From positions 1 through 34,796 of IMG/VR virus record IMGVR_UViG_3300021424_001402: DNA of 34,796 bases, one strand, 5' to 3'. This DNA is from a virus. Both the position numbers and the translations under genes were made by a program. Below are positions 1-34,796 of this stretch, piece after piece (position 1 is the stretch's first letter; every line of letters begins with the position of its first letter). The notes below the pieces were generated by a model. That model was not told the DNA's origin. It was given only the letters and a program-made list of their open reading frames with translations, and did not search any database.

Positions 1-94
1 TCCAATCAGTAGGATCATTGAAACCAATGCTAAGACCTTCAATACTTTTGGTAATATCTTTTCTAAATTTACTAACATCAAATGGTTTGGCCAC
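1..94 (-). CDS. uvsX: UvsX/RecA-like recombinase, N-terminus only (cut by window edge)
   Basis: The reading frame starts at a GTG at 94-92 and runs off the left edge, giving 31 residues that begin VAKPFDVSKFRKDITKSI and end GFNDPTDW. A strong Shine-Dalgarno (AAGGAGG) lies just upstream and overlaps the stop of the preceding gene. The short segment resembles the start of UvsX proteins of marine T4-like phages, in which a similar leader precedes the ATP-binding RecA core. UvsX forms filaments on single-stranded DNA and drives strand exchange for recombination-dependent replication, working with gp32, which is encoded just upstream. The Walker motifs are outside the window, so the name rests on a short N-terminus and on context. 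An unrelated protein cannot be excluded. Confidence 0.6.
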   Translation of the reverse strand, partial: MAKPFDVSKFRKDITKSIEGLSIGFNDPTDW

Positions 95-103
95 AAGCCC
101 TCC

Positions 104-340
104 TTATTTAAAAATATTCTTTCGTAACAGTCTATCATTAAATGCTACTTTGTCAAGCATATCAGGACAACTATCTGCGATACGATCAAGTTCCCAATCG
201 GTAGGATAGTGTCGTAATGCACCACGGGCACGATCACGGACGATACTAGGCACACGTGGGGTCTTGCCCGGATCACAAATATCTTCTAATAATTTTTTTC
301 CTTGCTTTAATGCACGATATCTTTCGTCTGGTAGTGTCAT
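104..340 (-). CDS. BPSL0761-like small protein, function unknown
   Basis: This 78-residue protein starts MTLPDERYRALKQGKKLL and contains a TPRVPSIVRDRARGALRHYPT stretch. That resembles the bacterial BPSL0761 family, whose members share an MTxPxERxRA start and an arginine-rich 'RHYPT' segment. Nobody has assigned the family a role that I know of. The ATG is preceded by AGGAGA at a normal distance. The gene sits between gp32 and uvsX on the same strand, downstream of a terminator-like hairpin, and its stop overlaps the ribosome binding site of uvsX. That suggests co-expression with recombination genes. Family assignment comes from recalled motif similarity only. Confidence 0.6.
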   Translation of the reverse strand: MTLPDERYRALKQGKKLLEDICDPGKTPRVPSIVRDRARGALRHYPTDWELDRIADSCPDMLDKVAFNDRLLRKNIFK

Positions 341-364
341 GGTATTTCTCCTATGAAAATAGAA

Positions 365-383
365 TGGGGAGAAATTCTCCCCA
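365..383 (-). terminator. Factor-independent terminator-like hairpin after gene 32
   Basis: On the minus strand an 8-bp perfect stem (TGGGGAGA / TCTCCCCA) with a 3-base loop is followed by TTCTATTTTC. It lies immediately after the gp32-like stop codon and before the next gene. T4 gene 32 also has a terminator just downstream, so a partial terminator setting gp32 apart from the following genes is plausible. Confidence 0.65.
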
Positions 384-390
384 ATCTAAA

Positions 391-1380
391 TTAAGCCTTC
401 TGTTGTCGGGCACGAATCATCGCTAAAATGTCTTGTGCCTTATCGCTAGAAGTACTCTTAGGAACTACAACCGGTTCACTTTTTCTTTCTGGTTCTACAA
501 TTTCATGTGCATCGCCATGTCCATCTACCGTTATATTTTTACTTACATTTACAGGTTCAGTAGATTCTTGCCTAGCGCCTGACGGAGCATCAATACCATA
601 TGGACGATAATAAGCGCCATACTTATTTGCATCATAAGGCTTACCATCAACTGATGCTTCAAACATTTCCTTAATAATACGTAGTTCGCTTTCGCTAGGC
701 TTCTTAGGTAAGAAGTCAGCAAGATTAAATAAGCCATGTGCGTCAATAGCAGCCTGTTCTGCTTCAGTCAATGGGCTTTCACGACGGGCCCAATTACTAG
801 TAGAATAATCAGCATAACCGCCCTTGCTAGTTTTCTTAACATTAAAGTCAGTACCATTAACATAATCAGTTGGGATATTTTCCATTTCGACATCCATTAA
901 ACTTGATTTGATAATAGTGAAAATTTGTGGACTAATAATAAATCTACGAATTGGATTAGCGGGAGTTGTATCTTCGCCAATTGGATTCTGACGTACAAAA
1001 CCCTGGAAGATATAACTACGCTTCTTCCAATACTTATTTGCCATTTCTTTGAGTGTTTCGTCTTTATACCAAGGACGAACTTCAGCAAGTACTGGACAAT
1101 TATCTCCATACATTTCTACACATGGAACCTGAACAATTACTTGCTTTATACTTGGATCACCAACTACACCATTGAATGGGAGTTTGATGATTTGACGCTC
1201 TACCCAGAAGAATGTATTCTTCTCGTCTTTATCAGGAATAAAACGAATAGTGGCAGTTGTGCCTTCGTCCATATTCCAGTGAGGATAGATTGCGTTATCT
1301 GATTGGGTACGTTGACCCTTGTTTGCTATTTTATTTTCTTGTGCCGCGATACGGGCACGGATATCTGCTAGACTTGCCAT
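391..1380 (-). CDS. gp32-like single-stranded DNA-binding protein
   Basis: The 329-residue product resembles the gp32 ssDNA-binding proteins of marine T4-like phages. An N-terminal basic segment (MASLADIRARIAAQENK) is followed by an OB-fold-like core containing NMDEGTTATIRFIPD and FFWVERQIIKLPFNG, and a charged, low-complexity C-terminal tail. gp32 coats exposed single strands during replication, recombination and repair, and its tail contacts other replication proteins. I place the start at 1380 because AGGAG lies 8 bases upstream of that ATG. An upstream in-frame ATG at 1455 lacks such a site and falls at the predicted transcription start. The gene has its own strong promoter, a leader hairpin and a downstream terminator. 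This resembles T4 gene 32, which is regulated by its own protein. Confidence 0.85.
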   Translation of the reverse strand: MASLADIRARIAAQENKIANKGQRTQSDNAIYPHWNMDEGTTATIRFIPDKDEKNTFFWVERQIIKLPFNGVVGDPSIKQVIVQVPCVEMYGDNCPVLAEVRPWYKDETLKEMANKYWKKRSYIFQGFVRQNPIGEDTTPANPIRRFIISPQIFTIIKSSLMDVEMENIPTDYVNGTDFNVKKTSKGGYADYSTSNWARRESPLTEAEQAAIDAHGLFNLADFLPKKPSESELRIIKEMFEASVDGKPYDANKYGAYYRPYGIDAPSGARQESTEPVNVSKNITVDGHGDAHEIVEPERKSEPVVVPKSTSSDKAQDILAMIRARQQKA

Positions 1381-1432
1381 ATATAATCTCCTATGTTGTA
1401 TGCCTAAGTTGAGCCTAAATGTGTTAAAGTCG

Positions 1433-1449
1433 AGTTGTCGGAGACAACT
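1433..1449 (-). promoter_or_regulatory. Leader hairpin upstream of the gp32-like gene
   Basis: A 7-bp perfect stem (AGTTGTC / GACAACT) with a TCC loop lies in the roughly 77-base leader between the promoter and the ATG. The loop region TCTCC is complementary to the GGAGA of the ribosome binding site about 45 bases downstream, so a pseudoknot or masking interaction is possible. T4 gp32 represses its own translation through a leader pseudoknot; similarity of function here is inference. Confidence 0.5.
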
Positions 1450-1463
1450 TGACACACTAATTT

Positions 1464-1491
1464 ATTATAAACAAATATCTTAGCGTGTCAA
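1464..1491 (-). promoter_or_regulatory. Sigma70-type promoter of the gp32-like gene
   Basis: On the minus strand TTGACA (1491-1486) and TATAAT (1469-1464) are both perfect consensus, 16 bases apart. The predicted start near 1457 leaves a leader of about 77 bases. This is the best host-type promoter in the window and implies expression before late transcription begins. Confidence 0.8.
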
Positions 1492-1514
1492 TAATATATA
1501 TCACCAATGGTTGT

Positions 1515-1535
1515 GTAAAAAATATATCTTTTTAC
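1515..1535 (-). terminator. Weak AT-rich hairpin after the 98-residue gene
   Basis: GTAAAAA and TTTTTAC can pair around a short AT loop just after the stop of the gene ending at 1542. It has a T-run within the stem but little GC, so it could be a weak terminator or chance AT-rich sequence ahead of the gp32 promoter. Confidence 0.3.
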
Positions 1536-1541
1536 CCAATA

Positions 1542-1838
1542 TTAATATCTTATATTTCCTATACCAGTTTCTTCATTAGCGAAATCACCTACGGTTGATG
1601 TACCAACATTACCTGGGAAGCCAGGTAATTGATCAACTTGTTCTGACCTGCTAACAGTGTTATCTATACCATTACCTGTTACTACTGCGACTCCTGGGGT
1701 AACTGGTACAGTTGTTTGTGCATTTGGTACGCCAGTAGTTACTGGATCATATACTGCATAACCTGTACTGTCAGTAACAACATTTGTTGCACTAGGTGCT
1801 TTTTGATTTGGAACTGCGAATCTAATTGTGTTTGCCAT
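1542..1838 (-). CDS. Unrecognised 98-residue protein, possibly a virion component
   Basis: I do not recognise this protein. It starts MANTIRFAVPNQKAPSA and is rich in Thr, Val, Gly and Asn with almost no charged residues in the middle. There is no signal peptide or membrane segment. Such composition is common in small beta-rich structural proteins of tailed phages. It starts one base after the 731-residue gene ends, with AGGATA 12-13 bases upstream of the ATG, so the two are probably co-transcribed with the terminase gene upstream. A structural role is a guess from composition and position. Confidence 0.65.
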   Translation of the reverse strand: MANTIRFAVPNQKAPSATNVVTDSTGYAVYDPVTTGVPNAQTTVPVTPGVAVVTGNGIDNTVSRSEQVDQLPGFPGNVGTSTVGDFANEETGIGNIRY

Positions 1839-1839
1839 G

Positions 1840-4035
1840 TTATTTGTATCCTATCATTTCTTTAATACGGTTGAGTTCTTTGTTCTCAACGCTCTCGCTT
1901 GCGCCTACTAATTTACCACGTAGATTTTTTTCATTTTTACCTACTGGTTCAGTTGGGCCTAATTGGCCTGCTGCTTTCTGATTAGCATCTAAATCTTCAT
2001 TGGTATCAGCAATCATCATGCCTTTTTCTGCTAATCTATCTGTAACAACATCAACAACGGCTTCTACATCTAACTTATATGGATCATCCATATCTTGTTG
2101 TAGTTCTATTACAGCGTCACGAATATCATTCTTGGTGAGTTTACCTGTACCCCCCATACTTTGCATTACTGTGTCTGCTGCCTTTTCAACGTCAGAGAAT
2201 CCTTCAGCCAAACCAAATGCTTTTAAATTCTTTTCTTCTGTATCATCATTATGGGCTAATGTTTCTGCACCTGGTGCTTCATTTATACCTGCAAGACCTA
2301 GCAATGCTGCTTTGGCAAGTTTGCCTTCATCCATTTCATCTTCTACTACATCTAAACCTTGTTTGTCGTCTACATATTTTCTGCCGTCGGGTGATACTGT
2401 CTTTTGATCATGTATTTGATATAAGTAGATTAGAATTCTTTGAATAGCATTAAATCCCTCTTTAACTTTTGGATCTGTAACATCTACACTTGCATTTCTT
2501 GCTAATCTTTCAGCATGTTCAAATGGATCTCCATCCTTATAAAAACCAGGATGGTCAGAAAAGCCTCCAATATGACTTAGAACGTTAGCAAGTCCCTCAT
2601 CATCGAGTTGTTGAATAAAATTGTCAGCCATATCAATATACTTTACTAACTGAGGGGTTCTTTTCTTCAATCCAGCTACATTTGTTTGATAATTTGCTGA
2701 TCCAGTTTCCATAATGTTTTCATCAACTCTTTCTGCTACATTTTTAAATTTAGCGGGCATCATACCGCCTAATTTTTGTCCAGCTCTAATCGTATCCATT
2801 TTACCTGGGTGTGACTTTGTTTTGTTTAGTAAATTCTTATAGTGATTTACAACCTTTTCGTACTTTGCAGCATTGGCATTATCACCAACCTTTTTCAATC
2901 TTTCAATTTCTCTTTCAAATTTTTTAATTCTATCACTTGCTCCAAATTCCGCACCCTTTAATGTAGCAATACTGATTTCGTCTAGCATATCCTTTCCAGG
3001 GACTGCTAGTGTTTTATCTGTTTCATCTTCTACTTCAGTAATGCTTTCTGCCCATTCTTCTAGTGCCTTGACTTCATTCATTTCATTTAATTTCTTTGAC
3101 AATCTTTTTAGAATTGGCAAAACACTTTCTATTCTTGGGTCTAATGTTTCTTCTACAAAAAGTTCATTAAGCGTATTGGTATCGTCTGTTTCTTCGTTTA
3201 GTACAGGAGTATAACTATCAAAGTACTTATTATAACCACGCATACTAATCATATGTGATAGTGTTTCACGTAAGTTTTGATAATAATTTGTAGCTTCATT
3301 AACTAAACGTTGTGTTGATTCGTTGAACTGACCGTTCTTTGTTGCGCGAATAAAGCCAGCCATTTTTGTATATTCTTCGACAAGACTAGTAATATGTTTG
3401 CCGCGCTCATCGTATGGGGTTCCACCTTCTGCGATATGGCGTGCATAAACTTTAGCAATGCCTGGACGCTTAGTTGGAAGTAAAAAACGTTCACCATTAA
3501 CGTTTTCAACAAATATTTTGTTAATATTACGATAACGTTGTTCGCCTTCTTCTATTTGGCGTGTATGTTGAAGTAATATCTTAACAGTTGGAATACTGTC
3601 ACTATATGTCAACTTTTTACCCATAGCATGATAGCCTTCGTCTAATTTATTGTTTTTCATTTCGTTTCTTTTCCTCATATCTGAGCGTAAGTATTGATCA
3701 CTTACACGCTTAAAGCCGGTTAAACCATGACGTTTTGACCAACCTTTTAAAAAGTTCGTAAATCCGTTCCAACTGTCATCATAATTACTACCCTTAGTTT
3801 TACTTTGCGGACTGTTTTCAAGTCTTTCAGACGTATATAAAACTAAATTGTTCTTATCATCAATACTTACTCTTGCTGGTCCAAAACTCTGCCCATTCTT
3901 TAAAAATGAAAAAGCAAACAAATCTGCATTTTTAATATTTGCCGCATCGTCTGAAGCACTCAATGCGCGAGGTTCATACCCTCTGCTTTTAAGTGTATCA
4001 TATAACTCTAAATTTTTGGTTTCTTTAGATGACAT
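1840..4035 (-). CDS. Large unrecognised protein (731 residues) downstream of terminase
   Basis: The function is unknown to me. The protein is hydrophilic and helix-rich, with long charged segments. Examples are GASDRIKKFEREIERLKKV around residues 365-385 and an acidic C-terminal third (DVVEDEMDEGK, AVIELQQDMDDP). There is no membrane segment and no enzymatic motif that I can see. It lies directly after terL and before a small Thr/Val-rich protein, a position where marine T4-like phages often encode virion-associated proteins. No Shine-Dalgarno precedes the ATG. Instead an ACTAAATA box lies five bases upstream, similar to the T4 late promoter (see findings). Confidence 0.75.
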   Translation of the reverse strand: MSSKETKNLELYDTLKSRGYEPRALSASDDAANIKNADLFAFSFLKNGQSFGPARVSIDDKNNLVLYTSERLENSPQSKTKGSNYDDSWNGFTNFLKGWSKRHGLTGFKRVSDQYLRSDMRKRNEMKNNKLDEGYHAMGKKLTYSDSIPTVKILLQHTRQIEEGEQRYRNINKIFVENVNGERFLLPTKRPGIAKVYARHIAEGGTPYDERGKHITSLVEEYTKMAGFIRATKNGQFNESTQRLVNEATNYYQNLRETLSHMISMRGYNKYFDSYTPVLNEETDDTNTLNELFVEETLDPRIESVLPILKRLSKKLNEMNEVKALEEWAESITEVEDETDKTLAVPGKDMLDEISIATLKGAEFGASDRIKKFEREIERLKKVGDNANAAKYEKVVNHYKNLLNKTKSHPGKMDTIRAGQKLGGMMPAKFKNVAERVDENIMETGSANYQTNVAGLKKRTPQLVKYIDMADNFIQQLDDEGLANVLSHIGGFSDHPGFYKDGDPFEHAERLARNASVDVTDPKVKEGFNAIQRILIYLYQIHDQKTVSPDGRKYVDDKQGLDVVEDEMDEGKLAKAALLGLAGINEAPGAETLAHNDDTEEKNLKAFGLAEGFSDVEKAADTVMQSMGGTGKLTKNDIRDAVIELQQDMDDPYKLDVEAVVDVVTDRLAEKGMMIADTNEDLDANQKAAGQLGPTEPVGKNEKNLRGKLVGASESVENKELNRIKEMIGYK

Positions 4036-4040
4036 ATTGA

Positions 4041-4048
4041 TATTTAGT
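4041..4048 (-). promoter_or_regulatory. Late-promoter-like box next to the ATG of the 731-residue gene
   Basis: ACTAAATA on the minus strand matches 6 of 8 positions of the T4 late box TATAAATA and ends five bases before the ATG. If it is used, transcription would start at or inside the start codon. Confidence 0.35.
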
Positions 4049-4057
4049 CCAAAAACC

Positions 4058-5605
4058 CTAACTTAGAACAGCAAAAAAGGGCAGTGGTTGTATCATTTCA
4101 TCGTGGTCACGCATTTGATTTTCGAGGTCATAGTGAAAATCTGTTAGTTGCTGTAGCATTCTTGTAATTAATAATGCAGCCATAACTAAATCGTCTGTTT
4201 CCCCCACCTTAGCCCCATAACTTCCGCCTACTGCTACAAAAGTCTTAAGTTCAGATATTAAACTACGACTATGTAGTTTCATTTTTTTACTTTCTAATAG
4301 TGTTTTAAATTTAGCACAAGCGGTTAACTTAACCTTATGTGTTGTATTAAAACCCCTACGCTTTTTACCACTTTCACTAAAGAAAATACCCTGTATATTA
4401 TTTTCTCCGAATTCTGCTAATGATATGAGTGCTGCTTCTCCTATGCTATTGTTTTCTAAACTATAGTATAAATTGTTAGGTTCATTTGTACACTCTACAA
4501 TATACTTGTTTATATCTGCTAATAGTTTAATCTGTTGTGGAATTTCAGTTTTATTATGTTTCCATTCACCTATCTGTTCTGTAGTGTTTGCTTCAAATAT
4601 TTGTATAGCAGCAGGGTCGCTGCCTGTTCCAAGACTAGGATCTAATGCTACCACATAAATATTACCTTTAGTGGGTTTTTTATACCAACGTACCTGACCC
4701 ATACGGTCGATAGGCTCTATAGCCTCTAGCATAATAAGTGTATTAGGATTAATTAATGTCTCATCAGCAATAATAAATTCACAGCCTATTTCACGATTAA
4801 AACGATCTTGTCCCAATTGAGATTTCATCTCTTCTGCCCATTTATCATCGCGTCCGGGCTGTTCATGCCAATATGACCTATATGCTTTAAATCCATTTTT
4901 ACCTACATCAGTTTTGTTACCAAACTCATCTTCGGTTTTATTTGCGCCCTTCCATATTAATGCGAACTGATCTTCGTCACTATTAGGCGTACTTGTAATA
5001 ATAGCCTTACCACCAGTTGCTAGAGTAGGTGTAATAGATGTCCAGAACTGTTCAGCGATTGTTGGTCTTACGAATGCAAACTCATCAAGATATAACAATG
5101 TGATACTCATACCACGACCAGTATTTTCAGTTGTTGTGGCTGATACGATACGGCTACCATTATCAAAGAATAAACTTCCTTTGTTATATGTCGCTGCGCC
5201 TGCTTTAATATACATAGGACAATTTTCATAGGCATAGCGAATACGCTGCATAATTTCCTGCGCGCCTGCATACTTGTGTGCGGCAATAAGAATAGTGCTA
5301 TCAGGCACAAACATCGCATACCATAGTAAATATCCAGCAGCACTTGTTGTCTTACCGCTTTGTCGGGGCATAAGTGCTATGCTATATCTGTAATTATGAT
5401 ATGTGCTTATAAGACGTTCTTGATAATTATAAGGATGATATAACAAACTACCGCGTGTAGGATGTTGAATATAAAAAAAGTTATCTATAAAATAAAGGTA
5501 TCCCAAATCTGAGTCACAACACTTAACGAAATCGTCAAGTTGTTTTTGATCTTTAAAAACGGTTTTGGTATAAGGTTGTTTTATTAATGTGTCAACACTG
5601 GGCAT
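4058..5605 (-). CDS. terL: Terminase large subunit (gp17-like)
   Basis: At 515 residues this is the DNA-packaging motor and nuclease of a T4-like phage. The ATPase domain shows a Walker A variant MPRQSGKT at residues 79-86, Walker B LLYLDEFAF near 170-178 with the catalytic DE pair, and the coupling motif ITSTPNSDED. The C-terminal RNase H-like nuclease is visible as VALDPSLGTGSDPA, with further acidic residues near the end (GETDDLVMAALL). It translocates DNA into the prohead and cuts the concatemer. It is close to the usual gp17 length but lacks an obvious N-terminal extension. The ATG has no Shine-Dalgarno and is preceded by CTTAAATA five bases away. The endolysin gene ends eight bases upstream. 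Confidence 0.96.
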   Translation of the reverse strand: MPSVDTLIKQPYTKTVFKDQKQLDDFVKCCDSDLGYLYFIDNFFYIQHPTRGSLLYHPYNYQERLISTYHNYRYSIALMPRQSGKTTSAAGYLLWYAMFVPDSTILIAAHKYAGAQEIMQRIRYAYENCPMYIKAGAATYNKGSLFFDNGSRIVSATTTENTGRGMSITLLYLDEFAFVRPTIAEQFWTSITPTLATGGKAIITSTPNSDEDQFALIWKGANKTEDEFGNKTDVGKNGFKAYRSYWHEQPGRDDKWAEEMKSQLGQDRFNREIGCEFIIADETLINPNTLIMLEAIEPIDRMGQVRWYKKPTKGNIYVVALDPSLGTGSDPAAIQIFEANTTEQIGEWKHNKTEIPQQIKLLADINKYIVECTNEPNNLYYSLENNSIGEAALISLAEFGENNIQGIFFSESGKKRRGFNTTHKVKLTACAKFKTLLESKKMKLHSRSLISELKTFVAVGGSYGAKVGETDDLVMAALLITRMLQQLTDFHYDLENQMRDHDEMIQPLPFFAVLS

Positions 5606-5610
5606 ACTTG

Positions 5611-5618
5611 TATTTAAG
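5611..5618 (-). promoter_or_regulatory. Late-promoter-like box next to the terL ATG
   Basis: CTTAAATA on the minus strand ends five bases before the terL start codon, matches 6 of 8 positions of TATAAATA and overlaps the stop codon of the endolysin gene. No ribosome binding site lies between the box and the ATG. Confidence 0.35.
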
Positions 5619-6771
5619 CGAGAAAGCCAGGCTTATAAACTGTTTTTCCGCCTTCATTTACAGCAGTAAGTTTCTGCTTACGATTAGCCCCTTCTGCGTA
5701 ACTAGCGTGTACCCAACCACTATTTGGGCCTTCTTTTGGATCATAGAACTCTAGTATGATTTGATCAAACTCACAGTTATCTGCTACCCATTTTGCTAAT
5801 GTAGGATTGGCAAGTCCGTCAATTTCAAAGTCGACGGCCATGCCGTTGCAATGTTGTGATTTGCTTGATCCGCCAACAGCGGAATTAAGAGCAGGACCAC
5901 GATAGCCGCTATTAATACGAATTGGTTTTTTAAAGTGTTTACGAACTGGTTCGAGTATTTTCTCACAGACTTTTTTAAGATTTGCTGCATGTGTTGCTCC
6001 TGGTGTATTATCAATTCTTTTTCTAACAGCAGTTTCACTTTTAGTAAACTCGTTTAATTTAAAATGTGGGCTAAGTTGCATATCAGGTGTAACTGATAAA
6101 GCAGGGTTACTTGGTGCTGTTGACTGAGACGATGAAACTGTTACTACAGGTGTTGTCCCAGCTGTCCACATAAAGTATTTTTTTGTTTTTTCGCTACGAT
6201 CAGCAAGACCATGCGTACCACCATTGATCTTTTTAGTTAGTGCTAATATAGCACTATCGCTAATACCTTGATCACAAATAGCCCATAACTTATTTCTTTC
6301 AAAGAAAAACATCGCACTCTCAAAGGCAAGTTCTGTAGCAACAATGTCTGGATTACTCATTACATCTGGACGATTACAATACTTTGCAAATGCTGCATAA
6401 TTATCTTTACCGGTCAATTGTAATGCGCCACGACCACGATATCTCCAACCATCGCCACTTGCTTCTGGGCCATTGCCCATTCTTGAAGCATATACACGAT
6501 TAGCTATCTTTTCAGGTTGGCGTGCATAACGGTTGGCAGTTGCTAAATCTATAAAGTACTTTTTAAATACACTAGTCAAGCCTGCAGCATTATAGTTTAG
6601 ATTTTCACTAAATGCTTTGAAGCCACCAGTCTCATGCGCTGTTTGTGCAAAGAAATGTGCGGCTCTAACTGGCGTTAACTTATAATAGGACATAGCAGCC
6701 TTGAATGTACCTGGACCCCAAGCACCATCAGCAGATATGCCAATCTTGCTTTGTAAACTTTTTAAACTCAT
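5614..6771 (-). CDS. Two-domain endolysin: GH19 glycosidase plus M15 peptidase
   Basis: The 385-residue protein degrades the host cell wall at lysis. A short N-terminal part (SLQSKIGISADGAWGPGTFKA) looks like a peptidoglycan-binding repeat. It is followed by a GH19 chitinase-like lysozyme domain with FFAQTAHETGGFKAF (catalytic Glu47) and DGWRYRGRGALQLTGKDNY. After a Ser/Thr/Pro linker near residues 205-225 comes an M15-type L,D/D,D-peptidase domain. It has GYRGPALNSAVGG, the zinc-binding pattern H-x6-D (QHCNGMAVDFEI) and a final WVHASY. It would cut both glycan strands and peptide stems. Fusion of the two activities gives a longer enzyme than ordinary GH19 endolysins. There is no signal peptide, so a holin is needed. 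AAGGTTGG precedes the ATG. Confidence 0.92.
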   Translation of the reverse strand: MSLKSLQSKIGISADGAWGPGTFKAAMSYYKLTPVRAAHFFAQTAHETGGFKAFSENLNYNAAGLTSVFKKYFIDLATANRYARQPEKIANRVYASRMGNGPEASGDGWRYRGRGALQLTGKDNYAAFAKYCNRPDVMSNPDIVATELAFESAMFFFERNKLWAICDQGISDSAILALTKKINGGTHGLADRSEKTKKYFMWTAGTTPVVTVSSSQSTAPSNPALSVTPDMQLSPHFKLNEFTKSETAVRKRIDNTPGATHAANLKKVCEKILEPVRKHFKKPIRINSGYRGPALNSAVGGSSKSQHCNGMAVDFEIDGLANPTLAKWVADNCEFDQIILEFYDPKEGPNSGWVHASYAEGANRKQKLTAVNEGGKTVYKPGFLA

Positions 6772-6783
6772 ATACCAACCTTA

Positions 6784-6900
6784 TTAAAAGAATACGAAAT
6801 AAATTAATCCAGACACTAGAGTAATATCAGCTACAATGCTCCATGCAATATACAGGTAAAACAAATACTTGGTTGTACCTTTTACTTTCTGGTTCATCAT
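6784..6900 (-). CDS. Small membrane protein (38 residues), possible lysis accessory
   Basis: Reading from ATGATG at 6900 gives MMNQKVKGTTKYLFYLYIAW and then a hydrophobic run ending LIYFVFF, so almost the whole protein after residue 11 is membrane-spanning. GAAGGTAAT precedes the start at a good distance. It sits between the endolysin and a two-helix holin-like gene, with 12 bases to the endolysin start. That position suggests a small holin, pinholin or antiholin, but nothing in the sequence proves it. A different-frame reading frame overlaps its 5' half. Confidence 0.55.
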   Translation of the reverse strand: MMNQKVKGTTKYLFYLYIAWSIVADITLVSGLIYFVFF

Positions 6901-6931
6901 TATTACCTTCAATATATTGCGTTATAGACAT
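6827..6931 (-). CDS. Possible overlapping 34-residue reading frame
   Basis: An ATG at 6931 with AAAGGATT upstream opens MSITQYIEGNNDEPESKRYN and stops at 6827 inside the small membrane gene, in another frame. The encoded peptide is polar and unrecognised. Either this is a short leader whose translation feeds the membrane gene, or it is chance. An AATAAATA box lies just upstream (6944-6951). Confidence 0.3.
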   Translation of the reverse strand: MSITQYIEGNNDEPESKRYNQVFVLPVYCMEHCS

Positions 6932-6949
6932 ATCAATCCTTTTTATTTA

Positions 6950-7270
6950 TTATGCTATTTCATCTTTATCAAGTTCTAACGGCTCTTTATGCTCAAGTAA
7001 CGTTGGTTCTTTATCATCTTTCTTATCATCACTATTATCAGTTTTGCCTAACATTATACCCGATAGTATGCCTGTTAAGAATGTTGCGATAGGTGTGATA
7101 AGTTTAAAAAATTCAGCATCATTAGGACTCTGACCAGTTAATGGTTGAGTAACAAAAATGAGTGAGTATAGAACTACGAAAACAATACCAACTAAACATA
7201 ATGCAAGTAATATGCCTATAGTAAATCGCATTCTAGCACTAAGTTCTGCCTCTGTATATCTCTTACCCAT
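6950..7270 (-). CDS. Holin-like protein with two membrane helices
   Basis: From the ATG at 7270 (AGAGGT upstream) the protein has 106 residues. There is a short charged N-terminus (MGKRYTEAELSARM), two membrane helices near residues 15-40 and 60-77, and a strongly charged C-terminal tail (KTDNSDDKKDDKE and beyond). This plan matches class II/III holins, which form the membrane lesion that releases endolysin. It lies next to the endolysin and directly after a lipoprotein gene, nine bases away. A GTG two codons upstream is an alternative start. Sequence family was not identified, so a general small membrane protein remains possible. Confidence 0.55.
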   Translation of the reverse strand: MGKRYTEAELSARMRFTIGILLALCLVGIVFVVLYSLIFVTQPLTGQSPNDAEFFKLITPIATFLTGILSGIMLGKTDNSDDKKDDKEPTLLEHKEPLELDKDEIA

Positions 7271-7279
7271 ATGCACCTC

Positions 7280-7732
7280 TTACTTTATAGCAGCGTTATG
7301 TGCTGCTGTGTCAATTATTGTATTCATTGTCAATGGTTCTTCCATACTTGGTGGTGTTCTACTTGGTACTTCATACTCATCATTTTCGGGATCCATTACA
7401 ACTATTTCATTCTTTTCTTTTAGTAACTTTGTTTTAACTACTTTTATATCAACTTGTTTTCGGTCATCAACATACCTTGTCTCTGTTGTTGATTTAGCAC
7501 AATTATCATTACTTATTTCATCTTTGTTATCTTGTAACAAATCTTCTTCAGTAGTTACATTTGTATCTACCTTACGTACTACATCACTTGTGCATTCGCC
7601 TTCTGCCTTACATACATCATTGTTACAATCTAACTTGTCCCAATTAGCAGGGTCTTGGCAAGGATAACGATAAGTATACTCACATCCTGCTAGTAATAAT
7701 AGTAATATATAAGAACCTATTTTAATACCCAT
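7280..7732 (-). CDS. Phage lipoprotein of unknown role
   Basis: This 150-residue protein has a short signal peptide with a lipobox (YILLLLLAGC, Cys17 as the lipidation site). The acidic, Cys-containing mature part includes CQDPANWDKLDCNNDVC and a conserved-looking NTIIDTAAHNAAIK end. It would be anchored in a membrane facing the periplasm. It is directly upstream of the holin-like gene and shares a transcript from the late-type promoter at 7765-7772, so a role in lysis or superinfection exclusion is possible. The four cysteines close to the lipidation site could form disulfides. No known domain was recognised. Confidence 0.7.
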   Translation of the reverse strand: MGIKIGSYILLLLLAGCEYTYRYPCQDPANWDKLDCNNDVCKAEGECTSDVVRKVDTNVTTEEDLLQDNKDEISNDNCAKSTTETRYVDDRKQVDIKVVKTKLLKEKNEIVVMDPENDEYEVPSRTPPSMEEPLTMNTIIDTAAHNAAIK

Positions 7733-7764
7733 AAAAATACTCTCACAAAGGTTATTTATGTGAG

Positions 7765-7772
7765 TATTTATC
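7765..7772 (-). promoter_or_regulatory. T4-type late promoter for the lysis block
   Basis: GATAAATA on the minus strand matches 7 of 8 positions of the T4 late box, and is followed by CTC. It gives a predicted start near 7759 and a 27-base leader before the lipoprotein ATG. It sits in the only gap between the lipoprotein and the methyltransferase gene. Confidence 0.6.
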
Positions 7773-7786
7773 GTTTTTTGGGCACT

Positions 7787-8491
7787 CTATTTAATGTCTA
7801 AGGATTTTGATTTTTTGACTATTAAGCAGTTAAATTTTTCTTTAAGTTCTACTTTTCCTGGCTCGCCCTTTTCATTAGGACCTAGCACATCAAACTCAAA
7901 AGATTCAGCCTTAACTACATCAAATCCTGTTCTTGACAAAAGAGCCAGCAATTGTACGATTCCTAGTACACTATAATGATTATTATTATATTCATGCCTA
8001 CGATTTGTATCTGGGGCAGGCACTTCTAGATACATAAGATTACCCTGTTTAAGAATACGATTATATTCTATTAATGTAAAGATAGGATAAGGGCTATGTT
8101 CTAGAGCTTGACGGCTGAAAATAAAATCTACACTTTCGTCGTAATATCCGTCTTTTTGTGGTATAAATGAAATGTCATATCTTTTAATTTTATGACCTTT
8201 AGATTCACATATTTTTACATCACCTAAACTAATTGTTACACCAGTTAAATCAGTGTAACCCCTAGTTTTCATTTCATCAAGAAAGTATCCTGGGCCGCAA
8301 CCTATGTCAAGTATTTTAGAATCTTTTGCTAAATTGAGTGGATCTATATATTGCTGTACACAACGGGTAGTCAATTGCTTGTGAAAATCGCTATCACCTT
8401 CGTCATAAATGTGAGCAGTATATAACCATTCATTGTATAGTTTTAGTTTAGGTAAATCTAAAGTTATACCAATATCAATTAAATCTTTCAT
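7787..8491 (-). CDS. Class I SAM-dependent methyltransferase
   Basis: The 234-residue protein has the Rossmann-type SAM-binding motif ILDIGCGPGYFLDEM near residue 60 and a DLTGVTISLGDV acidic turn. The motif IV-like stretch VDFIFSRQALEHSPYP is typical of the Methyltransf_11/23 groups. These enzymes methylate small molecules, sugars or proteins rather than DNA bases; the substrate cannot be read from the sequence. AGGAA precedes the ATG. The gene lies alone between the small-protein cassette and the lysis block. Marine phages often carry such enzymes with glycan genes, and a sugar-modification cluster lies 4 kb away. Confidence 0.85.
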   Translation of the reverse strand: MKDLIDIGITLDLPKLKLYNEWLYTAHIYDEGDSDFHKQLTTRCVQQYIDPLNLAKDSKILDIGCGPGYFLDEMKTRGYTDLTGVTISLGDVKICESKGHKIKRYDISFIPQKDGYYDESVDFIFSRQALEHSPYPIFTLIEYNRILKQGNLMYLEVPAPDTNRRHEYNNNHYSVLGIVQLLALLSRTGFDVVKAESFEFDVLGPNEKGEPGKVELKEKFNCLIVKKSKSLDIK

Positions 8492-8543
8492 GTTAATTCC
8501 TGTGTAGTTTTAATTACTTATTACACAAAATTACAGTAAAAAT

Positions 8544-8915
8544 TTATTTGTATCCTTTGAATCCTGTAACGGGACTTATTTTATTAATATAGTCAGGTTC
8601 TTGGCTTTTATGATTTTTTATGAGGTTTTCGGCATGATTCGCCCGAACGGTTTTAAAAGCTTGCTGCATCATTTTATGTTCTAATTCGCTATATGGGTAG
8701 GCCATATTATGTTTTCCTACAAAGCTTTCGTCGTCCATATTAATTTGATTTTTGCTGCCGTCAGCCATAGCAGCAGCCTTCATAATTTGATTTAAATGAT
8801 AAATTCTGTCAAAGCCATTATCTCTAAATTTATAAGCGCCGGGTTGGGATTTATTATGAGAATTTGGCACATTACCTAACTTACCATTTTCATTAATTAG
8901 TTCTTTCGCTCTCAT
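8544..8915 (-). CDS. Small cassette protein with MRAKE leader and FKGYK tail
   Basis: This 123-residue protein begins MRAKELINEN and ends SPVTGFKGYK. Its middle (FDRIYHLNQIMKAAAMADG, DESFVGKHNMAYPYSELEHK) is clearly similar to the neighbouring gene at 9265-9633, so the two are paralogues. The leader resembles the capsid-targeting leaders of T4 internal proteins (MKTYxEFIAE). It contains an I-x-E sequence like the cleavage sites of the prohead protease gp21. If this is right, the protein would be packaged in the head and ejected with the DNA. Its start overlaps the stop of the upstream gene by four bases. The family resembles unnamed small proteins of marine T4-like phages; the function is unknown. 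Confidence 0.75.
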   Translation of the reverse strand: MRAKELINENGKLGNVPNSHNKSQPGAYKFRDNGFDRIYHLNQIMKAAAMADGSKNQINMDDESFVGKHNMAYPYSELEHKMMQQAFKTVRANHAENLIKNHKSQEPDYINKISPVTGFKGYK

Positions 8916-9265
8916 CTTTTATATCCTTTTAAAGGTTTTAAAGCAGAACCTTTATTAGTATCTGCTAACTCTTCACTGCTGGGCCCGCGCAACTGGCGCC
9001 AAAGCAACGGGAAAGCACGCCTCCAGCCGGCTTGCTTGGCTGCTGACCAAACATCCCGGCCCGCTACCAGTATCCCGGCCCAAAACAGCACTTCCGCGGC
9101 AATCAGCAGGCCACCGGTCCACGCGGCCTTCATGGTCACGGAGGGCGCCAGCCAAACCGCCACGGGAATGGCGATCCATGGCAGCACGGACGCCAGGATA
9201 AGGAGGATTCCAAGTTTGAGCGACATGCCGCTTGACGCTTCGTTTACGAACTCTTTGGCGCGCAT
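8912..9265 (-). CDS. Chimeric cassette protein: MRAKE leader, foreign membrane domain, KGYK tail
   Basis: The 117-residue protein starts MRAKEFVNEA and ends ALKPLKGYKR like its neighbours. Residues 13-96 or so are different: SGMSLKLGILLILASVLPW and on. This middle forms two membrane helices plus a basic amphipathic end (AKQAGWRRAFPLLWRQLRG). It resembles the small bacterial 'transporter suffix domain' proteins. The coding DNA of this middle part is strongly GC-rich, while the leader and tail have the AT-rich composition of the phage. The reading frame is intact across both joints. This looks like recent in-frame capture of a complete small gene from a high-GC bacterium, including its own ATG. 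Overlaps: one base with the upstream gene, four with the downstream one. Confidence 0.75.
   Translation of the reverse strand: MRAKEFVNEASSGMSLKLGILLILASVLPWIAIPVAVWLAPSVTMKAAWTGGLLIAAEVLFWAGILVAGRDVWSAAKQAGWRRAFPLLWRQLRGPSSEELADTNKGSALKPLKGYKR
8978..9240 (-). other. GC-rich foreign DNA segment inside an AT-rich gene
   Basis: Roughly 260 bases with a GC content I estimate near 60% lie between AT-rich flanks (about 35%). Codon choice switches abruptly to G/C-ending codons (CTG, GCC, CGG). No inverted repeats, target duplication or transposase is visible at the edges, so the route of entry (homologous or illegitimate recombination) cannot be told. Confidence 0.75.
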
Positions 9266-9633
9266 TATTTGTAACCTTCGAATGGTTTTATAGGACTCTT
9301 TGTATTAATCTTACTTGTCTCTGAACTAGATACATCACCTTGTACAAGGTCAATATATTCCATGCCTGCTGCTTTAAAGGCTTTCTCAAGCATTTTATGT
9401 TCAACGTCTGTGTAAGCATGTGCTGTAAGATTTTTACCTACCCAGCTAGAATCATATACATTAGGCTCAATTTCTCCATCAGTAGACGCTACTGCCATCA
9501 TAACTCTATTGAGATCATAAAATCTGTCAAAATATTCCATTTTTTTGGAAAAAATATGTGTGCCTGTACCCGGAAGACTATATCTTTGTAGATATTTGCC
9601 TTTAACTTCTGTAATAAATTCTTTAGCTCTCAT
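9265..9633 (-). CDS. Small cassette protein with MRAKE leader and FEGYK tail
   Basis: I place the start at the ATG at 9633 (MRAKEFITEV), which has AAGGG upstream at a better distance than the ATG two codons earlier. The tail is SPIKPFEGYK. The middle, with FDRFYDLNRVMMAVASTDG and SSWVGKNLTAHAYTDVEHK, is a paralogue of the gene at 8544-8915. The leader has an I-T-E sequence matching the (L/I)-x-E rule of the T4 prohead protease. No enzyme motif or membrane segment is present. It is followed without a gap by the chimeric gene (TAATG), so these genes are translated together. Function unknown; a head-packaged protein is a hypothesis. Confidence 0.75.
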   Translation of the reverse strand: MRAKEFITEVKGKYLQRYSLPGTGTHIFSKKMEYFDRFYDLNRVMMAVASTDGEIEPNVYDSSWVGKNLTAHAYTDVEHKMLEKAFKAAGMEYIDLVQGDVSSSETSKINTKSPIKPFEGYK

Positions 9634-10042
9634 TAACATAGCCCTTAAATTTTGGCAGTATAGAATTATTATTTACATCAGACATCTCATCACTGCTTGA
9701 CGAACTGATAGGTGTTATTCCTGATTTGCCTACTATTTGTAAACTTTTTTTGATTACACTTTCTAAGTCTGAATCAAACCCGCTGACAATCATATTTTCT
9801 CCCCAACGGCTTTTAGAATTAAACTTTGGCTTGTATACATTAATATTTTTATTTAATGGATTATTATCAGCCTCATGACCACGCACATCAGCTATTGCTA
9901 CTCCAAATCTATACATAGGATAAAAATCATTATTGGTCAATTTATCTAATTTATAGGTATTAGGTAAACTAAATTGTACAACATCAAGAAGATCATGAAC
10001 TTCATCCATCTGTTGTTCAGTTAAAAATTCTTTAGCTTTCAT
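9623..10042 (-). CDS. Small cassette protein with MKAKE leader
   Basis: The 139-residue protein begins MKAKEFLTEQ, with L-T-E as a possible prohead protease site, and ends SILPKFKGYVNES. Its middle differs from its neighbours and carries FYPMYRFGVAIADVRGHE and a SRWGENMIVSGFDSDLE segment. It is therefore a more distant member that shares the ends. It starts one base after the virion protein gene ends and overlaps the next cassette gene, so it is probably expressed late from the promoter at 10590-10597. No catalytic motif was recognised. Confidence 0.7.
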   Translation of the reverse strand: MKAKEFLTEQQMDEVHDLLDVVQFSLPNTYKLDKLTNNDFYPMYRFGVAIADVRGHEADNNPLNKNINVYKPKFNSKSRWGENMIVSGFDSDLESVIKKSLQIVGKSGITPISSSSSDEMSDVNNNSILPKFKGYVNES

Positions 10043-10043
10043 T

Positions 10044-10571
10044 TTAGTTTTCTGTGGTTATAGCAGCATTACCGAATTCAGTAATTAAACCAACATCACT
10101 GTTTGTTGTTAGTGAGGAACCTGTTCCCAAACTTCCAGTATAAGTAATTTGATATGATATAAAATGGGTTAGTGCTTCGTCTACTAATGGACTAACTGTT
10201 ACTACTACATTACCCCCATCTACTGACATATTATATGTACAAACATTATTACCAAAGAAACTACTGCCATATCCTGTAAATTTTACATTGGCGCTGTCGT
10301 TTGACAACTGCGCTTGTAACATAACTTCTTGACTATCATCGTTATCTTCATTGAAACTCTTTATTTGAAACATACCTTGAGTAAAGGTATTTGCACTATA
10401 TTGAAAAATAACTTGGTTAGCAGTATCGTCTAATGTAACTGCTTCTGTTATATTAGATGACGATGTTTGAATATAGGCAAAGTTATTGTTTACCTTTTGA
10501 AATGCAGTACGTAATGGGTCGCCAGTACCATCATTAGCAGAAGTTCCTATATTAATTGTTTGGATAGGCAT
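10044..10571 (-). CDS. Virion structural protein with IGTSANDGTGDPLR motif
   Basis: The 175-residue product starts MPIQTINIGTSANDGTGD and continues PLRTAFQKVNNNF. This motif is found at the start of many tail-fibre, neck and other structural proteins of marine T4-like phages. The rest is Thr/Ser/Asn-rich and beta-prone with no charged clusters, consistent with a fibre or decoration protein. It is headed by the late-type box GATAAATA at 10590-10597 and is followed directly by the cassette of small proteins, so virion protein and cassette would be made together late in infection. Which virion part it forms is not decidable here. Confidence 0.75.
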   Translation of the reverse strand: MPIQTINIGTSANDGTGDPLRTAFQKVNNNFAYIQTSSSNITEAVTLDDTANQVIFQYSANTFTQGMFQIKSFNEDNDDSQEVMLQAQLSNDSANVKFTGYGSSFFGNNVCTYNMSVDGGNVVVTVSPLVDEALTHFISYQITYTGSLGTGSSLTTNSDVGLITEFGNAAITTEN

Positions 10572-10589
10572 GATTTTTCCCGTTTGTAG

Positions 10590-10597
10590 TATTTATC
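10590..10597 (-). promoter_or_regulatory. T4-type late promoter, leftward
   Basis: GATAAATA on the minus strand (7 of 8 matches to TATAAATA) would start transcription near 10584, about 13 bases before the ATG at 10571. It is back-to-back with the rightward box at 10600-10607, only two bases apart. Confidence 0.6.
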
Positions 10598-10599
10598 AG

Positions 10600-10607
10600 T
10601 ATAAATA
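10600..10607 (+). promoter_or_regulatory. T4-type late promoter, rightward
   Basis: A perfect TATAAATA lies four bases before the ATG at 10612. It is the only promoter-like sequence for the three plus-strand genes. By T4 spacing the transcript would start at or within that ATG. Confidence 0.6.
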
Positions 10608-10611
10608 CGAT

Positions 10612-11064
10612 ATGTGGATAATCAACTGGTTACCAGAGTTCATAGTTCATATTATTTTTCTAGCAGGTGTGGCTGGAACTATTGCAGGATTTGTTCTGGG
10701 ATTTATACCCTTTGTCAAACGATACCAACTGCCAATACAAATTATAAGTCTACTACTATTAAGTTTAGGTGTATACCTCGAGGGGGGTTTGGCTGAGAAA
10801 GCCAAATGGGAACTACGTGTAAAAGAGATGGAAGCAAAAGTAGCAGAAGCACAGGCTAAAGCAGCCGAAACTAATGTACAAATAGTCGAAAAGATAGTTA
10901 CTGAAAAAGAAGTTATTAGATTAAAAGGGCAAAAAATAATTGAATATATAGATAGAGAAGTAAAAGTGTTTGATAACGATTGCAAAATACCTGATACAGT
11001 TATCAAAGCACACGATATGAGTGCAGGAAATGAGAATATTATAGCCGAGGGCAGTACTAAATGA
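10612..11064 (+). CDS. Inner-membrane spanin-like protein (Rz-like)
   Basis: From the ATG at 10612 the protein has 150 residues. Two membrane helices (about 8-34 and 40-57) are followed by a long charged coiled coil (RVKEMEAKVAEAQAKAAETN and on, to about residue 115). The end is polar. Its stop overlaps the start of a small lipoprotein gene (ATGA). A coiled-coil membrane protein paired with a lipoprotein is the layout of two-component spanins, which fuse inner and outer membranes at the end of lysis. Two helices rather than one is unusual for Rz. An ATG at 10570 would add 14 residues but overlaps the divergent gene. No Shine-Dalgarno is present. Confidence 0.6.
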   Translation: MWIINWLPEFIVHIIFLAGVAGTIAGFVLGFIPFVKRYQLPIQIISLLLLSLGVYLEGGLAEKAKWELRVKEMEAKVAEAQAKAAETNVQIVEKIVTEKEVIRLKGQKIIEYIDREVKVFDNDCKIPDTVIKAHDMSAGNENIIAEGSTK

Positions 11065-11336
11065 GAAAACTACTACTATTTTGCGTAACTCTATTATTTT
11101 TGTCGGGCTGTGCTTTAGTAACCCCTGTGGCTGCTAAGTTTCCCGAAGCCCCGGAACTACTAATGGTTGATTGTGAACAATTAGACAAGATAGGCAAAGA
11201 CAAAGTTTACTTAAGTGAATTTTTAACTACAGTCGTTGGAAACTATAACAAGTATCATGTATGCTCTGCTCAGAATGCTGCATGGCGAGAATGGTATAAA
11301 AAGCAAAAAGAAATTTATAATAAAGTCGGCAAATAA
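11061..11336 (+). CDS. Small lipoprotein, outer-membrane spanin-like (Rz1-like)
   Basis: The 91-residue protein has a signal peptide and lipobox (LLFLSGCALV, lipidated Cys17) and a short mature part ending KKQKEIYNKVGK. It overlaps the preceding coiled-coil membrane protein by four bases. Together they look like an i-spanin/o-spanin pair. The mature part contains three more cysteines and is not proline-rich, unlike classical Rz1. The assignment rests on gene order and topology. Confidence 0.6.
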   Translation: MRKLLLFCVTLLFLSGCALVTPVAAKFPEAPELLMVDCEQLDKIGKDKVYLSEFLTTVVGNYNKYHVCSAQNAAWREWYKKQKEIYNKVGK

Positions 11337-12073
11337 TGATTGTAAATTTGTGGTCTACCCCAAGAACCGGTAGTAATTGGTATAGTCAATATCTTTACAA
11401 AAAATATAGTTCTGAAAACAAAAGAACAAACTTATATACTCAATATTTAAATCAATTTCATTTTATAAATTATTTAAAACCTTTTTATGGCGATTTTGTA
11501 TACGAATATGAACATGGCTGCGCCTACAAATATTATATGTACGACGGCATGCGTAAGTGTATTACATATATTATTAAACATGAAAAAAGAATTCTAGATA
11601 GTATTGCTGAAGAAAAATATAGATTGGAACTTTTATCAAAACATAATCATACTAAAAATCCCTCTATATTTTACAATCATATTTCACCCATGAGTGAGTT
11701 AGCATATAGCACCCTATTTAACATAGCAGATAAAAATATATTTTTGTATAGAAAGGATGTAAAAAGTCAGATATCTAGCTATGCTCTTGCTTATGGTACT
11801 ACTCAATATAAGAAGTCTAAAGAAATTTATGAAAATATAAATGTTACTTATGATGTACTTAAGAATTTAGTGGATAGAATAATAATTTGGTATAAACTTG
11901 ATAAAACTAATTGTGAAATAGTATGCTACGAAAATTTAGAATTTGATTTGTATTCTGATTTACCTAAAAAACAAAATAATATTGATCCATTCACACAACT
12001 ATCTAGTAATACACAAAATGATATTTTAACATTAGTAAAATATTTTAATAAATCTATTGAAAAAAGTCTTTAA
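11336..12073 (+). CDS. P-loop sulfotransferase-like protein
   Basis: The 245-residue protein begins MIVNLWSTPRTGSNWYSQYL. The STPRTGSNW stretch is the phosphosulfate-binding loop typical of PAPS-dependent sulfotransferases, and IFLYRKDVKSQISSYALAYG fits the second (3'-phosphate) binding motif with its R...S pattern. A later CEIVCYENLEFD resembles the end of that fold. It may sulfate a sugar or another small acceptor, consistent with the adjacent sugar genes. It starts with one-base overlap (TAATG) after the lipoprotein gene. Its 3' end overlaps the convergent aminotransferase gene by 20 bases. It is AT-richer than the genes around it. The substrate is unknown. Confidence 0.7.
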   Translation: MIVNLWSTPRTGSNWYSQYLYKKYSSENKRTNLYTQYLNQFHFINYLKPFYGDFVYEYEHGCAYKYYMYDGMRKCITYIIKHEKRILDSIAEEKYRLELLSKHNHTKNPSIFYNHISPMSELAYSTLFNIADKNIFLYRKDVKSQISSYALAYGTTQYKKSKEIYENINVTYDVLKNLVDRIIIWYKLDKTNCEIVCYENLEFDLYSDLPKKQNNIDPFTQLSSNTQNDILTLVKYFNKSIEKSL

Positions 12074-13139
12074 TTTTTTTGGTAATATATTCTACTTCGC
12101 TATCTGTTAATTCAGGATATATAGGCAAACTCAATAATCCTCTCGTAAGATTAATACTAGTGCTTAACATATCAGGTTTAACTTTAATGTTTTGTGCTAT
12201 AGGTAACTCACTTAATGCCTTAGCATAATGAATCTTTACTTCTATATCATTAGCAATTAAATGACTTAACAATTTATCACGCTTATCTGTATAAACCACA
12301 AACTTCTGATCAGCGTGTACCATGTGATCACGGCTTAAGCAACGTAAATCAATGTTTTTAAATTCATCAAGATAGTAATGGCGTATTTCTTTACGACGCC
12401 ATTGCCACTTATCAATGTACTTTGCTCTGACTAATAATTGTGCGCATTCTTGTTCGCTCATCCTACTGTTGGTCCCGCTTATCTGATATTCATGTTTACC
12501 GTTACTACGATAACTATACGCAAAATCATACAGGCTACGATCATTCGTTATAATAGCACCCCCGTTGCCACTAGCAGGTAAATTCTTTGTAGGATCAAAA
12601 CTTACAGCCATGCCTTGACCTATATCGTCGGCAACTAGCCAATGCTGTGCGCCATCAATTAAATCTGCTGTTAAGCCTGATATAGCACTTTTATTAGGGT
12701 TCGCTCCATATAAACCCACATTACATGTATATTTTGTAAAATCACTTAAGTCATTTTGATCAAATATCATTAATCCATTTTTGTCTGTGTCTGTAAGTTC
12801 AATCGTAAAACCTGCATTCAGAAAAGCATTTAGGGTAGCAATATAAGTTATATTTGGTATACGTACTATAGGTTCGATTTTTTCTTTAGGATCGATCTCA
12901 GCATTCATTAATAGATTATGATCTCTTATAGCCCATTTAGCCATAATCTCTAGTGCTTGTGTGCCGCTATGTACAGTAACAGCGAATAAGCATTTAGTAT
13001 ACATCGCTAGCCAAGTTTGAAATCTAGCAGTATACTCGCCATCCATTAAAATACCACTTGATAGTACTTTATCAGTTGCGTCCAACAACTCGTCTTTTAA
13101 ATTTTTATGTTGTTTTGCTAAACCAAAGAAAGGTATCAT
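12054..13139 (-). CDS. DegT/DnrJ/EryC1-family aminotransferase
   Basis: The 361-residue PLP enzyme belongs to the sugar aminotransferase family. It has VHSGTQALEI near residue 57 for phosphate contacts, LIDGAQHW with Asp162 for the pyridine nitrogen, and SFDPTKNLPASGNGGAI with Lys185 as the Schiff-base lysine followed by the glycine-rich turn. NSRMSEQECAQLL and the region near YRSNGKHEYQ also match the family. These enzymes put an amino group on keto-sugar nucleotides for O-antigen or other glycans. It follows an asparagine-synthetase-like gene by one base and an epimerase. This suggests a pathway building an amino sugar or amide for phage or host surface modification. Confidence 0.88.
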   Translation of the reverse strand: MIPFFGLAKQHKNLKDELLDATDKVLSSGILMDGEYTARFQTWLAMYTKCLFAVTVHSGTQALEIMAKWAIRDHNLLMNAEIDPKEKIEPIVRIPNITYIATLNAFLNAGFTIELTDTDKNGLMIFDQNDLSDFTKYTCNVGLYGANPNKSAISGLTADLIDGAQHWLVADDIGQGMAVSFDPTKNLPASGNGGAIITNDRSLYDFAYSYRSNGKHEYQISGTNSRMSEQECAQLLVRAKYIDKWQWRRKEIRHYYLDEFKNIDLRCLSRDHMVHADQKFVVYTDKRDKLLSHLIANDIEVKIHYAKALSELPIAQNIKVKPDMLSTSINLTRGLLSLPIYPELTDSEVEYITKKIKDFFQ

Positions 13140-13140
13140 A

Positions 13141-14268
13141 TTAGGTAATAAATTTGTTTATATTTTCACGTAATTTTATTTTACTAAAGTTCTTTTTATA
13201 GTTAGCCCAAATATTGCCTGCATTTTTATATTGTGATAGTATTTGTAAAAAATCAGGTCTATTGTACTTAATAATATTTTTCTGTATTGTAGCATTTAAT
13301 GCATTACTTACTATATCAGTTAGGGATACTTGATTCATCACTTCAGTAATTCTAAGATCATTGAACGGACTAAAATGATAATTATTATCAATATGCCACA
13401 TCTGATGGTCATAAAAAACACTACCATTACACCAGTTTAATACATCCTTTTCATTATCATATGTTGGGTAATTATTTTCCTTACAATCTGGTCTTTGTAA
13501 AAAGTAATACAAATAATCATCTTTGTTGGGAATATTATATAATTTTTTACCCATGTAATTAGCAATCACGTGTCCCTGCGAAACTTCACGTAGTTGTACT
13601 CTTTCTGAATAGAACCCTGTAATGTACCAATTTTCTTTAAGATAGCAACTGGTCATTTTGTAGCCCCAAAAATTTTGTCTACATAAATCAATTAAATCAG
13701 ATTCATATTCTTGTTTGACACCAAATATATTGTTTACTTTTGGTGTAGTAATATGTAAATTGTAATCTAATCCAAGATTGTCAACTATAGACCAAACAGT
13801 CAGAGTGTCTATACCTGCGCTGAATAATACATTTAATTTTTCTATTTTATTATAATTTAGAAAGTTTTTGATATTTTCTTCAAGTATTTCATTTATGTAT
13901 TTTGATGCTTCTTCTAAAGATAAATTAGTAAATTTGTGGATGTTTGTTGTACTACAACTATCAGCATCTAAATTTGGCAAAGGTATATTGGTTTTTATGC
14001 CAGAATCGTCTTTATATACTGGGCACCCTCGTAATTCAGGATGATATAAATCTTTATTTTCTGAAATAACTAACCATTTGCCTGTGGGTTTGTTATTGCC
14101 TATAATATAACTGATACTATCCTCTAGTACACATTCAGTACTATATCCTTTATACCAGTAATTAATACCGTCAATATTTTTACACTTCCAACCTTTGTCC
14201 AAAAACAAATTGTCTGCTACCTTATTTACAGACTTAATAGGACAATCTTTACCAATATAAAAAAACAT
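13141..14268 (-). CDS. Asparagine-synthetase-like ATP pyrophosphatase
   Basis: In this 375-residue protein the segment KLNVLFSAGIDTLTVWSIVD is a PP-loop ATP pyrophosphatase motif (usually SGGxDS; here SAGIDT). A later HFSPFNDLRITEVMNQ resembles the C-terminal synthetase domain of AsnB-like amidotransferases. The N-terminal third looks like a reduced glutaminase-like domain (SISYIIGNNKPTGKW) without an N-terminal catalytic Cys. Glutamine hydrolysis is therefore unlikely, and ammonia or another amine could be used instead. It overlaps the epimerase by one base and is followed by the aminotransferase, so it probably acts in the same sugar/amide pathway. The substrate is unknown. Confidence 0.7.
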   Translation of the reverse strand: MFFYIGKDCPIKSVNKVADNLFLDKGWKCKNIDGINYWYKGYSTECVLEDSISYIIGNNKPTGKWLVISENKDLYHPELRGCPVYKDDSGIKTNIPLPNLDADSCSTTNIHKFTNLSLEEASKYINEILEENIKNFLNYNKIEKLNVLFSAGIDTLTVWSIVDNLGLDYNLHITTPKVNNIFGVKQEYESDLIDLCRQNFWGYKMTSCYLKENWYITGFYSERVQLREVSQGHVIANYMGKKLYNIPNKDDYLYYFLQRPDCKENNYPTYDNEKDVLNWCNGSVFYDHQMWHIDNNYHFSPFNDLRITEVMNQVSLTDIVSNALNATIQKNIIKYNRPDFLQILSQYKNAGNIWANYKKNFSKIKLRENINKFIT

Positions 14269-15236
14269 TAGAGTTTAGACTGCCAAAACTCACTATTGCT
14301 TAACCAATCATAGTATTTTTGAAAGCCTTCTTCTACATCAACTTTAGGATCAAAGTTAAAATCTTTACGTGCAGCGTCAATATTTAATGCTCCGCGACTT
14401 GGGAAATCAACATCTTTATCTTTAACTTCGATTTTACCCTTACCTGTAATCTTTACTGCAAGTTCTGCTGCATCAAGTAGTGTGCGGCTATGGCTTTTTG
14501 TTATGTTATATGTTTTGTTATCTGTATTACTTGATAATGCTGCGGCTACAATACCATTGGCAGCATCATCTACATATGTAAAATCAAGTGTTTCGCCTGC
14601 ACCATTTACTTTAAGTGTAACATCACGCATAGCATTTAACATAAACTTTGCAATTACCCGATCTTCAACATCTAACGGTCCATATACAGCACTTGGACGT
14701 ATAATAGTGTGTGCTATACCTGTACTACGTGTATAATCTTTAACAAGCCATTCACCTGCAAGTTTCATAATACCATATTGTCCTTGCGGTCTACAAATAG
14801 CATCTTCTTTTACATCATCTTTAAAGTCGCCATAGACCATGCTACTACTAATGTAAAGAAATTTTTTAACTTTGTGTAGTTTACTTTCTTCAAGCAAATT
14901 GAGTAAGCCCTCGCACATGACTTTAGCACCTTTTGGTGGGTTAGCATTTACTACTTTTTGTCTTGGATAACTAGCCATGTGTATTACAATATCTGGCATA
15001 AACCTTCTGAAAACATAATTCATTAAAAATCTGTCAGTTATATCATGCGCATAATTTTCAACAGCCCCTGTTACTCTTTTGCGCTGCTCCATTAGATATT
15101 CAATCTCGTCTTGTGGTATAATACCGTAATTGGTTTGTGTATCAATTACACATACACGATGACGTAAATCTTTTAATTTTCTTACTACGTTATGACCAAT
15201 AAGACCATAACCACCTGTTACTAATATATCACTCAT
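14268..15236 (-). CDS. NAD-dependent epimerase/dehydratase (extended SDR)
   Basis: The 322-residue enzyme has the NAD-binding GGYGLIGH motif at residues 8-15. It also has the catalytic Ser of YISSSMVYGDF near 130, the YxxxK pair (Tyr154, Lys158 in QYGIMKLAGEW) and the RPSAVYGP motif. It belongs to the nucleotide-sugar epimerase group. The product likely feeds the neighbouring aminotransferase. It overlaps the previous small gene by eight bases and the next by one, so all are in one operon. The exact sugar cannot be read from the sequence. Confidence 0.9.
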   Translation of the reverse strand: MSDILVTGGYGLIGHNVVRKLKDLRHRVCVIDTQTNYGIIPQDEIEYLMEQRKRVTGAVENYAHDITDRFLMNYVFRRFMPDIVIHMASYPRQKVVNANPPKGAKVMCEGLLNLLEESKLHKVKKFLYISSSMVYGDFKDDVKEDAICRPQGQYGIMKLAGEWLVKDYTRSTGIAHTIIRPSAVYGPLDVEDRVIAKFMLNAMRDVTLKVNGAGETLDFTYVDDAANGIVAAALSSNTDNKTYNITKSHSRTLLDAAELAVKITGKGKIEVKDKDVDFPSRGALNIDAARKDFNFDPKVDVEEGFQKYYDWLSNSEFWQSKL

Positions 15237-15468
15237 ATTTAAGTTTCCAATACGTTAAATTACTGCCCTCAAGATAGGCTATGATATCATAACGATGCCC
15301 ATATGTTGCTTGATCAACAACTCTGCGCCACATGGGCTGTTGTAAACTGTTTTTCATTATCCATTTACCCTCATCTGTTTGCTGCCACTTATATATAGGT
15401 TCAGCAACGAATAGATCAGGATCTTCCACGTCACCCATCATGATACTATGTACGATTACTTCTTGCAT
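15229..15468 (-). CDS. Unrecognised 79-residue protein between thyA and the epimerase
   Basis: I do not recognise this protein. It starts MQEVIVHSIMMGDVEDPDLF and is rich in Trp and aromatic residues (IYKWQQTDEGKW, QPMWRR, LTYWKLKYE), which suggests a compact soluble domain. The start overlaps the thyA stop by one base and the end overlaps the epimerase start by eight bases. This tight coupling shows it is translated and expressed with its neighbours. Confidence 0.75.
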   Translation of the reverse strand: MQEVIVHSIMMGDVEDPDLFVAEPIYKWQQTDEGKWIMKNSLQQPMWRRVVDQATYGHRYDIIAYLEGSNLTYWKLKYE

Positions 15469-16298
15469 TATACTGCCATCTTAGCCTTTATACTATCATG
15501 GCTTTGATAGTCAATCAACTTGATATCATCCATAGTAAATTTGTTAATGTCCTTTATGTCTGGATTAAGCCATAGTGTGGGTTGTTTATACATCTCCCGA
15601 CGTAACTGTTCGTTCACCTGTTCGACATGATCTTTATAGATATGGGTATCGCCTGTTGATATTATTAGTTCGCCTACCTTAAGATCACATACTTGAGCAA
15701 GCATATGTGTTAATAATGCATAACTTGCTATATTGAATGGCAAGCCCAAAAAGACATCGACGCTACGCTGATACATATGGCAACTAAGTTCATTATTATT
15801 ATTGACATAGTATTGGCTCATAACATGGCAAGGGGGCAATGCCATTTCATCAAGTTCGCCTACATTCCATGCACTAAGTATATGCCTGCGGCTGCGAGGA
15901 TTATTATTCAACCCTTCAACTAGTTTTTTTACTTGATCTACTCCGTTCCAATCACGCCATTGTACACCATATACACGACCTAGATCACCATCGAACTTTG
16001 CTTTAGGCTTCCAATAACCTGCCAATGCATTTGGTGTCCAGATAGTGACTTTGCCGCTACTTGATCCATGCGTGATCTCTGCTAGTCTACGTTCGTCGCT
16101 ACTACCTTCTAAGAACCAAAGTAGTTCACCTGCGCAGGCTTTCCATGCTAACTTCTTTGTAGTAATAGCAGGAAAACTTTCACGTAAATTAAACCTTAAT
16201 TGGCGAGAGAAAACAGAGATAGTACCGACACCTGTTCGGTCATCTTTGATTTCTCCGTTTTTAAGAATGTCCTCTAATAACTTATGATATTCAAGCAT
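15468..16298 (-). CDS. thyA: Thymidylate synthase ThyA
   Basis: The 276-residue enzyme converts dUMP to dTMP using methylene-tetrahydrofolate. All key elements are present: DDRTGVGTISVFS near residue 19 (phosphate-binding Arg), GELLWFLEGS, GRVYGVQWRDW, RSRRH, the nucleophile Cys157 in ALPPCHVMSQYYV, the SVDVFLGLPFNIASYALLTH stretch and GDTHIYKDH. The length is typical. It supplies dTTP for phage DNA synthesis and is common in T4-like phages. It overlaps its upstream and downstream neighbours by one base each. Confidence 0.97.
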   Translation of the reverse strand: MLEYHKLLEDILKNGEIKDDRTGVGTISVFSRQLRFNLRESFPAITTKKLAWKACAGELLWFLEGSSDERRLAEITHGSSSGKVTIWTPNALAGYWKPKAKFDGDLGRVYGVQWRDWNGVDQVKKLVEGLNNNPRSRRHILSAWNVGELDEMALPPCHVMSQYYVNNNNELSCHMYQRSVDVFLGLPFNIASYALLTHMLAQVCDLKVGELIISTGDTHIYKDHVEQVNEQLRREMYKQPTLWLNPDIKDINKFTMDDIKLIDYQSHDSIKAKMAV

Positions 16299-16597
16299 TA
16301 ACTAAGTTTGTTCAATAGTTTATCTGTTTCCGGCTGCACTGCTTGCGCTATGCTTTCTATATTCAGAACAAATTCGACGCTTTGCAATTCATCATCCATT
16401 CCAGCAAGTTTCTTACTTACTGCTGCTTCAATTTGATCTGGATCTAGACCTTGATCAAGAAACTTTTTGATATTAATAGTCTGTTGACGTTTGTTTTTTA
16501 ACTTTATAACAAGTTTTTTAATAAACTGAACAGGTATCTTATGTTTCTCTACATCTTCTATAATATGTTCCCACTTTTTTAAAAACTCTGGACTCAT
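16298..16597 (-). CDS. Conserved hypothetical phage protein (99 residues)
   Basis: The protein starts MSPEFLKKWEHIIEDVEKHK and looks all-helical, with an internal QGLDPDQIEAAVSKKL segment and IAQAVQPETDKLLNKL at the end. It resembles unnamed proteins conserved in marine T4-like phages; I know of no assigned function. It overlaps both the following thyA gene and the preceding 206-residue gene by one base, so it belongs to the same operon. Confidence 0.75.
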   Translation of the reverse strand: MSPEFLKKWEHIIEDVEKHKIPVQFIKKLVIKLKNKRQQTINIKKFLDQGLDPDQIEAAVSKKLAGMDDELQSVEFVLNIESIAQAVQPETDKLLNKLS

Positions 16598-17217
16598 TAT
16601 GCTACAACTTTAGTCTTGCTCTTTTTTGCCTTTTTAGGAAGTAAAGCGTCTGCTTCTTTATTTAGTCTATCTGCTTCAGCCATTAATCCCTTAGCCTCAG
16701 TCAACATCTTTGTTGCTTGAGTGCGCAAATTATTTGCTAGAGTTGTATCATCAAGTGTGTTTGATGTAGTTACAGTTGACTCGCCGCGCATACGGCGTGC
16801 AACATCACGTGGATCCTGTAAGCCTAGACTTGCATCCATCTCTGCTAATTTCTTAACAGCATCTTCCCCTTGCTTCATCTCATCAAGAATCTTGTTAAGC
16901 TCATTCAACTTAATTTTTTGATTAGGACTTGGTGTCATAACCACCTGTTCAGTTTGAATTTTCTTAAGCAAGCCTTCGGCATGAAGTACTTGAAGTATCT
17001 GACGACCGTCCTTCGTATATGTACGATTTAATGCATCAGCAAGATGTTCGCTATTCTGACCTATATCGCCTTCGATAGTTGCCATCATTGGATTATGAAT
17101 ATTCTGTCCTAGTAATTCAGTATAGACTACTAGACACATGTGTGTTTCTCCTGGAACCTCTCTGAATACAACTGCGACCTTACGATCACCGTGTTTACCA
17201 ATATGTCTTAAAAACAT
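16597..17217 (-). CDS. Conserved hypothetical phage protein (206 residues)
   Basis: The N-terminal half (MFLRHIGKHGDRKVAVVFRE, THMCLVVYTELLGQNIHNPM) looks like a small alpha/beta domain. The C-terminal part is helical, with coiled-coil character, ending in a lysine-rich tail (LLPKKAKKSKTK). I have seen similar unnamed proteins in marine T4-like phages. A strong AGGAGA site precedes the ATG, and this is the first gene of the thyA-epimerase operon. A nucleic-acid contact by the basic tail is possible but not shown. Confidence 0.75.
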   Translation of the reverse strand: MFLRHIGKHGDRKVAVVFREVPGETHMCLVVYTELLGQNIHNPMMATIEGDIGQNSEHLADALNRTYTKDGRQILQVLHAEGLLKKIQTEQVVMTPSPNQKIKLNELNKILDEMKQGEDAVKKLAEMDASLGLQDPRDVARRMRGESTVTTSNTLDDTTLANNLRTQATKMLTEAKGLMAEADRLNKEADALLPKKAKKSKTKVVA

Positions 17218-17278
17218 AATTATGTTCTCCTATATAGTATTGTTATTTACTAGTGCTGTATGCAGTACATTTTTTTAA

Positions 17279-17506
17279 TTATGAAAACTTAAGTTCATAT
17301 ATTACTGCTTCTTGTGGATCTTCAAAATAAATATTATTTTCATCATTAAAAAGAGTATGATTAATCTCAATATAAAATCGACCTGTTAGAGTTTCATATA
17401 CCCAAAACTTACCCTCATCAGTTAATGTAGCATTACATTTAATAAAATGGATAGGCAAATATTGTAACTTTCTGTTTGCAAACCATGTGTGAAGGTTAAT
17501 ATTCAA
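17279..17506 (-). CDS. Unrecognised 75-residue protein
   Basis: The protein begins MNINLHTWFANRKLQYLPIH and is rich in aromatic residues and Asn, with no motif that I recognise. Its start overlaps the stop of the gene at 17503-17913 by four bases (ATGA), the typical signature of translational coupling. It ends the chain of overlapping small genes that begins at 18783. Confidence 0.65.
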   Translation of the reverse strand: MNINLHTWFANRKLQYLPIHFIKCNATLTDEGKFWVYETLTGRFYIEINHTLFNDENNIYFEDPQEAVIYELKFS

Positions 17507-17913
17507 GACATTAAATTCCTAATAATCTGATATTTTTCATACGCATCAACGACACGCTTATCATCTGTTTTGGGACTAGGCGACAATGGTATCCAGATTT
17601 CATAGCGTGACAATTCAACATGGACAAAACCACCATACCCATTATATAATTGTGGTTGATGTATCTTACCATGATTGTATAAATCTTGCGCTAATTCTTT
17701 TAGCAAGTCTAAATCTATTTCAGACATATCGTACTGAGTTGCCATACTAACTGTACTATTACCCTTTTTGTGGTATTGCTCAACCACTGTTTGTAGTTCT
17801 TTAATATCTCTTGCGGATGTGCGGGCAATTATAACCAATACATCATCTTTATTTACCTCACCTAATGCAAGACTACGCAAGCATCTGCCCAAACTTGTAC
17901 CAACTAACATCAT
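17503..17913 (-). CDS. Unrecognised 136-residue protein
   Basis: No family was recognised. The product begins MMLVGTSLGRCLRSLALGEV and contains VLVIIARTSARDIKELQTVV. The later part, YNGYGGFVHVELSRYEIWIPL, may form a beta sheet. Four-base overlaps on both sides make it part of the coupled small-gene chain. Function unknown. Confidence 0.7.
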   Translation of the reverse strand: MMLVGTSLGRCLRSLALGEVNKDDVLVIIARTSARDIKELQTVVEQYHKKGNSTVSMATQYDMSEIDLDLLKELAQDLYNHGKIHQPQLYNGYGGFVHVELSRYEIWIPLSPSPKTDDKRVVDAYEKYQIIRNLMS

Positions 17914-18200
17914 ATATATTGATCTACTAATGTACCAACATAATAAGCATATTTGTAATCGTAGTACCCTTTTTGTTTAGCCAATGCTTCATATCTTTTT
18001 ACATCTTCTAATTCTTTTACTAATAGTCTTTTTTCGTTTATACGGTTTTCTTCTTGATATTTTTCAAGGCGTAAAGTTTCTTTTCGTTGTATTTCTCTTT
18101 GCTGCTCAAGTAAAAGAAGTTTGTAATTTTCTTTAGTTGCATTGTAATCAATAGTATAATCTAATCGTGGTGTAGGTACAAATGTAATAGGGGCAATCAT
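17910..18200 (-). CDS. Coiled-coil protein (96 residues), unknown
   Basis: The centre of the protein (LLLEQQREIQRKETLRLEKY, continuing to about residue 75) is a strongly charged helix likely to form a coiled coil. The C-terminus is Tyr-rich (GYYDYKYAYYVGTLVDQYI). No family was recognised. It overlaps both neighbours by four bases. Confidence 0.7.
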   Translation of the reverse strand: MIAPITFVPTPRLDYTIDYNATKENYKLLLLEQQREIQRKETLRLEKYQEENRINEKRLLVKELEDVKRYEALAKQKGYYDYKYAYYVGTLVDQYI

Positions 18201-18436
18201 TTTAATAACCTATAAAAAGTTTCTGCTTTCTCTACCAGGTCTGCTAAACCTTGATTATGCTTACTTGCAGCCAATATATCACGCCACTCTAACCAACGAT
18301 CACGATCTTTTTTATCAGGATCTTCTTGTATACAAACTCTTTGTGTATAATCTTGACCTGACTTACGCGCATAAATGGTTTTGCCCCCATCGGGGCTTTC
18401 AAATATTGTTACTTCTTCTATGGTTTTAATAATCAC
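18197..18436 (-). CDS. Unrecognised 79-residue protein
   Basis: The protein starts MIIKTIEEVTIFESPDGGKT with a beta-hairpin-like N-terminus (TIYARKSGQDYTQRV) and continues with WLEWRDILAASKHNQGLADL. No recognised family. It overlaps the previous and following genes by four bases each, so it belongs to the coupled chain. Confidence 0.7.
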   Translation of the reverse strand: MIIKTIEEVTIFESPDGGKTIYARKSGQDYTQRVCIQEDPDKKDRDRWLEWRDILAASKHNQGLADLVEKAETFYRLLK

Positions 18437-18783
18437 ACGATGACAACATCCTTTGTCTTTACTCTGTCGCTGTAATGCTTGAGCCCATTTTTACGAATCC
18501 AATTCACAATAGTCTGCGGCTCGTTTTCAAACATATTGCGTATATCACGCTCACTAATACTACTAGTGAAAAAATAAATTTCATAGTGACGTTGATTGTT
18601 AGCACGGGCCCTTATTACCATTGAGTTCAATGGCAATGAAGGTTTTGGTTCAAAAAGTTTATCCCCTTTCAATATGTTCCAAGCCTTGCGCTTCTCCCAC
18701 ATTTTAATATCCTGTTCATGTTTGGATAAATCAAGTATGCATTCCAAACCTGTGTTATCCCACATAGCAATAAATTTTTTCAT
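18433..18783 (-). CDS. Unrecognised 116-residue protein
   Basis: This soluble protein starts MKKFIAMWDNTGLECILDLS and has SMVIRARANNQRHYEIYFFT and ISERDIRNMFENEPQTIVNW. It resembles unnamed small proteins in marine T4-like phages but I cannot give a function. It begins three bases after the metallopeptidase gene and has no clear Shine-Dalgarno, which suggests translation by re-initiation after that gene. Confidence 0.7.
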   Translation of the reverse strand: MKKFIAMWDNTGLECILDLSKHEQDIKMWEKRKAWNILKGDKLFEPKPSLPLNSMVIRARANNQRHYEIYFFTSSISERDIRNMFENEPQTIVNWIRKNGLKHYSDRVKTKDVVIV

Positions 18784-18786
18784 ATA

Positions 18787-20097
18787 TTATTTTTTGTGAT
18801 CGTTGTAAATTGCGAAAGTACCGAAAGGGGGCTTAGGATCGGGATCGCCATGAATGATCCAGATCGTATCGCAATAGTTTTCATCACCCCAACTCCCGAA
18901 CGGGTAGCCATCAGTGAATACAATTAGTCGAGTGGGAACACGACCCTCTTCTTTAAGATGTTTAAAGATACAAGTAAAGTCAGTACCACCGCCACCCATT
19001 AATTTGTAATCTTCAACTGTATCAAGATTGTCACTAGTGAAAGTTTGCGGATTATAAACTTCAGTATCAAAGCAAGCAACATTAACACGATAGCCATCAA
19101 ACGATCCCATCATGCCAGCAACTTCACTAATAAATGCTTTGCCTTGTTCAGGTGTAATACTACCTGATAAATCAATAAAAACATCAACATCGATTTCTTC
19201 GCCCGGAGTCATAGCGGGCATGATTGCATCCATATGCCAGCCTCGACGACTGGGGCGAATAAAACTAAAGTCATTCTTGATAGCACTAGTAAGATTAGTC
19301 TGAATCAACTCGCGCCAGGGCATGACAGGATTCGTCATGTCTTTAATCATGCGTTCAACACCAGCAGGCAAACTACCCGCCTCAGCACTTTGAGCAGCAT
19401 TGATCACAGCCTGCCTGATCTCCTGCTTGAGAGCCTCACGCTCTTCAGCAGTCATACTGGGACGCTTGCCTTTCTTTTTGCCATTGCCCTGTCCGTCACC
19501 CTCACCCTCACCCTCACCCTCACCTTCCTCATCACTATCCATATGATCGTCAAGCAACATATCAATGAGTTGATCCATGTCAATCTTTTTAACATTCTTC
19601 ATAAGATCGTCATAGATTTCTTCTGATGATTTGCCATCATACTTTTGTTCGTAAAGTGCAGGGACGCTAGTAATAAACTGACCTACTTTGTGACGTTTGA
19701 GGTCAGCGTTTACAGCATAGTCATTTGCGATATTGAAAATTTGCGGATCACGTTCATTACGACGGCCCATATGATCATAGACAACGTGAAGCACTTCGTG
19801 GGCTACAAGAAACTCAACTTCTTTGGGTTTCAGTAACATAACGAAACGGCTATTATAATAAAACTTGCGCCCGTCAGTAGCAGCAGTACTACACCAATCA
19901 TCAGCATTTACTAACTGCATACGTGTAGCAAGATTACCGAAAAAACTATGACGTAACAAAAGACCGATACGCGCAGTCACAAGACGTTCACGCGCAGCAG
20001 CATCAATTTTACTATCTGTGGGCCCTATAAGATTGTCAAACTTTTTATTACGTTTTGACTTTTTGCGACCCTTAGTGCCGGGGATAACATCTGACAT
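18787..20097 (-). CDS. VWA-domain protein with metallopeptidase-like N-terminal domain
   Basis: From the ATG at 20097 the protein has 436 residues. Around residue 100 VAHEVLHVVYDHMGRR gives an HExxH zinc motif. An acidic Glu/Gly linker near 205-220 separates this from a C-terminal von Willebrand A-like domain with the MIDAS motif DVFIDLSGSI, GGGGTDFT and RLIVFTDGYPFG. This matches the DUF2201 layout of bacterial metallopeptidase/VWA proteins, which act with MoxR-type ATPases. One is encoded at 21013-22107. Cyanophage relatives of the pair have been labelled CobS/CobT-like. CAGGTAA lies 8 bases before this ATG, while the earlier ATG at 20121 coincides with the predicted transcription start. 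Confidence 0.85.
   Translation of the reverse strand: MSDVIPGTKGRKKSKRNKKFDNLIGPTDSKIDAAARERLVTARIGLLLRHSFFGNLATRMQLVNADDWCSTAATDGRKFYYNSRFVMLLKPKEVEFLVAHEVLHVVYDHMGRRNERDPQIFNIANDYAVNADLKRHKVGQFITSVPALYEQKYDGKSSEEIYDDLMKNVKKIDMDQLIDMLLDDHMDSDEEGEGEGEGEGDGQGNGKKKGKRPSMTAEEREALKQEIRQAVINAAQSAEAGSLPAGVERMIKDMTNPVMPWRELIQTNLTSAIKNDFSFIRPSRRGWHMDAIMPAMTPGEEIDVDVFIDLSGSITPEQGKAFISEVAGMMGSFDGYRVNVACFDTEVYNPQTFTSDNLDTVEDYKLMGGGGTDFTCIFKHLKEEGRVPTRLIVFTDGYPFGSWGDENYCDTIWIIHGDPDPKPPFGTFAIYNDHKK
19501..19524 (-). repeat. Hexanucleotide tandem repeat in the metallopeptidase linker
   Basis: Four perfect copies of ctcacc (plus a degenerate copy on the left) encode alternating Glu-Gly residues in the acidic linker between the metallopeptidase-like and VWA domains. 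Such repeats can change copy number without breaking the frame. Confidence 0.8.
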
Positions 20098-20127
20098 ATT
20101 GATTACCTGAGAGTTCATCATATGTAT

Positions 20128-20156
20128 ATTATAATATATATCGGTGTTTGAGTCAA
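20128..20156 (-). promoter_or_regulatory. Sigma70-type promoter of the metallopeptidase/VWA gene
   Basis: TTGACT (20156-20151) and a perfect TATAAT (20133-20128) are 17 bases apart on the minus strand. Transcription would start near 20121, leaving a 24-base leader to the ATG at 20097. This argues against the upstream ATG at 20121. Confidence 0.75.
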
Positions 20157-20188
20157 TGTAAATGCATGTACGTAAGTTATTGATAGTA

Positions 20189-20941
20189 TTAGGGTTTCTT
20201 ATAAATGGGTATAGCAGTCATTTTGTGCAGATTTTGGCTACGTATTTTTATATATTTTTTTAGATTGTTATTAGCCTTTTTACTTTTTGGGACTGTTCCG
20301 TTTTGATGATGCATCATAGCCTCTTCTAGGCTAGGATAATCCATACCAAGTTGGTACTCATCTGTGCGACCATCATGCCACAACCCATCTGTAGGTTTAG
20401 CATCGACAATATCCTGTAAGATATCCAATTCAGTACCCAACTGCCAAACTTCAGTTTTCATCAAATCAGCAATTGGGCTTATATCAACACCACCATCGCC
20501 ATATTTAGTAAAGAATCCTACACCAAAATCTTCTACCTTATTACCTGTACCAACAACAATACCATTTACACTTTGTGCTACTTGATAAAGTGTCATCATC
20601 CGTAACCGACTACGGCTATTTGCAAAGCCTAATTGACTATTAAAATATGGTAATGTCAATGTACTATCAAATACATCAAAAGTTCTAGTTAAATCAATAT
20701 TAATATGTTTTACATTTTTATAATTTTTTGTAAGCCATTCACTATGACGTAAACTCAAACTATGTGTTTGCTCACTTTGACGAATTGGCATTGTAAGAGC
20801 ATATGTTTTTAATTTGGTTCGTGCGCAAAGTGTACTAACAACACTACTATCAATACCACCACTTACACCAACAACTAACGCACTAATACTATTTTGTTTG
20901 GCGTAGTCTTTGATCCATTTTGTAATTTGCTTTGCTAACAT
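20189..20941 (-). CDS. nadE: NAD synthetase, ammonia-dependent type
   Basis: The 250-residue enzyme adenylates nicotinate adenine dinucleotide and amidates it to NAD. The PP-loop SGGIDSS is at residues 27-33. GIVVGTGNKVEDFGVGFFTK and KYGDGGVDISPIADLMKTEV are the diagnostic ATP and NaAD-binding segments. DAKPTDGLWHDGRTDEYQLG matches the conserved loop that closes on the substrate. It lacks a glutaminase domain, as usual for the short bacterial form. Its ribosome binding site lies inside the arm of a long hairpin (20950-21003). It sits between the MoxR ATPase and the VWA protein, and a kinase-nucleotidylyltransferase fusion at 23218-24021 may act on related substrates. Confidence 0.93.
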   Translation of the reverse strand: MLAKQITKWIKDYAKQNSISALVVGVSGGIDSSVVSTLCARTKLKTYALTMPIRQSEQTHSLSLRHSEWLTKNYKNVKHINIDLTRTFDVFDSTLTLPYFNSQLGFANSRSRLRMMTLYQVAQSVNGIVVGTGNKVEDFGVGFFTKYGDGGVDISPIADLMKTEVWQLGTELDILQDIVDAKPTDGLWHDGRTDEYQLGMDYPSLEEAMMHHQNGTVPKSKKANNNLKKYIKIRSQNLHKMTAIPIYKKP

Positions 20942-20949
20942 AAAAGGTA

Positions 20950-21003
20950 CCTGCCCAGTAGACCGCTAATGACTCTCATATAATTAGCAGTCTACCGAGC
21001 AGG
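20950..21003 (-). promoter_or_regulatory. 21-bp RNA hairpin covering the nadE ribosome binding site
   Basis: Two 21-base arms (20950-20970 and 20983-21003) pair with no mismatch and three G-U wobbles, around a 12-base loop, in the minus-strand transcript. The downstream arm ends GGGCAGG, and this AGG lies about nine bases before the nadE ATG, so the likely Shine-Dalgarno is buried in the stem. The wobbles pair only as RNA of this strand. It could block nadE translation, end the moxR transcript, or be a processing site. The three or four T residues after it make a poor terminator. Confidence 0.75.
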
Positions 21004-21012
21004 ATTTATTTT

Positions 21013-22107
21013 TTAGTTACCAGCCTCGATAATGTACTTGCCGTACTTCTTATGAAACTCATCGAAATTTTTAAGTTGTCCAGGTTCGATAGGCAACTTG
21101 AAAGTTTTGAGCGCGACTTTAGCACCCATAACAACTAGTTCAGTCTCAAAGTTAGCCATCATGTAACTAAAGAAATTATCACACATAGTATGAAACTTCT
21201 TCATATCAACCTTGTTTTCAATTGCATCACGTAGTTCGTAGCACATTGAAGTAGTCAAGGAATACATTGCCGAGATTTCTTTGACATTGAGATCCTTGAC
21301 CTTGCCTGACAAGATATCAGTTGGGTTGGGCATCTTGCTACTCACTTTGCGATGAGCCATAAACTTGACTGCAAGACCCTCGCCTACTGCGCCGGCTACA
21401 AGATTGAACATAGTATCGTTGTCGGTATCTGCCTCGTCGGCAAGTAACTCTGAAACAAATGTCCAACTACGCGGGGTAGCGAATGCTCTGCTAGCACTTT
21501 TGCTATCAAAATCATACAAATCATTCTTAGCGAACGACAGATAACCTACAACATCAGTATGAATGCCATTGTTGACAGCCCAAGTTTGCCAACTGCCAAA
21601 ATCTGCTCTCATCTCAATATGTAGGAAACGATTTGCTAGGGGCATGGGCATACGATAAGTCACACCCTTGTCGCTTTCACGATTACCTGCTGCTACGATA
21701 ACAACATTATCAGGCAGTCGATACTTACCTACAGCACGATTGAGTACTAACTGATAGCCCGCAGCCTGGACAGCAGGTGCTGCGCTGTTCATTTCATCAA
21801 GAAACAATACTATGATGGGGTACTTGCTAGCAAGTTCAGCATCAGGCAGATCAATCGGCGGAGCCCAGTCCATTTTTCCTATATCTTTATTATAGAATGG
21901 GATACCGCGTAAATCAGTTGGCTCCATTTGAGCCATACGCAAATCTATCATAAAGCCGCCTAGTTCAGTAGTAATTTCAGATACTACTTCACTTTTGCCA
22001 ATGCCGGGCGGTCCCCAGAGAAATACTGGGCGTTTTGCCTTAAATGCTTTAAGAATTGCCTTGCGGGCTTGTACAGATGTTACTGTAAGATTATCAGAAA
22101 TAGCCAT
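21013..22107 (-). CDS. MoxR/CobS-type AAA+ ATPase
   Basis: The 364-residue ATPase has Walker A VFLWGPPGIGKSEVV (residues 28-42), Walker B PIIVLFLDEMNSA and a sensor-1 region VIVAAGNRESDKGV. NRFLHIEM with an arginine finger-like Arg and a helical C-terminal part follow. This is the AAA_5/MoxR group, which remodels partner proteins, usually a VWA-domain protein encoded nearby. Here the partner would be the gene at 18787-20097. T4-like cyanophages carry a related gene often named cobS. AGGAGA precedes the ATG. A sigma70-type promoter overlaps the end of the upstream gene. Confidence 0.88.
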   Translation of the reverse strand: MAISDNLTVTSVQARKAILKAFKAKRPVFLWGPPGIGKSEVVSEITTELGGFMIDLRMAQMEPTDLRGIPFYNKDIGKMDWAPPIDLPDAELASKYPIIVLFLDEMNSAAPAVQAAGYQLVLNRAVGKYRLPDNVVIVAAGNRESDKGVTYRMPMPLANRFLHIEMRADFGSWQTWAVNNGIHTDVVGYLSFAKNDLYDFDSKSASRAFATPRSWTFVSELLADEADTDNDTMFNLVAGAVGEGLAVKFMAHRKVSSKMPNPTDILSGKVKDLNVKEISAMYSLTTSMCYELRDAIENKVDMKKFHTMCDNFFSYMMANFETELVVMGAKVALKTFKLPIEPGQLKNFDEFHKKYGKYIIEAGN

Positions 22108-22136
22108 GAGAGTCTCCTATCAATTAATGTATACTC

Positions 22137-22165
22137 AGCCTATACTTATTCACGCCTGTTGTCAA
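22137..22165 (-). promoter_or_regulatory. Probable sigma70-type promoter of the MoxR-type ATPase gene
   Basis: TTGACA (22165-22160) lies in the AGGCTTGACA context shared with two other promoters nearby. The -10 is less clear: TAGGCT at 17-base or TATAGG at 15-base spacing. It overlaps the stop codon of the upstream gene. Confidence 0.55.
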
Positions 22166-22437
22166 GCCTGATATCGATCATATGAACGAATTGGGCTATA
22201 ACGATTAGTATGCTTCTCCTTGAGTTTGACACCAATCAATTTTTCCCCCAGCGCCTTGAGCAGAGTACCGAGGTCCATATCTTCCTCGAGGTATACAGTT
22301 TGACCCTTCTGATATGAATAGCCTGTAATCTTACTGGCGATATTCAGATCGTGCAGCATCTTGCGCTTGACCGCGACCCAACCATGACCAGGGTCGGCAT
22401 AAAACTTAAGAGTAATCAACTTTTCTTTCTGGAACAT
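22162..22437 (-). CDS. Unrecognised 91-residue protein
   Basis: I start this gene at 22437 because GGAGAG lies 8 bases upstream. The longer frame to 22506 has no such site and would run over the promoter. The protein begins MFQKEKLITLKFYADPGHGW and ends RYSPIRSYDRYQA, with a VKRKMLHDLNIASKITGYSY stretch. It looks like a small soluble alpha/beta domain. I recognise similar unnamed proteins in phages and plasmids but can give no function. It starts MFQ like the next upstream gene and has a matching promoter module. Confidence 0.7.
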   Translation of the reverse strand: MFQKEKLITLKFYADPGHGWVAVKRKMLHDLNIASKITGYSYQKGQTVYLEEDMDLGTLLKALGEKLIGVKLKEKHTNRYSPIRSYDRYQA

Positions 22438-22467
22438 AAAATCTCTCCGTGAATCAACTATAGATAT

Positions 22468-22496
22468 ATGGTAATACCAATCAGACCCAAAGTCAA
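22468..22496 (-). promoter_or_regulatory. Sigma70-type promoter module, copy 1
   Basis: TTGACT (22496-22491) and TACCAT (22473-22468) are 17 bases apart. The module shares a 19-base identity (cagacccaaagtcaagcct on the plus strand, 22482-22500) and an atcaactatagata stretch with copy 2 at 22771-22803. Confidence 0.6.
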
Positions 22497-22741
22497 GCCT
22501 TGTCAAGTTCCTTGAGTTGGGTCAAGAGCCGTGTAAAGTGATTATATTTCGCAGCGACCTCACTACGGGGAAGTTCGCCGTCGCAGGTCAGATTTTCGGG
22601 GCTGAGTTCACCTTCAATAATGTCCGCAAGAATCTTGCGATCAGACCTGACCTCTAGACTGAGCGGAGCATGATTCCAAACGCTGCGCCACTTGTTAGTG
22701 CGCACAACAAACTCATGTAAATTTCCCTTGTTCTGAAACAT
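22493..22741 (-). CDS. Unrecognised 82-residue protein
   Basis: The protein begins MFQNKGNLHEFVVRTNKWRS and contains APLSLEVRSDRKILADIIEG, ending LLTQLKELDKA. It appears soluble with a helical C-terminus. GGAG precedes the ATG. The 3' end overlaps the promoter of the next gene. Its GC content is somewhat higher than its surroundings (cgctgcgcc, gccgtcgcagg). Function unknown. Confidence 0.7.
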   Translation of the reverse strand: MFQNKGNLHEFVVRTNKWRSVWNHAPLSLEVRSDRKILADIIEGELSPENLTCDGELPRSEVAAKYNHFTRLLTQLKELDKA

Positions 22742-22770
22742 ATCAATCTCCGTAAATCAACTATAGATAC

Positions 22771-22799
22771 AGTATGCGCTCAAACAGACCCAAAGTCAA
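22771..22799 (-). promoter_or_regulatory. Sigma70-type promoter module, copy 2
   Basis: TTGACT (22799-22794) and CATACT (22776-22771) with a 17-base spacer precede the gene at 22493-22741. The 19-base identity with copy 1 lies at 22785-22803. Duplication of a whole promoter plus leader is likely. Confidence 0.65.
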
Positions 22800-22830
22800 G
22801 CCTTTTTACAGGCTATATAAGTCATTGATT

Positions 22831-22959
22831 TTATTTGTGTTTTTTATAGCCTGTGGCCATTGAGGCTAGAAATCCTAGCAGGCCTGCTAGTATAGCAAAT
22901 GCGAAGGTAAGGCCCAAACTCATGGCTATGCCGATTATTGTTTCTAGGTAAATGTTCAT
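22831..22959 (-). CDS. Small single- or double-pass membrane protein (42 residues)
   Basis: Reading from the ATG at 22959 gives MNIYLETIIGIAMSLGLTFA, then a second hydrophobic stretch and the basic end TGYKKHK. Start and upstream stop overlap as ATGA, which strongly supports translation. The basic C-terminal tail predicts a cytoplasmic end. No family was recognised. Confidence 0.65.
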   Translation of the reverse strand: MNIYLETIIGIAMSLGLTFAFAILAGLLGFLASMATGYKKHK

Positions 22960-23216
22960 TGGAACAATCTCAGTATCAGTAGCATCTTTTCGCAGTAATC
23001 AATAGCCTTGGCTAATTCTTCGCGTGGCTTATTGGCTAGATAGGGCTTATGTAATTGTCTAGCGCGTACTTCGGAGCTGCCTAATACCCCTACTAGTTTC
23101 TGTGCATTCTTTATAAGTTTGCGAATATCACTATTATAATTTAGACTACGTGCCTGTTTGTCAAGGTCATCAACAATGTAACTGGCATCCAGTGCAGTTT
23201 CAAATCTACGATGCAC
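22956..23216 (-). CDS. Unrecognised small helical protein
   Basis: The frame is open back to 23294, but that would overlap the previous gene by 77 bases. A GTG at 23216, just after that gene's stop, gives an 86-residue product beginning VHRRFETALDASYIVDDLD. It continues with charged helical sequence to KMLLILRLFQ. The start is uncertain: the ATG at 23273 is another candidate. It is coupled to the small membrane protein downstream by an ATGA overlap. Function unknown. Confidence 0.6.
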   Translation of the reverse strand: MHRRFETALDASYIVDDLDKQARSLNYNSDIRKLIKNAQKLVGVLGSSEVRARQLHKPYLANKPREELAKAIDYCEKMLLILRLFQ

Positions 23217-23217
23217 G

Positions 23218-24021
23218 TTACTTGAGTCCCATCTCTTTACGGATTTTTGTGGCAGATATTGAGTGTATCGCATCGTCAAAGACCTCTTGCTCAATCTTGT
23301 AACCTACATCACGCCCATATGTAATGTTAACGATATTTGGAACTACAACAATTTCATATTGACCTTGATACTTTGGATCTAAGTCTCTACGAATATACTC
23401 TTTTACCTGCTCAATAGCAAATGGGTTTGACCCATTCCATCCCTGACAGTCACGTATCATTATACATACTTGTCCAGTCTTAGCAATAGCACGTTCAAAC
23501 AATGCACGGTGACCTGCATGCCACGGTTGCCAGCGACCTAACATTTGTACTGTTTCTTTTTGATAATTAAATATTGGCCTTCGCTGGTTTTTTAATATAC
23601 GTTCGGCTACATAAGGAGCCCACAACTCTGCATTTTGTTCTGTAATACGAAAATCGTATTCTTTAGGAGGTGTAAACATTTTATTAGTATCTTCAAATCT
23701 TCCACGTTCAAGCGTGTCGATCCATACTACCCAATCTGCTTTAAAATTATTACGCATTTCAACCAATGGGGCTACAAAATCACAGATACAATATGTACCG
23801 GGAGCAGAAAGAGCTAATTGAGCCATTCTATGACTTTGGCGAATACGACCTTCATAACTGAAATCCCAGTCGCTGTATGTTTTACGTATTTCATCGGCAT
23901 TATACCATGTAACAGTGACCCCTATAATTGATATTAATTCTTCACGTAATTTATTTGCAAAATAAGTTTTACCGCTACCGGGCAGTCCCATTACTAAAAT
24001 TTTAATAGATGTATGACTCAT
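23218..24021 (-). CDS. Fusion of APS-kinase-like P-loop kinase and nucleotidylyltransferase
   Basis: The 267-residue protein has two parts. The N-terminal half has Walker A VMGLPGSGKTYFA (residues 10-22), WYNADEIRKTYSDW and RIRQSHRMAQLA, the pattern of adenylylsulfate (CysC-like) kinases. The C-terminal half starts near 158 with MLGRWQPWHAGHRAL, an HxGH-type nucleotidylyltransferase motif. It ends with SISATKIRKEMGLK, the matching (I)SxTxxR motif. This family includes NMN/nicotinate-mononucleotide adenylyltransferases and cytidylyltransferases. NadR-like proteins have the same two activities in reverse order. With nadE nearby, an NAD salvage role is attractive; alcohol-phosphate cytidylyl transfer is an alternative. 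It overlaps the upstream gene by four bases. Confidence 0.8.
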   Translation of the reverse strand: MSHTSIKILVMGLPGSGKTYFANKLREELISIIGVTVTWYNADEIRKTYSDWDFSYEGRIRQSHRMAQLALSAPGTYCICDFVAPLVEMRNNFKADWVVWIDTLERGRFEDTNKMFTPPKEYDFRITEQNAELWAPYVAERILKNQRRPIFNYQKETVQMLGRWQPWHAGHRALFERAIAKTGQVCIMIRDCQGWNGSNPFAIEQVKEYIRRDLDPKYQGQYEIVVVPNIVNITYGRDVGYKIEQEVFDDAIHSISATKIRKEMGLK

Positions 24022-24941
24022 TTTTTAATTACTTTAAATTTACCACTTGTACTTAATTTAGGAGGAATACCTGCTCTACTTGTTTTAAACGCAAATGCTT
24101 GAGCATTCTTTCTTATACTATCTGGTTTTACATCGACGGTTAATGCTGTTTTAAATCGTGGATCGTTTTTTTCTTTTTTGCTAGGTATGTAACCGCTAGC
24201 TTCATTCAACTCTTCTTCTGCCATACTATCCTCTAAACTTAGTTTCTCACTACGTAACTCATTTCGTAGGTCATATAATTTTTGAAACAAACCTTGTTTG
24301 CGTATTGCTTTGAAGGCTAGGTTCTCAGGACCAAACTCCCCTGTCTTTTCTAATCCTGCTTTGCGATAACGCTTAATAATGTCTAAAACTTTTTCTATTC
24401 TGTTTATACTTTTTGTTTTGATAGCAAGTTCAATTAACTCGCCTAACTTTTCATACTTAAGTTGTGTAGCACTTTGGTTAAAATTTGCTCTGCGTTTAGT
24501 AGGCCTTTTAATCCAGTCTTTATTAAGTAAACTATACTCACCTATGCTAGAGTGTTTTTGATTACTATCCTGTACATATAATTCTACTGGAACGCCATTT
24601 ACTTTTATATCGTAATTATCATTATAAACTGTTTTCTTAGCGTTAAAAAGTTCTTTATAAACTTCGTTGTCTGGTAACTTCATATAATCTACTAGTATAT
24701 GTAGATCAAGGTCACTGTATGGAGTATAACTATATGCTGCATTGCTACCAGATATTGTAATGTCATCAACTTTAAGATTGCTTAATCCAAGTTCGCTCAT
24801 AAAATCTTTAGCAATAACTGTAAGTTTGTCATAAACTTCTGGTAATAATTCACCATTACTAGTCCATAGTTCTGGGTTCAACTCATCATGGAACTTTACA
24901 GCATCACTTAATTTAAAACTTTCTAGTTCTTTAATATCCAT
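24018..24941 (-). CDS. Nucleotidyltransferase-fold protein (307 residues)
   Basis: Residues 64-83 read SGSNAAYSYTPYSDLDLHIL, the GS...DxD signature of the polymerase-beta-like nucleotidyltransferase fold with Asp77 and Asp79 as metal ligands. VNGVPVELYVQD supplies a likely third acidic residue. A helical region follows, then a C-terminal segment (SGYIPSKKEKNDPRFKTALT) found in other marine phage proteins. The enzyme may transfer a nucleotide to RNA, protein or a small molecule; nothing shows which. The ATG has no Shine-Dalgarno, and an AATAAATA late-type box ends five bases before it. Confidence 0.8.
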   Translation of the reverse strand: MDIKELESFKLSDAVKFHDELNPELWTSNGELLPEVYDKLTVIAKDFMSELGLSNLKVDDITISGSNAAYSYTPYSDLDLHILVDYMKLPDNEVYKELFNAKKTVYNDNYDIKVNGVPVELYVQDSNQKHSSIGEYSLLNKDWIKRPTKRRANFNQSATQLKYEKLGELIELAIKTKSINRIEKVLDIIKRYRKAGLEKTGEFGPENLAFKAIRKQGLFQKLYDLRNELRSEKLSLEDSMAEEELNEASGYIPSKKEKNDPRFKTALTVDVKPDSIRKNAQAFAFKTSRAGIPPKLSTSGKFKVIKK

Positions 24942-24946
24942 GTCTG

Positions 24947-24954
24947 TATTTATT
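24947..24954 (-). promoter_or_regulatory. Late-promoter box next to the nucleotidyltransferase ATG
   Basis: AATAAATA on the minus strand, 7 of 8 matches to the T4 late box, followed by CAGAC and the ATG. It overlaps the stop codon of the upstream oxygenase gene. T4 spacing would put the transcript start at the ATG itself. Confidence 0.5.
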
Positions 24955-25441
24955 AGAATATATCTAGTGTTATGTGTAATCTAGGTTGTGTACCTGCATT
25001 TGCAAAAGTATGAAAAATACTATTATTGACGAAATAAACAGACCCATCTGCTGGCATTGAAAAAACGTTGTTTTCATATACAAATTTACATCCAGGATTA
25101 GTTATAAGTGGTATGTGTAAGCACGACTCCATTTTGTCTACGTGCCAATTATAACATGTGTGCGGTTTAACATATCGATAATATATGCTATTGTAGGGAA
25201 TATATTTGGTTAAACTCTCAAATACTGATTTAGTGTATGGCATAGAATTGATTACATCATGCCACTGATATCTCTGCATGATTGCAAATTTCAATTGCAT
25301 AAAATTATCTATCCAATCTAAGGATTTACAGTTTTCAAATTCTCTCAGTAAAGTTTTTACTTCAACTGTAAAATTTGGTATTTTTTCAATATATTCTACT
25401 GTAGGTTTATAGTTTTGACGTAGTTTGTTAATTGCGTTCAT
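24953..25441 (-). CDS. 2-oxoglutarate/Fe(II)-type oxygenase-like protein
   Basis: From the ATG at 25441 the protein has 162 residues. CYNWHVDKMESCLHIPL supplies the HxD iron ligands (His100, Asp102), and SVYFVNNSIFHTFANAG supplies the distal His144. PRLHITLDIF has Arg154, a likely 2-oxoglutarate-binding residue. The pattern fits the aspartyl/asparaginyl hydroxylase-like and related phage dioxygenases, which hydroxylate proteins, nucleic acids or small molecules. A longer frame would begin inside the tmRNA coding piece and is unlikely. No ribosome binding site is visible. A TAGAAATA box precedes the ATG by five bases. Confidence 0.75.
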   Translation of the reverse strand: MNAINKLRQNYKPTVEYIEKIPNFTVEVKTLLREFENCKSLDWIDNFMQLKFAIMQRYQWHDVINSMPYTKSVFESLTKYIPYNSIYYRYVKPHTCYNWHVDKMESCLHIPLITNPGCKFVYENNVFSMPADGSVYFVNNSIFHTFANAGTQPRLHITLDIF

Positions 25442-25446
25442 AGAAA

Positions 25447-25454
25447 TATTTCTA
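25447..25454 (-). promoter_or_regulatory. Possible late-type box before the oxygenase gene
   Basis: TAGAAATA on the minus strand differs at one position from TATAAATA and ends five bases before the ATG at 25441. It is also part of a short palindrome (AGAAAT/ATTTCT), so it may be chance. Confidence 0.35.
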
Positions 25455-25457
25455 GAG

Positions 25458-25479
25458 AAAGGTCCCGTTAAGGACCTTT
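25458..25479 (-). terminator. Hairpin at the 3' side of the tmRNA gene
   Basis: An 8-bp perfect stem (AAAGGTCC / GGACCTTT) with a six-base loop, followed by CTCTAG, lies just after the tmRNA coding piece. It could stop transcription or mark the 3' processing site of the precursor. The lack of a T-run makes intrinsic termination uncertain. Confidence 0.5.
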
Positions 25480-25489
25480 CCTGACTATT

Positions 25490-25644
25490 GGTTAATAAGG
25501 GTGTCACCCCCATCTAGTATGCCCTTAGGCTGCTAGAGCAAATGTTTCATCATTTGCGTTTACTTTGTTTTACGCTAATTACGTTAGTCGTCTTTCGGAC
25601 TGTCTGCTTGAGTACTACTTGCATTGTCGAAACTGTTCATCCCC
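25490..25644 (-). ncRNA. tmRNA coding piece (5' half with tag reading frame)
   Basis: It begins with G1 at 25644 and the D-loop-like AGTTTCGACA, then the P2 strand and an A-rich region with AAAGTAAAC just before the resume codon GCA (25557). The tag is ANDETFALAA with stop TAA at 25527-25525. After it, UAAGGG and CCCUUA can pair around a GGGU-GAC-ACCC hairpin, as in the helix that follows the tag in other tmRNAs. The 3' end is approximate. Confidence 0.88.
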
Positions 25645-25738
25645 AATGTATGTTCTATTGGAACTGTACCCCAACCTACTAATCTTCCCCATTCACGTTC
25701 TGTGTAAAACAGATTGCGTGGCATATTATCAATACTAC

Positions 25739-25805
25739 TGGTGGAGATGGCGGGATTCGCACCCGCGTCCAAAGCATCGTTCCCCTCACTTCCTACAGTC
25801 ATATA
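25739..25805 (-). ncRNA. tmRNA acceptor piece (3' half, encoded first)
   Basis: This part runs from the P2 strand GACTGT through GGACGCGGGTGCGAATCCCG to the encoded CCA at 25739. The T-stem has five GC-rich pairs (GCGGG/CCCGC), and the T-loop TGCGAAT departs from the usual TTCGAAT at one position. The CCA is encoded, so no tail addition is needed. The 5' end is approximate. Confidence 0.88.
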
Positions 25806-25819
25806 AACCTCTACAAAAG

Positions 25820-25827
25820 TATTTATT
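25820..25827 (-). promoter_or_regulatory. T4-type late promoter of the tmRNA gene
   Basis: AATAAATA on the minus strand (7 of 8 matches) overlaps the last codons of the upstream 74-residue gene and predicts a start near 25814, about ten bases before the acceptor piece. This would make the tmRNA a late product. Confidence 0.5.
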
Positions 25828-26047
25828 CAGCGTTGCTAACAAACTCGTTTAGTTTCTTTGCTTCAGCAATAATATCTTCAGTAGTCGGTGCATTAGGCAT
25901 CTTTGGGTAGGTTGCATTAGGATTATTGTCCCTTGCTGCGACCCATTGTTGCTCTAAACTTGACCTTTCGACAAAGTAAGGCTCAAAGATACTTTCCTTG
26001 GCCAGTCTTAATAGATCCAGACGGATCTCGTATGGTGATTTGCTCAT
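25823..26047 (-). CDS. Conserved hypothetical phage protein (74 residues)
   Basis: The protein starts MSKSPYEIRLDLLRLAKESI and contains VERSSLEQQWVAARDNNPNA and a TTEDIIAEAKKLNEFVSNAE end. Similar short proteins with a KSPYEIRLELL start occur in many T4-like marine phages, with no known role. It looks helical and soluble. A strong AGGAGGT precedes the ATG, and a perfect TATAAATA lies about 41 bases upstream, so it is expressed late. The tmRNA follows directly. Confidence 0.8.
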   Translation of the reverse strand: MSKSPYEIRLDLLRLAKESIFEPYFVERSSLEQQWVAARDNNPNATYPKMPNAPTTEDIIAEAKKLNEFVSNAE

Positions 26048-26087
26048 AATTACCTCCTGTGTGTATGTGTGTTTTTATAAGCGAAAG

Positions 26088-26095
26088 TATTTATA
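26088..26095 (-). promoter_or_regulatory. T4-type late promoter of the 74-residue gene
   Basis: A perfect TATAAATA followed by CTTTCGC on the minus strand gives a predicted start near 26082 and a 35-base leader with AGGAGGT before the ATG at 26047. This is a textbook layout. Confidence 0.7.
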
Positions 26096-26106
26096 CTATA
26101 AACTTA

Positions 26107-26220
26107 TTAGTAAAAAATTCCATATGCTACGCACCATGCTTCAAGTAGTAATCTATATCCTACATATGCTGCTAGGTATGCGAGTAAACCTTTATAAAAA
26201 ATTTCTTTAATGTCTATCAT
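26107..26220 (-). CDS. Small membrane-associated protein (37 residues)
   Basis: The frame from ATG at 26220 encodes MIDIKEIFYKGLLAYLAAYV followed by GYRLLLEAWCVAYGIFY. It is hydrophobic and aromatic with one likely membrane helix. Its start overlaps the stop of the methyltransferase-like gene as ATGA, good evidence for coupled translation. No family recognised. Confidence 0.6.
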   Translation of the reverse strand: MIDIKEIFYKGLLAYLAAYVGYRLLLEAWCVAYGIFY

Positions 26221-27470
26221 ATATTTGTATTTAGATAATCCTTATTGTTCTTACGAAATACCCATATGGGTTCAACAAAAATACTATTCTTGTCTGCCTC
26301 TACAATAGCATGTGGGCGAGCCTGCATACGCATACCAATCTTACCTAGATAATATGCGTTAGGATAAGTCAATATATCATCAACCATATCGTCACATAGA
26401 TTTAATCTTACGCCCTTAGCGGTTCTAGGTTCAATAATATTAATCATCATAAAGGCGTCATCAGTTAGTGTATCCCATATCATACGATTGACTTTAAAGA
26501 AAAAGTCATGTTTCCAACTATCAAACGATGGATAACGGACCCAACTTTGTGTGCTACTGTTGTTAGCAGCATATCTTTCTGTTTCGTAATAGGGAGGACT
26601 TGTAAAATAAAAATCAAATGTATTATGGTATAGATTCCAGTCTACATCTTCGCTAGGTAGATTGTAAATAATAACTTTTTTAATACCTATACATATAAAG
26701 TGATTATCAAATTCTTGTAATACTGCACTATCACATCCTAATAAGTTTTCATATTCTAAACATTGATCTTTATATGTCTGATAAACTTCGGGATTAGGAT
26801 CACAACCTACATATAACTCTGTGCTAGATGTAGCATAAAACCCTGCTAGTCTATCTCCCCAACCACAACTTGTATCTAATACTTTACGTGCGTTATGTTT
26901 TTCATATAATCCCTTTGCCACATTAGGTTTAAATTGTGTTGCTGTATATGTACCTATACGAAATGCACTGCGAAATGTACTTTCACATACATCACTTTTA
27001 CCTAGTGTGCCTAAACGCCAGAAGTGCCAATTCATGTCATTTAACATTTTACGATCATGCCAAATGTCCCAGGGACTACTTACAAGATTACTACCACACT
27101 TCATACGGTTTGTTTGTTGAAAGTAATTGCTAACACTATTATAGGCATGTGATTTGTCAATTACACCCAACGGGTTGTCAGTATACTTGTATTTGTAATC
27201 AGCACGTTCAAATACACTACCGGGATATTTGTATTGATCCAACATACTTGCTTTAGTAAATTTTACAAACAAGTCAGACATTTCATCATAACTAATTTCT
27301 TTAATTGGGAAAGGTAAGTTATTACCAATAATATATTCGGTTAAACTTTCCTTAATATCACGCTTGTCATATTGCGTAATTAAGTTACGCCAGTCACTAT
27401 TAGGAACGTGTGGAATACCACGACTGTCAGTATAACTGTCAAAGTAATTTAAGATATTTGGATTAATCAT
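26217..27470 (-). CDS. DNA-methyltransferase-like protein with TSPPYY motif
   Basis: In this 417-residue protein residues 197-210 (VLDTSCGWGDRLAG) form the SAM-binding motif I. Residues 290-295 (TSPPYY) are the catalytic motif IV of amino-group (N6-adenine/N4-cytosine) DNA methyltransferases. The order motif I then IV fits the beta/gamma-type layouts. The N-terminal 190 residues contain no motif that I recognise and may be target-recognition or structural. PRTAKGVRLNLCDDMVDDIL lies near the C-terminus. There is no restriction enzyme next to it, so it may protect phage DNA or modify another substrate. The start has no strong Shine-Dalgarno. Confidence 0.75.
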   Translation of the reverse strand: MINPNILNYFDSYTDSRGIPHVPNSDWRNLITQYDKRDIKESLTEYIIGNNLPFPIKEISYDEMSDLFVKFTKASMLDQYKYPGSVFERADYKYKYTDNPLGVIDKSHAYNSVSNYFQQTNRMKCGSNLVSSPWDIWHDRKMLNDMNWHFWRLGTLGKSDVCESTFRSAFRIGTYTATQFKPNVAKGLYEKHNARKVLDTSCGWGDRLAGFYATSSTELYVGCDPNPEVYQTYKDQCLEYENLLGCDSAVLQEFDNHFICIGIKKVIIYNLPSEDVDWNLYHNTFDFYFTSPPYYETERYAANNSSTQSWVRYPSFDSWKHDFFFKVNRMIWDTLTDDAFMMINIIEPRTAKGVRLNLCDDMVDDILTYPNAYYLGKIGMRMQARPHAIVEADKNSIFVEPIWVFRKNNKDYLNTNI

Positions 27471-27510
27471 CTAACAACTATAACAGATGACATGTATTTT
27501 GTAAAGTGTT

Positions 27511-27578
27511 GCTTCGGCTTGGATTCGAACCTTGTCCTAGTCTTATCGATCTGTACTTCCCACAGTACTGACCGAAGC
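27511..27578 (-). ncRNA. tRNA-like RNA element, not a normal tRNA
   Basis: On the minus strand GCTTCGG and CCGAAGC form a perfect 7-bp acceptor stem. GTAC-TGTGGGAA-GTAC resembles a D-arm, and GGTTCGAATCC has a perfect T-loop. However, the T-stem CAAGG/CCAAG has two A-A mismatches, no 5-bp anticodon stem can form, the variable loop is missing and the element is only 68 bases. No CCA is encoded. It could be a decayed tRNA, a tRNA mimic, or part of a larger RNA with the hairpin domain next to it. Confidence 0.4.
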
Positions 27579-27582
27579 TTTT

Positions 27583-27661
27583 TTCTGGTTTATCTTAGCA
27601 CCTGCATAGTGCTTTGATCCTTCAATAAAACCATCGCTGTGCGACAAACACTACTCCAGAA
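27583..27661 (-). ncRNA. Structured RNA domain upstream of the tRNA-like element
   Basis: TTCTGG and CCAGAA close a domain containing a small hairpin (TCGC-ACA-GCGA) and a 5-bp stem with a 7-base loop (AGCAC-TATGCAG-GTGCT), that is, a three-way junction. No convincing reading frame exists. It follows a late-type promoter box and lies just 5' of the tRNA-like element. I do not know this RNA class. Confidence 0.4.
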
Positions 27662-27677
27662 GGTCGTGCGGTTAGTT

Positions 27678-27685
27678 TATTTATA
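27678..27685 (-). promoter_or_regulatory. T4-type late promoter before the structured RNA region
   Basis: A perfect TATAAATA on the minus strand, directly after the speD stop, predicts a start near 27672. The first protein start downstream is at 27470, leaving about 200 noncoding bases that hold the two RNA domains. Confidence 0.6.
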
Positions 27686-27688
27686 CTT

Positions 27689-28063
27689 TTACTCTAAAGG
27701 CAACTCAATTAATTTGTTTTCTCTATCTAAATATTTCATCTCAATTTTAACAGGATGAAAGTCACGTAGTGCTTCTACTACGTCATATGGGTCGAGATAT
27801 CCGCAAGTATAAACATCTAATTGTACAAGTGCAGGGTTATCTTCGTCCCAAATATGTAATGCGATATGACTTGTTTCAATAATTGCTACAGCCGTAAGTC
27901 CCCGGTTGCCTTCTACGTTTAGATATTTTGCATATGGACCCATCATGACCTTCATACCAATCTTATCAACTAGTTTATTCATCCAGTCAATAGCGACCTT
28001 TTCATCAGTAATTGGATTACCAACTTCAGCACGTATTATTAAATGTTTATGTACGACTGCCAT
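27689..28063 (-). CDS. speD: S-adenosylmethionine decarboxylase, bacterial SpeD type
   Basis: At 124 residues this is the length of the class 1b proenzyme. IIETSHIALHIWDED contains the self-cleavage site: Glu-Thr | Ser65, which becomes the pyruvoyl group, with His70 five residues on. VQLDVYTCGYL has the catalytic Cys87. The enzyme makes decarboxylated SAM for spermidine synthesis; polyamines neutralise packaged DNA. T4-like cyanophages carry speD too. It begins with TAATG at the end of the giant repeat gene and is followed by a late promoter. Confidence 0.88.
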   Translation of the reverse strand: MAVVHKHLIIRAEVGNPITDEKVAIDWMNKLVDKIGMKVMMGPYAKYLNVEGNRGLTAVAIIETSHIALHIWDEDNPALVQLDVYTCGYLDPYDVVEALRDFHPVKIEMKYLDRENKLIELPLE

Positions 28064-31000
28064 TATTTGTATTTCCTATCGTAATATTCTTTTAACCAAC
28101 TCCATTCATAACTATATTTAAGTTTAGTAATATCTCCGCCTACTTGCTTATAATATTCTACTGCATCATTTGCCCCACGTAAACAATCTTCAGCAAACAT
28201 GCCATTTGCTTTATTGAGCCAGACCTGCAACCGATCATAACTTATATCACTAGTATCACTTTGTAGTTTTATAACCTCGCGGAAAGCAGTACGCCAAGTG
28301 CTATAAGCATCAGTATTAAATTCTGCTACACCAGATAGTATGTTTATCACTGAGTGAGGATCATCTAATGTAAAGTCTAGACCTTTACCATTATTTTCAA
28401 GTGCTAATTTCTTATTATATGCAATCATGGCTTGGTGACCATATATAAGTTCGTTAACTGGATTCTTAGCATGAAATATGTAATGTTTTGGAGATTGTAG
28501 TCTGTCTGGTTGCCAACTCCAATCAAAATATTTGTCAATTTTAAGTTTAGCAAAAATCGTAAACATCCAGGGCGTGTTGCTGGCTTCTGCTGCTGCGTGA
28601 TAGGCTTTTACTCTGCCATTAATACCATCAACACGCACTATTCTGTTTTGTAATCCCTTAGTAACTTTTAACAAATATTCATAATTCTTATCAGCAAATT
28701 TTTCGCCGTTACTTAAATAAATTATATCTAATGGATTAGATTTAACTATATTTTTTGATTTGCTAATATGTGGATAGTCATATAATTGTTCTCCTATATG
28801 GTCTTGTATTTGTTTAGGTATGGCAAGTACAGAACCACCAGTTGATAATACTTCAATATTTTTAGTATGACTAGCCCAAAGTGACATAGGTTCATTGTAG
28901 TTACAAGTAAGATTTTCATTATCTTTAGTATAAAATAATGCATATGGAAAATTATATTCTTTGGTATAAGCATTATAGTGTGTATCCTCAGTAGTTACAA
29001 ATACAGGTGGATTAAATCGTGGGACTTTTAAATGCTCATTATAAGTTACTTTTTGATAATCTTCTAAATTCTTTAGATCAGTAACTAATGATCTAAGTTT
29101 ATTAACATCAATTAAGAATGTATCCCCAAACTTCTGATTGTTACTTGAAAATACATGTAGGTTTTCTTTAGCGAAGGGATCGCAAATAAAACTAAAATCA
29201 AAATTACTATAATCACATACGCTACTACATATCCAGATATAATGTTCTTTTTTAGTTTCTAAATCTTGCAAAAGATTTTTAAATGTCTTTAGGTAACTTT
29301 CTTTATATGGAATAGTAATTATATTTTTTTGTGTTTTTATTTCTAATTGATTTTTTATCTCATCAGTCATATTACCGTGATCTATAAGATAAACATCATA
29401 TAAGCAACTTACAGCCTTTGCAGTTCTATCTTTAACAAAATTTAAATTTGCTAAGTGTTCAATTACTTTAACACCTAATTCATAAGTATCATCAAAGAAT
29501 GTATCTTTATTAATCATATAGGTTGTTCCCCAGTGACTCCACTGAGTACCAAATATATGAATCATTTGCATCTGCCATGGATTAGGATAATATTTGAAAT
29601 TAAATTTAGTATAATCTAGCTCACTATTCAATATCCATGCTAATTGAGTAGTGCAACGTTTAGTACATCTATATATAGTTTCTGCCCAATTATTTAAGTA
29701 ACGTGTTTTAATTATATTTGGATATAACTTTTTTAGTTCTTCGTAACGTTTTTGCGACTCTTTATTTCCACGATCAATATAAAACATATCACTAGGATTG
29801 AACAATTCTGATAGATATTCACTATCAACTTTAATATTTGTTTCAACAAAGTTAAACTTTTTCGATCCTTCACTATACATTTTACCGCTAACAAAATATG
29901 TATGAGTTAGTTTTGATTCAGGACTACCAAATACGTGTACGTAGCGCGCCTGTTCGATATTTGGCCGCCAACTAAAATTAAAGTTGTCGTAATTAATATT
30001 TTTGTTTAGTGCCCAAAATACTTCTGATGGATGCTGTTTTACAAGATCATCAAGTGTGGTTGTAATATAATATTTTGGTAATTCTTTATCTAATAGTAAA
30101 CTTGAACGTGTAATTTCAGATGATCTTTTTGTTTTACTTTCTATACGTAGTAGTCTTACAACTTCGCCTGTATTAAGTGGGTGTATATATCTTGGACCAT
30201 CATTGTCATCAGCAAGAGTACCAAATTGATAGATGTAAGGAGGTTCAGTATCATCTGGATGCCAACTAAAATCAAAATTAGTAGTATCTACATCGTTGGG
30301 CACCTGCCAATGACTAAGGTCTACTAATTTTGTAGCTTTTTGTGTATCAATAAATTTAACTTGAGTGGCCCCAGGAACACTATATATAGGACCACCTGTT
30401 TTTTGATGTTGAGTACCAAACTCATAGATATAAGGAGGGTCTTTAGGATTAGGTACCCAACTGAAATCAAAATGTTCACAATCTATATTATTAAGTTTTG
30501 TCCAGTGCGTCATATCTACATCTAATTTCGCTACAATATCAGAGACAAACTTTTCTTCACTTGCCCCGTCCACTGTATATTTTACAGTAGGCATAATTTC
30601 GCCTGGATATTGATTATTACCAAATATATAAATGTAGGGAGGACTGTCTGGATCTGGTCTCCAACTGTAGTCAAAACTAGTTTCTACTATAGGATGTAAT
30701 ACCGTAAAATTATCTTTGTTTGGTTTCACAGTAATTAAAATATCGTGTACATAGTGTCGTTTAACTGCACCTTGTACGTGATACTCAAGCGTACTTTCTT
30801 TCTCAGCGTTATTCCACTTATTGCCAAATACATATATATATGGTGGCGCTTCGGGATGAGGAGTCCAAGTAAAAATAGTGCCGTCATCGACTATAGGAAT
30901 ATTAATCTTCCACGGTTTTTTATTAGTAAGTGTTTTTGCTTTTATATTCTCAACATACTTTTTAGAGAAAGATCCTGGTACTTTATATTGTGGACCACCC

Positions 31001-34000
31001 CTATTATTCCATATAGTAGCGAATTCATAGATATATGGTGGATGAGTAGGATCCGGAACCCAACTAAAATCAAAACTATTTCTGTCTATATTTTCAGGTA
31101 TGGTCCAATTATTATAGTTAGTATCAAGTGTTGCTATAGGATTATTAAGAAATTTGATGTTTGTGGCCCCAGGTATTACATATTTTACAGTAACCATATT
31201 TTCTGCTGGATATAAATTATTTCCAAATACATAAATGTATGGGTCGTCTGTATTATCTGGATGCCAACTGTAATCGAAATATTTTACTTTAACAGTAGAA
31301 GGTATTTCCCAATTTTGTTTAGTTGGAATAGCAGTTGCAGTATCGCAGTATAGGTACTTAGTTTGTGTTGCACCTTTAACTACGTATATAGGGCCGCCAT
31401 TTTTTTGCCATTGCGTATTAAATTCATATTTGTATGCTGGTTCTGTTTCATCTGGATGCCAACTGTAATCAAAATTGCTATCGTCAATATTATTAGGTAT
31501 TATCCAACTTGATTTATTCGGTAATTTCTTCGCTCTCTGTAAATCAATAAATTTTGTTTTTACTGCGTTAGGCACAACATATCTAGGCCCGCCGGTCTTT
31601 TGATGTTGTGTGCCAAATTCATATATGTAGGGTTCTTCTCTATTGTCTGGGTGCCAACTAAAATCAAAATTATTAACATCTATATCTTCAGGAATAGTCC
31701 AATGTTTTTTATAAGATATAGCAATTGATTTTTGTATTCCTATATATTTTATTTCTGTAGCGCCTTCTACGATATATCTAGGACCACCTGTCTCTTGCCA
31801 TTGTGTACCGAACTCATAGATATATGGTGGTTCAGTATCATCTGGATGCCAACTAAAATCAAAATTACTATCGTCAATATTTTTAGGTATATGCCAATTT
31901 TTACGCGAAACTTTAGCCGTTCCTTTAGTAAATGACTGTTTAGTTTTTATTTGTTTTATATACTTTGTTTCAGTTGCACCCGGTACTATATAGACTGGTC
32001 CACCAGTCTTTTGATGTTGTGTACCAAATTGATAGATGTAAGGAGGTTCAGTATCATCTGGATGCCAACTAAAATCAAAGTTTGTAATGTCTATCTCATC
32101 AGGTACCTGCCAGTTAGCAATATTAGGTAATTTTTTAACTTTTTGAAAACTTACAAATTTAAGTTCTGTTCCACCTGCTACTGTATATACAGGTCCGCCG
32201 GTCTTTTGATGTTGTGTACCGAACTCATAGATATATGGTGGATCACTGGGGTTAGGTTTCCAACTAAAATCAAATCCAGTAGCGTCAATATTTTCAGGCA
32301 CTATCCAGTGCGTCATATCAGCAGCGAGTTTTGCTACAGGATTAGTCATATATTTGTATTTGGTAGCCCCTTCTACTACATAACGCACGGTATGCATTTC
32401 TTCTGCTTTATATTGATTATTACCAAACACATATATGTATGGAGGATCATCTGGGTGTGGGTGCCAAGTAAAGTCAAATTCATTTTCAATAATTGGTATT
32501 AATATTTCCCAATTATCTCTTTCTGATAATAAATGACCTATTACATTGTCAACATATTTTACTTCAGTTGCGCCTGCTACAACATATTTAGGTCCGCCAG
32601 TTTCTTGCCATTGTGTACCAAACTGATAAATGTAGGGCGGGTCTTTGGGGTTTGGTACCCAACTAAAGTCAAATGTAGTACTATCTATATTTTTAGGTAC
32701 TATCCAATTTTTTCTTGTTTGCTTTAATGTTGCAGTTATATGTTTAACATACTTTATTTGTGTAGCACCTTCAACTGTGTATTTTACTGTAGGCATTATC
32801 TCTGCAGGGTACTGCGTGTTACCAAATACATATATGTATGATTCATCAGTACTGTCAGGGTGCCAACTATAATCAAAATCTGCTACTTCTATATCTTCAA
32901 AAAATTCAAATAGTTTTCTATTAGGTAATTTTTTTGCACGTTGAACGTCAACATACTTTATATCTGTTGCTCCTTCAACTATGTATTGCGGACCTCCTGT
33001 CTTTTGATGCTGCGTACCAAACTCGTATATGTAAGGAGGTGCTTCCGGGTGTGGTACCCAACTAAAATCAAAATCTGTAGTGTCTATATGACTAGGTATT
33101 TCCCAATTAGTCTTATTAATTTTTAATGTTGCTTTTACATTATCAATATATTTCTTTTCGATAGCCCCTGGAACAGTATAAACAGGTCCGCCACGATCAT
33201 TCCATACTGTAGAGAACTCATATATGTAGGGAGGACTCACACTATCAGGGTGCCAACTAAAATCAAAATTGTCTGTGTTGACATTATTAGGTATTTCCCA
33301 GTTGTTCTTATTAGGCAATCTTTTAGATTTCTGAATGTTGATATATTTGACTTCAGTTGCTCCGGGAACAATATATCTTGGTCCACCGTTCTCTTGATGT
33401 TGTGTAGGGAATTCATAGATGTATGCTGGCTCTCTTGGATCAGGTCTCCAAGTAAAATCAAATGTTGTTTTATCTATGTGTGCTGCTTCCCAACGATCAT
33501 ATTCAGGTAATACGTCGATAAGTTCTGGCATATACTTATATTCTGTAGCATTTGGAGTATGATACTCAATCGTACTTTTAAGTGTGCCATCAATGTATTT
33601 GTTACCCCATACATAGATATATGGTGGGTCGCGTGGGTCAGGGCGCCAACTTAAATCCCATTTTTCACTGTCTACCGCCTGTGTAATTACTAGATTTTCA
33701 TAATCTGGTTCTAGTTCTACAACTTCATCCATCCATCTTTCTTGTGTTGCACCGGGGACATGATATTCAAGTACGTGTTTGATTTGACTTTCATACCATT
33801 TGCAACCCCACTTATATATAAAAGGGGGACTGGTAGGGTCGGGATGCCAACTAAAATCAAACTTAGTTTTATCAACTTTATCTAAAAATACCCAGTGTGA
33901 AGTATCTTCGTGTCGTTTTAATGGTTGTACGTCTGTACGATAAACAATATTATCTGTATATTGTTTAGGGCATAGCCATGTACCGCTATCTTTCTGTATT

Positions 34001-34221
34001 AAACTTGGCCATGCGTTATTACAAGTTTCATGCCATACTTGTTCGTTTGGCAAAAAATCAAAGTCAAAGTCCCAATCAAAATTAGTATAATCACAATACT
34101 CATTCACTATCCAAAAGTGTTCTGTAGTAGATTGATATCTAGCATCTTCTAGATTTTTAGCAGACTTTTCTCTTGGATGGACGTTTGGCTTGTGTCCATA
34201 ATAAAACACATCACGTAGCAT
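28063..34221 (-). CDS. Giant repeat protein (2052 residues, about 24 FDFSWHPD repeats)
   Basis: The protein consists of about 24 copies of a roughly 70-75 residue unit. Its core reads FDFSWHPDxxxPPYIYEFG, then GGPxYxVPGATExKY and a helical NW(x)IPxxID linker. The first copy (near 36-60, FDWDFDFLPN) and last four (from about residue 1400) are divergent. The final copy, FDWSWQPDRLQSPKHYIFH, sits in a C-terminal region that looks like a glycosyltransferase-type Rossmann domain (DIIYLSNGEKFADKNYEYLL). No signal peptide or membrane helix is seen. The gene lies between a carbamoyltransferase and speD. Similar repeated proteins occur in marine T4-like phages as unnamed proteins. A fibre, adhesin or inactive-transferase array are all possible. 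Confidence 0.9.
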   Translation of the reverse strand: MLRDVFYYGHKPNVHPREKSAKNLEDARYQSTTEHFWIVNEYCDYTNFDWDFDFDFLPNEQVWHETCNNAWPSLIQKDSGTWLCPKQYTDNIVYRTDVQPLKRHEDTSHWVFLDKVDKTKFDFSWHPDPTSPPFIYKWGCKWYESQIKHVLEYHVPGATQERWMDEVVELEPDYENLVITQAVDSEKWDLSWRPDPRDPPYIYVWGNKYIDGTLKSTIEYHTPNATEYKYMPELIDVLPEYDRWEAAHIDKTTFDFTWRPDPREPAYIYEFPTQHQENGGPRYIVPGATEVKYINIQKSKRLPNKNNWEIPNNVNTDNFDFSWHPDSVSPPYIYEFSTVWNDRGGPVYTVPGAIEKKYIDNVKATLKINKTNWEIPSHIDTTDFDFSWVPHPEAPPYIYEFGTQHQKTGGPQYIVEGATDIKYVDVQRAKKLPNRKLFEFFEDIEVADFDYSWHPDSTDESYIYVFGNTQYPAEIMPTVKYTVEGATQIKYVKHITATLKQTRKNWIVPKNIDSTTFDFSWVPNPKDPPYIYQFGTQWQETGGPKYVVAGATEVKYVDNVIGHLLSERDNWEILIPIIENEFDFTWHPHPDDPPYIYVFGNNQYKAEEMHTVRYVVEGATKYKYMTNPVAKLAADMTHWIVPENIDATGFDFSWKPNPSDPPYIYEFGTQHQKTGGPVYTVAGGTELKFVSFQKVKKLPNIANWQVPDEIDITNFDFSWHPDDTEPPYIYQFGTQHQKTGGPVYIVPGATETKYIKQIKTKQSFTKGTAKVSRKNWHIPKNIDDSNFDFSWHPDDTEPPYIYEFGTQWQETGGPRYIVEGATEIKYIGIQKSIAISYKKHWTIPEDIDVNNFDFSWHPDNREEPYIYEFGTQHQKTGGPRYVVPNAVKTKFIDLQRAKKLPNKSSWIIPNNIDDSNFDYSWHPDETEPAYKYEFNTQWQKNGGPIYVVKGATQTKYLYCDTATAIPTKQNWEIPSTVKVKYFDYSWHPDNTDDPYIYVFGNNLYPAENMVTVKYVIPGATNIKFLNNPIATLDTNYNNWTIPENIDRNSFDFSWVPDPTHPPYIYEFATIWNNRGGPQYKVPGSFSKKYVENIKAKTLTNKKPWKINIPIVDDGTIFTWTPHPEAPPYIYVFGNKWNNAEKESTLEYHVQGAVKRHYVHDILITVKPNKDNFTVLHPIVETSFDYSWRPDPDSPPYIYIFGNNQYPGEIMPTVKYTVDGASEEKFVSDIVAKLDVDMTHWTKLNNIDCEHFDFSWVPNPKDPPYIYEFGTQHQKTGGPIYSVPGATQVKFIDTQKATKLVDLSHWQVPNDVDTTNFDFSWHPDDTEPPYIYQFGTLADDNDGPRYIHPLNTGEVVRLLRIESKTKRSSEITRSSLLLDKELPKYYITTTLDDLVKQHPSEVFWALNKNINYDNFNFSWRPNIEQARYVHVFGSPESKLTHTYFVSGKMYSEGSKKFNFVETNIKVDSEYLSELFNPSDMFYIDRGNKESQKRYEELKKLYPNIIKTRYLNNWAETIYRCTKRCTTQLAWILNSELDYTKFNFKYYPNPWQMQMIHIFGTQWSHWGTTYMINKDTFFDDTYELGVKVIEHLANLNFVKDRTAKAVSCLYDVYLIDHGNMTDEIKNQLEIKTQKNIITIPYKESYLKTFKNLLQDLETKKEHYIWICSSVCDYSNFDFSFICDPFAKENLHVFSSNNQKFGDTFLIDVNKLRSLVTDLKNLEDYQKVTYNEHLKVPRFNPPVFVTTEDTHYNAYTKEYNFPYALFYTKDNENLTCNYNEPMSLWASHTKNIEVLSTGGSVLAIPKQIQDHIGEQLYDYPHISKSKNIVKSNPLDIIYLSNGEKFADKNYEYLLKVTKGLQNRIVRVDGINGRVKAYHAAAEASNTPWMFTIFAKLKIDKYFDWSWQPDRLQSPKHYIFHAKNPVNELIYGHQAMIAYNKKLALENNGKGLDFTLDDPHSVINILSGVAEFNTDAYSTWRTAFREVIKLQSDTSDISYDRLQVWLNKANGMFAEDCLRGANDAVEYYKQVGGDITKLKYSYEWSWLKEYYDRKYK
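30218..30276 (-). repeat. 59-base exact repeat in the giant gene, copy A
   Basis: These 59 bases are identical to 32021-32079 and encode part of the DDTEPPYIYQFGT repeat. The two copies are eight or nine repeat units apart, so they reflect recent duplication or gene conversion between distant units. Confidence 0.9.
32021..32079 (-). repeat. 59-base exact repeat in the giant gene, copy B
   Basis: Identical at all 59 positions to 30218-30276. Shorter near-identical stretches recur in most other units of this gene, which makes the unit count sensitive to read length in assembly. Confidence 0.9.
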
Positions 34222-34229
34222 GTAACTAC

Positions 34230-34796
34230 TTATGAAATGACTTTTAGTTTATAAAGTTTTTCAAAACGGTCCGCGTCACTGCGATCATTGACCATAGGCT
34301 CGCCGCGTATGTTTAGACTTGTATTCAATAACATAGGACAGCCTGTTTTCTTATACCATGCTTCTAATAGTTGTCGAATCCCGGATCCATCTTTTGGAAC
34401 TGTCTGTACACGACTAGTACCGTCATGATGAACAATAGCGGGATAAAGATTAGGATGCCTACAAGTAGCGATGACTTGCATATACCTGCTGTCATACCAG
34501 CCGCGAGGCATAATAAAATACTCATTAACATATTCTTCTAGAATGACCGGTGCGAACGGTCTAAATTTTTGTCTACGTTTGATTTCATTGACTTTATCCT
34601 TTATCTCGGGCCCTCGTGGATCTGCTAACAAACTACGATTACCTAATGCGCGAGGCCCAAACTCTGCTCTACCGCTGGCAACTCCTACCATCTTATTATT
34701 TGTTAATTCGTTAATAACTTCTTTAACTGGATATGGTCCTTTAATTTGTGTGCCCAAGAACGCATCATGCCAGTTAATCTTTTTACCATATCCCAA
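34230..34796 (-). CDS. Carbamoyltransferase (NodU/CmcH family), C-terminal part
   Basis: The gene enters from the right edge without a start; 188 residues are visible. VGVASGRAEFGPRALGNRSL is the hallmark of the C-terminal domain of NodU/CmcH/TobZ O-carbamoyltransferases, as are RRQKFRPFAPVI and CPMLLNTSLNIRGEPMV. These enzymes carry out carbamoyl transfer from carbamoyl phosphate through carbamoyl-adenylate to a sugar or antibiotic hydroxyl. It ends eight bases before the giant repeat gene on the same strand, so the two may be co-expressed. The acceptor is unknown, but glycan modification agrees with the other sugar genes. Confidence 0.9.
   Translation of the reverse strand: MGYGKKINWHDAFLGTQIKGPYPVKEVINELTNNKMVGVASGRAEFGPRALGNRSLLADPRGPEIKDKVNEIKRRQKFRPFAPVILEEYVNEYFIMPRGWYDSRYMQVIATCRHPNLYPAIVHHDGTSRVQTVPKDGSGIRQLLEAWYKKTGCPMLLNTSLNIRGEPMVNDRSDADRFEKLYKLKVIS

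Follow-up and report, generated by a model that had tools for sequence, protein, structure and literature searches.

Apparent protein genes, encoding conserved small proteins, lie inside the intervening sequence (IVS) of permuted tmRNA genes in dozens of related phage contigs. For the phage locus described here, we think it probable that one precursor RNA yields both a beta-type permuted tmRNA and a small phage protein, the latter encoded in the excised segment.

A permuted tmRNA of betaproteobacterial type in a large phage

The window, i.e., the whole stretch of 34,796 bases that was analyzed, is an IMG/VR virus record and a fragment of a T4-like large phage, whose terminase has its closest counterparts (49%) in PA5oct-type phages and in giant Sinorhizobium and Agrobacterium phages. 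ARAGORN called a permuted tmRNA on the minus strand (25434-25831) with the tag ANDETFALAA*. The locus scored 126 bits with the Rfam model RF04321 (tmRNA_permuted; cut-off 47, E 1.7e-24) and 110.4 bits with RF01850 (beta_tmRNA; cut-off 84), the latter match being full-length over model positions 1-331; these two scores rule out chance. A first-pass annotation made from the sequence alone had proposed an intact phage tmRNA with the acceptor half preceding the coding half, without giving the strand, and the ARAGORN and Rfam results bear this out. The parts of the locus are listed in Table 1.

Table 1. Features of the tmRNA locus and its surroundings, in window coordinates
Feature	Position	Strand	Basis
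Nucleotidyltransferase-like gene (phrog_36119), downstream of the tmRNA; synteny marker in relatives	24018..24941	-	
Coding half: acceptor strand GGGGATG, GTTTCGAC, tag frame, pseudoknot region	25454..25644	-	RF04321 and RF01850 alignments, ARAGORN
Terminator-like hairpin GGAAAGGTCC..GGACCTTTCT, tmRNA 3' end	25456..25481	-	Sequence; 3' end of RF01850 alignment
Proteolysis tag frame ANDETFALAA + TAA	25525..25557	-	ARAGORN, sequence
Overlapping ORF, 72 aa (MTVGSEGNDALDAGANPAISTSSIDNMPRNLFYTEREWGRLVGWGTVPIEHTLGMNSFDNASSTQADSPKDD), across acceptor half and IVS into the start of the coding half	25584..25802	-	ORF list
IVS, 94 nt, not part of mature tmRNA	25645..25738	-	Sequence, IVS extraction
Acceptor (3' tRNA-like) half: P2 strand, T-arm, 7-nt CATCTCC, discriminator A, encoded CCA	25739..25800	-	RF04321 alignment and sequence
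Shine-Dalgarno-like AGAGG, 5 nt before ATG 25802	25808..25812	-	Sequence; identical in L284, L287, L106
T4-late-promoter-like ATAAATAC, 5' of tmRNA	25819..25826	-	Motif scan

The pairings and tag that had been described are all present. The 7-bp acceptor stem forms seven of seven pairs between GGGGATG (25644-25638) and CATCTCC (25749-25743), including a G3-U70 wobble, which is an alanine identity element, and CCA is encoded in the gene (25741-25739, minus strand). In the Rfam alignment, P2 joins the 5'-terminal GACUGU of the acceptor half to ACAGUC in the coding half. The tag is complete with its stop and reads GCA AAT GAT GAA ACA TTT GCT CTA GCA GCC TAA on the minus strand (25557-25525). In the T-arm (25765-25749, minus strand), the T-loop is TGCGA rather than TTCGA, with G instead of T at position 55, which could weaken the tRNA-like fold; the same unusual G55 is found in 22 other phage permuted tmRNAs, making 23 with the window. 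The late promoter that had been suggested is possibly the T4-late-like candidate ATAAATAC, which ends 16 nt upstream of ATG 25802; four further minus-strand sites in the window carry this motif too.

The first-pass annotation had also taken the permuted form as a pointer to an alphaproteobacterial or SAR11 host. This reading is unsupported because the tmRNA is beta-type rather than alpha-type: the alphaproteobacterial model RF01849 gave 60.9 bits versus 110.4 bits for RF01850, scores that speak against an alphaproteobacterial or SAR11 origin of the RNA. The tag ANDETFALAA is similar to Burkholderiales tags, and exact ANDETFALAA followed by TAA was found in bacterial genomes mainly in Burkholderiaceae and Colwellia-type gammaproteobacteria, where the tmRNAs called with this tag are all one-piece. 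Tags of bacterial beta-type permuted tmRNAs include ANDERFALAA and ANDEQFAIAA. Together, the model scores and the tag point to a beta-like (Burkholderiales-type) source. The window tmRNA resembles the bacterial RF01850 members in anatomy and score, but their IVSs are 24-43 nt long and free of genes and their CCA is often not encoded, whereas in the window gene CCA is encoded and the IVS, at 94 nt, is coding-like.

The phage two-piece tmRNA itself is already known (PMC9004378). A permuted tmRNA above the cut-off was found in roughly half of the 85 related phage contigs that were scanned (29 of 50 and 13 of 35, in two scans that have one record in common), often directly preceding the same nucleotidyltransferase gene as in the window. 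A search for isolated phages close to the window tmRNA gave short matches only. Unannotated permuted tmRNAs were seen in the isolates Stenotrophomonas phage DLP_6 (KU682439.2, locus L002, 2474-2817, tag ANDDSFAPMAIAA) and Xanthomonas phage X1 (OQ427096.1, locus L546, 1441-1891, tag VAANDADYSVARYA); no nested gene was seen in the IVS of either. Some phage permuted tmRNAs (L629, L177, L170, and L151) have unusually long tag frames of 26-31 aa by ARAGORN, e.g., AKTAFQYWQAPVGVSAMNDSEFALAA. A search for SmpB genes in 26 phage records, of which some are longer than 300 kb, found none, and host SmpB would therefore be needed.

The tmRNA lies among metabolic genes on the same strand, which include NAD synthetase (20189-20941), a kinase/cytidyltransferase-like gene (23218-24021), a thymidylate-synthase-like gene (15468-16298), and AdoMet decarboxylase (27689-28063). 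An ORF of up to 186 aa (24953-25513, minus strand) between the tmRNA and the nucleotidyltransferase gene was found in one other contig only; it appears to be a recent insertion because close relatives are without it. Upstream of a methyltransferase-like ORF (26217-27470), and not far upstream of the tmRNA, is a match to the Rfam COG2908 RNA motif (27629-27673, minus strand, 65.7 bits), a candidate regulatory RNA that also occurs in contig L611 (489-533, 70.2 bits). A 2052-aa protein (28063-34221, minus strand) contains many copies of an FDFSWxPDxxxPPYIYxFGTQ-like repeat.

A conserved frame spans acceptor half and IVS in the window group

The 72-aa ORF that overlaps the tmRNA, and the coding potential of the IVS, had not figured in the first-pass annotation. 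The window and seven related loci (L284, L285, L287, L289, L106, L610, and L611) form one group of eight. In every member, the frame that starts at ATG 25802 stays open across the acceptor half and IVS, and it is the sole open frame, each of the remaining frames containing two to seven stops. Its length changes are multiples of three. At the corresponding site of other phage tmRNAs an in-frame TGA is common (GTA TGA AGT). Upstream of the start, AGAGG or AAGGA is present in five of the eight members, and three are without a clear Shine-Dalgarno sequence. The single open frame of the window IVS encodes the conserved peptide PRNLFYTEREWGRLVGWG. For the IVS part of the group, dN/dS was 0.37, and the enrichment of changes at third positions was equaled in 25 of 2000 shuffles, a modest signal; pairwise counts are not independent.

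The peptide belongs to a family with a YYYxxxEWxRLGCGPLP-type motif, and homologs are found in other settings. L177 and L134 have a stand-alone homologous frame of about 55 aa a short way upstream of the tmRNA, and in L452 the homolog is a regular nested gene with its own Shine-Dalgarno sequence and ATG in the IVS. Marine phages L620-L625 have the same motif in the same arrangement with a longer IVS. No homolog of the stand-alone protein was found in isolated phages. Unlike most nested relatives, the window group has no Shine-Dalgarno sequence and ATG of its own in the IVS after CCA, and translation of its ORF would have to pass the tRNA-like T-arm. The frame in the window group is likely protein-coding, less securely so than in the other families.

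Apparent protein genes are nested in the IVS of related phage tmRNAs

When the window locus was aligned with its relatives, the IVS varied like a protein gene. The IVSs of all phage permuted tmRNAs in the collection were extracted. Two sets were formed, one of loci found through the tmRNA or phage kinship and one of loci found through a DNA pattern (AGGA after CCA); selection of the latter biases the AGGA element, not the ORFs. In the typical nested layout, a Shine-Dalgarno sequence immediately follows CCA (TAAGGAAGTTT), the guest gene has its ATG 6-15 nt (mostly 11-13) inside the IVS, and its frame stops at the IVS end or close to it; in 32 of 64 loci, TGA is located 1 nt ahead of the first nucleotide (G1) of the coding half. 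Where the IVS was at least 100 nt long and had an early ATG, the frame was open over at least 75% of the IVS in 7/7 loci identified by the tmRNA or by phage kinship alone, compared with 0.26 expected from dinucleotide shuffles (maximum 2), and in 34/35 of the AGGA-selected loci (null 2.85, maximum 8). The bacterial permuted tmRNA IVS has a median length of 30 nt and a maximum of 75 (n = 49, in a sampling that included long ones); in alphaproteobacterial controls the halves were located with a relaxed acceptor-stem rule.

The guests are diverse. Those of 68-133 aa fill the IVS, and guests of up to 415 nt part the two tmRNA halves. One contains a thioredoxin domain (PF00085, 4e-21), and one has a PGDYG match (3e-6); others are unrelated frames of 122, 124, and 133 aa or membrane peptides of 22-28 aa. 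No homologs of the large guests in L324 and L325 were found in isolated phages. Across guest families with four or more members, dN/dS was 0.17-0.37. It was 0.17 for a 24-aa guest family (0/500 column shuffles), 0.34 (1/500) and 0.18 (5/500) for further families, and 0.27 for one in which it was not significant (50/500). These codon statistics are indicative of purifying selection. Guests unlike in length and sequence occur on backbones that are 72-80% identical, which fits an exchangeable slot. The halves still scored 70-148 bits with RF04321 with the guest present, and the tmRNA thus shows no obvious damage.

A nested frame is also present in a cultured marine phage. Melnitz (MZ577097, locus L636), a Methylophilales phage, contains the unannotated frame MFKWLSKTRLVVITRDYF... 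within its annotated tmRNA (45984-46436), with GGAG before the ATG. The family of this ORF (n = 11, including Melnitz) has a dN/dS of 0.27, with 0/1000 shuffles. The two-piece tmRNAs of Melnitz and pelagimyophages have been published, as have 53 phage two-piece tmRNAs in a 2021 collection, and that of Melnitz was described as alphaproteobacterial and controlled by a glutamine riboswitch (PMC9004378). Melnitz and the window are alike in having a phage permuted tmRNA with an intact tag, and the Melnitz IVS holds a conserved ORF; they are unlike in that the window tmRNA is beta-type and has no glutamine riboswitch match nearby (25300-26250, E<=10). That the nested ORFs are an artifact of the AGGA pattern can be rejected on the evidence of the loci collected without that pattern, the codon statistics, and Melnitz.

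The IVS ends covary and are predicted to bury the guest ribosome-binding site

Among 64 coding IVSs, the two ends of the same IVS pair over a mean of 10.4 bp, compared with 8.2 bp when ends are swapped between loci (sd 0.18, maximum 8.7). Since own ends pair better than swapped ones, the ends of the IVS covary. The guest ribosome-binding site had a predicted unpaired probability of 0.01 within the precursor and 0.11 within the excised IVS, rising to 0.79 on removal of the last 10 nt; according to this folding model, the IVS stem buries the guest ribosome-binding site. Because that site pairs with the IVS 3' end, we infer that the guest would be translated from the nascent transcript, before that end exists.

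Discussion

The following course of events is proposed. Enzymes of tRNA processing would excise the IVS, leaving the two halves paired with each other. Host alanyl-tRNA synthetase would charge the G3-U70 acceptor, host SmpB would bind the tmRNA, and the RNA would rescue stalled ribosomes and append the ANDETFALAA tag, a signal to host proteases of the ClpXP type. The guest sits within the IVS in most coding relatives, and its ribosome-binding site after CCA would pair with the guest's own last codons and stop at the IVS 3' end. Translation would take place before that end is made; closure of the stem would then stop it and expose the acceptor for processing. In the window group, the guest would instead be read from ATG 25802 via the acceptor half, each transcript serving either as message or as tmRNA. 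The wider reading, which we hold to be evenly balanced, is that phage pre-tmRNAs are dual-purpose, that the spacer discarded in bacteria has become an interchangeable gene slot in many phages, and that the N-terminus of the window-group protein is written in the tRNA-like half. Guest translation and tmRNA maturation would then be mutually exclusive, because the guest ribosome-binding site forms the processing stem.

Alternatively, the window might have a phage two-piece tmRNA of the ordinary kind whose spacer is non-coding; its IVS frame would then be open by chance or be left over from a captured gene that no longer has a function. Many phage IVSs in the collection are indeed structured and non-coding, the window IVS is without a Shine-Dalgarno sequence and start of its own, and the codon signal of its group is weaker than that of other families. 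We consider this unlikely, given that frame 0 alone is open from the ATG to the IVS end in 8/8 members, that it changes length in multiples of three, that its peptide matches stand-alone genes (L177 and L134) and a nested gene (L452), and that motif and arrangement recur in the marine phages.

A different objection is that the inserted genes have broken the tmRNA, leaving the halves as relics or as decoys titrating host SmpB, a role that has been put forward for the tag-less DS6A form. Inhibition of host tmRNA has been suggested for some tmRNA-like phage RNAs (PMC4131195); the halves are parted by guests of up to 415 nt, and T-loop position 55 is altered in 23 sequences, including the window. 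Against this, most loci retain the acceptor stem, T-arm, P2, and an intact tag frame, the RF04321 score persists with the guest present, the IVS ends covary into a stem, and a conserved tag would be needless for a decoy, which makes loss of tmRNA function very improbable. The reading in which one precursor provides both a tmRNA and a protein is preferred.

Our search of the open-access literature gave no report of a protein gene placed in the IVS of a permuted tmRNA. The known cases of inserts in tmRNA genes are of other kinds. Intron-form tmRNA contains a homing endonuclease gene in a self-splicing group I intron in the T-loop (PMC11915505). It is like the phage loci in that a protein gene inside the tmRNA gene is removed at maturation; it differs in that a mobile endonuclease is carried in an intron, whereas the phage loci carry ordinary small phage genes in the processing spacer of a permuted gene. 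A tRNA-Ala gene in a permuted tmRNA IVS is known from one nominally archaeal record, reported as unique, and one repetitive element in an IVS is also known, with no IVS protein genes reported there (PMC11915505). The tRNA-Ala record shares with the phage loci a gene carried in the IVS, its guest being an RNA gene.

The IVS of phage permuted tmRNAs has hitherto been regarded as waste. Should genes be routinely carried there, among them genes for enzymes such as thioredoxin, these transcripts would be structured RNA and message at once. Gene callers and tmRNA finders each miss half of such a locus, as exemplified by the unannotated nested gene of Melnitz. The layout suggests a built-in switch between a phage protein and a ribosome-rescue RNA, and the cultured Melnitz-OM43 system is suited to testing it.
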